Positions 1 through 64,000 of a stretch of DNA of 64,000 nt are shown piece after piece. The stretch's first letter is position 1; each line of letters begins with the position of its first letter. Source of the stretch: Rhodospirillales bacterium (lineage in GTDB: Bacteria > Pseudomonadota > Alphaproteobacteria > Rhodospirillales > Casp-alpha2); the NCBI GenBank assembly GCA_018662225.1, contig JABJGO010000066.1, positions 1 to 64,000 of the forward strand. Reading direction: 5' to 3'. Both the position numbers and the translations under genes were made by a program. The notes under the pieces were generated by a model. It was not told where the DNA came from and did not search any database. It saw only the letters and a list, made by a program, of their open reading frames with translations.

Positions 1-15
1 AATAGCCAGAAGCAG
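1..15 (+). repeat. Dispersed 15-bp non-coding motif, copy 1
   Basis: The window opens with AATAGCCAGAAGCAG. The identical 15 bases recur at 57768-57782, and the 11-base core AATAGCCAGAA recurs on the minus strand near 27705-27715. All three copies are non-coding and next to accessory genes. The rest of 1-180 is AT-rich and holds no gene I can support; it probably contains the promoter of the downstream kinase. Confidence 0.55.
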
Positions 16-180
16 ACATTTCTTCGTACGGCAACTATTGGAGCGTATTTCAGCGTTTTCCGTTGCTGGCGGCATGTAGTGATTTGGAAATATTGCATAC
101 AATGCTATGAATGGACGCTTAATATATATAGAATATACGCAAATCCGTGAGTGACGATATTAAGTATTTAATGAGGTACA

Positions 181-2580
181 ATGGTAGAGCAGGCATGTGG
201 ACCAAAGGTAAGACGGATAGTGACATACATAAGTTGCTATCTTTTGTTCCTCGTTGTTGCCTCGCTGGCATCCGCGAGTGATGGTCCCTCACTGCCTAAG
301 GGCCATATAAATGTCGGATTCCTGAAATCGTTTCCTCCCTATTATCAGTTGGACAAAAATGGGAATCCGTCAGGTTTTGCTGCCGACGTGATGAACGAAG
401 TAGCAAAGCGTTCTGGATTAACAGTCAACTATGTGGTGAAAGAAAACTGGGAGGAAATCGACACGGCTTTCCTCGCCGGCGACATCGACATCATCCCCAA
501 CTATGGCATCACGGCTCACCGAAAGAAATACGCGGCGTTCACCACCCCGGTTGATACATTGCGCATTTCGATTTTTGTCCGCGATGACACCAGTGGTGTT
601 AAAGGTATCGATGACCTTTCCCAACGCCCCGTTGCTGTTCTCGCCGCCAATGCTGCGTATCGAATACTCTCTTCTCGTGATGATTTTAAGCTGCAAGTCT
701 TTGACGATATCACCAAAGCCCTATTTGCTCTTCTATCTGCGGAGGTTGATGCCTTTGTCTACCCAGAGTCAGTGGCTTGGAAGTTGGCCCGAGAAATCAG
801 GATTGATGGCCAAATAAAGGTCGTTGGCGAACCGCTAAAAGAAATCAGACGCGGCATGGCCGTTCACATCGAGAACGTAACCCTGCTGGCGATCCTGGAT
901 GAAGCGATAAGAGAATTTGTTGCGTCACCCGAATACCGGAACATCTACACGACCTGGTTCGGAAAGCCTCGCCCATATTGGTCAGTGGCTCGAGTGGCCT
1001 GGGTTATGGGTGGGGGTATGATCGCCCTTTTCATGTTTATGGGATGGTGGCGCTATAACTCAATTATCAAACTGAATAGTGCGTTGCGGGAAAGCGAGAA
1101 CCGTTATAGGAAAATTGTTGAAGGGAGCACCGAGCTAATTACCATCGTCGATATTGATGGACAGCTAAAATTCGCAAATCATATGGCTCAGGCTATTTAT
1201 GGATTGCCCCCGGAAGATTGCATCGGGCTGGCCGCCTTTGATTTTATACACCCGGAAGATGTCGATCGGACCAAGGAGATGTTTCAAAATTGGATTGAGA
1301 GCCAAGAATCCACATTTGGATTTGAGAACCGCCAAATTAGTCGCGATGGCACCACCCACGATATGTTGTGGAGTATATCGGCCCGTCACAATGATGACGG
1401 CAAGGTTACAGGTTTTACGAGTATTGCCCGAGACGTAACTATAAGTAAGCGCACAGAAGCAGCCCTCAGAGAATCTCAGAACCGTTTAGCACTAATTTTT
1501 AACATAGCGCCCGAAGCCGTGATCACCATTGGTGCTGACATGAACATTCAATCGTTCAATAACGGTGCGGAGCGCATCTTCGGCTATAACGCCGAGGAGG
1601 TTATCGGGCATTCAATGGATATCTTGATGCCGAAGCACCTGCGCCAGGGACATGGTAGGCATATCGAAGGATTTGACCGTTCTCCGGATACCTACCGCTT
1701 GATGGATCAACGTGATGAGATTTCGGGGCTTAGGAAGGATGGCACAGAGTTCCCGGCTTCGGCTTCTGTCTCCAAGCTAGAGATTGATGGCGAAAAGGTT
1801 TTCACCGTGATGCTACACGACATCTCCGAACGCAGGATAGCAGAAGATGGTCGCCGCAAGGCCTTGATGGAAGCCGAAAAGGCGAATCAGGCCAAATCAG
1901 AGTTTCTGGCCCATATGAGTCACGAACTAAGAACGCCCCTGAACGCCATTGGCGGATTTTCTGATATGCTGGCGGGTGAGTTTTTCGGGAAGCTTGGATC
2001 GCCGAAATACAAGGAGTACGCGGACGATATCCGCGCCAGCAGTAACCATCTCCTACACTTGATCAACGATATCCTCGATCTCTCAGCCATTGAGGCAGGT
2101 GAAATGACACTGAACAAGGAGGATATGTCGGTCAAAGAAATCGTCCACGATTGCTCGCGGTTTATCATCAAGGCTGTTGGTGAGAAAGACATTCGATATG
2201 CGGTTGATGTGCCCGAAAGCTTCCCTTCTCTCCGTGCTGACAAGAGAGCAGTCAAGCAGATCCTGATAAACCTGCTTTCCAATTCCGTTAAGTATACACC
2301 GAATGAGGGGCAGGTAACCCTGTCCGCGAGAGTGTCAAATGGGCATCATATTTTTGAAATCCGTGACAACGGAACCGGCGTTTCCAAAGAAAAGTTACAG
2401 CATCTTACAGAGGCTTTTGTCAGAGGAGAAACCGACCCTCATAAGGCCCAGGAAGGAACGGGCCTCGGCTTGGCTATAGTGAAATCGTTGGTAGACCTCC
2501 ACGATGGTGAACTAACCATTGAAAGCGAGGTCGGCAAAGGGACAGCGGTCACGGTGGCTCTGCCCAGTGATATCGGGTAA
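181..2580 (+). CDS. Sensor histidine kinase with periplasmic solute-binding domain and two PAS domains
   Basis: This 799-residue protein has an N-terminal signal/TM segment (about 12-32), a periplasmic SBP_bac_3-type domain (about 42-262, as in BvgS/EvgS-like sensors), a second TM segment (about 268-288), two PAS domains (about 308-430 and 435-555), a HisKA domain with the phospho-acceptor His581 in FLAHMSHELRTPLNAI, and a HATPase with an N-box (LINLLSNSVKYT) and G-boxes (DNGTGV, GTGLGLAIV). It should sense a small amino-acid-like ligand in the periplasm and autophosphorylate. There is no receiver domain and no response regulator beside it in the window, so it is an orphan here. The base composition is more AT-rich than in the rho-hem genes, which suggests an accessory gene. 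The family call is firm; the ligand and partner are unknown. Confidence 0.9.
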   Translation: MVEQACGPKVRRIVTYISCYLLFLVVASLASASDGPSLPKGHINVGFLKSFPPYYQLDKNGNPSGFAADVMNEVAKRSGLTVNYVVKENWEEIDTAFLAGDIDIIPNYGITAHRKKYAAFTTPVDTLRISIFVRDDTSGVKGIDDLSQRPVAVLAANAAYRILSSRDDFKLQVFDDITKALFALLSAEVDAFVYPESVAWKLAREIRIDGQIKVVGEPLKEIRRGMAVHIENVTLLAILDEAIREFVASPEYRNIYTTWFGKPRPYWSVARVAWVMGGGMIALFMFMGWWRYNSIIKLNSALRESENRYRKIVEGSTELITIVDIDGQLKFANHMAQAIYGLPPEDCIGLAAFDFIHPEDVDRTKEMFQNWIESQESTFGFENRQISRDGTTHDMLWSISARHNDDGKVTGFTSIARDVTISKRTEAALRESQNRLALIFNIAPEAVITIGADMNIQSFNNGAERIFGYNAEEVIGHSMDILMPKHLRQGHGRHIEGFDRSPDTYRLMDQRDEISGLRKDGTEFPASASVSKLEIDGEKVFTVMLHDISERRIAEDGRRKALMEAEKANQAKSEFLAHMSHELRTPLNAIGGFSDMLAGEFFGKLGSPKYKEYADDIRASSNHLLHLINDILDLSAIEAGEMTLNKEDMSVKEIVHDCSRFIIKAVGEKDIRYAVDVPESFPSLRADKRAVKQILINLLSNSVKYTPNEGQVTLSARVSNGHHIFEIRDNGTGVSKEKLQHLTEAFVRGETDPHKAQEGTGLGLAIVKSLVDLHDGELTIESEVGKGTAVTVALPSDIG

Positions 2581-2733
2581 TTGAGGCCAAAAGGTATCTG
2601 GATTTCAACAATCAGGTGTTGATATTCAAACCTGCCGAGTGTCCGAGTTGGGTCATCAGCAGAAGTATTGATCGTTCAACTCTTGCGTCTGCTCTCGTCC
2701 GGAAAACGGGCGCTGTCTGTCACTCCAAACAAG

Positions 2734-2771
2734 AAAAAGGCCGCCCGATTAATTCACCGAGCGGCCTTTTT
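2734..2771 (-). terminator. Bidirectional intrinsic terminator downstream of rho
   Basis: AAAAAGGCCGC (2734-2744) and its perfect complement GCGGCCTTTTT (2761-2771) form an 11-bp stem around a 16-nt loop. GC-rich core with an A-tract on one side and T-tract on the other makes it work on both strands. It sits 15 bp past the rho stop codon and about 150 bp past the convergent kinase gene, so it can end both transcripts. Confidence 0.85.
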
Positions 2772-2786
2772 GATTTTCTGACAACC

Positions 2787-4049
2787 TTATGTATTCATGG
2801 AATCAAAGAAATCATCGTTGTTCTTGGAATGCTTCAGTTTATCGAGCAGGAACTCCATGGCATCGGTCACGCCCATGGGCATCAGGATGCGGCGCAACAC
2901 ATGCATCTTGGCCAGCTGGCCCGGACTCACCAACAGCTCTTCCTTACGGGTGCCGGACTTGGTGATATCGATGGCAGGCCACGTGCGTTTATCAGACAGC
3001 TTGCGATCCATGATGATTTCCGAGTTACCGGTGCCTTTGAACTCTTCAAAGATAACCTCGTCCATACGCGACCCTGTATCGATCAGGGCGGTGCCGATAA
3101 TCGTCAGCGAGCCGCCTTCTTCAATGTTGCGGGCTGCACCAAAGAAGCGCTTGGGGCGCTGCATGGCGTTAGCATCAACACCACCGGTCAGCACCTTGCC
3201 CGATGAGGGGACCACGGTGTTATAGGCGCGCGCCAGTCGGGTGATTGAATCCAGCAAAATAACCACGTCACGTTTGTGCTCGACCAGGCGCTTGGCTTTT
3301 TCCAGCACCATATCGGTGACCTGCACGTGGCGGGTGGCGGGCTCATCAAAGGTGGAGCTGATCACTTCGCCTTTTACCGAGCGGGACATATCCGTCACCT
3401 CTTCCGGGCGCTCATCGATCAGCAACACGATCAGATAGCATTCGGGGTGATTGGCGGCGATGGATTTAGCGATGTTCTGCAACATCACCGTTTTACCGGT
3501 GCGGGGCGGAGCCACCAACAATGCGCGCTGGCCTTTGCCCACGGGGCAGATCAAATCGAGCACCCGGCTGGTGACATCTTTGTCTTTTGGATCCGGGTTT
3601 TCGAATTCCAACATCAGCTGCTCATCAGGATAGAGCGGTGTCAGATTATCGAAGTTGGTGCGGTGCCGCACAGCGCCCGGGTCTTCGAAGTTAATTTCGT
3701 TGACCTTCACCAGCGCGAAATAACGCTCGGTTTCCTTCGGGGCCCGGATTTCACCATCCACCGTGTCGCCTGTGCGCATGCTGAAGCGGCGCACCTGGCT
3801 GGGTGATACATAAATATCATCGGGGCCCGGCAGATAGTTTGATTCGGGGCTTCTGAGAAAACCGAAGCCGTCCTGCAAAACTTCCAGCACGCCGTCGCCG
3901 TATATCGACACCTCGTTTTCGGCCAGCCGTTTCAGGATTGCGAACATCATGTCCTGCTTACGCAGCGAGCTCGCGTTTTCGATCTCCAGGTCTTCTGCAT
4001 AAGACAGCAGGTCCGCCGGTGATTTAGCTTTAAGTTCTTTAAGATTCAT
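2787..4049 (-). CDS. rho: Transcription termination factor Rho
   Basis: This is a 420-residue hexameric RNA-dependent ATPase, close to the E. coli length of 419. It has the N-terminal Rho_N helices ([16 protein letters not shown]), a cold-shock-like RNA-binding domain ([15 protein letters not shown]), and the RecA-like ATPase with Walker [11 protein letters not shown] and Walker [17 protein letters not shown] place the start at the ATG giving [11 protein letters not shown]; a longer reading frame adds 14 residues unlike the family. The gene follows hemJ on the same strand after 228 bp, so it probably has its own promoter. The hemE-hemH-hemJ-rho order is common in alphaproteobacteria. Confidence 0.97.
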
Positions 4050-4277
4050 TTTGGTTCTCTTCGAATAACGAATGGGGAGAAAATCTGTCAATCAGAACGA
4101 TTGCAAGACCTGAGCAGAGATCTGAAAAGATGGTCTGCGCGCCCGGGAATCCGGGACTGGAGGGATATCAATTTATGGTAGGAAGGTATTTTAAGATGTT
4201 GTTGAGCCCACAAGTACCCAACAACCGCCTCTAAGTCAATTGGAGAATGCGCCGCACCCTGAACCCGGCCCTAAACC

Positions 4278-4733
4278 CTAGAACGGCTTAACGACCACAA
4301 AGATAACCACAATGATCATCAGGGCTGTGGGCACTTCGTTCATGATCCGGTAAAATGATCCGGGTCGGCTGTTTCGGTTTTCAGCGAACGCGCGGCGCCA
4401 TGCACCCATCATCATGTGACTGGCCATAAGGGCGACCACACAAACCAGCTTCACGTAGATCCAGATTTCCTGCCAGATGAACTGATCCTGACTCGCCAGC
4501 AACAGCCCCCCAAAGACCAGCGATGCCACCATCGCCGGGTTCATAATGACGCGAAACAGGCGACGTTCCATGACTTTGAATGTTTCGGACTGTTGTGAGC
4601 CCACCGAGCATTCCGTGTGATACACAAAAATTCGCGGCAGATAGAGCAGCCCCGCCATCCACGCAATGACGCTGATGATATGAAGCGCTTTTATCCAGAG
4701 ATATGCTTCAGCGGATAAGTTCAGATATTCCAT
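4278..4733 (-). CDS. hemJ: Protoporphyrinogen IX oxidase, HemJ family
   Basis: This 151-residue integral membrane protein has about four TM helices and the signature ALHIISVIAWMAGLLYLPR with conserved histidines, followed by a lysine-containing helix (WIYVKLVCVVALMASHMMMG). HemJ oxidises protoporphyrinogen IX to protoporphyrin IX, the step before ferrochelatase. It lies 37 bp downstream of hemH on the same strand, consistent with an operon. I chose the ATG giving MEYLNLSAEAYLW; an upstream in-frame start would overlap hemH and add a non-homologous leader. Downstream (4194-4225) is a weak 7-bp inverted repeat GTTGTTG/CAACAAC without a clear T-tract. Confidence 0.9.
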   Translation of the reverse strand: MEYLNLSAEAYLWIKALHIISVIAWMAGLLYLPRIFVYHTECSVGSQQSETFKVMERRLFRVIMNPAMVASLVFGGLLLASQDQFIWQEIWIYVKLVCVVALMASHMMMGAWRRAFAENRNSRPGSFYRIMNEVPTALMIIVVIFVVVKPF

Positions 4734-4770
4734 GGGGCTCGTCTCGGCTTTCTCTAGGTCTCGGTATGTT

Positions 4771-5886
4771 TCAGTCTGTATAAATCTGCGGACACTGGGT
4801 TTGGTTACGCGGGCACAACCGTTGCCCCCCGTCCGATACAACTTCAGTTACGAATTGCGGCGCGATGTTGCCTGTTTGCGTCACCTGACACAATCCCCCT
4901 TTTACCAGGCTTTTTTCTACTAGTCCGGCCAGGCCACGGATAAATTGATCACTCGTGCCGACGGCGGCAATCCGGGTGTAGTCTGTTACGCCCAGCGCCT
5001 TTGCCATGTCCCGGTATTCAATATCCAGCTCCACCAGGGTTTCGGAATGCTCGGACACAAAAGCCACAGGCACCACCACAATGCCAAGACCGTCGCGGGC
5101 AGCGCGGGCAATTTCATCTTCGGTTGAAGGGCCGATCCATTCCAGCGGACCAACGCGGCTCTGGTAGCAAATAGCCCAATCGAGATCCGCATGGCCTCGG
5201 TCTGCAATTGCACCGGCCAGAGCAGCAGCCGTTTGCTCCACCTGATGCTGGTAGGGATCACCTTTTTCAATGATCTTCTTTGGTAATCCGTGTGCAGAAA
5301 ACAAAATACGCACCGGTGTTTTGATCTGTGTTTTAAGTTGCCGCGCGGATAATTGTTCCACCACCAGATCACATTGTGCGGTGATCCATTCCACGTTCAC
5401 CGGGTAACAACAAACCGCGGTTGTGGGTACTTCAAGGCCGACGATTTTCGCCGCCCGATTCCAATCTTTTATAGATGATCCAGTCGTGGTCGTCGAATAC
5501 TGGGGGTAGAGCGGCAACAGAATGATGTTGTCGGGCCCATACTCTTTCACCTGTGCCGCAACTGGGTCGCTCATGGGGTGCCAGTACCTCATCACGATAA
5601 AGCTCTTGAACGCGGCGCTGTGGGTGCCTTCGTTCAGGCACAGATCCAATGCATCTGATTGTGCGCGGGTTTGGCTGAGCAGAGGTGAGCTGCCGCCCAT
5701 CTGTTCATAAATATGTTTTGCTACCGGTGACCGCCGCCACGATATCCAGCGTGCCAGGCAATATCTGACCGGGCCCGGGGCATCAATAATGGCCGGATCG
5801 TTGAACAGATTGAACAGAAAAGGCTCGACCGCATCCAGAGTATCCGGACCACCCAGATTAAACAGAATGACGGCGGTTTTTGTCAC
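4771..5886 (-). CDS. hemH: Ferrochelatase (protohaem ferro-lyase)
   Basis: This 371-residue enzyme inserts Fe2+ into protoporphyrin IX. Motifs include AVILFNLGGPD at the N-terminus, YPQYSTTTTGS, the catalytic histidine in FSAHGLPKKIIE, and the acidic FVSEHSETLVELD. The C-terminal extension carries three cysteines (C333, C358 and C365, the last two in LCPRNQTQC). That resembles the C-terminal [2Fe-2S] tail known from Caulobacter ferrochelatase, where a fourth cysteine also contributes; whether this one binds a cluster is inference. The start overlaps the hemE stop by 4 bp (ATGA), indicating translational coupling. Confidence 0.96.
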   Translation of the reverse strand: MTKTAVILFNLGGPDTLDAVEPFLFNLFNDPAIIDAPGPVRYCLARWISWRRSPVAKHIYEQMGGSSPLLSQTRAQSDALDLCLNEGTHSAAFKSFIVMRYWHPMSDPVAAQVKEYGPDNIILLPLYPQYSTTTTGSSIKDWNRAAKIVGLEVPTTAVCCYPVNVEWITAQCDLVVEQLSARQLKTQIKTPVRILFSAHGLPKKIIEKGDPYQHQVEQTAAALAGAIADRGHADLDWAICYQSRVGPLEWIGPSTEDEIARAARDGLGIVVVPVAFVSEHSETLVELDIEYRDMAKALGVTDYTRIAAVGTSDQFIRGLAGLVEKSLVKGGLCQVTQTGNIAPQFVTEVVSDGGQRLCPRNQTQCPQIYTD

Positions 5887-6947
5887 GACTGCCCGCGCAC
5901 CAACTCAACCACTCGCGCCACATGCTCTGGTGGCGTGTTCGGCACGATGCCGTGACCAAGATTAAAAATGAACGGTCCTTTTCCGAGCGTATCGACAATC
6001 CGGCGCACCGTCATATCCATTTCCGCGCCCCCGGCCACCAGCAATTGATTATCCAGATTTCCTTGCAGTGTTGCCAGTGGCTGTAACGTATCACGCGCCC
6101 ATTCCAGCGGCACATTGGCATCCATACTGATCCCGTTCACACCCGTTTCGCGGATAAATTCTGCGGCCATTAATCCACCTCCGCGCGGAAAACCGATGAT
6201 CGGCACGTCAGGATGCACAGCCCGCACGCCGTCCACAATGCGTCGGGTCGGATCGATAGACCATTTTCTGAACTGATCTTCCGACAACACACCAGACCAG
6301 CTATCAAATAATTGAAGAACTTCGGCCCCGCTATCCACCTGCATGATCAAATATTCAGTCGTCGCTGCCACCAGAACATCCATCAGTTGCGAAAATGTAT
6401 CTGGCTCTTTGTAAGCCCACGAGCGGGCCTTGCCGCCATCCGTGCCACCGCGTCCTTCAACCATGTAGATCGCAACCGTCCAGGGTGATCCGGCAAATCC
6501 AATCAGGGTTTTGTCAGCCGGTAATTCGCGCCTCAATCCCTTGATGGTCTCGAACACTGGTGCCAGGTGATCCAGAACACCGTCAGGATTAAGAACGCTG
6601 AGCCCCTGCACATTCTGAATGGGCTCAAGCACCGGCCCCTCACCTTCGCGAAATGCCACGTCTTGTCCCAGCGCATCCGGGATCACCAGAATATCACAAA
6701 ACATGATTGAGGCATCAAGATCATACCGGCGGATCGGTTGCAGGGTTACTTCGATGGCAAGCTCGGGCGTATAACAGAGTTCCAAAAAGTTTCCGGCTTG
6801 TTTTCGGGTCTCGCGATATTCAGGCAGGTACCGTCCCGCCTGACGCATCAGCCAGATCGGTGGTACAGATAACGTTTCACCCTTTAAGGTTCGGATGAGA
6901 GTCTTTTCATTGGTTTCCATGGTTCGCGCTTTTACGGTTTCATTCAC
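5883..6947 (-). CDS. hemE: Uroporphyrinogen III decarboxylase
   Basis: HemE decarboxylates the four acetate side chains of uroporphyrinogen III to give coproporphyrinogen III. It shows the hallmark PPIWLMRQAGRYLPEYRE near the N-terminus, FCDILVIPDALGQ, and GFAGSPWTVAIYMVEG. The length is 354 residues from this ATG; an alternative ATG at 6920 (METNEKTLIRTL) would give 345 and also fits the family, and neither has a strong ribosome-binding site. It is the first gene of the minus-strand hemE-hemH-hemJ set and borders the putative origin, the same position hemE has at the Caulobacter origin. Confidence 0.96.
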   Translation of the reverse strand: MNETVKARTMETNEKTLIRTLKGETLSVPPIWLMRQAGRYLPEYRETRKQAGNFLELCYTPELAIEVTLQPIRRYDLDASIMFCDILVIPDALGQDVAFREGEGPVLEPIQNVQGLSVLNPDGVLDHLAPVFETIKGLRRELPADKTLIGFAGSPWTVAIYMVEGRGGTDGGKARSWAYKEPDTFSQLMDVLVAATTEYLIMQVDSGAEVLQLFDSWSGVLSEDQFRKWSIDPTRRIVDGVRAVHPDVPIIGFPRGGGLMAAEFIRETGVNGISMDANVPLEWARDTLQPLATLQGNLDNQLLVAGGAEMDMTVRRIVDTLGKGPFIFNLGHGIVPNTPPEHVARVVELVRGQS

Positions 6948-6993
6948 AGGATAAGCAGCCCTATCAATAACACTATAATATATATAGAAAAGG

Positions 6994-7011
6994 TAGTTGT
7001 TGTAGTTGTAG
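6994..7011 (+). other. DnaA-trio-like trinucleotide run in the origin
   Basis: The bases read TAG-TTG-TTG-TAG-TTG-TAG, six trinucleotides between the AT-rich stretch (6961-6990) and the first DnaA-box-like site (7021-7029), separated from it by a short GC-richer spacer. This is the order and polarity of the bacterial unwinding element described in Bacillus, where 3'-GAT-5' trios guide DnaA onto one strand. Three of the six triplets lack the central A, so the match is partial. Confidence 0.35.
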
Positions 7012-7020
7012 GGCTGGAAT

Positions 7021-7042
7021 CGGGGATAAGTGGATATACACA
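7021..7042. promoter_or_regulatory. Two DnaA-box-like sites
   Basis: The minus strand at 7021-7029 reads TTATCCCCG (two differences from TTATCCACA). The plus strand at 7034-7042 reads ATATACACA (one difference from TTATNCACA). They lie next to the trio-like run and AT-rich stretch, where origin opening would be expected. Confidence 0.4.
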
Positions 7043-7078
7043 GGATATTAGAGACCGAACGTTGGTTTTTAATATGGT

Positions 7079-7098
7079 TGTGAAAAAAATGTGGATGA
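7079..7098 (-). promoter_or_regulatory. Two DnaA boxes in tandem
   Basis: The minus strand reads TTTTTCACA at 7079-7087, a full match to TTWTNCACA, and TCATCCACA at 7090-7098, one difference from TTATCCACA. They share orientation and are 11 bp apart, about one helical turn, as expected for cooperative DnaA binding. Confidence 0.6.
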
Positions 7099-7211
7099 AA
7101 ACAACGATGCTTTGGGTTAGCCGCTTAGATCATCGTGTTCAGCCACAATGAAAAGGGTGAATTGTTTGTATAAGTCTAAAAATCAGAAAATTTGTTCCTC
7201 AATTTGTTCAC

Positions 7212-7220
7212 TTTTCCACA
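7212..7220 (+). promoter_or_regulatory. DnaA box
   Basis: TTTTCCACA fully matches the relaxed consensus TTWTNCACA and differs by one base from the strong box TTATCCACA. It lies inside the hemE-ppsR gap. Confidence 0.55.
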
Positions 7221-7310
7221 CCTGTTGGTATCAATATCCATAGCCGTATAAAGTATCTGAGCGAATCTCTTACATGGTTAATAAAACCTCTACATTCCAT
7301 TATCCGGGAC

Positions 7311-7319
7311 TTATCCCCA
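7311..7319 (+). promoter_or_regulatory. DnaA-box-like site near ppsR
   Basis: TTATCCCCA differs from TTATCCACA at one position. It is 35 bp upstream of the ppsR GTG start, so DnaA bound here could also affect ppsR transcription. Confidence 0.45.
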
Positions 7320-7353
7320 AGATGTTAGACTCATGTTGTGAAGGAAAAATATC

Positions 7354-8172
7354 GTGACAACCGTGCACCTTCATCTGGTATCAGATTCCACCGGCGAGAC
7401 CGTCAGCCACGTGGCGAAGGCGTCGCTGGTCCAGTTCGATGACGTTACCGTAGAAGAACACATGTGGTCTATGGTGCGTTCCGAACGGGAGGCGAAGGAG
7501 ATCATGAAAAGTATCGCCGAGAAGCCGGGTTTTGTTCTTTATACCATTGTTGACTCGCCCATTCAGGTCATTCTTGAAACCGGCTGCCATGAATTGGGCG
7601 TCCCGTGCGTTTCCGTTTTACAGCCCGTCGTTAATAAACTGCGCACCCACCTGGGTCAGGAAATTCACGCCCGGCCTGGCGGTCAGCACGTTCTGGATGA
7701 TGATTATTTCGAACGCATTGCCGCTATGGATTATGTGCTTAGCCATGACGATGGGCAATCCGCGCAAACCCTGGCCGATGCGGACGTTATTCTATTGGGT
7801 GTTTCGCGCACGTCCAAAACACCCACCTGTATTTATCTGGGCAATCGCGGCGTCAAGACGGCCAATATTCCCCTGGTTCCCGGCAGCACACTACCACCGG
7901 AACTGCTTGAGGTTTCAGGCCCCATGATTATCGGCCTGACCAAGGATCCCCGTCGGCTGGTCCAGATCAGGCGGCAGCGCCTCAAAATGCTGAACCAGAA
8001 TGAAGAAACCGATTACGTGGATTTCGAGATGGTCACCAAGGAAATCAACGACGCCCGTCGCCTGTTCACCCAGCACGATTGGCCCATTATTAATGTGAGC
8101 CGTAAATCGATCGAAGAAACCTCGGCCACCATCCTGCAAATGCTGGCTAAAAAACGGGAAGCTGTATCCTGA
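7354..8172 (+). CDS. ppsR: PPDK regulatory protein (bifunctional kinase/phosphorylase, DUF299)
   Basis: This 272-residue protein belongs to the DUF299 family, whose members phosphorylate and dephosphorylate pyruvate-phosphate dikinase or PEP synthase, using ADP for inactivation and Pi for activation. It has the N-terminal signature HLVSDSTGETVSHVAKA and the P-loop-like GVSRTSKTPTCIYL. Translation starts at GTG 7354, with AAGGA at 7341-7345 as ribosome-binding site. It corresponds to RP001, the gene next to the Caulobacter origin. Maf follows after 14 bp on the same strand, so it leads the ppsR-maf-aroE-coaE-dnaQ string. No target dikinase gene lies in the window. Confidence 0.92.
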   Translation: MTTVHLHLVSDSTGETVSHVAKASLVQFDDVTVEEHMWSMVRSEREAKEIMKSIAEKPGFVLYTIVDSPIQVILETGCHELGVPCVSVLQPVVNKLRTHLGQEIHARPGGQHVLDDDYFERIAAMDYVLSHDDGQSAQTLADADVILLGVSRTSKTPTCIYLGNRGVKTANIPLVPGSTLPPELLEVSGPMIIGLTKDPRRLVQIRRQRLKMLNQNEETDYVDFEMVTKEINDARRLFTQHDWPIINVSRKSIEETSATILQMLAKKREAVS

Positions 8173-8186
8173 ACCAGCATCAACCC

Positions 8187-8771
8187 TTGATCCTGGCGTC
8201 ACAAAGCAGCGCCCGCCAAAGCTTGCTGCACGGCGCGCACCTGCAATTTGACGTGCATGTTTCACACCTGGACGAGGGTGCGACAAAGGCCACGCTGTTG
8301 GACCGCGATGCAAGCCCGGCCGAAATAGCCATGGAACTGGCGCGACTAAAGGCGCTCCGCGTGTCTTCTGACTATCCTGATGCTCTGGTTATTGGGGCCG
8401 ATCAGACCATGGAATGCGACGGCCATCTGTATGATAAACCTGCCGATATAGCCGCCGCTCGCCGCCATTTGATGGCTTTAAGCGGCAAGACACACACGTT
8501 GCATAGTGCCGTAGCCATTGCGCAACGCAACAAAGTCATCTGGCATCACACCGCCGCCGCGCACCTCTGCATGCGGGCGCTGAGCGACGATCAGATCGGT
8601 GCTTATATGGCGGTGGCGGGCGAGACCATCCTCACCTCTGTCGGGTGTTACCGGCTCGAGGATGCGGGCGCGCGATTGTTTGAACACATCGATGGTGACT
8701 ATTTCACGATCCTCGGCCTGCCCCTGTTGGCGGTCTTGGCATACTTGCGCGACGCCGGGGCAATTGACTAA
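8187..8771 (+). CDS. maf: Maf-like nucleoside triphosphate pyrophosphatase
   Basis: Maf-family enzymes hydrolyse non-canonical or selected NTPs to NMP and pyrophosphate, acting as a house-cleaning function. The protein begins with the typical LILASQSSARQSLL, has the catalytic acidic motif VIGADQTMEC and KPADIAAARRHLMALSGKTH, and is 194 residues long, the usual size. The start is uncertain: TTG 8187 is the only standard start close to the conserved N-terminus, while an in-frame CTG at 8169 would add six residues. It follows the ppsR stop by 14 bp and is followed by aroE after 35 bp. Confidence 0.88.
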   Translation: MILASQSSARQSLLHGAHLQFDVHVSHLDEGATKATLLDRDASPAEIAMELARLKALRVSSDYPDALVIGADQTMECDGHLYDKPADIAAARRHLMALSGKTHTLHSAVAIAQRNKVIWHHTAAAHLCMRALSDDQIGAYMAVAGETILTSVGCYRLEDAGARLFEHIDGDYFTILGLPLLAVLAYLRDAGAID

Positions 8772-8806
8772 GCTTCACGATTATAATGTTCAGGAGTCCT
8801 CTTATC

Positions 8807-9694
8807 ATGCCCATAACTGGCAATGCGCGCTTGGCCGGCGTTATGGCATGGCCGGTTGGTCATTCCCTGTCACCCCGGCTGCATAACCACTGGCTGAACA
8901 CCATGGGTATAGATGGTGCCTATGTGCCGCTGCCTGTGCGTCCGGCTGATGTGGAGCAAGCCATTTCCATGGCGGGTCGGATGGGGTTTCGCGGCCTGAA
9001 TGTGACGGTGCCCCATAAAGAGGCTGCGCTGAAGGCCGTGGATGAAGCTGACGATCTGGCCACCCGCATCGGTGCCGTCAACACGATCATCTATGATACA
9101 GGTGGCCGCAGTCACGGCACCAACACCGATGGCTTCGGGTTCATGGAAAACATTCGCCACAAGTATACGGACTGGAATTTCGCTGATGGTCCGGCTGTGG
9201 TGCTGGGCGCGGGCGGCGCTGCACGGGCCGTTGTGGTCGCCCTTATTGATGCGGGCGCGCCCAAAATTCTGATTTGTAACCGCACCCATGAGCGCGCCGT
9301 CAATCTGGTTAATGATCTGGATGGCCCTCTCGAGGCCGCACCGTGGGAAGATCGCCATGACGCCCTGCACAATATAAACCTGCTGGTTAACACCACCACG
9401 CTTGGCATGACGGGCAAGGACCCGCTGGAAATCAGCCTTGATTCGCTGCCGGAATATTCTTGTGTGACCGACATCGTTTACGCGCCGCTGGAAACCCGGC
9501 TGCTGCGAGCGGCGCATAGTCGCGGCAATCCCACGGTGGACGGTATTGGCATGTTATTGCATCAGGCCCGCCCGGGGTTTGAAGCCTGGTTCGGCCAGGC
9601 CCCGGTGGTGGACGATGTGTTACGCCTGCATGTATTGGCTGGTGCTGGGCTGTCGGACCCAGGCTCGGACCCAGGCTCGGACTCAGGCTCATGA
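8807..9694 (+). CDS. aroE: Shikimate dehydrogenase
   Basis: AroE reduces 3-dehydroshikimate to shikimate with NADPH in aromatic amino-acid synthesis. The 295-residue protein shows the substrate site WPVGHSLSPRLHN, the catalytic lysine in NVTVPHKEAAL, GTNTDGFGF, the nucleotide loop VLGAGGAARAV and the NRTHERA motif. I start at ATG 8807 because AGGAG lies at 8792-8796, just upstream; the earlier ATG at 8786 precedes that site. The C-terminus ends in a low-complexity tail (GSDPGSDPGSDSGS) encoded by a 12-bp direct repeat. The stop overlaps the coaE start (ATGA). Confidence 0.95.
   Translation: MPITGNARLAGVMAWPVGHSLSPRLHNHWLNTMGIDGAYVPLPVRPADVEQAISMAGRMGFRGLNVTVPHKEAALKAVDEADDLATRIGAVNTIIYDTGGRSHGTNTDGFGFMENIRHKYTDWNFADGPAVVLGAGGAARAVVVALIDAGAPKILICNRTHERAVNLVNDLDGPLEAAPWEDRHDALHNINLLVNTTTLGMTGKDPLEISLDSLPEYSCVTDIVYAPLETRLLRAAHSRGNPTVDGIGMLLHQARPGFEAWFGQAPVVDDVLRLHVLAGAGLSDPGSDPGSDSGS
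9650..9690 (+). repeat. 12-bp direct repeat at the aroE 3' end
   Basis: A unit close to GGCTCGGACCCA is repeated about three times immediately before the aroE stop. It encodes the Gly-Ser-Asp-Pro tail of AroE and lies a few bases ahead of the overlapping coaE start codon. Being in-frame, it changes only tail length. Confidence 0.7.
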
Positions 9695-10332
9695 TCATCC
9701 TTGGGCTTACGGGCTCAATCGGTATGGGAAAAACCACCGCAGCCGCTGAATTTCGGCGTTTGGGCGTGCCGGTATTTGATTCGGACGCCACCGTACACGC
9801 CCTGTTGGCCGAGGGCGGGGACGGCGTTGTTCCTGTATCAAAACAATTTACCGGCGTGTTGAAAGACGGCGCGATTGATCGCGCGGCGCTGGGCGATAAA
9901 GTTTTCGGCGATCCTGAGGCTCTGCAAGACCTGGAAGGCATTCTTCATCCGCTGGTGCGCGAGGCACAGGCCCGGTTTTTGCGAGACCGCGCCCTGCAAC
10001 AGGCGTCACTGGTGGTATATGATATTCCGTTGTTGTACGAAACCGGGGCCGAGGCGCGCTGTGATGCCGTTGCCATCGTTTCTGCGCCTAAATTTATACA
10101 AACCCAGCGGGTTTTGGCACGGCCAGGCATGGACCGCGATAAGCTCAATGCTATACTTGCCCGCCAGACACCGGATGAGGAAAAACGCCGCCGCGCCGAC
10201 TTCATTATTATGACCGGGCTGGGCCGGGCGTACGCCTTGCATCAGATAAAAGAAATCGTCAAAGTGTTGGAACATTTCAAAGGCCAGATATGGCCGCCCG
10301 GATCGCCCGGAGGGGGCCAAATATATGCGTGA
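9691..10332 (+). CDS. coaE: Dephospho-CoA kinase
   Basis: CoaE phosphorylates the 3'-hydroxyl of dephospho-CoA, the last step of coenzyme A synthesis. The protein has the P-loop LTGSIGMGKTTAAAEF at the N-terminus, DSDATVHALL, HPLVREAQARF and VYDIPLLYET, all family hallmarks. At 213 residues it is slightly longer than the 200-residue norm because of a Gly/Pro-rich C-terminal tail. The start overlaps the aroE stop by 4 bp and the 3' end overlaps dnaQ by 8 bp, so the genes are likely translationally coupled. Confidence 0.95.
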   Translation: MIILGLTGSIGMGKTTAAAEFRRLGVPVFDSDATVHALLAEGGDGVVPVSKQFTGVLKDGAIDRAALGDKVFGDPEALQDLEGILHPLVREAQARFLRDRALQQASLVVYDIPLLYETGAEARCDAVAIVSAPKFIQTQRVLARPGMDRDKLNAILARQTPDEEKRRRADFIIMTGLGRAYALHQIKEIVKVLEHFKGQIWPPGSPGGGQIYA

Positions 10333-10996
10333 AATTGTTCTCGATACCGAAACGACCGGCCTTGACCCCAAAAGCGGACACCGGATTGTTGAAATCGGCT
10401 GTATTGAGCTCGACAATCACATGCCCACGGGCGAGACCTACCACCAATACATCAACCCAAGGCGCGATATGCCCGAAGAGGCCTTCCGGGTGCATGGTCT
10501 TTCGCAGGAATATCTTGCCGACTTCCCGGTATTTTCGGCGGTAGCGCAGGATTTTGTCGATTTCATTGGTGATGCAAAACTGGTCATTCACAACGCATCG
10601 TTCGATATGGGCTTTATTAACGCCGAATTGGGCGCTGTTGATCTGGAAGCCATTCCCATGGACCGCGCCATTGATACGGTGACCATGGCACGGCGCAAGT
10701 TTCCCGGTGCCAGGGCCAATCTGGACGCGTTGTGTCAACGCTTCGGTATCGATAACTCAAACCGCGACCTACATGGGGCTTTGCTGGATGCGCGTCTGCT
10801 GGCCGATGTATATCTGGAACTGATCGGCGGTCGTCAGCCTGATCTGGCGCTTAAATCTGAAAAACAGAAAACGGCTGCGTCCGCATCGGACCGTCAATTC
10901 AGAGAGCCCCGCCCCCACGCGCCGAGCGATGATGAGCTTGCCGCGCATAAAGCCTTCGTTGAAAAACTGGAAGACGCGGTATGGACCGCTGATTAG
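10325..10996 (+). CDS. dnaQ: DNA polymerase III epsilon subunit (3'-5' proofreading exonuclease)
   Basis: This 223-residue DEDDh exonuclease proofreads for the replicative polymerase. Exo I is IVLDTETTGLDP, Exo II is VIHNASFDMGFIN and Exo III is DLHGALLDARLLADVY, giving the full D-E-D-H-D set. The C-terminal tail (about 180-223) is polar and should contain the part that binds the alpha subunit. It overlaps coaE by 8 bp and closes the plus-strand string starting at ppsR; secB is convergent 17 bp downstream. The maf-aroE-coaE-dnaQ order is common near alphaproteobacterial origins. Confidence 0.95.
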   Translation: MREIVLDTETTGLDPKSGHRIVEIGCIELDNHMPTGETYHQYINPRRDMPEEAFRVHGLSQEYLADFPVFSAVAQDFVDFIGDAKLVIHNASFDMGFINAELGAVDLEAIPMDRAIDTVTMARRKFPGARANLDALCQRFGIDNSNRDLHGALLDARLLADVYLELIGGRQPDLALKSEKQKTAASASDRQFREPRPHAPSDDELAAHKAFVEKLEDAVWTAD

Positions 10997-11013
10997 GCAA
11001 TTGCCGCCGCCGA

Positions 11014-11526
11014 CTAGGCGTCGGCTGGCTTCTCGGCCGGTGTTTTGTTGGCGCCATCACGGTACATGGCGGCAAAATCCAGCGGGTTCAGCATCAATGG
11101 CGGAAAACCGCCGTCGCGCGTGACGTCGGCCACAACATTGCGGGCAAACGGAAACAACAGGCGCGGGCATTCGATGAGCAACACCGGCTTCCGGCGCTCT
11201 TCCGGTAAATTCAGGGTGAACAATCCACCATAAGTCAGCTCTACAATAAACGCCGTCTTGCCATCCATCACGCACTCGCCATGAATGTTCAGCGCCACTT
11301 CGAAGGTGGCTTCCTGAACCATGCCGGCTTGTACATCGACGTTGATCTTGATATCGGGCGCTGATTTCTGCGCGGTCATAAGGACCGCTGGTGAGTTCGG
11401 CGCTTCAAATGACAGATCTTTGATGAACTGGGCATTAATGGTGAGCGATTGTGTTGCCGCCACGGCTTCGGCACCGTTGGTTTCAGCCGCGTCTGGCGTG
11501 GCGTTATCAGAAGAATCCGCTGTCAT
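11014..11526 (-). CDS. secB: Protein-export chaperone SecB
   Basis: SecB is a tetrameric cytosolic chaperone that keeps preproteins unfolded and delivers them to SecA. This 170-residue copy has the core FIKDLSFEAPNSP, EVALNIHGEC, FIVELTYGGLFTL and the conserved LLIECPRLLFPFARNVVAD and GGFPPLMLNPLDFAAMY. The N-terminal 27 residues are Ala/Glu-rich, as in other alphaproteobacterial SecB proteins, and the C-terminus is an Ala/Lys/Pro tail. It is monocistronic-looking, convergent with dnaQ and 79 bp from fxsA on the same strand. Confidence 0.95.
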   Translation of the reverse strand: MTADSSDNATPDAAETNGAEAVAATQSLTINAQFIKDLSFEAPNSPAVLMTAQKSAPDIKINVDVQAGMVQEATFEVALNIHGECVMDGKTAFIVELTYGGLFTLNLPEERRKPVLLIECPRLLFPFARNVVADVTRDGGFPPLMLNPLDFAAMYRDGANKTPAEKPADA

Positions 11527-11605
11527 GGGGTACCTGCTCTTGTTTCAAACCGTATGATACCCGTTGGCTATCATGGATTATTTGCGGCGACAACCAAAGA
11601 ACGGC

Positions 11606-12121
11606 TTATGGGTTTTTGGTTGTGTCATCCGTGATGCGGTCTTTTTCGTCCTCGCCTCCCGGTGCAGCCTCTTCAAACACCCCATCAATCACGGGCCCAC
11701 CGTCCGAAAATCCCTGATTTGATCGCGCCTGTGTTTGGGTATGCGTATACCGAACGTGTTGCGCCCGCTGTGCGAAGCGCGCCGCGATCACCGCGCCCAC
11801 GACATACCGAAAGGGTGGAAACAACAGACAGAAACCCACCGCATCGGTGATAAATCCGGGCGTCAGCAACAGGGCACCGGCCAGCAACAGACACAATCCG
11901 TCGAACACCTCACGCAGGGGCATTTCATTGCGGGCCATGGATTCCTGGACCCGGCGCAGCACGCTCAGACCCTGAAAACGCATGCAGGCGGTGCCCACAA
12001 ATGCCGTGGCAATAATCGCGCCTATCGTCGGCCAAAAACCGAAGCGATCGCCCGCTTCGATAAATACCGCGATTTCACCGATCGGTACGCCGATCATGAC
12101 AATCAGTATGATCAAGCCCAT
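11606..12121 (-). CDS. fxsA: FxsA family membrane protein
   Basis: This 171-residue protein has an N-terminal TM helix (LIILIVMIGVPIGEIAVFI), a second around 29-47 (FWPTIGAIIATAFVGTACM), and a hydrophobic pair at about 78-105 (LCLLLAGALLLTPGFITDAVGF), with the FxsA signature PGFITDAVGFCLLFPPFR. The C-terminal 50 residues are polar. E. coli FxsA is an inner-membrane protein linked to exclusion of phage T7 by the F plasmid; its cellular role is not defined. The gene is divergent from the Tim44-like gene, with an AT-rich promoter region (about 12185-12240) between them. Confidence 0.88.
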   Translation of the reverse strand: MGLIILIVMIGVPIGEIAVFIEAGDRFGFWPTIGAIIATAFVGTACMRFQGLSVLRRVQESMARNEMPLREVFDGLCLLLAGALLLTPGFITDAVGFCLLFPPFRYVVGAVIAARFAQRAQHVRYTHTQTQARSNQGFSDGGPVIDGVFEEAAPGGEDEKDRITDDTTKNP

Positions 12122-12211
12122 GCTTGCCCTTTTGTTCAGTTACGCTTATCTAACATTAGTCAGGCAACGCTGAAAATGCAGCCCCCTGTCATATATTTAT
12201 GACATATATAA

Positions 12212-12238
12212 TTGTCGTATATATATATGGTATATAAT
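12212..12238 (+). promoter_or_regulatory. Sigma-70-type promoter for the Tim44-like gene
   Basis: TTGTCG (12212-12217) and a perfect TATAAT (12233-12238) are 15 bp apart, slightly short of the usual 16-18. Transcription would begin near 12245, giving a leader of about 35 nt before the ATG at 12279. A 6-bp inverted repeat GTCATA/TATGAC lies just upstream (12188-12203). Confidence 0.45.
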
Positions 12239-12278
12239 CCATCCATAAGGCCCCCAGAGGCGGAGACAAAGTATAGAA

Positions 12279-12968
12279 ATGGGAAACGGTTTCCAATTTA
12301 TTGACATCATTATATTTGCGATGATCGCCGCGTATCTGGTGTTTCGCCTGCGCAATGTGCTGGGCAAGCGCGATGATAACGAAAACGGCTTTCAGGATTT
12401 GTTCAATCAGGACCCTTCGAACGACGACAACGTTGTTCATTTAAAGGACCCCAATCACGACACCCCGGATGATGCCGTCATGGATGATGACGCGGACGAT
12501 CTTGATGCAACCGATCCTTTAAGTATCGGTTTGCGGCAAATCAAAGATGCCGACCCCGGCTTTCATCCTGGCCAGTTTGCCGATGGCGCCAATATGGCCT
12601 TTGAGATGATTCTCAATGCCTATACCGATGGTGACACGGCGGTGTTGAAAAACCTGTTGAACGGCGACGTGTTTGGCAACTTCAATAAAGCTATCATTGA
12701 CCGTGAGCAGGCCGGTGAAACGCTCGAAGACACGCTTGTGGATATCAAATCCAATACCGTGGTCGAGGCCTATATGCAGGGCACGCAGGCTTTTGTTACC
12801 GTGAAGTTTGTCACCGAACAGGTCAACGCCACGCGCGCCGAAAGTGGCGACGTGGTGGATGGCGATCCTAACAAGATCATTACCGTTACAGATTTTTGGA
12901 CATTTGCCCGTGATACCAAATCACGTGACCCGAACTGGAAACTTGTTGCCACGCGCAGCCTGGATTAG
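12279..12968 (+). CDS. Tim44-like domain protein (TimA-type)
   Basis: The 229-residue protein has one N-terminal TM helix (about 6-24, FIDIIIFAMIAAYLVFRL), a very acidic linker (about 35-90), and a C-terminal Tim44-like/NTF2-fold domain (about 95-229) with FEMILNAYTDGDTAVLKNLL and DFWTFARDTKSRDPNWKLVATRS. Bacterial Tim44-like proteins in alphaproteobacteria (TimA) are membrane associated and related to the mitochondrial import motor subunit; their own role is not settled. Position between fxsA and mltA, near secB, is shared with relatives. The stop lies within the first codons of mltA. Confidence 0.88.
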   Translation: MGNGFQFIDIIIFAMIAAYLVFRLRNVLGKRDDNENGFQDLFNQDPSNDDNVVHLKDPNHDTPDDAVMDDDADDLDATDPLSIGLRQIKDADPGFHPGQFADGANMAFEMILNAYTDGDTAVLKNLLNGDVFGNFNKAIIDREQAGETLEDTLVDIKSNTVVEAYMQGTQAFVTVKFVTEQVNATRAESGDVVDGDPNKIITVTDFWTFARDTKSRDPNWKLVATRSLD

Positions 12969-14211
12969 GGCGATCCGCCGTCCGTTGGCTCTGTTGGGGC
13001 TGATCAGTTTTCTCAGCGCCTGTGCGCCGGGGATCGTCTATCCAGAAGTAGACTCCATGGATGGCGCTCCGACGGCGATCCCCGACACAGCGGGCGACGA
13101 GTTGACCCTGACGCATATACCGTATCTGGAAGTGCCGGGCTGGCGTGACGCTGACTTAGCCGGGTTCCTGCCCGTTTTCCTTCGGTCATGCCAGTCACTG
13201 GTCAAGAAATCACCACTCACGCCCATGGGCAACAAAGACGCATTTGGTACAGCCGGGGATTGGGCCAAGATTTGCCGAGATGCGGCCAGCCAGCCAGTCA
13301 CCAACCAGAATGCGCTGCGTTACTTTTTTGAATCCCGCCTCCGCGCCTATCTGGTTGGCAGCAACGAGGACCCGGTTGGGCTCTTCACCGGGTATTATAC
13401 AGCCGAGCTTCAGGGCGCATGGCAACCGGGCGGGGCCTTTAATGTTCCTATCTATGCTCGACCCGATGATATTATTTCTATCGATCTCGGGACATTCCGG
13501 CCCGAGCTTGCGGGCCAGACACTGGCCGGGCGTATGAAGGGCCACAGCGTGGTGCCCTATCCGTCGCGCGAAGAAATTAACGCTGGCGCGTTGCTGGGCA
13601 AACAGCTGGAAATCATGTGGGTAAACTCACACGGGGATGCGTTCTTTTTACATATTCAAGGCTCCGGCCGTGTGCGCATGACAGATGGCAGCATTGTACG
13701 GGTGGCCTATGCCGGCCGGAACGGACAGCGCTACGTGGCCGTTGGTCGCGCCCTTATCGCCGCCGGCATTATTTCGCAGGAACAAATGTCCATGCAGGCC
13801 ATCCGCGCGTGGATGGAAGCAAATCCCGTTGGTGCCTTGGCGTTGATGAACACCAATCCGTCTTTTGTTTTCTTCCGGGTAACCGATGAAACCGATGCGG
13901 TGGGTGCACAAGGCATACCGCTCACACCGGGGCGCAGCATCGCGGTTGATCATAATTTTATCCCGTATGGCCTGCCCATGTTGCTGGATATTACCGACCC
14001 GCGTGACCCCACTCATGAGACACCCTTGCGCCGCATGGTCCTGCCCCAGGATACGGGCAGCGCTATCAAAGGCCCTGTGCGCGGCGATCTGTTCTGGGGA
14101 TTTGGCCGCGAAGCGGCCGCGGCCGCGGGCGTGATGAAAGAAAAGGGCTCTTACTATCTGTTTCTGCCGCGCACCCGAGACGCTATAACGGATCAGTTGC
14201 TTAACCAGTAA
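12946..14211 (+). CDS. mltA: Membrane-bound lytic murein transglycosylase A
   Basis: MltA cleaves the beta-1,4 link in peptidoglycan to form 1,6-anhydroMurNAc ends. The mature part shows GLFTGYYTAELQGAW, IMWVNSHGDAFFLHIQGSGR, and the catalytic 3D-domain stretch VLPQDTGSAIKGPVRGD with GYYLFLPR-like SYYLFLPRTR at the end. A lipobox LISFLSAC predicts an outer-membrane lipoprotein. The start is inferred: TTG 12946 yields a basic n-region plus hydrophobic core (421 residues), overlapping the Tim44-like gene by 23 bp; TTG 12985 would leave too little signal peptide. lutA follows after 16 bp. Confidence 0.9.
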   Translation: MPRAAWIRAIRRPLALLGLISFLSACAPGIVYPEVDSMDGAPTAIPDTAGDELTLTHIPYLEVPGWRDADLAGFLPVFLRSCQSLVKKSPLTPMGNKDAFGTAGDWAKICRDAASQPVTNQNALRYFFESRLRAYLVGSNEDPVGLFTGYYTAELQGAWQPGGAFNVPIYARPDDIISIDLGTFRPELAGQTLAGRMKGHSVVPYPSREEINAGALLGKQLEIMWVNSHGDAFFLHIQGSGRVRMTDGSIVRVAYAGRNGQRYVAVGRALIAAGIISQEQMSMQAIRAWMEANPVGALALMNTNPSFVFFRVTDETDAVGAQGIPLTPGRSIAVDHNFIPYGLPMLLDITDPRDPTHETPLRRMVLPQDTGSAIKGPVRGDLFWGFGREAAAAAGVMKEKGSYYLFLPRTRDAITDQLLNQ

Positions 14212-14227
14212 TCTGGTAGACTTGGAC

Positions 14228-15022
14228 ATGACGAAACCTGAACAGCGCTCACCTTCTGTCGCTTTGTTTGTCACCTGTCTGGTGGACGTCATGCGACCGA
14301 GCATCGCGTTTGCCGCCGTTTCATTGTTGGAGCGCGCCGGGTGCCAGGTTTCAGTTCCTGAATCCCAAACCTGTTGCGGCCAGCCCGGCTATAATGCGGG
14401 CCACGAGAAAAATGCTCGCCTGATCGCCCAGCAGGTAATCGAGACGTTTGAGGGCTATGACTATGTGGTGGCCCCGTCCGGATCATGTGCGGGCACCTTG
14501 AAAAAACACTATCCCGAAATGTTCGCAGGCAATGCCGCGTGGCGCGGCCGGGCCGAAGATTTGTCATCGCGCACGTGGGAGCTCACGTCGTTTCTCACCG
14601 ACCAGATGAACTTCACGCCATCTGGTGTGCGCTTCAATCACACCGTCAGCTACCACGACTCGTGTTCGGGCCTGCGCGAGCTTGGCGTGAAGGACCAGCC
14701 GAGGAAGCTTCTGGCCGCCGTCGATGGTACAGAAATCGCCGAATCTGATTTGGCGGAATCGTGCTGCGGGTTCGGCGGGTTATTCTGCGTGAAGTACCCG
14801 GATATTTCCGCTGCCATGGTGGATCATAAAATCGGCGACGTGATGGCGGGCGAGGCCGACGTGGTGCTGGGCGGCGATCTCGGTTGTTTGATGAACCTGG
14901 CCGGGCGACTTACCCGCAAAAACTTGCCGACCAAAGTCTGGCACGTGGCCGAAGTGTTGGCAGGCATGACCGACAAGATTGATCCCATCACTGGTCCCTC
15001 AGACGATGAGGCGGCCAAATGA
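14228..15022 (+). CDS. lutA: Lactate utilisation protein A (LldE-like, cysteine-rich CCG domains)
   Basis: This 264-residue protein has two CCG domains of the heterodisulfide reductase type: SQTCCGQPGYNAG with SGSCAGTLK in the first half, and DSCSGLRELG with SCCGFGGLFC in the second. LutA works with LutB and LutC as an iron-sulfur L-lactate dehydrogenase in Bacillus and, as LldEFG, in Shewanella. ATG 14228 is preferred; an in-frame TTG two codons earlier is also possible. lutA, lutB and lutC overlap by 4 bp each (ATGA), a tight operon that sits 16 bp after mltA. No lactate permease or LutR-type regulator is nearby. Confidence 0.92.
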   Translation: MTKPEQRSPSVALFVTCLVDVMRPSIAFAAVSLLERAGCQVSVPESQTCCGQPGYNAGHEKNARLIAQQVIETFEGYDYVVAPSGSCAGTLKKHYPEMFAGNAAWRGRAEDLSSRTWELTSFLTDQMNFTPSGVRFNHTVSYHDSCSGLRELGVKDQPRKLLAAVDGTEIAESDLAESCCGFGGLFCVKYPDISAAMVDHKIGDVMAGEADVVLGGDLGCLMNLAGRLTRKNLPTKVWHVAEVLAGMTDKIDPITGPSDDEAAK

Positions 15023-16443
15023 AATCCACGGCCAGTCAGTTTCCCCAGAACGCGCGCGAGGCCCTTGCCGACGAAACCCTGCAAAACGTGCTTGAGAATT
15101 TCGCCGATGGCTTCCCGCGCAAGCGGGCGGCGGCCATTTCCCGGCTGGATGAGTTCGATGACCTGCGCGATGCGGCGCGCGACATAAAAAACCATGTGCT
15201 GGCTAATCTGGATACGTACCTGACACGGTTTGAAGAACGAGTTCTGGAAAATGGCGGTCAGGTACACTGGTGCCGGGACGCCGCCGAGGCCTGTCAGACA
15301 ATTCTCGAAATCTGTCAGGCAGCAAATGCGCGCACGGTCACCAAAAGCAAATCCATGATCGGCGAGGAAATCGCCATCAATGATTTTCTTGAGCGTCATG
15401 ATATTGAACCGGTGGAAACCGATCTCGGCGAATACATCATTCAGCTGCGCGAGGAACCACCCAGCCACATTATCGCGCCCGCCATTCATCTATCGAAAGA
15501 ACAGGTGGCTGAAACATTTGTGGAAAAACACACGGACCGTGATCCGGACCGTACGTTGACCGAGCCGCGCGTCATGCTGGACGAGGCCCGCGCCGAACTA
15601 CGCGGCAAGTTTCTTGGTGCCGATGTGGGCCTCACGGGGGCCAATATGCTGGTGGCGGAAACCGGCTCTATTGCTACGGTGACCAACGAAGGCAATGCGG
15701 ACCTCACCATGGGCCTGCCACGCGTTCATGTGGCACTGGCCAGCATTGAGAAAATCGTACCCACGCTGGAGGATGCCTCCACGATTTTACGCGTATTGGC
15801 GCGCTCTGCGACGGGTCAGGAAATGTCGGTTTACACCACTTTTGCTACGGGTCCGAAACGATCGGATGATTTAGACGGGCCGGAACAGTTCCACGTGGTG
15901 CTGCTGGATAACGGGCGCAGCGAATTATTGGGCAGCGAGTTTCAGGATATTTTGCGCTGCATTCGGTGTGGATCGTGCATCAATCACTGCCCGGTGTATT
16001 CCACCGTGGGCGGCCATGCCTATGGCTGGGTCTATCCCGGACCTATGGGGTCGGTGTTGTCGCCCGCCCTGATTGGGTTGGAAGACGCCCACCATCTGCC
16101 CAATGCGTCCACCTTGTGCGGTAAATGCGAAACAGTGTGCCCCATGCACATTCCGCTGCCCCGTATGTTGCGGAGTTGGCGAACGCGCCAGGTCGAGCAG
16201 AACCTGCAAGCCGCCACGTCCCGTTATGGCTTGGAATTGTGGGCTTTCATGGCTAAGCGCCCGCGCCTGTACCGGGTATTTAGCGCCATGGCATCTAGGG
16301 TGCTGCGTATGATGGCTGGCAAAAATGCTCGCATCCGCTGGTTACCGCTCGGTGGCGGCTGGACATCTAAGCGCGATATGCCCGCCCCCCAAGGCCCTAC
16401 CTTTATGAGCCAATGGAAGCAAAACCGGGACCGCTATTCATGA
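15019..16443 (+). CDS. lutB: Lactate utilisation iron-sulfur protein LutB (LldF-like)
   Basis: This 474-residue subunit has an N-terminal LUD domain (about 60-300) and a C-terminal pair of [4Fe-4S] motifs: CIRCGSCINHCPVY (about residues 314-327) and CGKCETVCPMHIP (about 369-381). These pass electrons from lactate oxidation. The motif TVGGHAYGWVYPGPMGS between the clusters is typical of LldF. The length matches the family (about 470). Start and stop codons overlap lutA and lutC by 4 bp each. Confidence 0.94.
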   Translation: MKSTASQFPQNAREALADETLQNVLENFADGFPRKRAAAISRLDEFDDLRDAARDIKNHVLANLDTYLTRFEERVLENGGQVHWCRDAAEACQTILEICQAANARTVTKSKSMIGEEIAINDFLERHDIEPVETDLGEYIIQLREEPPSHIIAPAIHLSKEQVAETFVEKHTDRDPDRTLTEPRVMLDEARAELRGKFLGADVGLTGANMLVAETGSIATVTNEGNADLTMGLPRVHVALASIEKIVPTLEDASTILRVLARSATGQEMSVYTTFATGPKRSDDLDGPEQFHVVLLDNGRSELLGSEFQDILRCIRCGSCINHCPVYSTVGGHAYGWVYPGPMGSVLSPALIGLEDAHHLPNASTLCGKCETVCPMHIPLPRMLRSWRTRQVEQNLQAATSRYGLELWAFMAKRPRLYRVFSAMASRVLRMMAGKNARIRWLPLGGGWTSKRDMPAPQGPTFMSQWKQNRDRYS

Positions 16444-17114
16444 CAGAAGCCCGCGCCCACATTCTGTCCAAGCTAAACCGTGCCATTGTCCGCGAAGATA
16501 TTGGTGCGGGTAGCGTCGATGATCGCATAGCGACCCACAACACCGGACCGTTGCCGAAACGCGGCCAGGACCCCGATCAGGCTGCGCTGGCCGCCCGCTT
16601 CGTTCAGGAATCGGACCTGGCCGGAAGCGACATCCAGCAACTTGCTTCGCGCGATGATGTGCCGGCGGTTGTGGCGGCGTACCTAAGATCTAAAAACCTG
16701 CCGCCGGAACTGCGGGTATCGTCTGATGATATCTTCGGTGGCGTGCCGTGGGAGGGTGAGCCCGGCCTGACCATACGGGATGGCGTGGTGGACGCCGCCG
16801 ATGGCGCAGCACTCAGCGCCGCATTCGCCGGCGTTGCGGAAACCGGCACCCTGATTATGGCGTCTTCGCCTGACAACCCGGCTATGCACGCATTTGTGCC
16901 GTTGGTTCACATGGTCATCCTGCCCGAAAGCCGGATTTCCGGGAATTATGAGGCGGTGTGGGCCGATCTCAGGCACCAGTTCGGCGCACAGGTCATGCCG
17001 CGCATGCTCAATATGATTACCGGCCCGTCGCGCACGGCGGATATTGAGCAAACCCTGCTGATGGGGGCGCACGGCCCGCAAAGCCTGCTGATCATGGTTA
17101 TCGGGGACCTGTAG
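16440..17114 (+). CDS. lutC: Lactate utilisation protein C (LldG-like, LUD domain)
   Basis: The 224-residue protein is a single LUD domain with AGVAETGTLIMASSPDNPA and the late GPSRTADIEQTLLMGAHGP, both typical of LutC/LldG. I start at ATG 16440, which overlaps the lutB stop; an earlier in-frame ATG at 16413 lies inside lutB and is unlikely. smr begins two bases after the stop, so the three lut genes sit within what looks like one long transcription unit from mltA to the HTH gene. Confidence 0.92.
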   Translation: MTEARAHILSKLNRAIVREDIGAGSVDDRIATHNTGPLPKRGQDPDQAALAARFVQESDLAGSDIQQLASRDDVPAVVAAYLRSKNLPPELRVSSDDIFGGVPWEGEPGLTIRDGVVDAADGAALSAAFAGVAETGTLIMASSPDNPAMHAFVPLVHMVILPESRISGNYEAVWADLRHQFGAQVMPRMLNMITGPSRTADIEQTLLMGAHGPQSLLIMVIGDL

Positions 17115-17116
17115 CC

Positions 17117-17710
17117 ATGTCCAAAAAGAAAAAACCGCCCCCACTGGGAAAAGGAACCCTTTCCGACGAAGATGCCCAACTTTGGCAGCGGGTGACCACC
17201 ACCATCCGCCCCCTGGACCCCACTCACCAGCACCCCTATGTTGACATACCAGTTGATACACTTGGCGAAACACCCGATTCGGGCCCGAAACACAAGACCC
17301 GCCCGCACAAGCCTCGGCACCCCATCATTCCGGTAAGCCAAACATCTCAAGCGCCACAATTAGATCACGGGCGTGCGCCTGGGCTGGATAAGCGCAACAA
17401 TCAACGCTTAATCAAGGGCAAAATGGCCATTGACGCCCGTCTTGACCTGCACGGCAGTACGCAACAAGAGGCGCACCGTGATCTTAATGGTTTTATCGAG
17501 CGCTGTTACGCCCGAAACTTTCGGTGCGTGCTGGTCATTACGGGAAAGGGCCTAAGGCTGAGTTCGGGCGAGATTGGCGTTTTGCGCCGGGCTGTGCCAC
17601 AATGGCTCAATGATCAACCGTTACGATCGATGATTCTGGGGTTCAGTCACGCCACCCCCAAAGACGGCGGCGAGGGTGCCTTGTATGTGTTGTTAAAGAG
17701 GAAGCGATGA
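17117..17710 (+). CDS. smr: Smr/MutS2 C-terminal domain protein
   Basis: This 197-residue protein has a basic, proline-rich N-terminal half and a C-terminal Smr domain (about 105-197) with the signatures DARLDLHGSTQQEAHRDL and VLVITGKGLRL, ending in HGG-like TPKDGGEGALYVLLKRKR. Smr domains are nucleases or nucleic-acid binders. The N-terminal polar region (SKKKKPPPLGKGTLS) is typical of the alphaproteobacterial form. It overlaps the following HTH gene by 4 bp; smr followed by an HTH gene is a recurrent alphaproteobacterial pair. Confidence 0.88.
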   Translation: MSKKKKPPPLGKGTLSDEDAQLWQRVTTTIRPLDPTHQHPYVDIPVDTLGETPDSGPKHKTRPHKPRHPIIPVSQTSQAPQLDHGRAPGLDKRNNQRLIKGKMAIDARLDLHGSTQQEAHRDLNGFIERCYARNFRCVLVITGKGLRLSSGEIGVLRRAVPQWLNDQPLRSMILGFSHATPKDGGEGALYVLLKRKR

Positions 17711-18102
17711 CCCCGTTTGGCAAGCGTGTCCGCGAATTACGCGCCAAAAAGGGCGTGAAACTCAAGCAGATGGCCGAAGACCTCAGTGTGTCCAGCGCCT
17801 ACCTGTCGGCGCTGGAGCATGGCCACCGTGGTCGGCCCGCCCCCGGAATGATTATGCAGATTTGCGGATATTTCAGCCTGATCTGGGACGACGCCGAAGA
17901 AATTAAACGCCTGGCCGTTCTATCCCACCCTCGTATCGTGGTCGATACATCAGGCCTTAGCCCCAAGGCCACAGAGCTGGCAAACCTGCTGTCAGAAACA
18001 GTTGCAGAGCTGGACGATGACACCATCGAATGGGTCATGGACGAAATCCGCGGCCGCCTTGGCACCAAAAAGCTGGGCAGCAAAGGCGGGCCTGCGTATT
18101 AG
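17707..18102 (+). CDS. XRE-family helix-turn-helix transcriptional regulator
   Basis: The 131-residue protein has an N-terminal HTH_XRE domain (about 3-70) with KLKQMAEDLSVSSAYLSALE as the helix-turn-helix, then a C-terminal region (about 75-131) ending in a Lys/Gly-rich tail. It is coupled to smr by a 4-bp overlap. About 80 bases of its 3' end are duplicated, with changes, at 18637-18723, with a membrane-protein gene in between. Target genes are unknown. Confidence 0.88.
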   Translation: MTPFGKRVRELRAKKGVKLKQMAEDLSVSSAYLSALEHGHRGRPAPGMIMQICGYFSLIWDDAEEIKRLAVLSHPRIVVDTSGLSPKATELANLLSETVAELDDDTIEWVMDEIRGRLGTKKLGSKGGPAY

Positions 18103-18134
18103 GCGGATTTTTCAGTGACTGTTTATTCACCGAA

Positions 18135-18521
18135 TTAGCGCGGCTTATCCGAACCTGTGTTTTTGAAAACGATAACGGCAAACGTCGCCATCCCCAATAT
18201 TGTTGCGATTGAACCAACCGCTGCAACCGGGTCACCTTCCGGCACGTCCGAATAAATCAGGTAGACACCAACGTTAATCACGATGGCACCCAATGTTGAT
18301 AACCAGAAATGAGCCAAAGCCAGCCTGCTCTGCCCTGCGTTTTCATGGCTTCTATAAAAGAGGCCATACAGCATCATGGTTACCCAACCTAACAGGTTGA
18401 TGTGAGCGTGCGCCTGGGTTTGATCGTGCACACCCGATATGGCCATCTTTATGCCCAGCGCCATGCCCACAAGGGCAAAAATGACAGCGACTCTAATAAA
18501 TTTTCCTGAAATGTTATCCAT
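18135..18521 (-). CDS. Small four-helix membrane protein with HAH motif
   Basis: The 128-residue protein has about four TM helices (roughly 8-28, 40-58, 68-90, 100-120). The stretch QAHAHINLLGWVTMMLYGLF, with two closely spaced histidines before a Gly-Trp in a helix, resembles helices of haem-copper oxidase subunit I and NnrS-like proteins, so haem or copper binding is possible but unproven; it is far too short to be an oxidase. ATG 18521 has GGAGG five bases upstream. It is convergent with the HTH gene and lies between the two copies of that gene's 3' end, so it looks inserted. Confidence 0.7.
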   Translation of the reverse strand: MDNISGKFIRVAVIFALVGMALGIKMAISGVHDQTQAHAHINLLGWVTMMLYGLFYRSHENAGQSRLALAHFWLSTLGAIVINVGVYLIYSDVPEGDPVAAVGSIATILGMATFAVIVFKNTGSDKPR

Positions 18522-18603
18522 GTTCCCCTCCACAGAATGTATCCAATGTAATTATGGTCAGATCACTTCAGGTATTGCCAGAGCAAAGGGAAATTGCTCC
18601 GTT

Positions 18604-18637
18604 CGGCTCAAAGCTGTACAGCGTCAGATCTGAGCCG
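18604..18637. repeat. Nested inverted repeat at duplication junction
   Basis: CGGCTCA (18604-18610) and TGAGCCG (18631-18637) are perfect complements, and the 20 bases between them contain the palindrome GCTGTACAGC (18613-18622). The outer arm ends exactly where the duplicated HTH fragment starts, so it may mark a recombination junction. Confidence 0.5.
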
Positions 18638-18723
18638 ACGACACCATCGAATGGGTCATGGACGAAATCCGCAGCCGCCTTGGCACCAAAAAAACCAGGC
18701 AACGAGGGCTGCCTGCGTATTAG
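18637..18723 (+). pseudogene. Duplicated 3' end of the upstream HTH gene
   Basis: Read from 18637, the frame gives DDTIEWVMDEIRSRLGTKK followed by a diverged tail ending LPAY and a TAG stop. This matches the last 30 residues of the XRE-family gene ending at 18102 (DDTIEWVMDEIRGRLGTKK...GPAY). The first about 55 bases are nearly identical and the remainder diverges. There is no start codon or ribosome-binding site, so it is a gene remnant. The stretch 18534-18872 holds this fragment, the hairpin at 18796-18820 and nothing else I can support. Confidence 0.8.
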
Positions 18724-18795
18724 AGTGAAGCCGTTCCGCCATGATCGAAATGCCCGCTTTGATCGGATAAGTGGACGGCCAATGTCGGGTAAAGG

Positions 18796-18820
18796 TGTCC
18801 GCTATAGACAATAGCGGACA
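18796..18820. repeat. Perfect 10-bp hairpin
   Basis: TGTCCGCTAT (18796-18805) and ATAGCGGACA (18811-18820) pair perfectly around a 5-nt loop. It lies 53 bp past the stop of the minus-strand MarR gene and could aid termination, but there is no T-tract. The arm contains AGCGGACA, a word seen in other non-coding stretches here (27663, 27763). Confidence 0.6.
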
Positions 18821-18872
18821 TAGAAAATGCCATCTGAACAGCGTTCTTCAACAGACTCAGCTAGAAGCGGTC

Positions 18873-19400
18873 TCAGGTGATTCTCACAATCTTGCCAAGA
18901 AGGGAGCGAATTTGATGTCTTTCTGCTTTCGTCAGAGCAGAAAGCATTCGTTCTTCCGTTGCCACATGAGTGACGACCATTTCGTCAGCCAGCGAAAACC
19001 CCTCATCTGACAATACAATCCTGAGCCCCCTACGATCATTTGGGTCCATGGTACGCCTGATCAACCCACGCTCTTCGAGGCGATCGAGCCGGTTCGTCAT
19101 TGCAGAAGTGGATAGCATCATGTCCTTTGCCAACTCTGATGGGGAAAGCGTTGCGCCGTGGCCCTGTCGTCGAAGTGTCAAAATTACATCTGAACCAGCA
19201 AGGTCCAGATCATACTTGGACCAGTTGGCGTTAACACCCTGGCGCAAAATCTCGCCAGCTCGCCAGATCTGCCCACAGACAGCCATTGGGGCAGTATCAA
19301 TGTCGGGTCGCTCCTTGCGCCATTGCATCAAAATTAAGTCCATCGCACCAACTTCAGATTCGTCGTCCCCCGGGGACGTGTCAGATATTTCTTGACTCAT
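18873..19400 (-). CDS. MarR-family transcriptional regulator
   Basis: This 175-residue protein has a winged-helix domain with recognition region SPSELAKDMMLSTSAMTNRLDRLEERGLIRR and wing MDPNDRRGLRIVLSDEG, the classic MarR DNDRR-type motif. MarR proteins bind palindromic operators as dimers and are released by small phenolic or oxidant ligands. ATG 19400 is used; an ATG five codons upstream (19415) is also possible. It is divergent from a nitroreductase gene, and a 12-bp perfect palindrome lies between them. It likely represses itself and that gene. Confidence 0.9.
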   Translation of the reverse strand: MSQEISDTSPGDDESEVGAMDLILMQWRKERPDIDTAPMAVCGQIWRAGEILRQGVNANWSKYDLDLAGSDVILTLRRQGHGATLSPSELAKDMMLSTSAMTNRLDRLEERGLIRRTMDPNDRRGLRIVLSDEGFSLADEMVVTHVATEERMLSALTKAERHQIRSLLGKIVRIT

Positions 19401-19421
19401 AATTAGTACCGCCATATATAG

Positions 19422-19433
19422 TTTGATATCAAA
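19422..19433. promoter_or_regulatory. Palindromic operator for the MarR regulator
   Basis: TTTGATATCAAA is a perfect 12-bp palindrome, and the flanking bases A19420/T19435 also pair. It lies 7-22 bp upstream of the marR-type gene's start and 66 bp before the nitroreductase start, the usual place for a MarR operator in a divergent pair. Confidence 0.65.
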
Positions 19434-19499
19434 TTATCTTTGACCGTATTGTCCGATATAAAGATAACCCAAGTAACCGTATGTGTAAAGGAACCTGTC

Positions 19500-20090
19500 A
19501 TGATCGCCGAGAGAGCCCCAGATCACCCGATTGAACAACTTTTTACCGAACGCTGGTCGCCCAGAGCCTATGAAGGAGCGTCGATGCCAGCATCTGATCT
19601 GCTCACTATTCTGGAAGCGGCCCGCTGGGCTCCTTCAGCCTTTAATGTTCAGCCCTGGCGATTTCTTTACTCCCACCGCGATGATGCCCACTGGCAAAAT
19701 TACCTGAGCCTCCTTGACCCGTTTAACGCAAGTTGGGCAAAGAACGCTTCGGCGCTTGTTTTCGCATTGTCGGATACTGTGATGCCTGGTGATGATGCGC
19801 GCCCCCAAAAACTGTCTCGCACGCATAGCTTCGATACCGGTGCCGCTTGGGCACAACTTGCGCTTCAGGCGACATCACTTGGCTATCAAGCCCACGCGAT
19901 GGCGGGCGTGTATTTCGATCAGTCCCAAGAGAAGCTAGCCGTGCCTGAGCGTTACCGTATCGAAATTGCCATTGCGATTGGCAAGCGCGCCGATCGTTCA
20001 ATCCTCCCGCAAGGGCTTCAGGACCGCGAAGTGCCCAGTCAACGGCTGTCCGTGGATGAAATCGCGTTTGCCGGAGTGTTTCCACATTAA
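19500..20090 (+). CDS. Nitroreductase-family FMN oxidoreductase
   Basis: The 196-residue protein is a nitroreductase fold. It has RWSPRAYEGASMP at the N-terminus, EAARWAPSAFNVQPWRFLYS for FMN binding, DTGAAWAQLALQATSLGYQAHAMAG in the middle and IEIAIAIGKRAD near the end. Such enzymes reduce nitro groups, quinones or related electrophiles with NAD(P)H; the substrate cannot be read from sequence. ATG 19500 follows AAAGGA by a good spacing; an in-frame start 20 codons upstream lacks homology. Divergent from the MarR gene and 48 bp ahead of a DMT permease, suggesting a small detoxification unit. Confidence 0.88.
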   Translation: MIAERAPDHPIEQLFTERWSPRAYEGASMPASDLLTILEAARWAPSAFNVQPWRFLYSHRDDAHWQNYLSLLDPFNASWAKNASALVFALSDTVMPGDDARPQKLSRTHSFDTGAAWAQLALQATSLGYQAHAMAGVYFDQSQEKLAVPERYRIEIAIAIGKRADRSILPQGLQDREVPSQRLSVDEIAFAGVFPH

Positions 20091-20138
20091 TCCATTAGAC
20101 GCCCCTGTCGCTTTCCGGGATGACGAAAGGACCAGACC

Positions 20139-21062
20139 ATGAGTGAATTTCAGTGTGAAAAAGCGAGCTTCGAAACGATAATAACGGACGTTAGTCGAGT
20201 AAAGCGCGGCCACTTCCTTATGTTAATGGCGACAGGGCTTGTCGCAACTTCGTTCCCCGTAGGCGCTGCGATCACCAACGGAATGGACAGTTTGGTGCTA
20301 ACGTTCTTACGGTTTCTGTTGGCCGCAATCTTGTTTGCGCCCTTCGTCGCGTGGCGTTACGGCTTAGTCCTGCCCTCAATTCGCCACATGGCGCGATACA
20401 GCATCTTGAGCGCGTGTCTTGTTGGTTTTTTCTGGGCAATGTTTACGGCATTGCAAACAACGTCCGCCCTAAACACAGCTACAATTTTTGCTCTTACGCC
20501 TGTCATTACCGCTGGTGTATCGGCGCTTCTGTTGAAAGAAAGATTGAACAAAGCATCCCGGATTGCCTTACCAGTTGGCATAATTGGTGCGGTATGGGTT
20601 ATTTTTCGCGGTGATCCGGCAGCATTGCTATCTTTAAATATTGGATTGGGCGATGGCATATTCTTCATGGGCACTGTCGCGATGGGATTCTATGGGCCAC
20701 TGATCAAACACCTTCACCGTGGTGAACCAATGGCCCAAATGACGTTCTGGACCCTTGTCTCAGGTGCAGTGTGGTTGCTCTTTTTGTCTGCTCCACACCT
20801 TTTTGACGTTGTATGGACCGCCGTTCCAATGGCGGTTTATGGTGGCATCGCCTACCTGTCTATATTTACCACCCTCGTCACATTCTTCGTATTCCAATGG
20901 AGCGCGACAGTCATTGGCCCAACCAAAGTCATGTCCTACACCTATCTCAATCCGGCTCTGGTCGTCTTTCTTGGTGCCGCGCTAGGTGGGGAGCTTCCGC
21001 CGCCCGCGATTTTCCCCGGGCTATTCCTCACTCTCTTGGCCACACTGATCCTACAGCGCTAA
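20139..21062 (+). CDS. EamA/DMT-family transporter
   Basis: The 307-residue protein has about ten TM helices in two EamA repeats (first about 24-160, second about 170-305), including the typical PVITAGVSALLLKERL at the end of repeat one and TYLNPALVVFLGAALGGE in repeat two. DMT permeases export amino acids, metabolites or drugs; the substrate is unknown. It lies 48 bp after the nitroreductase gene and may share its MarR-controlled promoter. The N-terminal 20 residues are polar and may be a longer start than real (next ATG is Met28). Confidence 0.88.
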   Translation: MSEFQCEKASFETIITDVSRVKRGHFLMLMATGLVATSFPVGAAITNGMDSLVLTFLRFLLAAILFAPFVAWRYGLVLPSIRHMARYSILSACLVGFFWAMFTALQTTSALNTATIFALTPVITAGVSALLLKERLNKASRIALPVGIIGAVWVIFRGDPAALLSLNIGLGDGIFFMGTVAMGFYGPLIKHLHRGEPMAQMTFWTLVSGAVWLLFLSAPHLFDVVWTAVPMAVYGGIAYLSIFTTLVTFFVFQWSATVIGPTKVMSYTYLNPALVVFLGAALGGELPPPAIFPGLFLTLLATLILQR

Positions 21063-21261
21063 ATGCCACTCGCGATTCCCTCTCACGAATTCACCGGAGC
21101 ACAGAACAGTAATTTACTGAATGTACCGGTTTAGCGGACGTTCAATGTTGGGTGGAGAGATCTGTGAAATCAAACCGAAGCCGTAATTTCCTCTCATTTA
21201 TAGTTGTGCATGCCACCGCATTGCAGTTTGATGCTAACGAATTGCATGGGAGGATAATCTA

Positions 21262-22584
21262 ATGTTGGACGTGCGTGGTGTTCCTGTTTCCTACGACAAC
21301 GCCGAAGCCCTTGAACGATATGAGGCAGCGCTTAAAAAGCTGCATCAATTTTCCTATGATCCAACGCCGGATCTGGAAGATATCATGGCTGAATATCCAG
21401 ATTTTGCCATGGCGCCCATATTTTATGCCGCGGCCATCGCTGGCGGTTCAGCGGGACGGTACGACCCCGATATGCAGTCCCTGATTTCACAGGCCGAGAA
21501 GATCGGAGGCCTCAATGATCGTGAGCAAGGCCTTATTGCGGCCATCCAACGACGGGTGGCTCACGACTGGCGTGGCGCGCAGCTGGCCGTTGATTCTGTG
21601 TTGGCGGAGTATCCGCATGACACCCTCGCCTTGCACCTTGGTCATCAATTTGACTTCTTGTTGGGCGACGCTCTCAATCTGCGTGGCCGCGTTGAACGCG
21701 CTTTGCCATATTGGGATGAGCACATCCCCAACTACGCCAATGTTCTCGGCATGCATGCGTTCGGCCTTGAAGAATGCAATATGTTTGAACACGCTGAAGC
21801 CGTGGGCAAGGAAGCTTGTGAGCGAGACGCCGATGATGGATGGGCACATCATGCGGTTGGTCACGTTATCGAGATGGTGGGACGACATGAAGATGGTATC
21901 CGGTGGTATGGAACTCGTAAGGAGCACTGGGCAACCGGCGATGGCCTCAGCATACATAACTGGTGGCATTTCTGTATCTATCTTATGGAGGCGGAAAACT
22001 ATCCCCGTATTCTGGAAGTGTATGATGACTACATTACGCCTGATGAGTCCGCCGATCCGGAATCCTTGGCTGACTCGACTTCTCTTTTATGGCGGCTGAT
22101 GCTACATGATGTGGATGTGGGGGGCCGCTGGGAAGCTAATGCTACGCGTTGGCGGCAATTGGTCGCAGAGGGCGAAGGTGGATTCTACGGCTTCAATGAT
22201 TTACATGCCGCCATGTCGTTCGCCGCCATGGGATGGGTCGACGATCTTTCCGATCTGGAGGATAAGGCCCTGAAACAGGCTCAACAATCCCATACCCTGG
22301 GCCAGATAGCGCGCGAGGTGTCGGTACCCGTGGTTCAGGCCATCAGAGCGTGGCATGCAGAAAATTATGAAAGTTGTCTTGATATTCTAAGCGCTGTCCG
22401 ACCATTGCTGGTCCGGTTTGGTGGCAGCAACGCCCAGCGCGATGTGGTTGATCAGACCATGTTGGTTGCGGCGATCCGTGGCAGACTAGGAAAGCGCGCC
22501 GTGTTGCTGGCCAACGAACGGATTGTCCGGAAACCCGCTGGGCCGCTGGCTCTTAGGTTGTCCGAGCGCGCTCACGCCGCTTAG
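21262..22584 (+). CDS. TTC38-like tetratricopeptide repeat protein
   Basis: This 440-residue, mostly alpha-helical protein resembles the TTC38 family. It shows DPDMQSLISQAE, VLGMHAFGLEECNMFEHAE, GWAHHAVGHVIEMVGRHEDG, and SIHNWWHFCIYLMEAENYP, the last two being strongly recurrent in that family. The role is unknown; bacterial members often sit near oxidoreductase or catabolic genes. GGGAGGA stands a few bases before ATG 21262. The gene converges with hslU, with only 19 bp between stops, and ends the accessory block that starts at 18103. The 199 bp upstream contain no gene. Confidence 0.8.
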   Translation: MLDVRGVPVSYDNAEALERYEAALKKLHQFSYDPTPDLEDIMAEYPDFAMAPIFYAAAIAGGSAGRYDPDMQSLISQAEKIGGLNDREQGLIAAIQRRVAHDWRGAQLAVDSVLAEYPHDTLALHLGHQFDFLLGDALNLRGRVERALPYWDEHIPNYANVLGMHAFGLEECNMFEHAEAVGKEACERDADDGWAHHAVGHVIEMVGRHEDGIRWYGTRKEHWATGDGLSIHNWWHFCIYLMEAENYPRILEVYDDYITPDESADPESLADSTSLLWRLMLHDVDVGGRWEANATRWRQLVAEGEGGFYGFNDLHAAMSFAAMGWVDDLSDLEDKALKQAQQSHTLGQIAREVSVPVVQAIRAWHAENYESCLDILSAVRPLLVRFGGSNAQRDVVDQTMLVAAIRGRLGKRAVLLANERIVRKPAGPLALRLSERAHAA

Positions 22585-22603
22585 GCGTAGCAATGACAGC
22601 GGT

Positions 22604-23923
22604 TTACAAAATAAACCGTGACAGATCAGCGTCCTCGGCTAGAACGGATACCGTTTTACGAACGTATTCTACGTCGATGGTAATATTGTCGCCGCTTTGT
22701 TCGCTGGCGGTGAAGCTGATGTCTTCCAGCAGCTTTTCCATGACCGTGTGCAAACGTCTGGCACCGATGTTTTCCACGCTGTGATTAATCTCTGCCGACA
22801 GAGAGGCCAGCTCTTCAATGGCGTCTTCGGTGAAATCGAGAGTCACGTCCTCCACGCCCATGAGCGCCACGTATTGTTTGATCAGGCTGGCTTCCGGTTC
22901 GGTCAGGATGCGCACAAAGTCTTCTTTTGTGAGCGCGCTCAGTTCAACCCGGATGGGCAAGCGGCCCTGTAGTTCCGGCAGCATGTCGGACGGCTTGGCC
23001 ACGTGAAAAGCGCCTGAGGCGATAAACAGGATGTGGTCTGTTTTAACCGGGCCGTATTTGGTGGAAACGGTGGTGCCCTCGATCAGCGGCAACAGGTCGC
23101 GCTGCACGCCTTCGCGGCTAACGTCTGATCCCACTTTTTCAGACCGTGCGGTGATTTTGTCGATTTCGTCAATGAACACGATGCCGTTGTTTTCAACGGC
23201 GTCCATGGCCTCGCCCACAATCTGGTCTTCATCCAGCAGCTTGTCGCCCTCGTCGGCTACGAGCACATGATAGGAATCGGCCACGTTCATGCGTTTGGTT
23301 TTCTTGGCTCCACCAAAAGCCCCGCCTAACATATCGTTGAGGTTCAGCATGCCCATCTGCGCGCCCGGCATACCCGGGATATCAATGGTCGGCATGTTGG
23401 ATGACCCGCTGTCGGTGACCTCGATTTCGATTTCCTTATCGTCCAGATCACCTTCGCGCAGCTTCTTGCGAAACTTGTCCCGCGTGTCCTGACTGGCGCT
23501 GTCGCCCACCAGGGCATCGATAACGCGCTCCTCGGCCAACATTTCCGCCTTCGCCACTACCTGTTTGCGCAGGCGTTCGCGGGCATCGTTGATGGCAAAT
23601 TCGATCAGGTCACGGACAATCTGTTCCACGTCGCGGCCCACGTAGCCCACTTCGGTGAACTTGGTGGCCTCGACCTTCACAAACGGTGCGTCCACTAACT
23701 TGGCAAGCCTGCGGGCGATTTCTGTTTTACCCACGCCGGTAGGCCCGATCATCAGGATATTTTTAGGCAAGACCTCTTCGCGCATGGCGTCGTCCAGCTG
23801 TTGACGCCGCCAGCGATTGCGAAGTGCTATGGCCACGGCACGTTTGGCATCATCCTGACCGACGATATGGCGGTCCAGTTCGGATACGGTTTCGCGCGGG
23901 GTAAAACTGTTTTGGTCGTTCAT
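22604..23923 (-). CDS. hslU: ATP-dependent protease ATPase subunit HslU
   Basis: HslU is the hexameric AAA+ unfoldase that feeds HslV. The 439-residue protein has Walker [17 protein letters not shown], the pore motif GYVGRD, an I-domain (about 110-230) with a Gly/Met-rich stretch, Walker [12 protein letters not shown], sensor region [14 protein letters not shown], and the conserved C-terminus DLSRFIL that inserts into HslV. The start overlaps the hslV stop by 4 bp. The pair lies upstream of the his genes as in many alphaproteobacteria, although 3.5 kb of accessory DNA now separates them. Confidence 0.97.
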
Positions 23924-24468
23924 AATGTTTCAATCGTTACTTGAGTGTTGGTGTAGACACAAATATCGGCGGCAATGCCCAATGATCGGCGTACAATGTC
24001 TTCGGCACCAAGGTCGTCCTGGTCCATGAGCGCGCGGGCCGCGGCAAGCGCGTAGTTGCCGCCCGACCCAATGCCGATCACGCCGTCTTCCGGCTCAAGC
24101 ACATCGCCGGTGCCGGTCAGAACCAGCGATACGTCTTTATCGGCGACCGCCATCATGGCTTCCAGCTTGCGCAGGTACCGATCTGTGCGCCAGTCTTTGG
24201 CCATTTCCACGCAAGCCCGCGTTAGCTGGCCCGGATATTGTTCCAGCTTGCCTTCCAGCCGCTCGAACAACGTAAAGGCATCGGCGGTTGCGCCGGCAAA
24301 ACCCACCACCACGTCGCCGTTACCGATGCGCCGCACCTTGCGGGCATTGCCTTTGATCACCGTGTCGCCCAAGCTGACTTGGCCGTCGCCACCGATCACA
24401 ACGGTGCCATTTTTTCGCACGCTCAAGATTGTCGTGCCGTGCCAGATATTCGAGGAACTATCAGCCAT
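23920..24468 (-). CDS. hslV: ATP-dependent protease peptidase subunit HslV
   Basis: HslV is the proteasome-like N-terminal-threonine peptidase. From ATG 24468 (GGAGG six bases upstream) the protein is 182 residues and starts [19 protein letters not shown], so processing before Thr12 would expose the catalytic TT. Other hallmarks are [31 protein letters not shown] and [20 protein letters not shown] one codon earlier is disregarded because of the strong Shine-Dalgarno at 24475-24479. It is the first gene of the hslVU pair. Confidence 0.97.
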
Positions 24469-24595
24469 CAAAGGCCTCCAAATTACGTTGCGCCGTTGGA
24501 CTCTATTATTCGCCGGGGACTATAGCGATAGATTTGGGTGAGTAAACCGCTCCGGTCAAGGGCCCCACACAATAAACCGGTAAGATGTCGTTAGA

Positions 24596-24608
24596 CTCAT
24601 AGCGTGAG
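24596..24608 (+). repeat. CTCATA-N-TGAG palindromic repeat, locus 1
   Basis: CTCATAGCGTGAG, inside GACTCATAGCGTGAGAA, matches the 13-bp geometry of copies at 27775-27830 (three) and 57678-57690. It lies 128 bp from the hslV start, in gene-free DNA spanning 24469-24893. That gap also contains the long inverted repeat at 24631-24661; short frames within it have no ribosome-binding site or recognisable domain. Confidence 0.6.
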
Positions 24609-24630
24609 AATTAAAAGTCAATTTATCTGG

Positions 24631-24661
24631 CATATTATGCATCGCGTTGATGCATAATATG
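24631..24661. repeat. Perfect 13-bp inverted repeat
   Basis: CATATTATGCATC (24631-24643) and GATGCATAATATG (24649-24661) are exact complements around a 5-nt spacer (GCGTT). AT-rich, with no T-tract, it is a poor terminator; it may be a protein-binding site or a remnant of a mobile element end. Confidence 0.75.
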
Positions 24662-24893
24662 AGACAGTTACAATTCACAGAATGAGAATAACCCGCATTT
24701 TGGACGCATATAATGAGAGTTTGTAGTGTGCTGAGACGGACTGGATTTGACGCCATAGATGGCGCTACAGATAATGCCTGCCCTCGGGCGCAAAGCGGGC
24801 ATGTTCTCATGACAGCTGAAATATCTGCAACTGACCCTGAACGGACGTTCAACTCGACAACTGCGAGATGTCCGCAATCAAATGATCATCAAT

Positions 24894-25412
24894 TTAGCGA
24901 ACGGGACTCTTGAGAAACTCGATAATATCTGAGATGTCCTTTGCGTCCATCGACCACCGAGGCATACCCTGGTCAAGCGGGTCTCCGTCCGGGTCAACAC
25001 CTTTGGTGATGGCTTGCAACAAGGTAGCATCATCGTATTTTTCATGGCCCCCATGATTATCTTCTTCAGATATTCCGTTGTGACTGTCAAACAAGGCAGA
25101 CGGTGTCAAAGGTGGGGCGATCTTCCAGAATCGCGGCATAAGCCGCCCTCCTTGTCGGTCAATTCCATGACATGTGACGCAACTGCCATTGTGCATCTGC
25201 ATATGCATTCCACCACCGTTAGCACTAATCGAAACGCCGGATGAGTTGATGCCAGTAAAATAAATTCGCTCGCCATTACTCTGAAACTGATCCGGCCAGT
25301 CTTCTCGGTCTGCACTCACACCAAAACCGAGCAAAGGCACTCCTCCAAAGATTGCAACGACAACAATCAAGGAAATACCGCCTAATACAGTCCTAGTTTT
25401 GTTTGGGTTCAT
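24894..25412 (-). CDS. Membrane-anchored c-type cytochrome with Met/His-rich segment
   Basis: The 172-residue protein has an N-terminal TM anchor (about 9-30) and a periplasmic domain with one haem motif, CVTCH (78-82). Just before it is the Met/His-rich MHMQMHNGSC; after it come RFWKIAPPLTPSAL and a His-rich loop (HNGISEEDNHGGHE). Met150 or Met155 in MPRWSM is the likely distal ligand. It is probably an electron carrier facing the periplasm. ATG 25412 is chosen because it precedes a clean signal anchor. The gene is divergent from a second cytochrome gene, sharing a 206-bp intergenic region with an FNR-like site. The Met/His residues suggest copper or other metal contact, which is inference. 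Confidence 0.82.
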   Translation of the reverse strand: MNPNKTRTVLGGISLIVVVAIFGGVPLLGFGVSADREDWPDQFQSNGERIYFTGINSSGVSISANGGGMHMQMHNGSCVTCHGIDRQGGRLMPRFWKIAPPLTPSALFDSHNGISEEDNHGGHEKYDDATLLQAITKGVDPDGDPLDQGMPRWSMDAKDISDIIEFLKSPVR

Positions 25413-25546
25413 CGATGGCCTCGGATTGCAATTTAGATATTGTGCAACGCAACATAATATCACTGACAGTCATCGTCAAATTAATCCGCTTACCCACTTA
25501 AAACACTGTCCTCTAACTGAATCTTGCCCCTCAGACGGCATCAGAT

Positions 25547-25560
25547 TTGATCAAGGTCAA
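25547..25560. promoter_or_regulatory. FNR/FixK-type binding site
   Basis: TTGATCAAGGTCAA matches TTGAT-N4-ATCAA at nine of ten fixed positions. It lies 58 bp before the start of the cytochrome gene at 25619 and 134 bp before the divergent cytochrome gene, fitting activation by an oxygen-sensing CRP/FNR-family regulator. The regulator is not in the window. Confidence 0.65.
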
Positions 25561-25618
25561 TGCCGCAATGCGAAGATTCGCGTAAGGTCGTGTGCAGAAT
25601 ACAGGAAAGGCAAAGATC

Positions 25619-26206
25619 ATGAAAGCCAAGAGAAGTTTTTGGCGAACGGTCACCGCCCTGGTTTCCGCAGCTGTAATTGCCGGTTGGGCCACAGGGGCCG
25701 AGGCTGATGCATCAGATTCCCACGGCCATCAAGAAGACGGGGCAACCACGCCGATGGATGGGGGCATGATGTCAAACCGCCTCTCAATCCCTCAGATGAA
25801 CCCCGATATCGGCAAGAGGTTGTTCATCGATAAGGGTTGTGTCGCTTGCCACGCCGTCAACGGTGTCGGCGGACACGATGCCGCAAATTTGGACGCCCAT
25901 ACCATGAATACCGTAATGAACCCGTTCGAGTTCGCTGCCCGGATGTGGAACCACGCGGGCATTATGATTCCTCTGCAAGAGGAAGCGATCGGTGAACAGA
26001 TCACATTTACCGGCGATGAGCTCGCCAACATTATCGCCTTTGTCCACAATGATGAAGTTCAACACTCATTCATGGAAGGTGACTTAACGCCGAATGCCCG
26101 GCAAATGATGAATCACAGCCACGGTGATGATTCGATGGAAATGATGCATGCCGATGAATTAGGTCATGGACACGATGACGGCGAGGATACCCACGAACCT
26201 GAATAA
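25619..26206 (+). CDS. Secreted single-haem c-type cytochrome with His/Met-rich tail
   Basis: The 195-residue protein has a signal peptide (about 1-30, cleavage after ATGAEA) and one haem motif, CVACH (74-78), in a class I-like domain with GDELANIIAFVHNDE as its last helix. Before the haem is a DSHGHQEDG/MDGGMM stretch and the C-terminus (about 165-195) is rich in His, Met and Asp. AGGAAAGG precedes ATG 25619. It is probably periplasmic and, with its divergent neighbour and the following beta-barrel gene, forms an electron-transfer or metal-handling unit. An FNR-like site 58 bp upstream suggests induction at low oxygen. Confidence 0.85.
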   Translation: MKAKRSFWRTVTALVSAAVIAGWATGAEADASDSHGHQEDGATTPMDGGMMSNRLSIPQMNPDIGKRLFIDKGCVACHAVNGVGGHDAANLDAHTMNTVMNPFEFAARMWNHAGIMIPLQEEAIGEQITFTGDELANIIAFVHNDEVQHSFMEGDLTPNARQMMNHSHGDDSMEMMHADELGHGHDDGEDTHEPE

Positions 26207-26307
26207 CGTCATTCGGTTCAGCGGGACCATGCAAGTGGCTTTCGTCCTGCTTGGAATATATGCAATCCGTTGAGCTGACCGACTCGCCCCTTATTAGAGG
26301 AAGATAC

Positions 26308-27489
26308 ATGCGACCAATATATTGTTTTAAGCGAATGAATAGCCTGCATGCCGCTCTCGGCAGCCTCACCGTATTGGTCGGGGTATCGATGTCAGATACG
26401 ACATATGCAAGTTTTCACGCTATAGATGGCCTTGATCCAACAATCTCGGAATCGCTTTTCACGGCGAGAATGATGCCCGCCAATGAAATAGCGACCATGG
26501 ACATGGACGAAGCTGTTAACGGATCCGCCATGTCGTCGGATAGCAACATGGGCAACATGATGCGCCCGGCCATGATACCGCCACCGGGAATTTCGGGTGC
26601 CAGCATTCCACCAGAAGGCAAGCTCATGCTGTCGTTCTCCAGCACCTACATGAAGATGCAGGGCAACAGGTCCGGTACAAGCAGTGTTTCGCAAGATCAG
26701 GTGCTCAATGATTTCATGGTGGCGCCCCTGCGCATGGACGTGGGAATGGTAATGGGGATGGCCATGTATGGCATCACCGATGAATGGGCCGTGACAGGCG
26801 GGGCCTCATACATTCGTAAGTCCATGGATCATGTAAACCGGGGAGGCACGAAGTTCACGACCCGCTCCGAAGGTATTGGTGACCCCAAGATCGGAACGGC
26901 CTACAAGCTTTACCAATCTAGTTCTAATTCCTTACTGGCTGGACTCGCCCTCAATATTCCACTTGGCAGCATCGAGGAAAAGGACAACACCCCTGCCGAT
27001 CTGACCGCTAACAATCCGTTGCCATATCCCATGCAGTTGGGTTCCGGCACCTGGGACTTCACGCCGAGCATGTCCTATATGGGAACGATCCAAGATTACA
27101 CGTGGGGAATGCAGGCTGTCGCCACACTGCGGCCAGGGCGCAACAACAATGGATACCGCCTTGGTAATACCTCTGAGATATCGTTTTGGGGTTCGCGCGA
27201 TCTCGCCGATTGGGTTGCTGTGTTCGGGCGCGTGCAAGGGAAAGTCGTCGGTAATATTGATGGTCGGGATTCGCAGATTAGTACAACAATGGCTCCCACG
27301 GGTGATCCCAATCGCCGGGGACAGCGAGTCGTAAATCTCTCTGTGGGATTGAATTCATCAATTTCATCGGGGCCACTGGGCGGCGGCAAGGTGGCTATTG
27401 AAGCGACTGTCCCGGTCTATCAAAACCTGGACGGGCCGCAACTGGAAACGGACTTCGCCGTAACAGCGAAGGTAAGTTTAGTCTTTTAA
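26308..27489 (+). CDS. Outer-membrane beta-barrel protein (transporter-like)
   Basis: The 393-residue protein begins with an export signal (about 1-36), then a Met/Ser/Pro-rich segment (SNMGNMMRPAMIPPPGISG), then a beta-rich domain of alternating hydrophobic residues (about 105-393) ending in F (VTAKVSLVF), as outer-membrane barrels do. The segment MGMAMYGITDEWAVTGGASY recalls barrel proteins annotated as MetA-pathway/phenol-degradation transporters (COG4313-like); this is a tentative family call. ATG 26308 has AGAGGAAG just upstream. It follows the cytochrome gene by 101 bp on the same strand. Gene-free DNA follows to 27950, with repeats at 27661-27830. Confidence 0.7.
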   Translation: MRPIYCFKRMNSLHAALGSLTVLVGVSMSDTTYASFHAIDGLDPTISESLFTARMMPANEIATMDMDEAVNGSAMSSDSNMGNMMRPAMIPPPGISGASIPPEGKLMLSFSSTYMKMQGNRSGTSSVSQDQVLNDFMVAPLRMDVGMVMGMAMYGITDEWAVTGGASYIRKSMDHVNRGGTKFTTRSEGIGDPKIGTAYKLYQSSSNSLLAGLALNIPLGSIEEKDNTPADLTANNPLPYPMQLGSGTWDFTPSMSYMGTIQDYTWGMQAVATLRPGRNNNGYRLGNTSEISFWGSRDLADWVAVFGRVQGKVVGNIDGRDSQISTTMAPTGDPNRRGQRVVNLSVGLNSSISSGPLGGGKVAIEATVPVYQNLDGPQLETDFAVTAKVSLVF

Positions 27490-27703
27490 GAATGTATATT
27501 TCATGCCCCCGCAAGCCGCCTTCTTCATGATCGTAGGGATGGACTAGAAGATGCTTTTGTCGAATCCTGACCCCAACGTTATGGGCCGGTACGCCTTGGA
27601 CACCAAATTGGGACAACATCTCCGATAAAATCGTGTCATTAATGCGGCAACGGGGAGAAAGCGGACATGTTTGGGCGTGGAACTCAGCCATTTTGAACTT
27701 CCG

Positions 27704-27715
27704 TTTCTGGCTATT
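27704..27715 (-). repeat. Dispersed AATAGCCAGAA motif, minus-strand copy
   Basis: The minus strand here reads CAATAGCCAGAA then ACGG, sharing the 11-base core AATAGCCAGAA with positions 1-11 and 57768-57778. It is 215 bp beyond the outer-membrane gene and 236 bp before hisB, in non-coding DNA that also contains AGCGGACATG (27660-27669). Confidence 0.4.
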
Positions 27716-27774
27716 GGCGGAGGTGGTTAACGCCTATCAATAATGTCTGTTATTGGAGATGAGGCGGACATGTT

Positions 27775-27830
27775 CTCATGTTATGAGTTCACAATTCTCA
27801 CTATATGAGTCAATTTTCTCATGTTATGAG
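27775..27830 (-). repeat. Three spaced CTCAT-N3-ATGAG palindromes
   Basis: The 13-bp palindromes CTCATGTTATGAG (27775-27787), CTCACTATATGAG (27797-27809) and CTCATGTTATGAG (27818-27830) start 22 and 21 bp apart, that is two helical turns. On the minus strand each reads like GACTCATA-N3-TGAGAA. They sit 121 bp upstream of hisB at the edge of the cytochrome island. Spacing suggests binding sites for one protein on one face of the helix; they could also be mobile repeat debris. Confidence 0.7.
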
Positions 27831-27950
27831 TCAAACCACATAACAAAACCTTCATGCCGGGTAGGGTACTTTGTCTACTGGTTAAACGGGGCGGCACCTG
27901 ATAAAAGGGCCGCGTTATCAAGATAACGACTGCAGAAAGGATCGTATGCC

Positions 27951-28550
27951 ATGCGTAGGGCATCAGTAGAGCGAGCAACCAACGAGACCAGCATCAAGGT
28001 TACTGTCAATCTGGACGGCACCGGTGAATACACTGTGTCCACCGGCATTGGTTTTCTGGACCACATGATGGAACAGCTGTCCCGTCACAGCCTTATGGAC
28101 CTGACCGTGGAAGCCAAGGGCGATCTGCATATTGATTACCATCACACCACCGAAGACACCGGCATTGCCATTGGCGAAGCCGTTTCCAAGGCCATGGGTG
28201 ACCGCGCGGGCATCAGCCGCTTTGGTCATGCCACTATTCCCATGGACGAAACCCTGAGCCGGGTGACGCTGGATGCTTCAAACCGCCCTTACCTGATCTG
28301 GAAAGTTGATTTTTCCAAACCGAAGTTGGGCGACATGGATACGGAACTATTCAAGGAATGGTTTCAGGCGTTTGCCCAAGGGGCGGGCCTGACCCTGCAC
28401 GTGGAAAACCTGTACGGCGAAAACAACCATCATATTGTGGAAAGTTGTTTCAAGGCGACGGCCCGCGCGTTGCGTGATGCCATCACTATTGATCCGCGCA
28501 AGGCGGATGCCGTGCCCTCCACCAAAGGTGTGCTGGGCGGCTCTTTATAA
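27951..28550 (+). CDS. hisB: Imidazoleglycerol-phosphate dehydratase
   Basis: HisB dehydrates imidazoleglycerol phosphate to imidazole-acetol phosphate. The 199-residue monofunctional form shows both metal-binding signatures: [16 protein letters not shown] with [13 protein letters not shown] in the first half, and [19 protein letters not shown] with the terminal STKG. AAAGGA lies about 10 bp before ATG 27951. It heads a his cluster (hisB, DUF2628 gene, hisH, hisA, hisF, hisE) on one strand with short or overlapping junctions. Confidence 0.97.
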
Positions 28551-28581
28551 GACCCGAACATCGGGAATTTGAGTACAGGAC

Positions 28582-28980
28582 ATGCAAGTCTACACCGTTC
28601 ATATGCGCCGCCACGGCCTCGATCCGAACAAGGATATCGTCTTTGTGCGCGAAGGCTTTTCGTGGTGGGCGTTCGCCTTTACGTTTTTGTGGGCGGCCTA
28701 TCACCGGCTTTGGCTGGCCATGACCGCCGCTGCTCTATTGATCCTCGCCATGGGTTTTGGTCTGCCCGCGCTGGGCGCAAGCCAACTTATAACGACGATT
28801 GTGCAGACCGCCTTTGCTGCTGTTGCGGGTTATGTGGCAGGTGACGTGCGCCGGTATTTTCTGAGACGGGACGGCTTCGCCGATCTGGATGTGGTGGTCG
28901 CCCGCGATCAGACCAGTGCTGAGCAACGCTATTTCGATTTGAACCCGGATAAGGCCGAGCTGATCGAGGCGGATACCTGA
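28582..28980 (+). CDS. DUF2628 membrane protein in the his operon
   Basis: The 132-residue protein has an N-terminal polar segment with FVREGFSWWAFAFTFLWAAYHRLW, the DUF2628 hallmark leading into TM1, a second pair of TM helices (about 44-62 and 68-86) and a soluble C-terminal tail. Its role is unknown; placement between hisB and hisH recurs in alphaproteobacteria, but the sequence gives no link to histidine synthesis. It lies 31 bp after hisB and one base before hisH. Confidence 0.82.
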   Translation: MQVYTVHMRRHGLDPNKDIVFVREGFSWWAFAFTFLWAAYHRLWLAMTAAALLILAMGFGLPALGASQLITTIVQTAFAAVAGYVAGDVRRYFLRRDGFADLDVVVARDQTSAEQRYFDLNPDKAELIEADT

Positions 28981-28981
28981 T

Positions 28982-29650
28982 ATGTTGTTATCTTCTTTAT
29001 CTGTCGCCATCATTGATTATGGATCAGGGAACCTGCGATCTGCGGCCAAGGCATTTGAGCGCAGCGCCCGCGAGGCCGGGCTGATTGCTGAAGTCCAGAT
29101 CACCTCAGACCCGGACCAGGTTGCCGCCGCCAGCCATATCGTGCTGCCCGGTGTGGGCGCATACGGCGACTGTATTCGGGGCTTGCGCGCCTGTGACGGC
29201 ATGGTGGATGTCTTGAACAGAGCTGTGATCGAGGGTGGCCGACCTTTTCTGGGCATTTGTGTGGGTATGCAGCTGCTGGCTACCGTGGGTCGTGAATTTG
29301 GTGACCATGATGGTTTAGGCTGGATTGATGGCGAGGTCGTGCCGCTCGCGCCGGGTGACGCCAGCCTGAAAATCCCGCACATAGGCTGGAACGACATGAA
29401 CATCACAAACGGTGCCGGGCATCCTGTGCTGGCCGGACTGGATACAGGCGCGCATGCGTACTTCGTGCACTCCTTTCATTTCAAACCATCGAGCCCGGAT
29501 CATATACTGGCCGAAGCAGATTACGGCGGCGCGGTTGCGGCTATCGTTGGCCGCGACAATATAATCGGCACACAGTTTCATCCGGAAAAAAGCCAGAACA
29601 CCGGATTGCGTCTCATCACCAACTTTTTAAACTGGTCACCGCCTCAATGA
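28982..29650 (+). CDS. hisH: Imidazole glycerol phosphate synthase, glutaminase subunit
   Basis: HisH hydrolyses glutamine and channels ammonia to HisF. The class I glutamine amidotransferase shows [11 protein letters not shown] near the start, the nucleophile in [11 protein letters not shown], and the catalytic His/Glu in [10 protein letters not shown]. It is 222 residues, slightly long owing to a few extra residues before VAIIDYGSG. The stop overlaps hisA by 4 bp. Confidence 0.97.
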
Positions 29651-30381
29651 TTTTGTTCCCCGCCATCGATTTGAAAGACGGTCAGTGTGTGCGCCTGTTG
29701 CGCGGCGATATGGATGCGGCCACCGTGTTCAATGATGATCCGGGCGCGCAGGCCAAAGCATTTACTGACGCAGGGTGCGAGCGTGTCCATGTTGTTGACC
29801 TGAATGGCGCGTTTGAAGGCAAGCCGGTGAACGGTGATGCGGTCGCACGCATTCTGGATACGGTCTCTGTACCGGTCCAGCTGGGTGGCGGCATTCGCGA
29901 TCACGCCACCATTGACCGCTGGATCGACGCCGGATTGAGCCGCGTTATTTTGGGCACGGCTGCGTTGCGCGATCCTGATTTGGTTGTTCAGGGCTGCCGA
30001 AACCACCCCGGAAAAATCGCCGTGGGTATCGATGCCAAGGCCGGCATGGTCGCGGTACAGGGCTGGGCCGATGTATCGGACATGCCGGTCCTCGACCTTG
30101 CAAAAAGATTCGAAGACACCGGCGTTGCCGCCATCATCTATACTGATATTGATCGGGACGGTGCCATGCAGGGGCCCAATATTGAGGCCACGCGCATGCT
30201 GGCCGAAACCGTTTCTATTCCCGTCATTGCATCGGGCGGGGTATCCAGCATGGATGACCTGAAACAACTGCGTGACAGCATCCCCAGCCTGGAAGGCATC
30301 ATTTCCGGCCGCGCCGTCTATGATGGTGCCATTGACGTGGCGGACGCGGTGTCATTGCTACGCGGTGAGGGCGAGGCTTAG
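29647..30381 (+). CDS. hisA: Phosphoribosylformimino-5-aminoimidazole carboxamide ribotide isomerase
   Basis: HisA is the (beta/alpha)8 isomerase that converts ProFAR to PRFAR. The 244-residue protein has the N-terminal [14 protein letters not shown]-like [28 protein letters not shown], the second half [14 protein letters not shown] and [13 protein letters not shown], which preserve both phosphate-binding loops. It overlaps hisH by 4 bp and is 3 bp before hisF. Confidence 0.97.
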
Positions 30382-30384
30382 GTC

Positions 30385-31191
30385 ATGCTGAAAGTGCGCA
30401 TTATTCCCTGTCTGGATGTGGATGGTGGCCGTGTGGTCAAGGGCGTTAATTTTGTGGATCTGGTGGACGCCGGTGATCCGGTGGAACAGGCCCGGCTATA
30501 CGACCAGGCCGGTGCCGACGAGCTGTGCTTTCTCGATATCAACGCCAGCAGCGACAACCGCGACACGATGCTGGATGTGGTGGCGCGCACGGCGGATGAA
30601 TGTTTTATGCCGCTTACCGTAGGCGGCGGTGTGCGCACATTGGATGATATTCGCAATCTGTTACTGGCCGGTGCGGACAAGGCATCTGTGATGACCACGG
30701 CGGTCAAGAACCCCGAATTCGTCCGCGAGGCAGCTCAGAAGTTTGGCAGCCAGTGCGTGGTGGTGGCGATCGACGCCAAATCGGTCAGCGGTGAAGGCAC
30801 GCCAAACGAAAAATTTGAAGTCTTCACCCACGGTGGCCGGGAGCCCACCGGCATTGATGCGGTTGCCTATGCTCGTCAGGTCGCAGACCTGGGCGCCGGT
30901 GAAATTCTACTGACCTCCATGGACCGCGACGGTACCAAGGCCGGGTTTAACTTACCCCTGACCCGGGCGGTTTCGGATGCGGTGTCCATACCGGTTATTG
31001 CGTCAGGCGGCGTTGGCACACTGGATCATTTGGTGGAAGGCGTCACCGAAGGCCACGCCTCTGCTGTGCTGGCCGCATCCATCTTTCACTTCGGCACCTA
31101 TACGGTGGGCGAAGCCAAGGCCTATATGCAGCGTGCTGGTGTGCCGGTTCGGCTGGACCAAACGCCACAGCCCGGCGATAATAACGCATGA
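30385..31191 (+). CDS. hisF: Imidazole glycerol phosphate synthase, cyclase subunit
   Basis: HisF joins ammonia from HisH to PRFAR, releasing imidazoleglycerol phosphate and AICAR. The 268-residue barrel shows [19 protein letters not shown] with the first catalytic Asp, [29 protein letters not shown], and [16 protein letters not shown] with the second catalytic Asp. One oddity is INASSDNRD, where many homologues have an ITAS motif. The 3' end overlaps hisE by 4 bp. Confidence 0.97.
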
Positions 31192-31505
31192 GTGATATTC
31201 TTCAGGACCTATTTGATACTATCCATAGTCGCCGCGGCGATGATCCTGAGCGGTCCTATTCAGCCAAGCTGCTATCGCAAGGCCCGGAAAAGATTGCGCG
31301 AAAGCTGAATGAAGAAGCCGTCGAGGTTCTTGTGGCCGCCATTAGCGAAACCCCGGAACGGGTGGTGAGTGAGAGCGCCGATGTGCTCTATCATCTGCTG
31401 GTCTTATGGGCGGAGGCTGGTATCAAGCCGGAGGACGTTTGGGCCGAACTGGAACGCCGCGCTGGCACCTCGGGCATCGACGAAAAGAATTCTCGTAGTA
31501 CCTAG
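31188..31505 (+). CDS. hisE: Phosphoribosyl-ATP pyrophosphohydrolase
   Basis: HisE hydrolyses phosphoribosyl-ATP to phosphoribosyl-AMP, step two of histidine synthesis. The 105-residue protein is a MazG-like all-alpha fold with [25 protein letters not shown] and the acidic [18 protein letters not shown], which bind Mg2+. It is the stand-alone form, so hisI must be elsewhere. It overlaps hisF by 4 bp and ends the his cluster. Confidence 0.95.
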
Positions 31506-31525
31506 AAAATCGAGGCACACACAGC

Positions 31526-31885
31526 ATGTATGATACTGAAAACCTGTTTGCCAAGATTCTGCGCGGTGAGATTCCCAGCACCGAAATCTATGACGATGAA
31601 TACGCCTACGCATTCCCTGATATCAACCCGCAGGCACCCATCCACGTGCTGGTGATCCCCAAAGGCCCTTATGTGGATATGGGTGATTTGACGGCAAACG
31701 GGACGGACGCCGAAATCACCGGGTTTATGCGCGCGGTTGGTCACGTGGCGCGGGAGGTGCTGGCGCTGGAAGAGGGCGGATACCGCTTGCTGGTCAATAA
31801 TGGACCGGATTCCAATCAGGAAGTGCCGCACTTGCATGTTCACATTGTAGGTGGTCATAATCTGGGACCGCTATTGTCGAAATGA
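31526..31885 (+). CDS. HIT-family (HinT-like) nucleotide hydrolase
   Basis: This 119-residue protein has the histidine triad HLHVHIVGG (residues about 106-114) and the HinT features ILRGEIPSTEIYDDEYAYAF and IHVLVIPKGPYVDM. HinT enzymes cleave AMP from adenosine phosphoramidates. It starts 20 bp after hisE and probably shares its transcript. The his-HIT neighbourhood is frequent in alphaproteobacteria. Confidence 0.92.
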   Translation: MYDTENLFAKILRGEIPSTEIYDDEYAYAFPDINPQAPIHVLVIPKGPYVDMGDLTANGTDAEITGFMRAVGHVAREVLALEEGGYRLLVNNGPDSNQEVPHLHVHIVGGHNLGPLLSK

Positions 31886-31925
31886 TACCGTTACGATTAA
31901 CCTGGGTCGCTTAAAGGGGGGCCAT

Positions 31926-32189
31926 ATGGCCGAAAATGATGATAACACCACACTGGACCCGGCAGCCGTCTTGCGTGCCGCCATTGAAGCGGCCCAGAAG
32001 CCATCAGTAGCGCCCACCAAAGAGTCTCCAAAAACGGCTGAAAACAGCGGCATAGAAAGCAATGTGCATGCCCATCCCGCCCTGTTGCGTGAGGCCAGGC
32101 CAGCTGCTACACAGGGTTATTTTGTGACCGAGGAACCCATGGTTCGACGCTGTGATCCGGCCTTTGGTGCGGGGCTTGAATTCACTTAG
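31926..32189 (+). CDS. Small hypothetical protein
   Basis: This 87-residue protein starts at ATG 31926, preceded by AAGGGGGG. It is polar and Ala/Glu/Pro-rich, with an acidic N-terminus (AENDDNTTLDPAAVLRAAIE), no signal peptide and no cysteine. The C-terminal EEPMVRRCDPAFGAG looks like the most conserved part. I do not recognise the family. It is 40 bp past the HIT gene on the same strand and converges with comM. Confidence 0.6.
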   Translation: MAENDDNTTLDPAAVLRAAIEAAQKPSVAPTKESPKTAENSGIESNVHAHPALLREARPAATQGYFVTEEPMVRRCDPAFGAGLEFT

Positions 32190-32221
32190 GTGCCTAATAG
32201 AGGCACGCGACTACTCTTATA

Positions 32222-33745
32222 TTACATGCTGCCCGGCATGTTGCGGCGGAAGCTGATGGCCTCGGCAACGTGTACCTGACCCACCGTTTCGCTTCCGTCC
32301 ATGTCGGCACACGTGCGGGCTACCCTTAAAATACGGTGATAACCACGGGCGGACAGCTTAAATTTGTCCAGTGCATCCGATAGTATAGCGCGACCCGCAT
32401 CATCGGGCGTCGCCACGGATTCCAGCAACTTGCCATCGGCGTCTGCATTGGTGCGAACTGGCGTGGGGCTTTCCACACCGGCGTAGCGGTCGCGCTGGAT
32501 GGCGCGGACTTTTGCCACCCGTTCTGCGATCTGCTCAGATGCCTCGCTGGGCGGCGGTAAGGTTAAGTCCATGGGGCTTACAGCCGCCACCTCAACGTGC
32601 AAATCAATCCGGTCATAGAGTGGCCCCGAAATCTTTGACTGATAATCCCTGGCACATCTGGGCGCGCGCGAGCACGCCTGTGACGGGTCATCCAGGTAGC
32701 CGCATCGGCACGGGTTCATGGCGGCAACCAACTGAAACCGCGCTGGATAAGACACGTGGGCGTTCACGCGGGCCACTGTTGTGCTGCCGGTTTCCAAAGG
32801 TTGGCGCAACGATTCCAAGGCGCTGCGCTGAAATTCCGGCAATTCGTCTAAAAACAACACACCCAGATGAGCCAGCGAAATTTCACCCGGCTTAGCCTTG
32901 GCTCCCCCGCCCACAAGGGCCGGTACGGAAGCGGAATGATGTGGATCGCGGTAGGGCCTGTGCGCAATCAGTCCACCCTCAGGCAAGGTACCCGCCAGAC
33001 TGTGAATCATGCTCACATCCAGAATTTCATCAGATGCCAAGGGCGGCAGCAAACCCGGCAAACGCTGGGCCAGCATGGACTTGCCCGCACCCGGCGGGCC
33101 GATCAGCAAGAGGTTGTGACCACCAGCTGCCGCGATTTCCACGGCTCGTTTGGCGGTTTCCTGACCCTTGATATCGTTCATATCGGCGTAGCTGGGCTTG
33201 CACGTGGCCGGATTGGCTTCGGGTAAGCGCAGAACCTGTGTGCCTTTGAAGTGGTTGATCAGGTCGAGCAGGCTTTCGGCGGCCAGAATGTTCAGGTCCC
33301 CTGCCCATGCGGCCTCACCACCCTGGGCTGCCGGGCAAATCAGGCCCAGACCCTGTGCGCTGGCATGCACGGCAGCGGGCAATACGCCTGCCACCGGCGA
33401 TATACGACCATCCAGCGCCAACTCGCCCAATGCCACGAAATCAGCAATATCTTCAGGGGGGATCACGTCCATGGCGGCCAAAAGACCAACGGCAATGGGC
33501 AGATCGAAATGACTGCCTTCCTTGGCCAGGTCCGCCGGGGCCAGATTGATGGTGATGCGTTTCGGCGGCAAGGATAAGCCCATACCATGCAACGCCGCGC
33601 GGACACGCTCCCGCGCTTCGGATACAGCCTTGTCAGGCAAACCCACTACAGAAAACGACGGCAGACCATTTGCGATCTGCACCTGAACATCAATGTCGAG
33701 CACATCGACGCCGCTGAATGCGACAGTCTTGACGCGTGCTACCAT
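32222..33745 (-). CDS. comM: Magnesium-chelatase-like AAA+ ATPase, ComM/YifB family
   Basis: The 507-residue protein has an N-terminal Lon-protease-like fold (about 1-170, starting VKTVAFSGVDVLDIDVQV), an Mg-chelatase AAA+ core with Walker A GPPGAGKSMLAQRLPGLLP, PHHSASVPALVGGG, Walker B GVLFLDELPEF, and a C-terminal domain with a Cys cluster (CRCGYLDDPSQACSRAPRC). ComM is a hexameric helicase that aids branch migration during transformation. The gene is close to divergent from a 2OG oxygenase (100 bp apart). The gshB-comM neighbourhood is common in alphaproteobacteria. Confidence 0.95.
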   Translation of the reverse strand: MVARVKTVAFSGVDVLDIDVQVQIANGLPSFSVVGLPDKAVSEARERVRAALHGMGLSLPPKRITINLAPADLAKEGSHFDLPIAVGLLAAMDVIPPEDIADFVALGELALDGRISPVAGVLPAAVHASAQGLGLICPAAQGGEAAWAGDLNILAAESLLDLINHFKGTQVLRLPEANPATCKPSYADMNDIKGQETAKRAVEIAAAGGHNLLLIGPPGAGKSMLAQRLPGLLPPLASDEILDVSMIHSLAGTLPEGGLIAHRPYRDPHHSASVPALVGGGAKAKPGEISLAHLGVLFLDELPEFQRSALESLRQPLETGSTTVARVNAHVSYPARFQLVAAMNPCRCGYLDDPSQACSRAPRCARDYQSKISGPLYDRIDLHVEVAAVSPMDLTLPPPSEASEQIAERVAKVRAIQRDRYAGVESPTPVRTNADADGKLLESVATPDDAGRAILSDALDKFKLSARGYHRILRVARTCADMDGSETVGQVHVAEAISFRRNMPGSM

Positions 33746-33845
33746 GTGGCGATCCTACCCCGGGTTTGGTTCGCCCCGATTGTACGGATATTTCTCGGGG
33801 CCTTGCCACCCTTAAATGTGGTGAGTAGGTTGGCGGCTTTCGTAT

Positions 33846-34601
33846 ATGGATGTGAGCATGGAACAGAAACAAGCGGGCGGCGCGCCCTTTTATGTGGCGG
33901 CGAGAGGGCCGGGCCACACCGCCCCGGACCTTCCGACCTGGGCCAGCTCTGAGGATGGTGTCATCAAGTTCGCACCAGCGCAGACGGTGGCCCAGGCAGT
34001 GGAATATGTTCCCGTACCCCACGTGCCCGGCGCCTTTCAGTTGTTGAATGTACTGAGTACGGGTGAGTGTGATCAGTTTCTGGAAATTGCCGAGGTGCTG
34101 GGCTTTCATGGCGATGCGCCCGTTTCGTTACCGCGCAGCGTGCGCCACAACGATAATTTCAACTGGATCGTAGATGCCAGCGTGGACGGCCCAATCTGGG
34201 ACCGGGCAAAGACGTTCTTCGAGCCCTCTACTTTTGATGGCACACAAGCCTTGGGCCTCAACGGCCGTTTCCGGTTTTACCGCTATTCGGAAGGTGATTA
34301 CTTCAAGCCCCATACAGATGGTGCATGGCCCGATAGCCGGGTTCTGGATGGCCACCTTCAGATGGATACGCGGGACGGCTGTTTCAGCCAGATGACGTTT
34401 TTGATTTTCCTGTCGGGTGACTACGAGGGCGGACGAACCTTGTTTCAAACCGGACCGGATACCATGTCAGCGGTCTCCACGCCCAAAGGGGCTGTGCTGG
34501 TATTCCCGCACGGCATGCACCCCGACCACTGCGTGCACGCAGGCGAGCTTATCCAATCAGGGCAAAAATATATCATCCGTACTGATGTGATTTACGGCTA
34601 A
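33846..34601 (+). CDS. 2-oxoglutarate/Fe(II) oxygenase, prolyl 4-hydroxylase-like
   Basis: This 251-residue double-stranded beta-helix enzyme has an HxD dyad in YFKPHTDGAW, a distal histidine in the HPDHCVHAGE stretch, and the 2-oxoglutarate-binding arginine in KYIIRTDVIYG. FRFYRYSEGDYF is a P4H-domain signature. The substrate is unknown. It starts at ATG 33846 (or ATG 33858; neither has a strong ribosome-binding site) and converges with gshB. It splits the comM-gshB pair found adjacent in many relatives, which suggests an accessory insertion. Confidence 0.85.
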   Translation: MDVSMEQKQAGGAPFYVAARGPGHTAPDLPTWASSEDGVIKFAPAQTVAQAVEYVPVPHVPGAFQLLNVLSTGECDQFLEIAEVLGFHGDAPVSLPRSVRHNDNFNWIVDASVDGPIWDRAKTFFEPSTFDGTQALGLNGRFRFYRYSEGDYFKPHTDGAWPDSRVLDGHLQMDTRDGCFSQMTFLIFLSGDYEGGRTLFQTGPDTMSAVSTPKGAVLVFPHGMHPDHCVHAGELIQSGQKYIIRTDVIYG

Positions 34602-34610
34602 CGCCGGATC

Positions 34611-35552
34611 TTAAGCCAGCTTGCCTTCAATGGCGTCCCAGATGGCATTTTCCAGACTAACGCCGTCATAGCGTCCGATTTCCTGCAAGCCCGTGGGAGA
34701 GGTCACGTTGATCTCGGTCATGTAATCGCCGATCACATCAATGCCCACGAAAATCAAACCGCGCTCTTTCAGGGCCGGGCCGATCCGTTGGCAAATTTCA
34801 TGCTCACGCTCGGTCAGGGTTGAGGCCACAGCCCGCCCGCCCACATGCATGTTGGAGCGGGCTTCACCCTCTGCCGGTATGCGGTTGATGGCCCCGACGG
34901 GCTCACCATCGATCAGGATAATGCGCTTGTCGCCTTCGCGGACGGCGGGCAGGTATTCCTGCACCATGACCGGCTCGCGCGAGGCTTCGAAGAACATCTC
35001 CAGCAATGAATTCAGGTTCTCATCGCCGGGTTGTAGATGAAATACGCCTGCGCCCCCGTTGCCGAACAGCGGCTTAACGATGATGTCCTTGTGTTTATCA
35101 CGGAAGCTGGCAACTCGCGCCGCGTCCCGTGTAATCAGCGTGGGCGGCATGAGATCCGGGAACTCCATGACAAACAGCTTCTCGGGCGCATTGCGCACAT
35201 GGGTCGGATCATTGACCACCAGCGTTTCCGGGTGGATATGGTCCAGAATATGCGTGGCCGTAATATAAGACATATCGAACGGTGGGTCCTGACGCATGAG
35301 CACCACGTCTACGTCCCGTAAATTCAGCTCGTGTTGTTCACCGAGCGTGTAGTGTGCGCCGTGTTCGCGCTCAACCGTCATGACTTCGGCCTGGCACAAT
35401 ACATTTCCCTGATCCAGCGACAGGCTGGTTGGCAGGTAATGATAAAGCGTGTGACCCCGGCGCTGGGCTTCCAGGGCCAGAACAAAGGTGCTGTCACCGT
35501 TAATATCGACGGTGGAAATATGGTCCATCTGGATGGCGACTTTCAGGCCCAT
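34611..35552 (-). CDS. gshB: Glutathione synthetase
   Basis: GshB ligates glycine to gamma-glutamylcysteine with ATP. The 313-residue ATP-grasp protein has the N-terminal [34 protein letters not shown], the ATP-binding [14 protein letters not shown], and the C-terminal [22 protein letters not shown] with Mg2+ ligands. It lies 21 bp after the TPR/SirB1-type gene on the minus strand. GshA is not in the window. Confidence 0.97.
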
Positions 35553-35573
35553 GCCTGTGACTCCCTAAAGCAA

Positions 35574-36455
35574 CTATTGTGGCGGTCGTTGCCGCAGCTC
35601 TTGCAACAACACAGTGGCGGTGTAGCGGCTGGGACCGTCCGTATCAAGCCGCAGATATTCTTCAAGGGCTGTAATCGCCTCGTCAATCTGTTCCAGTCGC
35701 ACATGAATCATCCCGGCCTCACGCCACAGCGACGCTTCAGCGGGCGAAAACAGCAGCATGGTATCAATCACCCTGAGCGCCGCATCAAATTCCTGGGCGT
35801 GCAGGTGTCGTACTTTCAAATTATTTTCCAGCCGCATGAGAATGCCGCGATTTCCAAGCTCCCGGTAATGTTCGGGCGCCAATTCCACATCGTTTCCCAT
35901 GGTCAGTTTCAGCACATCGCGCAGATCGTGGGTCTGCATGACAGCACCGCCATCAAAGGGGTTCAGTATGGCACGCTCGCCGTCGATTTCAATGCGTACC
36001 ATAAAGCGACCCGGAAAATCGATTCCGCTGGCTAGCCATCCTTGCGCGCGAGCGCTGTGAATATAGAGAATACCCAGCGCCACCGGCAGACCGGCCCGAT
36101 CGTCAATTACCGCCATCAGGTTGGCAGCGGTCAGATCGTCATAGGTATCTTCGTTGCCGCCATATCCGTAGCGCTTGCCCAAAATCTGACCTAACGCATG
36201 GGCGGCCGTTTCCACGTCGGGCTGCCTGCCAGCAAACACGCCCACATCTTTGGCAAGTATGTCCAGATGCCGGACGTAGGGGTCGATGGTTTTCTGGCGC
36301 TGCCCGGTACCGGGGCTGATGCAGGCGATATCCAACGCCGCCATGGCCAGGTCAAGTTCAGTATCATCGCAGGACCTAAGCTCTTTCAGGCGGCCTGTCG
36401 CCGCATGGGCAGCACCAGCAGCACTTGCGCCTCTGGCAACCTTGGTATGTTTCAC
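35574..36455 (-). CDS. SirB1 N-terminal (transglutaminase-like) plus TPR protein
   Basis: The 293-residue protein has a transglutaminase-like/SirB1 domain (about 60-190), with DDLTAANLMAVIDDRAGLPVALGILY and DFPGRFMVRIEIDGERAILNPFDGG, then a TPR-type C-terminal region (about 195-285: NNLKVRHLHAQEFDAALRVIDTML and DEAITALEEYLRLDTDG). The Cys that catalytic transglutaminases have is not evident, so it is probably non-enzymatic. The family is often adjacent to haem or envelope genes, with no settled function. It overlaps the BON gene by 4 bp, implying coupling. Confidence 0.85.
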   Translation of the reverse strand: MKHTKVARGASAAGAAHAATGRLKELRSCDDTELDLAMAALDIACISPGTGQRQKTIDPYVRHLDILAKDVGVFAGRQPDVETAAHALGQILGKRYGYGGNEDTYDDLTAANLMAVIDDRAGLPVALGILYIHSARAQGWLASGIDFPGRFMVRIEIDGERAILNPFDGGAVMQTHDLRDVLKLTMGNDVELAPEHYRELGNRGILMRLENNLKVRHLHAQEFDAALRVIDTMLLFSPAEASLWREAGMIHVRLEQIDEAITALEEYLRLDTDGPSRYTATVLLQELRQRPPQ

Positions 36456-37036
36456 GTACCGGGATCTTTCACCCTCACATGGGAAATAACCTTGCGTACC
36501 CGGTCAATGCTGTATGCGTGACCCATCACCCGATCCAGTTCAGCTTGATCTTGCGCAATGCCAATCAGATAAATCACAGAATTCACGGTTTCGATGCTGT
36601 AGTTGATCGAGAGGATAGCTTCATCAAATGTCAGCTTGGAACTGAGCTGGGTTGATATCCACGCATCATACGCAAACTCAACCACTCCTTCTTCGGTGCG
36701 GAGCTGAATTTCGTTGATCACATCCTTCACCCCGATCACCGTCCACGCCAGCTTGACGGCATCGGCACGGTGCTGTTCCTCGCTCACCAGCCCGGTCAAC
36801 AGTACCCTGCTTTCGTAAACCTCAATGCCCACATGGGTGGTGAGCGCAGAACTGGCTTCCAGGTAGCTCATCCGGATTTGCGTGGCCAGCTTGGTGTCCT
36901 GAGCAGCGCCTTCGATACCGCGTTCCTGATAGGCGGCAACACCCACCGTCGCGCCACTGGCTACAATCAGACCGGCACAACCGCTGAGCATGATGCCAAC
37001 GACCATGACCGCAATGGGTCCAAACAAACGTTTCAT
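36452..37036 (-). CDS. BON-domain outer-membrane lipoprotein, DolP/YraP-like
   Basis: The 194-residue protein has a signal peptide with lipobox MLSGCAG (Cys20), then two BON domains (about 45-115 and 123-194) with THVGIEVYESRVLLTGLV and NSVIYLIGIAQDQAELDRV. It resembles DolP, an outer-membrane lipoprotein tied to barrier function in E. coli. In E. coli dolP sits in the yraL-lpoA-yraN-diaA-dolP row, and here its neighbours are yraN, rsmI and an LpoA-like gene, with no diaA. It overlaps the SirB1-type gene by 4 bp. Confidence 0.88.
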   Translation of the reverse strand: MKRLFGPIAVMVVGIMLSGCAGLIVASGATVGVAAYQERGIEGAAQDTKLATQIRMSYLEASSALTTHVGIEVYESRVLLTGLVSEEQHRADAVKLAWTVIGVKDVINEIQLRTEEGVVEFAYDAWISTQLSSKLTFDEAILSINYSIETVNSVIYLIGIAQDQAELDRVMGHAYSIDRVRKVISHVRVKDPGT

Positions 37037-37124
37037 CGATTTCGGCTCCTTGTGATCCGCTTCATCTTATTGGCGACGAATCGCTTATCTTAATGGCGAC
37101 AGTAAGGCACTGGAACCTTTTTGA

Positions 37125-37505
37125 TCAACTTTCGCGCCACGCATCCGGAATATGGCAGGGCCAGCGCCACGGCAAAACCAGCACCGCATCAAATCTCATC
37201 TGGCATGCCGCTTCGCCCGGGTGGCGCTGAACGAAAACCTGGGCGGCCCGCGTGATGCGTGATTGTTGTCTCGGGGTGATGGCCTCACGCGCATTCCGTT
37301 CATCGTTTCGGGCCTTGACCTCAACGAAAACAAGACAGTCATGCCGCCTGGCCACGATGTCAATTTCGCCCACCGGCGTGCGGTACTGGCGTTCCAAAAT
37401 CCGGTAACCTTTCAGCCGCAGCGCAAGCGCGGCGAAGCTCTCCGCCATCTGCCCCCTGACCCAGGCCCGGCGTCGGTGGTCCGGTTTTTGTGTGGCCTCA
37501 GTCAT
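37125..37505 (-). CDS. yraN: UPF0102 family nuclease-fold protein YraN
   Basis: The 126-residue protein has a PD-(D/E)XK-like core: GYRILERQYRTPVGEIDIVARRHDCLVFVEVKAR, which carries the E-D-E-V-K set of the restriction endonuclease fold. YraN proteins are probably DNA nucleases or Holliday-junction-like factors of unknown role. The start codon overlaps the rsmI stop by one base. The gene lies between rsmI and the BON lipoprotein as in E. coli. Confidence 0.9.
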   Translation of the reverse strand: MTEATQKPDHRRRAWVRGQMAESFAALALRLKGYRILERQYRTPVGEIDIVARRHDCLVFVEVKARNDERNAREAITPRQQSRITRAAQVFVQRHPGEAACQMRFDAVLVLPWRWPCHIPDAWRES

Positions 37506-38356
37506 CAGTCATCCTTGGATAACAGCAAGGCGCGCTGATAGACCTGTTGCCGTCCGAGACCCGTCGCGTCTGTTACGCTGCGCACGGCATCGCGCACACT
37601 TTGTTCGGCCAGCGCCACACGCAACATGTTATCGATGGCGTCATCATCCAGTGCCGGGCTGGCTTCCGGCGCGGCAACCACGACCATGGCCTCACCTTTT
37701 GGCGCGCCCGCCTCAACGTAGTGGTTGCTCAATTCAGTCAGGGTGCCGCGCCGGGTTTCTTCATACATCTTGGTGATTTCCCGGCTGACAGAAGCCCGCC
37801 GGTCACCCAGCACGGTGGCCATATCACTTAAGCTGGTTGCAAGTCGGCGCGGGCTTTCCATGAAAACCAGCGTGGCCGGTATCGAGGCGATTTCCTTCAA
37901 CGCGTTCAGGCGCGCGCCCGATTTGGACGGCAAAAAACCTTCAAACAAAAATCGATCCGTGGGCAGGCCCGACAGAACCAATGCGCACAGTACGGCGGAC
38001 GCCCCCGGCAGGGTGGTCACATGCAGGCCCTCTTCCAAACAGGCTTGCACCAGCTTGTATCCGGGGTCTGACACCAGCGGTGTGCCCGCATCTGATACCA
38101 GCGCCATTGAATCGCCATTTTTCAGGCGCTCAATCATGGCAGGGCGAACCTTGGCCGCGTTGTGTTCGTGGTATGGCGATAGGGAGATTTTGAGACCATG
38201 AATAGACAGCAGCTTGGCCGTCACGCGGGTATCTTCGCATGCCACAAACTGTACGGTCTTTAGAATATCCAGCGCGCGTAGTGTGATGTCTGATGCGTTG
38301 CCAATAGGCGTTGCGACCACGTATAAGGTACCGGGCAGGGCGGACTGTGATTTCAT
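37505..38356 (-). CDS. rsmI: 16S rRNA (cytidine-1402-2'-O)-methyltransferase
   Basis: RsmI methylates C1402 of 16S rRNA at the 2'-oxygen. The 283-residue protein has GTLYVVATPIGNASDITLRAL, VACEDTRVTAKLL, YHEHNAA, and ALVSDAGTPLVSDPGYKLV, all family signatures. The ATG at 38356 (MKSQSALPGTLYV) is the correct start. The minus strand reads open much further, to 39088, but that region is antisense to the LpoA-like gene. RsmI and the LpoA-like gene are divergent, 55 bp apart. Confidence 0.96.
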   Translation of the reverse strand: MKSQSALPGTLYVVATPIGNASDITLRALDILKTVQFVACEDTRVTAKLLSIHGLKISLSPYHEHNAAKVRPAMIERLKNGDSMALVSDAGTPLVSDPGYKLVQACLEEGLHVTTLPGASAVLCALVLSGLPTDRFLFEGFLPSKSGARLNALKEIASIPATLVFMESPRRLATSLSDMATVLGDRRASVSREITKMYEETRRGTLTELSNHYVEAGAPKGEAMVVVAAPEASPALDDDAIDNMLRVALAEQSVRDAVRSVTDATGLGRQQVYQRALLLSKDD

Positions 38357-38411
38357 AGCGGGTCTTTCCCAGGTTACAGTATAAGGGCTACTCTCAAGGT
38401 TACACAAATAC

Positions 38412-39932
38412 ATGACGAGATATATGATGCAATCTTCCAGCCGCCTTTTTAACAGGACCACACGCCTGTCGTCTGCCCCTGTTGTGGCGGCGGTGTTTGT
38501 GTCGCTTATATTTTTATCGGCCTGTGAGCAAAACCTAATTCGCCTGCCTGGCTCCATGTCGTCCAGTAACAGCAATAACACAGCGGCATTGCCACCTGTA
38601 TCCGGCCCTAAGTACCCAGAGGCTGAAACGTCAACCGGCGCTGGTGCTGGCACCACGCCGGATGCTGTGGTCAGCAATTCTGAAGCCGACTGGCGCAAAA
38701 TGCTGGAACCATACCTGACGCAGGAAACACCGAAACTGAACCAGCCCGTTATGCCGCCAGCGATTTCGGCACCGGTGCTGACACCCATCGGCGCGGGCAC
38801 CGTGCGGGCTGGTATTCTGCTACCCCTAAGTGGTCCCAATGCGCCATTGGGCATGGCCATGTTGAACGCGGCGCAAATGGCGCTGTTTGATTTCGCGGAT
38901 GCGGATTTCGAATTGTTGCCCCATGATACGGCGGGCCAACCGGAGCAGGCTTCCTTTGCTGCCACCATGGTCATTGGTGATGGCGCCAGCCTGATGGTTG
39001 GGCCGCTGTTGTCACGCTCTGCCCACGCCGTTGGTCCCATATCACGTGCAGCCGGTGTGCCGGTAATTGCCTTTTCCAGCGATAGCACCGTGGCCGGTGA
39101 CGGTATTTATTCGCTGGGGTTCCTGCCCCGGAACGAAGTGGACCGGGTTGCTGCATTTGCCATGAGTCAGGGCCTGCGCCGGTTTGCCGTATTGGCCCCG
39201 GGCGATCCGTATGGCGAGGCTGTGGTCGAGGCATTCCAGGCCGCCCTCACCCGGTATGGCGGCACACTGGTGCAGGTGGCCACCTACCATCGCAGCGGTG
39301 CCGACATCGATGGCGTGGTCAAGGAGCTGGCCGACTATGAGGTTCGCCGGGCGGCCCTGTTACGCGAACGAAAATTACTGGAAGGCATGGAAGATGAGCT
39401 GTCTTTGAATGCCATGAAGCGGTTAGAGGTTATGGACACGCTGGGCGACTTGCCCTACGAGGCGCTACTTTTGGCCGACGGTGGAGATCGCTTGCAGCAG
39501 GCCGCAGCGTTGTTACCGTTTTATGATATCGATCCACGCAAGGTTCAGATCCTGGGCACGGGACAATTGGATACACCGGGCATCGGCGCGGAACCGGCCT
39601 TGGTGGGTGCCTGGTTTGCGGCACCGCCGCCGGATGCGCGGGCAAAATTTCAACGCCGCTACGAACAAACCTACGGCAAAAAGCCACCGCGCCTTGCGAC
39701 GCTGGCCTATGACGCGACAGCGCTGGCCGCTGTGCTGGCCCGAAGCGGCAATCCGTATCCTTACGGACCGGAATCCATGCAGCAGTCCAGCGGATTTGCC
39801 GGTCGTGACGGCCTGTTTCGATTTGCACCGGATGGTACCGCTGATCGGGGCCTTGCCGTGTTGCAGGTTGAGCCGCGTCAGAACGTGGTGATCAATCCAT
39901 CGCCCGTCAACTTTACTGCCCTCGTTAACTAA
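38412..39932 (+). CDS. LpoA-like penicillin-binding protein activator lipoprotein
   Basis: The 506-residue protein has a signal peptide with lipobox IFLSAC (Cys38), a Ser/Pro/Thr-rich linker (about 45-125) and a periplasmic-binding-protein-like C-terminal domain (about 130-500) with GTVRAGILLPLSGPNAPLG, VIAFSSDSTVAGDG, and FAVLAPGDPYGEAV. This is the YraM/LpoA form that in gammaproteobacteria activates PBP1a; an equivalent role here is inferred. It is divergent from rsmI and convergent with hemW, 10 bp away. Start codons at Met5/Met6 are also possible. Confidence 0.85.
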   Translation: MTRYMMQSSSRLFNRTTRLSSAPVVAAVFVSLIFLSACEQNLIRLPGSMSSSNSNNTAALPPVSGPKYPEAETSTGAGAGTTPDAVVSNSEADWRKMLEPYLTQETPKLNQPVMPPAISAPVLTPIGAGTVRAGILLPLSGPNAPLGMAMLNAAQMALFDFADADFELLPHDTAGQPEQASFAATMVIGDGASLMVGPLLSRSAHAVGPISRAAGVPVIAFSSDSTVAGDGIYSLGFLPRNEVDRVAAFAMSQGLRRFAVLAPGDPYGEAVVEAFQAALTRYGGTLVQVATYHRSGADIDGVVKELADYEVRRAALLRERKLLEGMEDELSLNAMKRLEVMDTLGDLPYEALLLADGGDRLQQAAALLPFYDIDPRKVQILGTGQLDTPGIGAEPALVGAWFAAPPPDARAKFQRRYEQTYGKKPPRLATLAYDATALAAVLARSGNPYPYGPESMQQSSGFAGRDGLFRFAPDGTADRGLAVLQVEPRQNVVINPSPVNFTALVN

Positions 39933-39942
39933 GTGGGGCTCG

Positions 39943-41136
39943 TCAACTAAGCAACTTGGCAATTACCGCGTTGAGCCGCATCCACCCATCGTTGGTGGCG
40001 CGCAAACCCTGATCATCCAGCACCAGAAACCCGCCATCGGTGAGAACCCTGAGGTTATCCGCATCCAGCGCATGTTCAAACGTCTGTCCGGTGGCTCTGA
40101 CGAAATCATCCCGCGATAAGCCCTGTCGAAGGCGCAGGCCCATAAGAACGGCTTCATCAATGCGTTCACTTGTGGGGATGGGTGACGTTTTGGCTGTGCC
40201 GTGCTCTTGCGTCTCTACCTGGTCCAGCCACCGTGCCGGGGTGTGAATGCGGTAGTGTGACGTCCACTGTTTATCCTGATCTTGCGTGCGCGCCCGTGTA
40301 CGCCCGTGGGCACCGGGGCCAATGCCCACATGGCCACCGCCCCGCCAGTACAGCATATTGTGGCGGCATTCCGAACCCGGTTTGGCGTGGTTGGAGATTT
40401 CGTATGCGGGCAGGCCTGCGCTATCCAGCACATCGTTTGTGACATGGAACAGGGCCTCAGCCGTTTCTTCGGGCGCGGCGGGCACACCGGACCTGGCAAA
40501 GGGCGTGCCGCTCTCGATAGTCAACTGATAAACGGATAGGTGGTCACCGCTTAAGGTGATGGCTTCGCTCAACTGCTTCCGCCACTGATCCGGCTCGTGG
40601 TCGGGATAGGCATAGATCATGTCGAATGAATAGCGTGGGAAGATGGACCGCGCACAGTCAATGGCGGCTCTGGCTGATTTGACATCGTGCAGGCGGCCCA
40701 GAAATTTCAGGGCCTGATTATCTAGCGATTGCACACCAATGGAAACCCGGTTGACGCCCGCCTCCCGGTACCCTTGAAAGCGGCCTACCTCTACCGATGA
40801 CGGATTTGCTTCCAGTGTGATTTCCACATCGCCTGCGACCGGATAAGCGGCGCGGATGGCATCCAGCACCGCAGCGGTGGTTTCGGGCGGCATCAGCGAC
40901 GGGGTGCCGCCGCCAAAGAAAATACTGGTGACGACCGGGCGCTCGGGTAGCTCGTTTGCGGTCCACGCGATCTCACGGGCATAGGCGCGAACCCATGCGT
41001 CATGATCGATGCTCTCGCTCACATGGCTGTTGAAATCACAGTACGGGCATTTGGATTGGCAGAAGGGCCAGTGTACATAGACACCAAAGCCCGGCCCGGC
41101 CTTGTCAGCGTTGCCTGTATCGTCACATACCTTCAT
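39943..41136 (-). CDS. hemW: Radical SAM haem chaperone HemW
   Basis: The 397-residue protein has the radical SAM cluster motif CQSKCPYC with the HemW signature GFGVYVHWPFC, the glycine-rich SAM loop FFGGGTPSLMP, and the HemW-specific CRHNMLYWRGGGHVGIGPGAH, which sets it apart from coproporphyrinogen oxidase HemN. HemW binds haem and delivers it to acceptors. ATG 41136 lies one base after the rdgB stop, so they are coupled; an ATG at 41187 would extend into rdgB. Confidence 0.93.
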   Translation of the reverse strand: MKVCDDTGNADKAGPGFGVYVHWPFCQSKCPYCDFNSHVSESIDHDAWVRAYAREIAWTANELPERPVVTSIFFGGGTPSLMPPETTAAVLDAIRAAYPVAGDVEITLEANPSSVEVGRFQGYREAGVNRVSIGVQSLDNQALKFLGRLHDVKSARAAIDCARSIFPRYSFDMIYAYPDHEPDQWRKQLSEAITLSGDHLSVYQLTIESGTPFARSGVPAAPEETAEALFHVTNDVLDSAGLPAYEISNHAKPGSECRHNMLYWRGGGHVGIGPGAHGRTRARTQDQDKQWTSHYRIHTPARWLDQVETQEHGTAKTSPIPTSERIDEAVLMGLRLRQGLSRDDFVRATGQTFEHALDADNLRVLTDGGFLVLDDQGLRATNDGWMRLNAVIAKLLS

Positions 41137-41137
41137 G

Positions 41138-41746
41138 TCAGGTCGACTGAAAACAGGCCGCGACCATCTGATTGAACGCATCAGCACGGTGGCTCATGGC
41201 ATGTTTTTGGGCGGGGTCCATTTCTGCAAAGGTCTCTAAATGCCCGTCGGGAACGAAAATGGGATCGTACCCAAAACCCTGATCGCCGCGTGCCGGCCAA
41301 TTTAGCTGGCCATGAACGGTGCCTTCGAAGTTTTCAACGTGACCGTCCGGCCAACACAGCGATAGTGCGCAAACGAAGTGCGCTTTGCAGGTTTCAAAAT
41401 CGGCCGCTGCTTCTTTGATCTTGTCCATGGCCATGCCGAAATCTTTGTCCGGCCCAGCCCAGCGGGCGGAAAAGATACCGGGCGCACCCCCCAGCACATC
41501 CACGCACAGGCCCGAATCATCGGCCAATGCCGGACAGTTTGCAGCCGTTGCGGCGGCGCGGGCCTTAATAACCGCGTTCTCCACAAACGTCTCGCCGGTT
41601 TCCTCAGGCTCAGGTAAATTCTGATCGCCCGCGCTGGAAACAGACACACCAAAAGGTGCCAGCAATTCACGGATCTCCCGCACCTTGCCCGCGTTATGGC
41701 TGGCAATGATGATCTGTTTTTCGGTGAAGGCGCGGCGCGATGTCAT
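41138..41746 (-). CDS. rdgB: RdgB/Ham1 XTP/dITP pyrophosphatase
   Basis: RdgB hydrolyses ITP, XTP and dITP to keep deaminated purines out of DNA. The 202-residue protein has [54 protein letters not shown] and [12 protein letters not shown]. All are diagnostic. It overlaps the rph stop by 4 bp and is followed by hemW. rph-rdgB-hemW is a standard alphaproteobacterial row. Confidence 0.96.
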
Positions 41747-42462
41747 GTGATGTTGAGCGCTTCCCGCTGTAGGACGGTCAGCTCGTCTATGCCCTTGCGG
41801 GCCAGCGCCATCATTTGATCAAACTCGGCCGGGCTGAACGGCTCTTCTTCGGCGGTGCCCTGAATTTCCACAATGCCACCACGTCCCGTGAGCACAAAAT
41901 TTGAATCAGCCTGAGCGTTACTGTCTTCGGGGTAATCCAGATCCAGCACAGGTGTTCCGTTATAGATACCGCACGATACCGCCGCCACTTCGTCCGTCAG
42001 CGGAATGGATTTCAGCAACCCAACCTTCATCAGGTTTTGCATGGCCAGGTGCAGAGCCACATAGGCGCCGGTGATGGACGCGGTTCGGGTGCCGCCATCG
42101 GCCTGGATCACATCACAGTCCACCTTGATCTGAACTTCGCCAAGGGCCGTCAGGTCCGTAATGGCGCGCAATGACCGCCCGATCAGGCGTTGGATTTCCT
42201 GCGTGCGTCCAGACTGTTTGCCACGGGCTGCCTCGCGATCTGTGCGGGTGTGGGTGGACCGGGGCAACATGCCGTATTCGGCTGTTACCCACCCTTTGCC
42301 GCTGTCGCGCATCCATGGCGGCAGGCGCTTGTCCACGCTGGCATTACACAACACATGGGTATCGCCAAACTTAACCAGACAGGATCCCTCTGCGTATTTG
42401 CTGAATCCGATTTCAAGGCTAATAGCACGAAGGGCATCAGGTTCACGACCAGAGGGTCTCAT
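41743..42462 (-). CDS. rph: Ribonuclease PH
   Basis: RNase PH trims the 3' end of tRNA precursors with phosphate. The 239-residue protein has the RNase_PH N-terminal [41 protein letters not shown], and the C-terminal [20 protein letters not shown]-type segment. ATG 42462 is preferred: GGAG stands 6-9 bp before it, whereas the upstream ATG (42474) would overlap that site. Divergent hrcA usually lies close by in relatives; here about 3.4 kb separate them. Confidence 0.96.
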
Positions 42463-42547
42463 ACAGGGCTCCATTTTATATTTGAGTGGTGATACTTGTT
42501 AGCGGGAACCTATCGTGTGGACGGTAAGGCGTAAAGACATGGTGCGT

Positions 42548-43339
42548 TCAGGCGTCACGCTTCTCTGAACGGGACCCAACCTCATCGTATCGATTGGCCC
42601 ACGCGCTGATAACCTCTGCCACATAATAGGCGTCAGCCCGGTTTGTCAGCATGTGATCTGCACCATCCAGGGTGACGAAGCTTTTAGGATGCCGGGCGGC
42701 TTCGTATATGTGCCGGGCATTTTCAATGCCTACCGTGCTGTCGATGGGGCTGTGAAAGATCAAAAGAGCCTTTTTTAAATTGGCAACGCATTTGCTGAGT
42801 TGGTGGCTCTCGATATCGTCCAGAAAGGATTTTTTGATGCGGAAAGATCGCCCGCCAATGGTAACGTCTGCTTCGCCCTCATTCTCAATCTCGCTCCGGT
42901 GGTTAGCAAAATGATGCGCCACGTGTTCCGGGTCCGATGGTGCGCCAATGGTACAGACGGCCCGCGCTTCGGGGATTTGACCGGCAGCGGCCAGAACGGC
43001 GGCTCCGCCCAAACTGTGCCCAATCAAAACGCTTGGCGCATCGCGTGTGTCGCGCAGATAAGATGCAGCGGTAACAAGATCATCCACGTTGGATGAAAAC
43101 GTCGTATTGGCGAAGTCCCCTTCGCTGTCGCCGAGGCCGGTAAAATCAAAACGAAACACCGCGAACCCCCGCAGCCACAAGGCCTTGGCAATGCGGGCAG
43201 ATGCCAGCACATCTTTCGATCCGGTAAAACAATGGCCAAAAAGGATATAGCCACGTGGTACGCGGTCATCAGGCGTATCAAGTCGGGCCGCCAGCTTCAG
43301 GCCCTGTTCGTTGGAAAAACTCAGATTTTCCTGAGTCAT
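42548..43339 (-). CDS. Alpha/beta-hydrolase
   Basis: The 263-residue protein has an alpha/beta-hydrolase fold with the oxyanion segment ILFGHCFTGSKDVLASA, the nucleophile elbow VLIGHSLGGAAVLAAA, the acidic HSPIDSTVG and the terminal histidine in LDGADHMLTN. It resembles the hydrolase half of alpha/beta-hydrolase-OsmC proteins and may act on peroxides, esters or acyl substrates; the actual substrate is unknown. It belongs to a three-gene minus-strand set (hydrolase, DMT permease, dehydrogenase) placed between rph and hrcA. Confidence 0.86.
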   Translation of the reverse strand: MTQENLSFSNEQGLKLAARLDTPDDRVPRGYILFGHCFTGSKDVLASARIAKALWLRGFAVFRFDFTGLGDSEGDFANTTFSSNVDDLVTAASYLRDTRDAPSVLIGHSLGGAAVLAAAGQIPEARAVCTIGAPSDPEHVAHHFANHRSEIENEGEADVTIGGRSFRIKKSFLDDIESHQLSKCVANLKKALLIFHSPIDSTVGIENARHIYEAARHPKSFVTLDGADHMLTNRADAYYVAEVISAWANRYDEVGSRSEKRDA

Positions 43340-43440
43340 GATTTATTCTTATCCCCCAAGGATGCCGATGTACGCGCTCACCCATTATGACCAAGACGAC
43401 AGATTGATGCCAGCGTTACCGAGGCACGGTATCGGCAACG

Positions 43441-44388
43441 CTAAGCCTTTTGCGCCCGCGCTTCGCGGCGCACAATATAGATACCGGCGCCGACGATCAG
43501 GCTGACGCCAACCACCGCCATGGCCGTGGGAATTTCCTGCCAGAATATATAACCCCACGCCACGGCCCATGGCAGCGACGCATATTCAAACGGCGTGATG
43601 ACCACGGCCGATGTGGTCATGTAAGCGTGCGATAACAAATAAAATCCCGTACCCCAGATCAGGCCACACGCGGCAATCAGGCCGAAGTCCTGCATCGACG
43701 GCATAACCCATGGGCGCAACAGAAAATCCAGATCGCTCTGCCCGGCAACCAGATATGATCCATCACCCAGCATCAGGCCAATGATTGCACTCAGTACGAT
43801 GTAGACCAGAATGGTGTAGAACGACATGCCCGACGAGCTTTCCGTATTGCCCATAAGGCGCGTGGTTAAAATGACACCTGAGTAACAAAATGCCGAGCTG
43901 AGCGAAAACAGGCTGCCCCATGATAGAGTGCCACTTTGGGGCTCTGTCATTAACACGACGCCCGCAAAACCAACCAGCACCGCCATCCAGCGGTGTATGC
44001 CCACATGCTCTTTCAACACTGGCACGGAAAGGGCGGTGACGATCAGGGGTGCTGCAAAAAATATGGTAATGGCCGTCGCCAGGGGTAGCGATGCAATGCC
44101 GAGATAAAAGAACGTATAGGCACTGAAAGCAAAGACGCCGCGCACGATCTGCAACCCCTTACGCCTGGTTTTTAACACCGCCACGCCGCCTTCCAGAAAG
44201 ATGATCACGGCCACCGGAACCAGCGAGGCAAAGGCCCGGAAAAAAACGATCTCATGGACCGGATAGTCACCGCTGAGAAAACGAATGATCACATCCTGAA
44301 CGGACAGGATGGAAACCGCGATGACCAGAAAGATGATGCCCCGAACAGGCGAAGATGGTGGCGCGGCTTGATCTGTCGATGACGACAT
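43441..44388 (-). CDS. EamA/DMT-family transporter
   Basis: The 315-residue protein has about ten TM helices in two EamA repeats; examples are GIIFLVIAVSILSVQDVIIRF, SLPLATAITIFFAAPLIVTAL and TPFEYASLPWAVAWGYIFWQE, the last two being typical repeat-end signatures. Substrate unknown. ATG 44388 is preferred over an upstream GTG (44427), because the extra 13 residues are polar and precede the first helix. It is downstream of the dehydrogenase gene on the same strand (105 bp). Confidence 0.85.
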   Translation of the reverse strand: MSSSTDQAAPPSSPVRGIIFLVIAVSILSVQDVIIRFLSGDYPVHEIVFFRAFASLVPVAVIIFLEGGVAVLKTRRKGLQIVRGVFAFSAYTFFYLGIASLPLATAITIFFAAPLIVTALSVPVLKEHVGIHRWMAVLVGFAGVVLMTEPQSGTLSWGSLFSLSSAFCYSGVILTTRLMGNTESSSGMSFYTILVYIVLSAIIGLMLGDGSYLVAGQSDLDFLLRPWVMPSMQDFGLIAACGLIWGTGFYLLSHAYMTTSAVVITPFEYASLPWAVAWGYIFWQEIPTAMAVVGVSLIVGAGIYIVRREARAQKA

Positions 44389-44493
44389 GTGGACGGGTTC
44401 CCAAAACGTATATTGGTTTTTTGGCACCCGTCCTCAAACGCGCACCGAATTCAGCAGTGTTACACCGCAACGATCAAAGCGTACAACCCTTGA

Positions 44494-45615
44494 CTAAGGT
44501 TGTGGTGGAAGAAGCACAAAATTACCCACGTGCGTCTTTTCCAGAAACGCGCGCTGGGCATCGGCGATCTGATCCAGTGGATAGACTTTTGCCACCAAGG
44601 GCCGGATTTCACTGCGTTCAATATAACTGATCAAATTGGGAAAAACCGGCTCATCCCAAGCCGTGCAGCCAATGAGCTTCAGGTCCTTCAAATAAAAATC
44701 CCGCATGTCCAATTCTACCATGGGCCCGCCAATTGCACCGGATGAGGCATATCGTCCGCCCCGTTTCATGGCTTTCAGTAACCCACCGAAGCCGGGCCCC
44801 GCCACATTGTCGATCACCACATCCACGGATTTCTCGCCCACGGCGACGACCACATCGTCATTGCGCTCGATGACCCGGTCGGCACCCAGATCGCGCACGG
44901 CGTCCATTTTTGATTTACCGGCAATGGCGGTAACCGATGCCCCCCGACGTTTGGCCAGTTGTACAACAGCCGAGCCCACGCCACCGGACGCGCCGGTCAC
45001 CAACACGTGGTCATTATTTGTTACATCGGTGCGGTGGATCATGTTTTCCGCTGTGCCATACGCGCAGGGAATGGTGGCTAGCCCTTCGTCGCTCCAATCG
45101 CAATCCACGGCGAAAATTTCGGTGGCCGGGACTTTTACGTATTGGGCAAAGGCTCCGTCGAAATCTGACGCCATCCAGATGTTGTCCAGCAAGTCGTAGC
45201 CGTGCGTGCGTATGCACGCTCGCACCAGCACACGCGCGCCAATCTGATTGTCGTCCACGTCTGGTCCAACACCGACCACTCGGCCACAACAATCGGTGCC
45301 CTGAATAAAGGGAAACGGCGTGGCGTCATTCCAGCCGCCATCCTGTATCTTGGCCTGTTTATGGGTGGCAGCCTGTTCCTGTTCGTCCGCCGTGGCCTCG
45401 GTACCCGTTGTGACAGATGATGAATACCAGCCGAGACGGGTATTGATTTCCGTATTGTTGACGCCTGCGGCCAACACTTGTAACAGCACGTCGCCCACGC
45501 CCGGTTCCGGGATCGGCACATCGCGGTATTCCAGTTTGTCATAACCGCCGTTACCGGTAGTCACCACGGCCTTCATGGTGTGCGCCACGTCTGTTATATC
45601 AAAACGGTCGACCAT
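44494..45615 (-). CDS. Zinc-binding/quinone oxidoreductase-like alcohol dehydrogenase (MDR)
   Basis: The 373-residue MDR protein has a GroES-like N-terminal half (VVTTGNGGYDKLEYRDVPIPEPGVGDVL, GTDCCGRVVGVG) and a Rossmann half with LVTGASGGVGSAVVQLAKRRG and ASSGAIGGPMVELDMRDFYLKDLKLIG. The catalytic Cys/His zinc set of true alcohol dehydrogenases is only partly visible, so I keep the broad family name. An unusual polar insertion (TEATADEQEQAATHKQAKIQ) sits near residue 75-95. ATG 45615 has GGAG 5 bp upstream. The gene is divergent from hrcA across the tandem repeat. Confidence 0.86.
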   Translation of the reverse strand: MVDRFDITDVAHTMKAVVTTGNGGYDKLEYRDVPIPEPGVGDVLLQVLAAGVNNTEINTRLGWYSSSVTTGTEATADEQEQAATHKQAKIQDGGWNDATPFPFIQGTDCCGRVVGVGPDVDDNQIGARVLVRACIRTHGYDLLDNIWMASDFDGAFAQYVKVPATEIFAVDCDWSDEGLATIPCAYGTAENMIHRTDVTNNDHVLVTGASGGVGSAVVQLAKRRGASVTAIAGKSKMDAVRDLGADRVIERNDDVVVAVGEKSVDVVIDNVAGPGFGGLLKAMKRGGRYASSGAIGGPMVELDMRDFYLKDLKLIGCTAWDEPVFPNLISYIERSEIRPLVAKVYPLDQIADAQRAFLEKTHVGNFVLLPPQP

Positions 45616-45637
45616 CCGATCTCCTTTTATGCGGCAT

Positions 45638-45835
45638 TACAAGGCCTCGCGTTTACGCGAAGTCCGGGAATACAAGGCCTCGCGTTTACGCGAAGTCCGG
45701 GAATACAAGGCCTCGCGTTTACGCGAAGTCCGGGAATACAAGGCCTCGCGTTTACGCGAAGTCCGGGAATATAAGGCCTCGCGTTTACGCGAAGTCCGAA
45801 AGTATAAGCCCCCGCGTTGACGCGCTGCAACGCCA
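45638..45835. repeat. 33-bp tandem repeat, five copies plus a degenerate sixth
   Basis: Units start at 45638, 45671, 45704, 45737 and 45770; the first four are identical and the fifth differs at the 3' end; a decayed sixth follows at 45803. Each unit contains CGCG-TTTA-CGCG, a small hairpin with a TTTA loop. The array lies between the divergent dehydrogenase and hrcA genes, in their shared upstream region. Units abut with no spacers. In one frame it spells a repeated 11-residue peptide, but with no ribosome-binding site, and I do not call it a gene. Confidence 0.95.
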
Positions 45836-45851
45836 AGACTACATTTCTCGA

Positions 45852-46889
45852 ATGATTTCCGACCTTAACGAACGATCCCGCGAAATATTCCGCCATATCG
45901 TGGATTCATATCTGGAGACGGGCGATCCCATTGGGTCGCGCACGCTCGCCAATATGTTAAAATCCAAGCTGTCACCCGCCACGATCCGTAATGTGATGGC
46001 CGATCTGGAAGATGCGGGCCTGCTGTACGCGCCGCACATGTCGGCCGGGCGTATCCCCACAGATTCGGGCCTGCGCCTGTTTGTGGACGGCTTGTTGGAA
46101 GTGGGTAACATCACAGCCGAAGAACGCGAAAGTATTGAAGGCCAGTGCGCCGCCGTAGGCAACAGTGTTAAGGGCATGCTGGAAGAGGCCTCCGCAGCCA
46201 TATCCGGTTTGTCAGGTTGCGCCGGTTTGGTCATGGCCCCAAAAACGGACACACCCTTGCGGCACATTGAATTCGTCAGTCTGAGCCCCGGCCGCGCCCT
46301 GGTTGTTATGGTCATGGAAAACGGGGTGGTGGAAAACCGCGTCATTGAAGCACCGCCGGGCTTGCCCGCATCGTCGCTGGTGGAGGCAACCAACTATCTG
46401 GGCGCACGGCTTGTGGGCCGCACCATGTCAGAGGCCCACGACGAGATCATGGCAGAGCTGGAAGCCCACCAGGCCCACCTTGATGATCTGACCACACGGG
46501 TGGTGGAAAGCGGGTTGGCCAGTTGGTCCGGGCAAGGGGCACAAAACGAAACCCTGATTGTACGCGGGCAGGCCAATTTGCTGGAAGATATGTCCGGTGC
46601 CGCTGATCTGGAACAGATCCGGTCCCTGTTCAATGCGCTGGAACGCAAAGAATCCATGCTCAAGTTGTTATCGCTGGCCGATACGGCAGACGGCGTGCAG
46701 ATTTTCGTGGGGGCCAGCAACTCTCTGTTTAATATGGCCGGCTGTTCGGCCATCGTCAGCCCGTATCAGAACGCTCGCGATGAAATTGTGGGGGCGATTG
46801 GCGTGATCGGCCCCACACGGATGAATTATGCCCGCATTGTCCCGATTGTGGATTATACCGCGAAACTGGTTGGAAAACTGGTGGGCTAG
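45852..46889 (+). CDS. hrcA: Heat-inducible transcription repressor HrcA
   Basis: HrcA represses groESL-type genes by binding CIRCE. The 345-residue protein has a winged-helix N-terminus (SREIFRHIVDSYLETGDPIGSRTLA, SPATIRNVMADLEDAGLLYAPHMSAGRIPTD), and the C-terminal HrcA domain with GAIGVIGPTRMNYARIVPIVDYTAK. I find no CIRCE inverted repeat (TTAGCACTC-N9-GAGTGCTAA) upstream of hrcA, grpE or dnaK, so its targets are elsewhere. It is followed by grpE after 87 bp. Confidence 0.96.
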   Translation: MISDLNERSREIFRHIVDSYLETGDPIGSRTLANMLKSKLSPATIRNVMADLEDAGLLYAPHMSAGRIPTDSGLRLFVDGLLEVGNITAEERESIEGQCAAVGNSVKGMLEEASAAISGLSGCAGLVMAPKTDTPLRHIEFVSLSPGRALVVMVMENGVVENRVIEAPPGLPASSLVEATNYLGARLVGRTMSEAHDEIMAELEAHQAHLDDLTTRVVESGLASWSGQGAQNETLIVRGQANLLEDMSGAADLEQIRSLFNALERKESMLKLLSLADTADGVQIFVGASNSLFNMAGCSAIVSPYQNARDEIVGAIGVIGPTRMNYARIVPIVDYTAKLVGKLVG

Positions 46890-46976
46890 CGATATACAGC
46901 CTGCACAGGTTGACAAAACAGGTTAGCCAAACAAATTAGCAGAACACACTTGTGGTCAAAGGAGCATCGACCAGCC

Positions 46977-47723
46977 ATGTCTCAAACACCTGAGAACACG
47001 GAAACTGAAGAGTCCGTTGAAGATGCTGTGGAATCAGCAGAATCCGATCAGCCCGCAGACGATGACATCGTTGAGGGTATCGAAGATCTTGATTTATCCG
47101 ATGAAGAGCTGAACTTTGCCCCGGAAGATGATGGCGAGTCATCTCCCGAAGACGAAGTCGTCCGTCTGGAAGGTGAACTGGCATCCATGCATGACAAGTT
47201 GCTGCGTGCCGTGGCCGAGACCGAGAACGTCCGCCGCCGCGCCCAGCGTGACAAGGAAGACACCGCGCGCTATGCGGTTTCCAACTTTTCCCGCGATTTG
47301 CTGAGCGTTGCCGATAATCTGCGCCGCGCCCTGGACAGTGTGGATGAGGACGCCCGCAAGGAGAGCCCGGCACTGGAAAACCTGATGATCGGTGTTGAGA
47401 TGACCGAGCGTGAATTGCTGGCGGCGTTTGAGCGCACCAACATCCGGCGCATGGAAACCATAGGCCAGCGGTTCGATCCAAACTTCCATGAAGCCATGTT
47501 TGAATACGACGACCCGGACCAACCTGCCAAAACGGTTGGGCAGGAAATAGAAGCCGGATATATGCTGCATGATCGCGCCTTGCGCCCGGCTAAAGTCGGC
47601 GTGACCAAAGGCGGGCCAAAAGAAGAAGCGCCGGCAGCAGGATCGCCAGGAAACACGCCGGAATCAGGGACTTATGAGCCTAAAGCGGGTGAACCTGGTG
47701 CTACTTTTGACGAGGAATTGTAA
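46977..47723 (+). CDS. grpE: Nucleotide exchange factor GrpE
   Basis: GrpE releases ADP from DnaK. The 248-residue protein has a long acidic N-terminal region (about 1-60, Glu/Asp-rich), a coiled coil (about 62-110: LASMHDKLLRAVAETENVRRRAQRDKEDTARYA) and the C-terminal beta domain with IGQRFDPNFHEAMFEY and LHDRALRPAKVGVTKG. ATG 46977 is preferred: AAAGGAG lies 13-19 bp upstream; an earlier in-frame start at 46950 would put that Shine-Dalgarno inside the gene. It precedes dnaK by 258 bp. Confidence 0.95.
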   Translation: MSQTPENTETEESVEDAVESAESDQPADDDIVEGIEDLDLSDEELNFAPEDDGESSPEDEVVRLEGELASMHDKLLRAVAETENVRRRAQRDKEDTARYAVSNFSRDLLSVADNLRRALDSVDEDARKESPALENLMIGVEMTERELLAAFERTNIRRMETIGQRFDPNFHEAMFEYDDPDQPAKTVGQEIEAGYMLHDRALRPAKVGVTKGGPKEEAPAAGSPGNTPESGTYEPKAGEPGATFDEEL

Positions 47724-47796
47724 GGCTTTGGCAGATTTCTGCTGAACGCGCTTGAGAGAGTTAAAAAAAATATCCATGTTTTGATCATGGTTTCGG

Positions 47797-47825
47797 TTGC
47801 GATTTAGGGTTAGCGCCCATATATA
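47797..47825 (+). promoter_or_regulatory. Possible RpoH-type promoter upstream of dnaK
   Basis: TTGCGA (47797-47802) and CCCATATAT (47816-47824) are 13 bp apart, near the sigma-32 pattern CTTGAA-N13-14-CCCCAT. It lies about 160 bp before the dnaK start, leaving a long leader. The rest of 47724-47981 shows no gene; an earlier CTTGAGAG near 47750 is another possible -35. Confidence 0.4.
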
Positions 47826-47981
47826 ACGCCCCGGAAAGGCACATTTTTGGTGCCATCACACTGAACCGTCAGTAACCGCGAAAACCGCTGTTATTGATCA
47901 GGGACCCGGAACCGGCATCGCTTAATTCAAGGTTGCCAGCCACAATATGGAAATCGGGTCGCCGCAAGGAAAGGAAATGTT

Positions 47982-49946
47982 ATGAGTAAAGTTATCGGTA
48001 TCGATCTGGGAACCACCAATTCCTGTATGGCCATCATGGATGGTCAGGACGCGAAAGTCATCGAAAATGCAGAAGGCGCACGGACCACACCGTCCATGGT
48101 TGCTTTCGCTGATGGTGACGAGCGTATCGTGGGCCAGCCCGCCAAACGTCAGGCGGTGACCAACCCCGAAAATACCCTGTTTGCTATCAAGCGCCTGATT
48201 GGCCGCCGGTTTGATGATCCGATCACCAAAAAAGATCAAAAAATGGTGCCTTACGAGATTGTTGAGGGCGACAACGGCGACGCATGGGTCTCGGTTGAAG
48301 GTGAAAAGTACTCACCCTCCCAGATTTCAAGCTTCATTCTGCGCAAGATGAAAGAAACCGCTGAAAGCTACCTTGGCGAAGATGTTGATCAGGCCGTGAT
48401 TACGGTTCCGGCCTACTTTAACGATTCACAGCGTCAGGCCACCAAGGATGCCGGTAAAATTGCCGGCCTTGAGGTTCTGCGCATCATCAACGAGCCTACG
48501 GCTGCTGCTCTGGCCTATGGTCTTGAAAAGAAAGAAAGCGGCATCATTGCAGTCTACGATCTGGGCGGCGGCACGTTCGACGTATCCGTCCTTGAGATTG
48601 GCGATGGCGTGTTCGAAGTAAAATCCACCAATGGTGACACGTTCCTGGGCGGTGAAGATTTCGACAACCGTATTGTTGATTATCTTGCTGACGAATTCAA
48701 AAAGGAAAACACGGTTGATCTGCGCGAAGACAAGCTTGCCTTGCAGCGCCTGAAAGAAGCGGCAGAAAAAGCCAAGATCGAACTGTCATCCACCATGCAG
48801 ACCGAAGTAAATCTGCCGTTTATTACGGCCGATGCCAGCGGTCCCAAGCACCTCAACATCAAGCTGACCCGCGCCAAGCTGGAAGCCCTTGTTGAAGACC
48901 TGATCGCCCGTACGGTTGGGCCTTGTAAGAAAGCCCTGAAAGACGCTGGGCTTACAGCCGGCGAAATTGGCGAGATCATTCTGGTCGGCGGCATGACCCG
49001 TATGCCCAAGGTTATCGAAACGGTGAAGGAATTTTTCGGTCAGGAACCTCATAAGGGCGTGAACCCCGATGAAGTTGTTGCCATTGGCGCCGCTATTCAG
49101 GGCGGTGTGTTGAAAGGTGACGTGAAAGACGTTCTGTTGCTGGATGTGACGCCACTGTCGCTGGGTATCGAAACCCTTGGCGGTGTGTTCACGCGCCTTA
49201 TCGAGCGCAACACAACGATCCCGACCCGTAAGAGCCAGACGTTCTCAACCGCTGAAGACAGCCAGACGGCCGTGACCATCCGGGTTTTCCAGGGTGAGCG
49301 CGAAATGGCGGCGGACAACAAGATTCTTGGCCAGTTTGATTTGGTCGGCATCCCGCCTTCTGCACGCGGCATCCCGCAGATCGAAGTGACTTTTGATATT
49401 GATGCCAACGGCCTGGTGAATGTATCTGCCAAAGACAAAGCCACCGGCAAAGAACAACAGATTCGCATTCAGGCTTCTGGCGGTCTGTCCGATGAAGACA
49501 TCGAACAGATGGTTCAGGACGCCGAAGTAAACGCGGATTCTGATAAAGAGCGCCGTGAGTTGGTGGAAGCCCAGAACCAATCTGAAGGCTTGATCCACAT
49601 GTGTGAAAAGAATGTGGCTGAGCATGGCGACAAGGTGCCCGACGAAGACCGTCAGGCGATCGAAGATGCCATTGCCGCGTTGAAGGAAGCCCGTGAAGGC
49701 GAAAGCGCAGAAGACATCAATGCTGCATCCGAAGCACTGACCCAGGTTTCCATGAAACTGGGCGAAGCCATGTATAAGGCCGAGCAGGAAGCGAATGCTG
49801 ACGGCGAAGGTGGCCCTGACATGGGCGATGCATCAGCCGGTAGCGATACTGATGCCGGATCTGATGACGATTCTACGGTCGTGGATGCTGACTTCGAAGA
49901 AGTTGATCCCGAAGCCGATGCGGATGATGAAAAGAAGGGCGCGTAA
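47982..49946 (+). CDS. dnaK: Chaperone protein DnaK (Hsp70)
   Basis: The 654-residue Hsp70 has the actin-fold N-terminal ATPase domain starting [37 protein letters not shown], and [19 protein letters not shown]. The substrate-binding half begins after [18 protein letters not shown]. The C-terminal lid ends in an acidic tail with [19 protein letters not shown] precedes the ATG. It is followed by dnaJ after 77 bp, where a weak GC-rich hairpin (about 49937-49952) may tune read-through. Confidence 0.98.
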
Positions 49947-50023
49947 GCGCTCTTCGTTTCTTCTGGCTGGTCTTCTAGCTGGTTCTTTTGGCGCTAACAC
50001 TGCATTTACAGGGGTAAGAATTC

Positions 50024-51163
50024 ATGGCCAAGGATGACTATTACGACATCCTCGGGGTGAGCTCAGATGCTGACGAAGGTGAGCTGAAAAAGTCTTACCG
50101 TAAGCTGGCCATGAAGTACCACCCCGACCGCAACCCCGACGATGCCGAGGCTGAGCAAAACTTCAAAGATTTGAACGAAGCCTATGACGTGCTGAAAGAT
50201 GATCAAAAGCGCGCTGCTTATGATCGTTTCGGCCATGCCGCGTTCGAGAATGGCGGCGGCGGTGCTGGACAGGGCGCTGGCGGTTTCGGCGGCTTCAGTG
50301 GTGGTTTTGGCGATATTTTCGAAGAAATGTTTGGCGATACAGGCGGTCGCCGTGGCGGCGGCGGTGCCAGCCAGGGATCAGACCTTCGTTTTAACATGGA
50401 AATCGGCCTGGAAGATGCCTTCAAGGGCAAGAAGACCGACATTCGTGTACCCACCTCTGTGGCGTGCGACCCTTGTAAAGGATCGGGCGCGGCTGCCGGT
50501 AAGGCCCCGGCCACGTGTGGAACCTGCCATGGTCAGGGCCGGGTTCGTGCCCAGTCCGGGTTCTTCACCGTTGAACGTACCTGCCCGTCTTGTGGCGGTC
50601 AGGGCCAGGTTATCAAAGACCCCTGCCGCACCTGTGGTGGCGCTGGTCGGGTTGAGAAAGAAAAGAATCTGTCTGTCACCATCCCCGAAGGGGTCGAGGA
50701 CGGAACCCGCATTCGCTTGAGCGGCGAAGGCGAGGCCGGATTACGCGGCGGACCAGCGGGCGACTTGTATATCTTTATCTCTATCAAGCCACATCGCCTG
50801 TTCCAGCGCGACAGCGCCAACATCCATTGCAAGGTGCCGATCCCGATGACAACGGCCACGCTGGGCGGCACGGTCGAAGTCCCCACTGTGGATGGTAAGC
50901 GCGCCCGCGTGACCATCCCCGAAGGCACCACAACGGGCCATCAGTTCCGACTGAAAGACAAGGGTATGACCATCCTGCGGTCTCGTGCGCGTGGTGATAT
51001 GTTTGTGCAGGTCACGGTGGAAACGCCACAGAAGCTGACCAAGAAGCAGAAGGAACTCTTGGGCGAGTTCGACAAGGCCGGCAAGAACACCAAAACCCAC
51101 AGCCCTGAATCCGCTGGCTTCATATCCAAGGTCAAAGAATTCTGGGATGATTTGACGGAATAG
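50024..51163 (+). CDS. dnaJ: Chaperone protein DnaJ (Hsp40)
   Basis: The 379-residue type I Hsp40 has a J domain with the HPD motif in [13 protein letters not shown], a Gly/Phe-rich region (about 75-120) and four zinc motifs [24 protein letters not shown] and CRTCGGAG. It delivers substrates to DnaK and stimulates its ATPase. It follows dnaK in the same orientation and precedes dapB by 108 bp, the usual alphaproteobacterial order. Confidence 0.97.
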
Positions 51164-51271
51164 GGTTTCTGTCATACGCCCCCAAACCATGAAATTGATA
51201 CCCGGTTTTACAGACTCCTGCTAAATTCGTATGACTAGCTATTGTGTTGGCGAAGACGGGGATTGGCGGTT

Positions 51272-52072
51272 ATGAAAATCGGTGTGGTTGGTTGTGCGGG
51301 CCGGATGGGCCGCATGCTGCTGGAAACAATATTATCAACAGATGGCCTGAGCTTATCGGGCGGTATAGAGCATACCGGCAACGACGCCATTGGCTGTGAT
51401 GTGGCGACCCTGATCGGTGGCGATGCAACGGGTATTCTGGTTGGCGGTGATGCGGCTGCTTTGTTTGCGGCCAGCGACGCGGTTATCGATTTCACGGTTC
51501 CCATGGCCACTGTTATGCATGCCCGGCTGGCGGCTGATACCGGCACAATTCTTGTTGTGGGCACCACCGGTATGGACGCTGACCAGCTGGTTCAATTGCA
51601 AGCGGCCGGACAGCAAACCACCATCGTGCACGCTGGCAACATGAGCGTGGGCATCAATCTGCTTGAGGGCCTGGTCCAACAGGTCAGCGCCGTTCTGGGC
51701 AATGATTACGATATCGAAGTTGTTGAGATGCACCACCGTCACAAGATAGACGCGCCGTCGGGTACGGCGTTGATGTTGGGTGAGGCTGCGGCGGCCGGGC
51801 GCGGGGTTGATTTGGGTGCCGTGTCACAACGCACGCGAGACGGCCACACGGGCGCCCGCACACCTGGCGACATTGGCTTTGCCAACCTGCGGGGCGGTGA
51901 TGTGGTAGGCGATCACACGGTGATCTTCGCCGGTGATGGCGAACGCATTGAAATCACCCACAAGGCATCGTCGCGCACCATTTATGCCGCTGGTGCCATG
52001 CGTGCCGCCCTATGGGCCAAGGATCAGGCCCCCGGCCTTTATTCCATGAAAGACGTGCTGGGCATGGCCTGA
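51272..52072 (+). CDS. dapB: 4-hydroxy-tetrahydrodipicolinate reductase
   Basis: DapB reduces dihydrodipicolinate with NAD(P)H in lysine and diaminopimelate synthesis. The 266-residue protein has the nucleotide loop KIGVVGCAGRMGRML, VIDFTVPMAT, GTTGMDADQL, the catalytic EMHHRHKIDAPSGTAL and IGFANLRGGDVVGDH. ATG 51272 gives the conserved N-terminus; a longer frame from 51242 adds ten basic residues and is not typical. Confidence 0.97.
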   Translation: MKIGVVGCAGRMGRMLLETILSTDGLSLSGGIEHTGNDAIGCDVATLIGGDATGILVGGDAAALFAASDAVIDFTVPMATVMHARLAADTGTILVVGTTGMDADQLVQLQAAGQQTTIVHAGNMSVGINLLEGLVQQVSAVLGNDYDIEVVEMHHRHKIDAPSGTALMLGEAAAAGRGVDLGAVSQRTRDGHTGARTPGDIGFANLRGGDVVGDHTVIFAGDGERIEITHKASSRTIYAAGAMRAALWAKDQAPGLYSMKDVLGMA

Positions 52073-52149
52073 ACGTTTTGTAGAGCCGAGATTTGTGCGA
52101 AATTCCACCAGTCCTTGCAAATGAGTTATAGGCTTGGCACTCTCAGCCC

Positions 52150-52788
52150 ATGGTCAAAAGAGCCGATATTGACGAGTTTTACCGTCGCCTGGCACAGGCA
52201 AACCCTCACCCCACCAGTGATCTGAACTGGGTTAACCCCTATACGCTAGTGGTTGCCGTGGCATTGTCGGCGCAGGCCACGGATGTGGGCGTGAACAAGG
52301 CCACGGGGCCGTTATTCGAGTCCGTTACGACACCAGAACAAATGGTCGCCCTGGGCGAAGGCGGGCTGAAAGACTACATCAAGACCATCGGCCTCTATAA
52401 CACCAAAGCCAAGAACGTGATCAAGCTGTCACAGATGCTGATTAACGAGCACAACAGCGAAGTGCCCCATGACCGGGCCGCCCTTGAGGCCCTGCCCGGT
52501 GTTGGCCGGAAAACGGCGAATGTCGTGCTGAACGTCGCCTTTGGCGAGCCTACCATTGCCGTGGATACCCACGTGTTCCGGGTCAGCAACCGGACCGGCC
52601 TGGCGCCCGGTAAAAACGTTTTGGAGGTGGAAAAAAAGCTGGTCAAATGTACCCCGGAACAATGGGGCATGCACGCCCATCACTGGCTGATCCTGCATGG
52701 GCGGTACGTGTGCAAGGCGCGAAAACCTGATTGTGCGTCCTGTGCGGTGATTGAATTTTGCAAATACAAGGCCAAGACGACGCTTTAA
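52150..52788 (+). CDS. nth: Endonuclease III
   Basis: Nth is a bifunctional DNA glycosylase/AP lyase that removes oxidised pyrimidines. The 212-residue protein has the helix-hairpin-helix LPGVGRKTANVVLN with catalytic lysine, the catalytic aspartate in AVDTHVFRVSNRTGL, and a C-terminal [4Fe-4S] set CKARKPDCASCAVIEFC. It lies 77 bp after dapB on the same strand and converges with the lipoprotein gene. Confidence 0.97.
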   Translation: MVKRADIDEFYRRLAQANPHPTSDLNWVNPYTLVVAVALSAQATDVGVNKATGPLFESVTTPEQMVALGEGGLKDYIKTIGLYNTKAKNVIKLSQMLINEHNSEVPHDRAALEALPGVGRKTANVVLNVAFGEPTIAVDTHVFRVSNRTGLAPGKNVLEVEKKLVKCTPEQWGMHAHHWLILHGRYVCKARKPDCASCAVIEFCKYKAKTTL

Positions 52789-52796
52789 TTGGCAGC

Positions 52797-53240
52797 TTAT
52801 TCCGCACTCAGAATGATATCGCGCAAACAGTCTTCTTTTTCGGCAGGGCTTGTGCCCGTTTCACGAAATTCTATATGATCGACCAGATAGTTACCGGATT
52901 CGTTTTCATATAAAAACAAATCCAGCACGCAGGATTCAGTGTGGTATTGCCACAACTCGGCTGGTGGATCGCGACGCACGAATTCCGGCTGTCCGAACAG
53001 GTTTTCCAGCCCGACTTCGTAATAACCCACCAACGATTCAGGCGCGGGTACCGGTATGGGCGGCGGCGGTGGCGGGATTTCAGGTTCGGCTGGTGGCAGA
53101 GCGGCGATTTCCTCTAATACTGTATCGGCTTCAGTGGTCATAGCCGTGGAATCAACCACCGGATTGCCAGCCTGTTCCGTACAGGCACCAAGCATTAAAG
53201 CCAGCATCAAGGCGGGTAGATAGCGCGGCAATTGCTTCAA
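52797..53240 (-). CDS. Proline-rich lipoprotein, unknown function
   Basis: The 147-residue protein has a signal peptide with lipobox LMLGAC (Cys20), a Pro/Glu-rich linker (about 50-68: IPPPPPPIPVPAP), and a small C-terminal domain with two cysteines (SCVLDLFLY, EDCLRD). The ESCVLDLFLYENESGNY segment resembles an alphaproteobacterial small lipoprotein family, but I cannot name it. It overlaps the bactofilin gene by 4 bp, so it may act with it at the cell envelope. Confidence 0.7.
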   Translation of the reverse strand: MKQLPRYLPALMLALMLGACTEQAGNPVVDSTAMTTEADTVLEEIAALPPAEPEIPPPPPPIPVPAPESLVGYYEVGLENLFGQPEFVRRDPPAELWQYHTESCVLDLFLYENESGNYLVDHIEFRETGTSPAEKEDCLRDIILSAE

Positions 53241-53794
53241 GAGCCGCCTGACTCCGTCAGTGTTTGCATTTCACCACTAATAGATCCGCCGGGCTCAATA
53301 ACAATAGAGCCATAACGAACAATGCCAGAGATCGAGCCGCCGTCTTTGATGGTCAGGCGGTTATGCGCGGTCAGGTCGCCCTCGAACCGACCGCCGATGA
53401 CGGCTTCGTCCACTTCGGCTTTGCCTTTGAACACGCCAACAGGGGCCACTTCCAACAGTTGCGCCTTGGATAAATTCACGTCTTCGAATTCGCCTTCCAG
53501 GGTCAGCCTGTCACAGGACGTGATCTTGCCACCTTTGATCTTGACCTCGCGGCCAATCACCAAACGGTTCGGGTCAATGGACGCGCTCGATTGTGCGCTG
53601 CCGCCGGTTGGGGAAGCGGCCAGCATGCCTGTTCGGGCTGGCACATCGGGATGAAATGTGGAGCGCGCAGCCGCAGGCGTCGATGCATTTGACGTGCCCG
53701 TTGTGCCCGGCGTGCCAGACGTGGCAAAGGGTGTCAGTGGCGGTGCCGCGGATTCGTTCACGCCTGCTGTGTCGGTATTCTCTTTCTTGTCCAT
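53237..53794 (-). CDS. Bactofilin (polymer-forming cytoskeletal protein)
   Basis: The 185-residue protein has an N-terminal disordered Ala/Thr/Pro-rich region (about 1-70) and a C-terminal right-handed beta-helix bactofilin domain (about 75-185) with LVIGREVKIKGG, CDRLTLEGEFED and YGSIVIEPGGSISGEM. Bactofilins polymerise without nucleotides and place envelope enzymes such as peptidoglycan synthases. It is translationally coupled (4-bp overlap) to a downstream lipoprotein gene, which may be its envelope partner. Confidence 0.88.
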   Translation of the reverse strand: MDKKENTDTAGVNESAAPPLTPFATSGTPGTTGTSNASTPAAARSTFHPDVPARTGMLAASPTGGSAQSSASIDPNRLVIGREVKIKGGKITSCDRLTLEGEFEDVNLSKAQLLEVAPVGVFKGKAEVDEAVIGGRFEGDLTAHNRLTIKDGGSISGIVRYGSIVIEPGGSISGEMQTLTESGGS

Positions 53795-53847
53795 TACTCA
53801 TTCTCCCTATGCCACACTCTTTACATCGTGTGTGGCACTATAAGCGC

Positions 53848-54531
53848 TCAGGCTTCAATAACGTCATTGGTGGCAATACGCCAGTTCTCAAACAAATGTA
53901 CCATCGCCGCCGTGGCTATAATAGGCGTCAAAAGGTTAATAACTGGCACCGTCAGCATGAACGCAATGACAACGCCCACAAAAAACAATGCACCCTGTCG
54001 TTGTTTGCGCAACGTCTTTGCGCTGGCGTAGTCAATGCGGCGCAGGGCAACCAGTTCGAAATATTCTCTACCCAGAAGATAACCGTTCACGCCGTAGAAA
54101 ACAAAAGGGAATACAGGTCCCAGGATCAAAAACGGTAGAATGAGCAGGTTAAGAAGGATCAGGACCACCAGAAACTTGCACGCGCCCGCGATGGACTCGC
54201 CCACCGTCTGGCCTGTTGCGGGGCCAAGCGTGGGAAAATGGCGGGCCTCTACGGCCTTGGCCACACTATCGAGGAAAAACCCGACCATGGTGCTGACAAT
54301 GCCCGGAAACAGGAACCACGTTACAATCAACGTGGCCAGGCCACCCAGCAGGTCAATGACGGTTTCCAGCCATCCCCACGCGAAAAACGCGGTATTGGTG
54401 AGCAGGTATCCCGTCACGCTCCACACGCCCGCGAACACGACGATGGCAGCAGCAATGCTCAGCAGCAGCGCCTTCTGAATGGCCTTGTCGTTGAGTTGGG
54501 CAATGGCCTTGCCAAACGCGCTGAACATCAA
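53848..54531 (-). CDS. EI24/CysZ-like membrane protein
   Basis: The 227-residue protein has about four to six TM helices, including LLLSIAAAIVVFAGVWSVTGYLL, VIDLLGGLATLIVTWFLFPGIV, FLVVLILLNLLILPFLILGPVFPFVFYGVNGYLLG, with the EI24 signature GREYFELVALRR. CysZ forms of this family import sulfate; no cys genes are here, so I keep the broad name. It is divergent from the PfkB gene and 53 bp upstream of the bactofilin gene on the same strand. Confidence 0.83.
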   Translation of the reverse strand: MMFSAFGKAIAQLNDKAIQKALLLSIAAAIVVFAGVWSVTGYLLTNTAFFAWGWLETVIDLLGGLATLIVTWFLFPGIVSTMVGFFLDSVAKAVEARHFPTLGPATGQTVGESIAGACKFLVVLILLNLLILPFLILGPVFPFVFYGVNGYLLGREYFELVALRRIDYASAKTLRKQRQGALFFVGVVIAFMLTVPVINLLTPIIATAAMVHLFENWRIATNDVIEA

Positions 54532-54651
54532 TCTCTCCTACAATTTACGGTCCCTGTTTATCCATGCCGCCCGTACAGGGCAAGCCGTACTTGAGGCTCT
54601 CGCCACAATCCTTATAAATATAGTACGAAAAGATTCGAATGGGAGGCTGTA

Positions 54652-55653
54652 TTGAGCGATAAACGTTTTCATGTGCTTGGCATCGGTAATGCCATTGTGG
54701 ATGTGTTGGCAAGAACTGACGACGCATTCCTGGAAAGTCGAGAGATGGTCAAGGGCGGCATGACGCTCATTGATGAAATCACCGCCGGCAACCTTTACGG
54801 CGAAATGCAGGCCCCCATGGAACAATCCGGCGGCTCCGCCGCCAATACTATTGCGGCCATGGCTTCGCTCGGATCGGACTGTGCTTTCATTGGTAAAGTG
54901 TGTGATGATTTGCTGGGAGAGCGGTTTACCGATGCTATTCGTGAAATCGGGGTGACGTTTGAGACAGCCCCCGCTCAGGACACCACATCCACCGCCCGCT
55001 GTCTGATCTTCGTGACCCCTGATGCCCAGCGCACCATGCTCACATATCTGGGCACATGCGTGGAACTGGGCCCGCGCGATATTGATGCCGATATGGTGGC
55101 CGACGCGCAAATCACCTATCTGGAAGGCTACTTGTGGGATCCACCCGAAGCCAAGGAAGCCTTTATCCGCGCTGCAACCATTGCCCACGAAGCCGGTAAC
55201 AAAGTATCGCTCAGCTTATCGGACGCATTCTGTGTGGACCGTCACCGCGATGACTTTCTGCAATTGCTCGAAGGTCACGTGGATATTCTGTTCGCAAATG
55301 AGGACGAAATTACCTCGCTTTATCAGGTCGATGAGTTCGATGATGCCCTGCAATACGTGCGCGGACACTGTGAAATTGCGGCGTTAACCCGCAGCGAGAA
55401 TGGTTCCGTCATTGTTTCAGGCGATGAAATCCATGTTATTGACGCCGCCCCGGTTACCGAAGTGGTTGACACAACGGGTGCTGGTGATGCATATGCCGCA
55501 GGCTTTCTATACGGTATGACCCATCATCTGGGTTTGCGAGACGCCGCCCACGTGGGCAGTGTCGCCGCAGCTGAGGTGATCAGCCATATGGGAGCTCGCC
55601 CGGCAGAGCCATTAGGCAGCCTGATTGAGCATAAGCTCAATCTCAAGAACTAG
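54652..55653 (+). CDS. PfkB-family carbohydrate/adenosine kinase
   Basis: The 333-residue kinase has motif 1 PMEQSGGSAANTIAAMASLG and motif 2 DTTGAGDAYAAGFLYG, with the catalytic aspartate. FVTPDAQRTMLTYLG and HVLGIGNAIVDVLAR match the adenosine kinase-like group of bacterial PfkB proteins. It starts at TTG 54652 with GGGAGG at 54641-54646, a clear case for the unusual start. The substrate (adenosine, ribose or another sugar) is not decided by sequence. typA follows after 70 bp. Confidence 0.9.
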   Translation: MSDKRFHVLGIGNAIVDVLARTDDAFLESREMVKGGMTLIDEITAGNLYGEMQAPMEQSGGSAANTIAAMASLGSDCAFIGKVCDDLLGERFTDAIREIGVTFETAPAQDTTSTARCLIFVTPDAQRTMLTYLGTCVELGPRDIDADMVADAQITYLEGYLWDPPEAKEAFIRAATIAHEAGNKVSLSLSDAFCVDRHRDDFLQLLEGHVDILFANEDEITSLYQVDEFDDALQYVRGHCEIAALTRSENGSVIVSGDEIHVIDAAPVTEVVDTTGAGDAYAAGFLYGMTHHLGLRDAAHVGSVAAAEVISHMGARPAEPLGSLIEHKLNLKN

Positions 55654-55723
55654 ATTTATCGCGTCGGTACAGGCTCACCAAAACCTGCTCGTCGCCCAAG
55701 AGTAGGCATACAGAGTAGGTATT

Positions 55724-57550
55724 ATGACAGAGCTTCGGAATATCGCGATTATCGCGCACGTTGATCACGGCAAAACCACCATGGTGGATGAGCTTCTCCG
55801 CCAGAGCGGCGCTTTTCGCGACAACCAGCAGGTGGCCGAACGGGCCATGGACAGCAACGACCTGGAACGGGAGCGTGGTATCACGATTCTGGCCAAATGC
55901 ACATCTGTGGAACGCGACGGTATTCGCATCAACATCGTTGATACACCAGGCCACGCTGACTTCGGTGGCGAGGTTGAGCGCATCCTGAGCATGGTTGATG
56001 GCGTTTTGTTGCTGGTGGACGCCTCCGAAGGTGCCATGCCGCAAACCAAGTTCGTGACCACCAAGGCGCTTCAGATCGGCCTCAAGCCTATTTTGGTTAT
56101 CAACAAAGTGGATAAGCCCGACGCTCGGCCCTACGAAGTACAGGACGAAGTCTTCGATCTGTTTTCCGTGCTTGATGCCACTGACGAACAGCTTGATTTC
56201 CCCACCGTGTTCGCGTCCGCCAAACAAGGCTGGGCCGCCATGGAACCCGATACCGAAACCGACAACATGGACGCCCTGTTCGATGTAATCCTGAAGCATG
56301 TGAAGCCGCCAGTAGAAGAAACCACCGGCGCGTTTTCCATGTTGGCAACCATGCTGGACGCCAACCCGTTTTTGGGTCGCGTGCTCACCGGGCGCATTCA
56401 TTCAGGCACCGTTAAAGTCAACACGCCCATCAAAGCCCTGAACCGGGATGGTGAAGTGGTGGAAACGGGCCGTATTTCCAAGCTGCTGTCATTCCGTGAT
56501 CTGGAACGCGTCCCCGTTGACGAAGCCGGCGCTGGTGATCTGGTAGCCATTGCGGGTCTGACCAAGGCAACCGTCGCCGATACCTTGTGCGATATATCTG
56601 TGACCGAACCATTATACGCCACCCCTATTGATCCACCGACCCTGGCCATGACGTTTTCGGTCAACGATTCACCGCTGGCCGGTACCGAGGGATCGAAAGT
56701 CACCTCTCGCGTTATTCGTGACCGCCTGTTGCGGGAAGCCGAAGGCAACGTGGCCATCCGCATCACCGAAACAGACGCCAAGGACGCCTTCGACGTGGCG
56801 GGCCGAGGTGAGCTGCAACTTGGCGTGTTGATCGAAACCATGCGCCGTGAAGGGTTCGAATTATCCATCAGCCGCCCGCGCGTGCTGTTCAGGGACGACC
56901 CTGAAACCGGCAAGACCATGGAACCTATCGAAGAAGCCGTCATTGACGTGGACGAAGAATATTCCGGCGTTGTGGTGGAAAGCATGAGCAACCGCAAAGC
57001 CGAAATGCAGGAAATGCTGCCTGCCGGTGGTGGCAAGGTGCGTATTACCTTCCTGGCACCGTCACGTGGCCTGATCGGTTATCATGGACAATTCCTGACC
57101 GAAACACGGGGCACCGGTATCATGAACCGCGTGTTCCACAGCTACGCCCCCACCAAAGGCCCCATCGACGGGCGGCGTAACGGTGTGCTGATTTCTAATT
57201 CACCGGGCAAGACGGTGGCCTACAGTCTTTGGAATCTGGAAGAACGCGGCACCATGTTCGTGGGCTCCGGCGCTAAAGCCTATGCCGGTATGATTATTGG
57301 TGAGAATGCGCGACCCGGCGATCTGGAAGTAAACCCCATGAAAGCCAAACAGCTGACCAACATCCGGGCATCGGGAACAGACGAAAACATCCGCCTGACC
57401 CCGCCCCGCAAAATGTCGCTGGAACAGGCGCTTGCCTATATTGGCTCGGACGAACTGGTTGAAGTCACACCGGAAACCATCCGCCTGCGTAAATACCACC
57501 TGGACCCCCACGAACGCAAACGCGCGTCCCGGGCGGAAAGTGCTGCTTAA
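55724..57550 (+). CDS. typA: Ribosome-associated GTPase TypA/BipA
   Basis: This 608-residue translational GTPase has G1 [15 protein letters not shown], the switch [12 protein letters not shown]3 [18 protein letters not shown]4 [10 protein letters not shown], and the BipA C-terminal region with [21 protein letters not shown] and [15 protein letters not shown]. It binds ribosomes and helps assembly at low temperature and in stress. The gene closes the conserved block before accessory DNA begins at 57551. Confidence 0.97.
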
Positions 57551-57677
57551 GGTCACAGGTTTCTCGCGCGATTCAGGGATGATCCACGGGCGCGCCACGG
57601 GTGCCATTGCCCGGCAGAGTTTTGGCGCAAATTTTTCTCATTCTGTTTTTCTGTGTCTCACCTTCTCTGCGGTTTGA

Positions 57678-57690
57678 CTCATAAAATGAG
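57678..57690 (+). repeat. CTCATA-N-TGAG palindromic repeat, locus 3
   Basis: CTCATAAAATGAG, in the context TTTGACTCATAAAATGAGAAAA, has the same 13-bp layout as copies at 24596 and 27775-27830. It lies 128 bp past typA in the 410-bp gene-free stretch 57551-57960, which also contains the 15-bp motif at 57768-57782. Confidence 0.6.
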
Positions 57691-57767
57691 AAAACTGGTG
57701 CCACCAATGCGAATGTCCGAGCCTATCTCAAAACTGTCATAATCCAGAGACGTTAAGAGCCTCCGAG

Positions 57768-57782
57768 AATAGCCAGAAGCAG
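57768..57782 (+). repeat. Dispersed 15-bp non-coding motif, copy 2
   Basis: AATAGCCAGAAGCAG here equals positions 1-15 of the window and lies 179 bp before the YqaE-like gene. A third, partial copy is at 27704-27715 on the other strand. Confidence 0.55.
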
Positions 57783-57960
57783 CTGTTTAGATAAACCAAA
57801 TGTATGTTGTCTTCATGGGCCGCCCATTTGTTTATCACGTGGTTTTCTATCGTGTGACGGTCATCACATCAGCGAGCTCGAAGAACTTGTAGGTTTCATA
57901 CCTGCTATTAATATTAGTTCTGTCGCCGAGAATGGCTGCAGGTCGATTTGGGGTGCCATA

Positions 57961-58131
57961 ATGAATATTTTGCGAATTGTACTCGCCATTTTTTTACCTC
58001 CCGTAGCCGCCTTTCTAACAGTTGGTGTCGGCCTTCATTTCTGGATCAACATTGTTTTGTCTCTGTTGTTTTTCATTCCGGGCGTGGTTCATGCCATTTG
58101 GCTGGTGCTCAAAAGGGCTGAAAATCACTGA
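57961..58131 (+). CDS. YqaE/Pmp3-family small membrane protein
   Basis: This 56-residue protein begins MNILRIVLAIFLPPVAAFLT and has a second TM with FFIPGVVHAIWLVLK. LPPVAAFLTVG and the PGVVHAIW end are hallmarks of the UPF0057/Pmp3 family, found from bacteria to plants, where members help tolerance of salt, cold or membrane depolarisation. It has no obvious strong ribosome-binding site (GGGGTG lies 8-13 bp upstream). It leads an AT-rich row of four small envelope genes running to 59704. Confidence 0.82.
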   Translation: MNILRIVLAIFLPPVAAFLTVGVGLHFWINIVLSLLFFIPGVVHAIWLVLKRAENH

Positions 58132-58167
58132 TTAAAGATCAGTAAAATAATCACAGGAGAATTTTAT

Positions 58168-58497
58168 ATGTTTTTGAAGAAACTAACCGTTCCGCTTTTC
58201 CTCATCGCTTTTGTTTTTGCCGCTTTGGCGGCGCCGATTTCGATCAATTCCGATGGAACGGTAGATTTTGGCAAGAAAGCGTGGGCGGGCACGGACAAAA
58301 AGAAAGATAAGGACAAGAAAGATAAAAAGAAGAAGAAAAAGAAGAATGATGACGACGACGACGACGACAACGATGACAAGAGTTGTACCGGCGATCAGCC
58401 TTGTAACGATGACAACAAGAACCGCAAAGATGACAAAGACGACGACGACGACGATGATGATGATGACGATGATGAGGACGAGGACGATGATAGCTAA
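58168..58497 (+). CDS. Secreted Lys-rich/Asp-rich low-complexity protein
   Basis: The 109-residue product has a signal peptide (about 1-21, LFLIAFVFAALAA), then a short linker, a basic run (DKKKDKDKKDKKKKKKK), a seven-Asp run, a small loop with two cysteines (SCTGDQPCNDDN), and a second acidic run of twelve Asp before DEDEDDDS. AGGAG lies upstream. Such Asp runs bind Ca2+ or other cations and Lys/Asp pairs can self-associate; both are inferences. I recognise no family. The codons within the runs are nearly all GAC, GAT, AAG and AAA, so slippage could vary the lengths. It lies 36 bp after the YqaE-like gene and 52 bp before an OmpA-like gene. Confidence 0.75.
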   Translation: MFLKKLTVPLFLIAFVFAALAAPISINSDGTVDFGKKAWAGTDKKKDKDKKDKKKKKKKNDDDDDDDNDDKSCTGDQPCNDDNKNRKDDKDDDDDDDDDDDDEDEDDDS

Positions 58498-58549
58498 GAA
58501 ACAGTTCGCTTAAAGTCCAATTCAGATATTAAACAAAGGGGAATACATA

Positions 58550-59425
58550 ATGCTAATTCACATGAAAAAACTATCAGGTATATTACTAGCACTACCGATT
58601 TTAGGTGCATGCGCCAACTACGACATGGACACAGTTGGTAATATGGAGATCGACAGTTGGGCGTTTGCTGAATCTCTCCATGGGCAGTATATGCGCATTG
58701 GACGTGACGAGGCCGCAGAGGATGATTGGAAGGATGCGTTATTCTTCCGTGATAAGGCGCGTGAAGCCGCAGAAGCAGCAAACGAAGGTGCCGCTCTCCC
58801 TGAGCCACAGATGGTTGGGGATCGGGATATTCCCGAGGGAGCTTTAGCCGATTTGAATGCCGCCTATGACAGCCTCATGGCCGCACTTAGCGATGGTCGT
58901 CGCACAAAACCGACAGCTGCTGCCATTGCGCAGACCAGTTTTGATTGTTGGTTGCAGGAGCAGGAAGAAGATGTTCAGCCTGATGATATAGCTTTGTGTC
59001 GTGAAGATTTTGAAGATGCCCTCGCCCTGTTGACTAAAGTGGGCGAGCCAATGGTTGCCGCGGCGCCGGAATCTGTTGTGAAGCCTGAGCAGAGAACATT
59101 CGTTGTGTACTTTGACCATAATAGTGCAACCCTTGATGTGCTTGCCAATATGGCTATCCAAAACGCCCTTGAAAGGGCCAAAAGCACTAATCCAAAATTT
59201 GTTCAGGTAGGCGGTCATACCGATACCACCGGTGATCAGGTTTATAACGACGCACTTTCAGATCGTCGTGCCAAAGCTGTTGCGAAGAAACTCATTGAAG
59301 GCGGCTTGATGAAGAAGAACCTGATTCAAACATCGATGTTTGGCGAAAACTTCACCACTGTAAAAACTGGTGATAATGTCAAGAACCGTAGCAATCGTCG
59401 TGTTGAAATCAAACTTAGTTACTAA
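58550..59425 (+). CDS. OmpA-family lipoprotein
   Basis: The 291-residue protein has a signal peptide with lipobox PILGAC, then an alpha-helical, acidic middle region (about 25-170) and a C-terminal OmpA-like peptidoglycan-binding domain (about 183-291) with VVYFDHNSATLD, GHTDTTGDQVYNDALSDRRAKAV and NRSNRRVEIKL. AAAGGGG stands seven bases before ATG 58550; a second ATG four codons later is also possible. It should tie the outer membrane to the cell wall. It sits in the cassette with the Lys/Asp protein and the DUF3012 lipoprotein. Confidence 0.88.
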   Translation: MLIHMKKLSGILLALPILGACANYDMDTVGNMEIDSWAFAESLHGQYMRIGRDEAAEDDWKDALFFRDKAREAAEAANEGAALPEPQMVGDRDIPEGALADLNAAYDSLMAALSDGRRTKPTAAAIAQTSFDCWLQEQEEDVQPDDIALCREDFEDALALLTKVGEPMVAAAPESVVKPEQRTFVVYFDHNSATLDVLANMAIQNALERAKSTNPKFVQVGGHTDTTGDQVYNDALSDRRAKAVAKKLIEGGLMKKNLIQTSMFGENFTTVKTGDNVKNRSNRRVEIKLSY

Positions 59426-59445
59426 ACCAGTATCTCGGTTCCACT

Positions 59446-59482
59446 GAACCAGCATTGATGAAAACTTCATCGATGCTGGTTC
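59446..59482. repeat. Long hairpin between OmpA-like and DUF3012 genes
   Basis: GAACCAGCATTGATGAA (59446-59462) and TTCATCGATGCTGGTTC (59466-59482) pair over 17 bp with one G-T wobble around a 3-nt loop. There is no T-tract, so it is more likely an RNA-stabilising or attenuating structure for the OmpA-like message than a terminator. Confidence 0.7.
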
Positions 59483-59524
59483 AGGTTGAGAATAGAATTA
59501 ATAACACAACGAGAAGACAAGCGA

Positions 59525-59704
59525 ATGGCATTTAACATAAAGAAAATGACGATCCCTCTTTACGGTATTCTGGTCTTTGCCACCCTTGCGGCTTGCTCTC
59601 CGGAAGTTGGATCAAAGGAGTGGTGCGCAGATTTAAAGGATAAGCCTAAGGGTGAATGGTCCGCCAACGAGGCCGCTGATTTTGCAAAGAGTTGTGTCTT
59701 TTAA
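59525..59704 (+). CDS. DUF3012 lipoprotein
   Basis: The 59-residue protein has a signal peptide with lipobox TLAACS and a short mature part, PEVGSKEWCADLKDKPKGEW, ending NEAADFAKSCVF, which matches the DUF3012 pattern (GS-x-WC, KP-KG-W, NE, C-terminal CxF). I start at ATG 59525; an in-frame ATG 13 codons earlier has no ribosome-binding site. Function unknown. It ends the small-envelope-gene cassette; the next 176 bp contain no gene. Confidence 0.8.
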   Translation: MAFNIKKMTIPLYGILVFATLAACSPEVGSKEWCADLKDKPKGEWSANEAADFAKSCVF

Positions 59705-59880
59705 TTAACGATCCCAGATTTCGAATTTTCATCCTGATGTCATAATCCAAATTGGTAAGTATCTTAGACACAGGATCACCAGAAGTGTCCCTTGTGGGCC
59801 AAACCACATTTTCGGCCCCCCTTTGCTGGGTTTGTAAATCAATGCGAGTCTTGCATTACCGAACCGGTTAAACTCTGACC

Positions 59881-61167
59881 ATGCAAAACTGGGTCGGGTC
59901 ATTTTCCGTTTACTTAGACCGCCGGGTGGCGATCTTGCTGGCGTTTGGGTTTGCCAGCGGACTGCCCTTGGCGCTGGTTTATGCCACGTTGTCGGCGTGG
60001 TTGAGTGAGTCCGGCGTTAGCAAGACAGCCATCGGCCTGTTTGTGTGGGCCAGCACCGCCTATACCCTTAAATTCCTGTGGGCACCGTTGGTTGACCGCA
60101 TGCCGCTACCATTTTTGACCAACTGGTTGGGCCAGCGTCGTGGCTGGTTGGTGTTATCGCAAGTTGCCGTGGTTGGTGCCATGGTCGGTTTGGGCAGCTC
60201 GGATCCTGCGTCCAATTTGTGGTGGACGGCCTTGTGGGCGGTTCTGCTGGCCTTTGCCTCGGCCACGCTGGATATCGTGGCCGACGCCTACCGGGTGGAA
60301 AGTCTGGATGAAGAAGAACTTGGGGCGGGCGCCGCGAACTTTGTATTTGGCTACCGCATGGCCATGCTGGTATCAGGCGGTGGCGCGCTGATTATTGCCC
60401 AGTTCGCCGGATGGTTCTGGGCTTATGGGGTCATGGCCGCACTTATGGCGGTGACGATTTTTGCGACACTCGCCAGTCCCGAACCAGATCATCCGGCCCG
60501 TCAGGGCGAGGCCTCTGCCAAGTCTTTAAGCGCGTGGATGGCGGGTGCCGTTGTGGCGCCGTTTGTAAATTTCCTCAAGCGACCGGACTGGTTGCTGATC
60601 CTGTTGTTCGTGGCATTCTATAAATATGGCGATGCGTTGTTGGGCATCATGGCCAATCCTTTCTATCTGGAAATCGGTTTTTCCAAGGCCGAGATCGGCG
60701 TGATCAGCAAATCCTGGGGCATGGTGATGACCATTGTAGGCGCGTTTGCCGGGGGCGTTCTGGTGGCGCGCATGGGCATTCTAAAGGCACTGTTGATTTG
60801 TGGCGTTCTGCAAGCCGCGTCCAATCTGGTGTTCGCCGCCCAAGCCTGGGTCGGTTATTCCGTGCCCATGCTGACCATCACCATCGGCATTGAAAACTTT
60901 ACCGGCGGCATGGCGACCACGGCGTTTGTTGCCTATCTGTCGGGTCTGTGTAATCTGGCTTATACCGCCACACAGTATGCGTTGTTCTCATCATTCATGG
61001 GATTTGCGCGCACTATATTTGCGTCTGGCGGCGGCTGGCTCGCCGATCAGGTGGACTGGGTGAATTATTTCCTCATGACAACAATCGCCGCCCTGCCCGG
61101 TCTTATTCTGCTACTATGGCTCATTCGACGTTATCCACCGGGTGACTTGCATGTGCGAAATACTTGA
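59881..61167 (+). CDS. AmpG-like MFS permease
   Basis: The 428-residue protein has about twelve TM helices. The N-terminal FASGLPLALVYATLSAWLSESGVSKTAIGLF, LKFLWAPLVDRMPLPF and DAYRVESLDEEELGAG are typical of AmpG. AmpG imports anhydro-muropeptides for cell-wall recycling and beta-lactamase control. mltA in this window makes such products, so a working link is plausible. It is 51 bp ahead of ppa in the same orientation. Confidence 0.88.
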   Translation: MQNWVGSFSVYLDRRVAILLAFGFASGLPLALVYATLSAWLSESGVSKTAIGLFVWASTAYTLKFLWAPLVDRMPLPFLTNWLGQRRGWLVLSQVAVVGAMVGLGSSDPASNLWWTALWAVLLAFASATLDIVADAYRVESLDEEELGAGAANFVFGYRMAMLVSGGGALIIAQFAGWFWAYGVMAALMAVTIFATLASPEPDHPARQGEASAKSLSAWMAGAVVAPFVNFLKRPDWLLILLFVAFYKYGDALLGIMANPFYLEIGFSKAEIGVISKSWGMVMTIVGAFAGGVLVARMGILKALLICGVLQAASNLVFAAQAWVGYSVPMLTITIGIENFTGGMATTAFVAYLSGLCNLAYTATQYALFSSFMGFARTIFASGGGWLADQVDWVNYFLMTTIAALPGLILLLWLIRRYPPGDLHVRNT

Positions 61168-61218
61168 TCATTTCGCTCAGATACCTAAAACACCTGTCAG
61201 TAATAGAAAGGCAGAGCC

Positions 61219-61764
61219 ATGGATTTCAGCAAAATTCCCATTGGGCGCAACCCACCCAGCGAGATTAACGTGGTCATCGAGATTCCCATGGGCGGCAATC
61301 CGGTGAAGTATGAGTTTGATAAGGAATCCGGTGCCATGTATGTGGACCGCTTCCTTCATACCGCCATGTACTATCCGTGTAATTATGGTTTCGTACCGCA
61401 TACGCTGTCCGATGATGGCGATCCCATCGACGCGGCCGTGTTGAGCCAGTTCCCGGTTCAGGCCGGTGTGATTATTCCGTCCCGTCCCGTGGGCGTCTTG
61501 ATGATGGAAGACGAAAGCGGCATTGATGAGAAGCTGCTGTGTGTGCCGCTGGATGATTTGCATCCCTATTACGGTAACATTCAGGCGCTGGAAGATGTGC
61601 GGCCTGTACTGTTGGATCAGATATCGCACTTTTTTGAGCACTATAAAGATCTGGAGCCGGAAAAATGGGCCAAGGTGCAGGGCTGGGAAAGCCATGAGAA
61701 AGCCCAGGCCCTTATTCTGGAAGCTATTGAGCGTGCAGCGAAAGACCAAAATAATGATGCCTGA
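61219..61764 (+). CDS. ppa: Inorganic pyrophosphatase
   Basis: The 181-residue family I enzyme hydrolyses pyrophosphate to drive biosynthesis. It shows IGRNPPSEINVVIEIPMGG, VDRFLHTAMYYPCNYGFVP and the metal site DDGDPIDAAVLSQFP, the standard Ppa signature. A ribosome-binding site (AAAGGCAGAG) precedes ATG 61219. The SulP gene follows after five bases and is probably co-transcribed. Confidence 0.97.
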   Translation: MDFSKIPIGRNPPSEINVVIEIPMGGNPVKYEFDKESGAMYVDRFLHTAMYYPCNYGFVPHTLSDDGDPIDAAVLSQFPVQAGVIIPSRPVGVLMMEDESGIDEKLLCVPLDDLHPYYGNIQALEDVRPVLLDQISHFFEHYKDLEPEKWAKVQGWESHEKAQALILEAIERAAKDQNNDA

Positions 61765-61769
61765 ATACC

Positions 61770-63416
61770 ATGAGTGAGCGCCTCCACCTTATCCACGGCC
61801 TGCGGTTTGATAATATCAAAGGCGACATCTTTGGTGGCGTAACCGCCGCCGTGGTGGCCTTGCCGCTGGCGCTGGCTTTTGGCGTGGCATCGGGCGCTGG
61901 TCCGCTGGCCGGTCTGTGGGGCGCTATCCTCGTTGGATTTTTTGCAGCCGTTTTTGGCGGAACACCCGCCCAGGTGTCTGGCCCCACCGGCCCTATGACC
62001 GTGGTTACAGCGGGCATTGTTATGCAATACGCGCACGACCCGGCCATTGCCTTCACCGTGGTGATGATGGCGGGCGCGTTTCAGATCGCCTTTAGCATCA
62101 GTGGCATCGGCAAGTACATCAACCTCATGCCCATGCCGGTGGTGTCCGGGTTTATGAGCGGCATCGGCTGCATTATCATCGCGCTTCAGCTGGCCCCTTT
62201 GTTTGGTCATGTCACATCCGGCAACGTTGTGGAGTCCATTATGGCGCTGCCGTTTGTGGTGGGTAATCCACTGGTGGATGCGGCCGTTGTTGGGTTACTG
62301 AGTCTGGCCCTCATGTGTTTCCTGCCCCGGGCGGTCAAACGCATCCTTCCACCGGCACTGGTGGCGCTTATTGTGGGCACGGTCTGTGCCTATTGGTTTT
62401 TGCCAGAAGCGCCCGTGCTGGGCGAAATTCCAACCGGGTTTCCAAACCTCACATGGCCCATCATTGATACGGCCACACTGGCTAGTATGCTGCAATCGGC
62501 GTTTCTGCTGGCTATGCTTGGTACCATCGACAGCCTGCTGACCTCGCTGGTGGCTGACAACGTGACCCAGACCCATCACCGCCCCAACCGCGAACTGTTG
62601 GGTCAGGGGATCGGCAATATGGTGGCGGGTTTATTCGGGGCCATTCCCGGCGCTGGCGCCACCATGCGGACCGTAATCAATGTGCGGGCCGGTGGACGTA
62701 CACCTATATCCGGGGCGTTACACGCGGTTGTTTTGTTTGCCGTTGTTATGGGCCTGGGGCCACTGGCGTCACATATCCCGCATGCGGTTCTGGCGGGCAT
62801 TTTGATTAAAGTTGGTTTCGACATCATCGACTGGGAATACTTGAGGCGCGCGCGGCGAGCACCCAAGACTGGCTTGATTTTGATGGTGATCGTGCTGCTG
62901 CTGACGGTGTTTGTTGATTTAATCGTCGCGGTCATGGTGGGGTTGGTGCTGGCCAGCCTGGTGCTAACCAAGCGCATGGCAGATTTGCACATGGCGGGCC
63001 TGACAACCATATCTGCCGATGATGATGATGCCAGTTTAAGCGAAGAAGAAAGATCTATTTTGCGCGCCGCACAAGGTCACATCATGGTGTTTGTTCTGCG
63101 TGGGCCGTTTAGCTTTGGCGCGGCAACCGGCGTTACCAGGCGCATCCGGCAGGAAGTCGATCACAGCGTTTTAATTCTGGATTTGAGTGAAGTGCCCATG
63201 ATTGATTCCAGCGCCTCATTTGCTCTGGAAGAAGTGATCCGCAATGCCGGGGTCAAAGGGCGTCATGCCCTGCTCGTGGGCGTGCGACCAGCCGTTCGCA
63301 CCATTCTTGCCAGTCTCGGCGTACTGGACTTGTTTCCCGCCGGGCATGTGCACCGGGAACGCGAATCCGCCATCCGGCATGCGGCGATATTGTTGAACCT
63401 TGATCAGGCCACCTGA
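61770..63416 (+). CDS. SulP/SLC26 anion transporter with STAS domain
   Basis: The 548-residue protein has a SulP transmembrane domain (about 1-410; FGGVTAAVVALPLALAFGVASG, VSGPTGPMTVVTA) and a C-terminal STAS domain (about 430-540) with VLILDLSEVPMIDSSASFALEE. SulP proteins move sulfate, bicarbonate, or other anions; the substrate is not known here. It starts five bases after ppa, so pyrophosphate hydrolysis and anion uptake may be co-regulated. mutS begins 97 bp downstream. Confidence 0.9.
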   Translation: MSERLHLIHGLRFDNIKGDIFGGVTAAVVALPLALAFGVASGAGPLAGLWGAILVGFFAAVFGGTPAQVSGPTGPMTVVTAGIVMQYAHDPAIAFTVVMMAGAFQIAFSISGIGKYINLMPMPVVSGFMSGIGCIIIALQLAPLFGHVTSGNVVESIMALPFVVGNPLVDAAVVGLLSLALMCFLPRAVKRILPPALVALIVGTVCAYWFLPEAPVLGEIPTGFPNLTWPIIDTATLASMLQSAFLLAMLGTIDSLLTSLVADNVTQTHHRPNRELLGQGIGNMVAGLFGAIPGAGATMRTVINVRAGGRTPISGALHAVVLFAVVMGLGPLASHIPHAVLAGILIKVGFDIIDWEYLRRARRAPKTGLILMVIVLLLTVFVDLIVAVMVGLVLASLVLTKRMADLHMAGLTTISADDDDASLSEEERSILRAAQGHIMVFVLRGPFSFGAATGVTRRIRQEVDHSVLILDLSEVPMIDSSASFALEEVIRNAGVKGRHALLVGVRPAVRTILASLGVLDLFPAGHVHRERESAIRHAAILLNLDQAT

Positions 63417-63513
63417 CGCCACCAGACACCAGTCGCCGCCAGTTGTCGATGGCATGACCGGCGTTGCCTGTGATATGGTCGCGGTCTGACTGATAGACGA
63501 ACAGGCAAATGAC

Positions 63514-64000
63514 GTGAACAAGGCAGCCGCCACCCCGGTCCAGCAGGACAATGAGCAAACGCCTGTCGTGAAAGACAAGCCCACGCCCATGATGGAACAG
63601 TACCTGTCCATCAAGGTGGATCATCCCGATGCGCTCCTGTTCTATCGCATGGGTGATTTTTACGAGCTGTTCTTCGATGATGCCGTTGCCGCCGCCGCCG
63701 CCCTCGACATCACCCTCACCAAACGGGGCAAGCATCAGGGCGATGATATTTCCATGTGTGGTGTGCCCGCCCACAGCCACGTTGTGTATCTGGAGCGTCT
63801 GATCCGCAAAGGCTTCAAGGTTGCTATTTGCGAACAGATCGAAGACCCCACCGAAGCCAAACGAAAGCGCGGCCACAAGGCCGTGGTCAAGCGCGCCGTA
63901 TCACGCATTGTGACCCCGGGCACGTTGACCGAAGATACCCTGCTGGATGCCCGCAGCAATAATTACTTAGTCAGCGTCGCCACGGCCAAGGGTCAATTCG
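63514..64000 (+). CDS. mutS: DNA mismatch repair protein MutS, 5' part (cut by window end)
   Basis: The first about 162 residues of MutS are visible and run off the window. They contain the mismatch-binding domain with the Phe-x-Glu motif in [33 protein letters not shown] and the [11 protein letters not shown] segment. Translation likely starts at GTG 63514; the in-frame ATG at 63589 (MMEQYLSIK) is the alternative and gives a more standard N-terminus. The remaining clamp, ATPase and HTH domains lie beyond the window. Confidence 0.95.

Follow-up and report, generated by a model that had tools for sequence, protein, structure and literature searches.

Two cytochromes c and a methionine-rich barrel in a cassette-like insertion between hslV and hisB, with a possible role in copper handling

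An insertion of 3,255 bp (24586-27840) was identified between hslV and hisB in the window, the whole stretch of 64,000 nucleotides of Rhodospirillales DNA that was analysed. It carries the genes for two single-haem cytochromes c, cytA and cytB, and for a methionine-rich outer-membrane barrel. Our preferred reading, held tentatively and with a probability somewhat short of even, is that a mobile cassette brought this three-gene envelope module for copper handling to its present site. In this reading copper is the presumed substrate, the cytochromes would carry electrons, and the module would serve copper tolerance more probably than uptake. No description of the barrel, the gene set or the cassette type was found in the literature searched, which comprised titles and the openings of abstracts, most subscription papers lying outside it.

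The following features were assigned, with the ATG codons at 25412 (cytA), 25619 (cytB) and 26308 (barrel) preferred as starts over those of the mechanical ORFs.

24586..24830, plus strand: left cassette end with the terminal inverted repeat (TIR) TGTCGTTAGACTCATAGCGTGAGAATT and sub-terminal repeats (similarity to the C27 left end, TIR pattern)
24894..25412, minus strand: cytA, membrane-anchored single-haem cytochrome c, 172 aa (ORF, Pfam, alignment)
25413..25618, no strand: divergent intergenic region of 206 bp, putative promoter region of cytA and of cytB-barrel
25619..26206, plus strand: cytB, single-haem cytochrome c with an apparent signal peptide, 195 aa (ORF, Pfam, alignment)
26207..26307, plus strand: gap between cytB and the barrel gene, its sole ORF being of 13 aa (read from the sequence)
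26308..27489, plus strand: Met-rich outer-membrane barrel of COG4313/FapF fold, 393 aa (AlphaFold model, fold match)
27640..27840, plus strand: right cassette end with three inward-reading repeats (G/A)ACTCATAnnnTGAGAA; TIR on the minus strand at 27815-27840

Insertion site and ends of the cassette

In 26 of 29 loci from relatives, hslV lies beside hisB at a start-to-start distance of 164-576 bp; this distance is 3,480 bp in the window versus 253 bp in a congener, all values being derived from tblastn starts and thus approximate, with an error of up to ~30 bp. In the other three loci, one of which ends at a contig edge, hslV was absent from the DNA examined. The first-pass annotation had described hslV and hisB as close together in relatives, in agreement with these spacings, and had called the genes between them an accessory island, which the 3,255-bp insertion strongly supports. 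It had placed the island at 24894-27489; this holds for the three genes, while the extent becomes 24586-27840 once the mobile-element-like ends are included. For the window site, this is an insertion into an otherwise conserved site. The GC content is 0.504 inside the insertion versus 0.552 outside, and 3.8% of overlapping outside segments of the same size are equally low. Over the whole stretch, 8 promoter-like sites were detected versus 4.7 +/- 2.3 in shuffled sequences, which is not significant, and 2 terminator-like sites versus 2.8 +/- 1.7; a tRNA scan and Rfam at the gathering threshold gave nothing in the window.

Both ends of the insertion recur in the same genome. The left end is 85% identical over 203 bp to the left end of the C27 element, and the right end 81% identical over 105 bp to its right end. 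The TIR pattern was found with 2 mismatches at the left end (0 matches in 100 shuffles) and with 1 mismatch at the right end. The C27 element, of 1,762 bp, has both ends of the window type and carries an ArsR-type HTH gene and an alpha/beta hydrolase gene. On C71 and C49, left and right ends occur in matching orientation, a contig end truncating one TIR. A further TIR pair on C35, 3,129 bp apart, encloses an FMN oxidoreductase gene and an ORF of 141 aa; its right end is 72-75% alike to those of C49 and C71, and its left end is alike in the TIR only. Matching TIRs are thus common to several elements of this genome. Two copies with different flanks, on C28 and C1, have 141 bp in common at 99% identity, so that some members have moved recently; the ends in the window reach no more than 79-85% identity with the remaining copies. 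Candidates for flanking target sites, none of them clean, are TAAGA/TAACA in the window, CTTAA/CCTAA for C27 and CTAAG/TTAAC for C35.

Since the inverted-repeat ends recur around other genes and the cassette contains no transposase, the insertion resembles a mobile insertion cassette. Such cassettes, and transporter ISs, likewise consist of inverted-repeat ends and passenger genes with no transposase; both terms occur in the accessible parts of PMC3129680 and PMC3281130. Repeated cassettes of this type would show intrachromosomal movement of small gene modules that lack a transposase of their own.

An autonomous element with these ends was not found in a search of the assembly limited to the IstB family (PF01695); the sole match was a 488-aa ORF on C32 that is probably DnaA. 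The assembly consists of 103 contigs, several of which end inside these repeats. The exact TIR pattern was found 0 times in viral contigs, and the plasmid collection gave 3 weak matches (E about 7), all with a single right end. In two of these, inspected by eye, no IS21-type transposase was recognised, and an IS5-like fragment lies near one of them. The look of the cassette ends is presumably IS21-like, with no transposase match behind it.

The two cytochromes and their relatives

The two cytochrome genes had been annotated as divergent and single-haem, with Met/His-rich segments in their products, and these descriptions stand. CytA has one CxxCH motif, CVTCH, and cytB one, CVACH; both proteins exceed the curated cut-off of 21.3 bits for Cytochrom_C (PF00034), cytA and cytB scoring 27.5 and 29.7 bits. 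The mechanical ORF of cytA (189 aa) contains 7 Met and 6 His, and that of cytB (204 aa) 15 Met and 14 His, with Met/His-rich segments at both the N- and the C-terminus of cytB. In cytA, the segment GGGMHMQM directly precedes the haem site and is invariant in 4 of 4 aligned sequences. M150, also invariant among the aligned sequences, is a candidate distal ligand of cytA, and we take MPRW to be the candidate distal-ligand motif; for cytB the alignment gives M109 and M116 as candidates. In a search of PDB sequences, cytA gave only matches at E 0.28 and 0.92, and cytB matched only other cytochromes at the haem site and, weakly, a copper chaperone (best 8.6e-6).

Homologues of cytB were found among copper genes on all four plasmids examined, out of nine with a match. 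These plasmids, from roseobacters and Nitratireductor, carry copper-resistance islands with CopA, CueR, multicopper oxidase and cytochromes, some also with a ccm set. Copper islands are also carried by vent-plume isolates, as stated in the available part of PMC12016528. In contrast to the islands, the window cassette consists of three genes only, none of them a recognised copper gene, and no example of cytA was seen in the plasmid-borne islands; its one plasmid match in all, a weak one, is in Indioceanicola. Inspection by eye of 14 chromosomal cytB loci in the order revealed no obvious copper gene (0/14); one has RegB-RegA and one a MerR-type regulator. Neighbouring genes were mostly named by eye, and some were checked by profile scans. 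The MerR-type regulator near cytB in G005 is nearest to CueR, below the cut-off (124 versus 147 bits). In G015 a cytB homologue lies 1.1 kb from a copper-translocating ATPase gene that scores over the cut-off, and in the genome of the window a cytB paralogue and a PF09948 'copper chaperone' gene are separated by about 280 bp. RegB/RegA genes, also over the cut-off, were found upstream of cytB in G009 and G213. For the window itself this link was dropped as not applicable, since RegA finds no better match in its own genome than a generic receiver (E 1.9e-14, 31% identity).

The three genes together are rare. CytA, cytB and the barrel gene co-occur in 2 of 297 genomes of the order, the window's and G013, and in the latter the cytB beside the barrel gene is truncated; none of the other 79 barrel loci of the genome scan (E<=1e-4) has the full triple. 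The refuting condition named in the first-pass annotation, that the genes are never found together elsewhere, was thus avoided by a small margin, through one further genome with a truncated cytB.

The barrel and its family

The AlphaFold model is a well-predicted barrel, with pLDDT mostly >90 over residues 100-393 and below 50 over residues 1-79, and agrees with the earlier annotation of an outer-membrane barrel. In COG4313 channels an N-terminal segment occludes the lumen; in the window barrel the N-terminus falls within this low-confidence part of the model. DSSP counts 12 or 13 strands, which leaves the number ambiguous. The best fold matches (VIA-align) are a COG4313 channel (4rl8, Z 25.4) and FapF (5o65, Z 24.4), over 254 residues at a sequence identity of 11-15%; the best match in the PDB sequence search was FapF (E 0.11). 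The 12-stranded fold is common to the COG4313/PF13557 channels and FapF. The window barrel differs from them in scoring below the Pfam cut-off for PF13557 (Phenol_MetA_deg; 18.9 bits versus 22), in its conserved Met columns and in copper-related neighbourhoods of its family. It also differs from the TonB-dependent copper transporters of the OprC/CrtA type, which have a plug and 22 strands, in having far fewer strands and no TonB family at E<=1 in Pfam.

The barrel family spans many phyla, and 11 Met columns are at least 85% conserved in 49 sequences. The consensus Met of strands 1-3 all lie on one strand face, which may be the one that faces the lumen. The window barrel, whose mechanical ORF (412 aa) contains 28 Met, keeps 9 of the 11, having lost M96 and M165, and has lost three of four widely conserved His (H99, H101 and H148). 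Its sister clade is formed by Ruegeria and Pseudoruegeria (SH-aLRT 97), in a rapidly searched tree that has long branches and SH-aLRT as its sole measure of support. Members of the family are at present annotated as 'transporter' or even 'alpha-amylase'.

In Ruegeria and Pseudoruegeria, plasmid-borne barrel genes adjoin ccmF/dsbE/ccmH/ccmI, a DsbD-like gene and DUF2933. The 62-kb plasmid of Ruegeria B32 carries the barrel gene together with CueR, two P-type ATPases, a multicopper oxidase and a cytB homologue. A copper reading of two other Ruegeria barrel plasmids was withdrawn; the flanks, the sole parts read, are without copper genes. A census of 133 ORFs near barrel genes (of 150) gave SCO 3 times, CusF 2 times and multicopper oxidase 2 times, in two close relatives. 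These families were absent among the best 25 families by members in a random 133 of 236 far ORFs. ORFs >600 aa or containing X were dropped from both sets, and the Ruegeria and Crocosphaera groups were counted as one locus each. PCu(A)C adjoins the barrel gene in G017. RegB/RegA-like genes beside barrels score below the cut-off, and the receiver cluster near barrels (21 groups) was formed by single linkage and includes generic receivers.

Some barrel relatives have, a short distance upstream, an exported ORF that contains Cys and ends in RxPP, reminiscent of the DUF2946 leaders CruR and CutF. The gene behind CruR is that of a TonB-dependent transporter and the one behind CutF is CutO, whereas the downstream gene here codes for a TonB-independent barrel. 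Such ORFs, defined by [RK]xPP within the last residues together with CxC/CxxC/CxxxC or CC, were found upstream of 10 of 74 barrel loci versus 4 of 527 control genes (Fisher 3e-7, a post hoc value, since the rule was set after examples had been seen). Six of the 80 barrel loci, with <400 bp upstream, were dropped, and every other locus was counted, several leaderless ones from Ruegeria and Crocosphaera included; mechanical ORFs of 250 aa or more in these loci served as controls. DUF2946 was abandoned as a name for the leaders, only 2 of 18 matching it in Pfam at E<=0.1, and for the leader in G017 Pfam gave nothing at E<=0.001. The window copy differs from the CruR/CutF arrangement in having no such leader between cytB and the barrel gene, and none was seen in the loci examined of its own barrel clade.

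Copper handling and alternative explanations

In the tentative copper-tolerance reading, a non-autonomous cassette would have inserted between hslV and hisB, bringing the three-gene module. The barrel may form a Met-lined outer-membrane pore for copper or a copper complex, and the cytochromes would act at the periplasmic face. There, the soluble, Met/His-rich cytB may bind copper and oxidise or reduce it, and electrons would pass from cytB to the membrane-anchored cytA and on to the respiratory chain. Periplasmic copper would thereby be kept in a less toxic state.

A broader and rather doubtful proposal is that the whole family represents undescribed, phylum-spanning, TonB-independent, Met-lined copper channels, some of them under the control of nascent-peptide leaders that sense copper. 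The window's branch would have lost the leader and some ligands, gained two cytochromes and come to move as a transposase-less cassette that couples copper flux to respiratory electron flow. According to the part of PMC12914433 that was available, the few copper-specific outer-membrane transporters known are members of the TonB-dependent superfamily. A widespread barrel from outside that superfamily, with Met columns that are conserved and, in some of its family, leaders like CruR/CutF, would be a directly testable candidate for copper transport.

The same family-level evidence bears on acquisition, a fairly unlikely alternative in which the barrel admits scarce copper, and the role of the cytochromes is to convert Cu(II) into Cu(I) or to support a supplied cuproenzyme such as a terminal oxidase. 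The CruR-like leaders and the SCO and PCu(A)C neighbours fit uptake at least as well as tolerance, which counts against the main explanation, and the RegB/RegA redox regulators near cytB, and more distantly near barrels, point the same way. CruR is described as switching its operon off in the presence of copper (PMC9426467, in the part accessible), whereas the related leader CutF is described as responding to copper with the opposite sign (PMC9973294, likewise in part), so that a leader alone leaves the direction unfixed. Moreover, the window's clade lacks the leader in the loci examined and has lost conserved His, and one Ruegeria member is on a copper-resistance plasmid. For this clade we consider tolerance more likely than acquisition.

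It is improbable that the barrel is a COG4313-type channel for a hydrophobic compound, with cytochromes that serve an unrelated periplasmic dehydrogenase and copper neighbours that are incidental. The fold matches favour such a channel, and the substrates of the known COG4313/FapF members are hydrophobic molecules, according to the argument in the accessible portion of PMC4493636, or amyloid. However, the Met columns are kept over many phyla, copper genes and leaders are enriched in the family, and the cassette contains no aromatic-degradation or dehydrogenase gene. The concern that the barrel might belong to an unrelated known pathway did not materialise: its fold is that of COG4313, but the neighbourhoods seen in the family indicate copper and not aromatic degradation.

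That the genes are passengers with no current selected function on a decaying cassette copy is more improbable still. The divergence of the window ends, the truncated cytB of G013 and the patchy distribution would fit decay, but none of the three window ORFs is disrupted, and the barrel retains 72% identity to its counterpart in G013.

A porin-cytochrome electron conduit of the Mtr/Pio type, in which a multihaem cytochrome sits in a large barrel, is scarcely credible although cytochromes and barrel share one locus, since each cytochrome has one CxxCH and the barrel is small, with ~12 strands; in MtrAB, a multihaem wire lies inside a barrel larger than that. Of the first-pass suggestion that the set could move electrons or metal across the envelope, the possible movement of metal has support for copper at the level of the family, from neighbourhoods, leaders and Met columns.

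Ends, insertion site and relatives of the cassette

The cassette (24586-27840) contains a divergent pair of single-haem cytochromes c, followed by a barrel gene located 3' of cytB:

24894-25412, minus strand: cytA, passing the Pfam Cytochrom_C cut-off, one CxxCH
25619-26206, plus strand: cytB, passing the Pfam Cytochrom_C cut-off, one CxxCH
26308-27489, plus strand: Met-rich outer-membrane barrel, PF13557 match below cut-off

By eye, the cytA N-terminus forms a hydrophobic anchor, and cytB carries a signal peptide. In the alignments, GGGMHMQM directly ahead of the cytA haem site was invariant (four sequences), and the cytB haem domain was conserved between variable Met/His-rich ends (ten sequences).

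Repeat analysis revealed that related repeats bracket cytA-cytB-barrel, and further copies of both flanks were identified in the same assembly when each flank was used as query.

Elements with cassette-type ends in the assembly
Window: 3,255 bp; both ends present; cargo cytA, cytB and barrel
Contig C27 (L202): 1,762 bp; both ends present; cargo ArsR-type HTH protein and alpha/beta hydrolase
Contigs C71 (L203) and C49 (L204): both ends present, one terminal repeat of each cut by the contig end
Contig C35 (L213): 3,129 bp; cargo 661-aa FMN/FAD oxidoreductase and 141-aa ORF

Six complete left ends gave the consensus TGT(C/G)(G/C)(T/C)T(T/A)GACnC(A/G)TAnCGTGA(G/A)AAT, while the right ends, read inwards, start with TGTnnTTTGACTCA, followed by one or two further GACnCATAnnnTGAGAA-like repeats. 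The C35 element resembles the others in its terminal repeats and its right end, but not in the inner left end; the copies on contigs C28 and C1, which have different flanks, are 99% identical over 141 bp. In look, the ends are reminiscent of IS21-type elements. None of six cargo ORFs tested was identified as a transposase, three of them having no match at all, and the sole match of an IstB-family search of the assembly lay in a 488-aa ORF on contig C32, which was taken for DnaA.

The cargo of the C27, C35, C49 and C71 elements is unrelated and includes two proteins that matched no Pfam family. A number of contigs in the assembly terminate within cassette-type repeats.

The first-pass annotation had described hslV and hisB as close together in many relatives, and this was borne out: at 26 of the 29 loci compared in relatives, 164-576 bp separate the two starts, hslV not being seen within the DNA searched at the other three. 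Among the relatives checked, the site is occupied only in the window, where the starts lie 3,480 bp apart; subtraction of the 3,255-bp element leaves 225 bp, which agrees with the relatives' spacing. The GC content is 0.504 in the insertion versus 0.552 outside. The cassette is probably mobile, and was filed as similar to the mobile insertion cassettes (MICs), with the cognate transposase missing.

An additional terminal repeat of the cassette type with two mismatches is present at 57668-57693, just past a gene that is typA-like by eye; no partner was found in the window at up to three mismatches. Next comes a stretch of low GC (about 58,000-60,000) that holds a short ORF, an acidic one of 109 aa and an OmpA-domain protein.

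Co-occurrence of the three genes

Among 297 genomes of the order (E <= 1e-15), cytB-like genes were identified in 42, the barrel in nine and cytA in five. The triple was found in two genomes, the window's own and G013, and cytB is a remnant in the latter. There, the contig starts inside cytA, and the cytA end, the cytB remnant, which ends before the haem site and has its start out of frame, and a barrel 72% identical to that of the window follow on one strand. An intact cytB is present elsewhere in G013, the hslV-hisB gap is normal (204 bp), and no cassette end repeats were found on the G013 contigs fetched. Support is better for a link between cytA and cytB than for the triple, since cytB is present in four of the five cytA genomes (hypergeometric 0.0016, uncorrected for relatedness) and both genes are tandem neighbours in G009. 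Of the 80 barrel loci kept, one contains cytA/cytB, apparently on the same contig as that of G013.

The barrel family and its upstream leaders

Scanning of genome contigs identified at least 517 barrel relatives among at least 588 matched stretches in many phyla, and 80 loci were retained. Alignment of 49 barrel sequences showed 11 columns in which Met is conserved to at least 85%. The consensus Met residues of model strands 1-3 all occupy odd positions and thus one face; in strands 1 and 3, the opposite face carries more hydrophobic residues, which suggests that the Met face of these strands is directed to the predicted lumen. The best structural matches of the model (mean pLDDT 82.6) are the COG4313 channel 4rl8 and FapF, and because of these the barrel was called 12-stranded; DSSP gives 13 segments, one of which has three residues, and the length of the last would suffice for a hairpin. 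The barrel was filed as COG4313-like by its predicted fold and, by score, not as a PF13557 member.

Three plasmid matches of the family (H5, H6, H8) are annotated publicly as 'alpha-amylase', apparently in error. On a Methylosinus plasmid (L011:6744-8960), a 738-aa protein consists of an outer-membrane-like domain and a His/Gly-rich linker before the barrel, with feoB directly after.

Upstream of several barrels (e.g. L079, L105, L113, L123), small exported Cys-containing ORFs end in RAPP, RGPP or RSPP. With a rule fixed after examples had been seen, a Cys pair together with an [RK]xPP end within 450 bp upstream was found at 10 of 74 barrel loci versus 4 of 527 control genes, and the [RK]xPP end alone at 14 of 74 versus 13 of 527. 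These ORFs are of the same type as the known leader CruR of Bordetella, for which PMC9426467 describes that CxxC-bound copper relieves the RAPP arrest and a TonB-dependent transporter is shut off; for CutF of Rhodobacter capsulatus, the sign is opposite, according to PMC9973294. Of the 18 aligned leaders, 16 were not matched by the DUF2946 model. Among 133 near neighbours of barrels, Pfam identified SCO three times, multicopper oxidase twice (in the close relatives L076 and L077), CusF twice, histidine-kinase domains eight times and the PilS-like membrane part seven times, none of which is among the 25 families listed for 133 far ORFs. In G017, PCu(A)C adjoins the barrel. Three RegA-like regulators tested beside barrels scored 188-200 bits, under the RegA cut-off of 250.

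Copper and the cytochromes

Copper is, on balance, the probable business of the three-gene module. Homologues of cytB lie among copper genes in all four examined of nine, on plasmids of Nitratireductor, Celeribacter, Roseovarius and Ruegeria B32; in G015, a homologue is located close to a copper-translocating ATPase. The paralogue on contig C55 of the window's own genome (L033:6853-10183) is about 280 bp from a convergent PF09948 copper-chaperone gene, with a DUF1326 gene nearby. Against copper stand 14 further cytB loci from the order, none with an obvious copper gene by eye, the CueR-like regulator near cytB in G005, which is below cut-off, and the window barrel itself, which is leaderless and lacks M96, H99, H101, H148 and M165. 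A role in tolerance rather than uptake, with electrons passing from copper over cytB to cytA, is a tentative extension of the copper reading, at somewhat less than even odds. Two families of the order have RegB-RegA redox two-component genes 5' of cytB (G009, L032:7306-10719; G213, L135:6163-10224), RegA scoring above cut-off in both and one ORF intervening in G213.

Phylogenetically, the barrels of the window and G013 group with eight from Ruegeria/Pseudoruegeria (SH-aLRT 97), and His at 99, 101 and 148 is also absent from two aligned Ruegeria barrels. On three Ruegeria plasmids, the barrel adjoins ccmF, dsbE, ccmH, ccmI and a DsbD-like gene; in the flanks read on two of them, no copper genes were found. 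The third, the 62-kb plasmid of Ruegeria B32, carries CueR, two P-type ATPases, a multicopper oxidase and the cytB homologue in addition to the barrel, together with another five genes that have a cytochrome c annotation.
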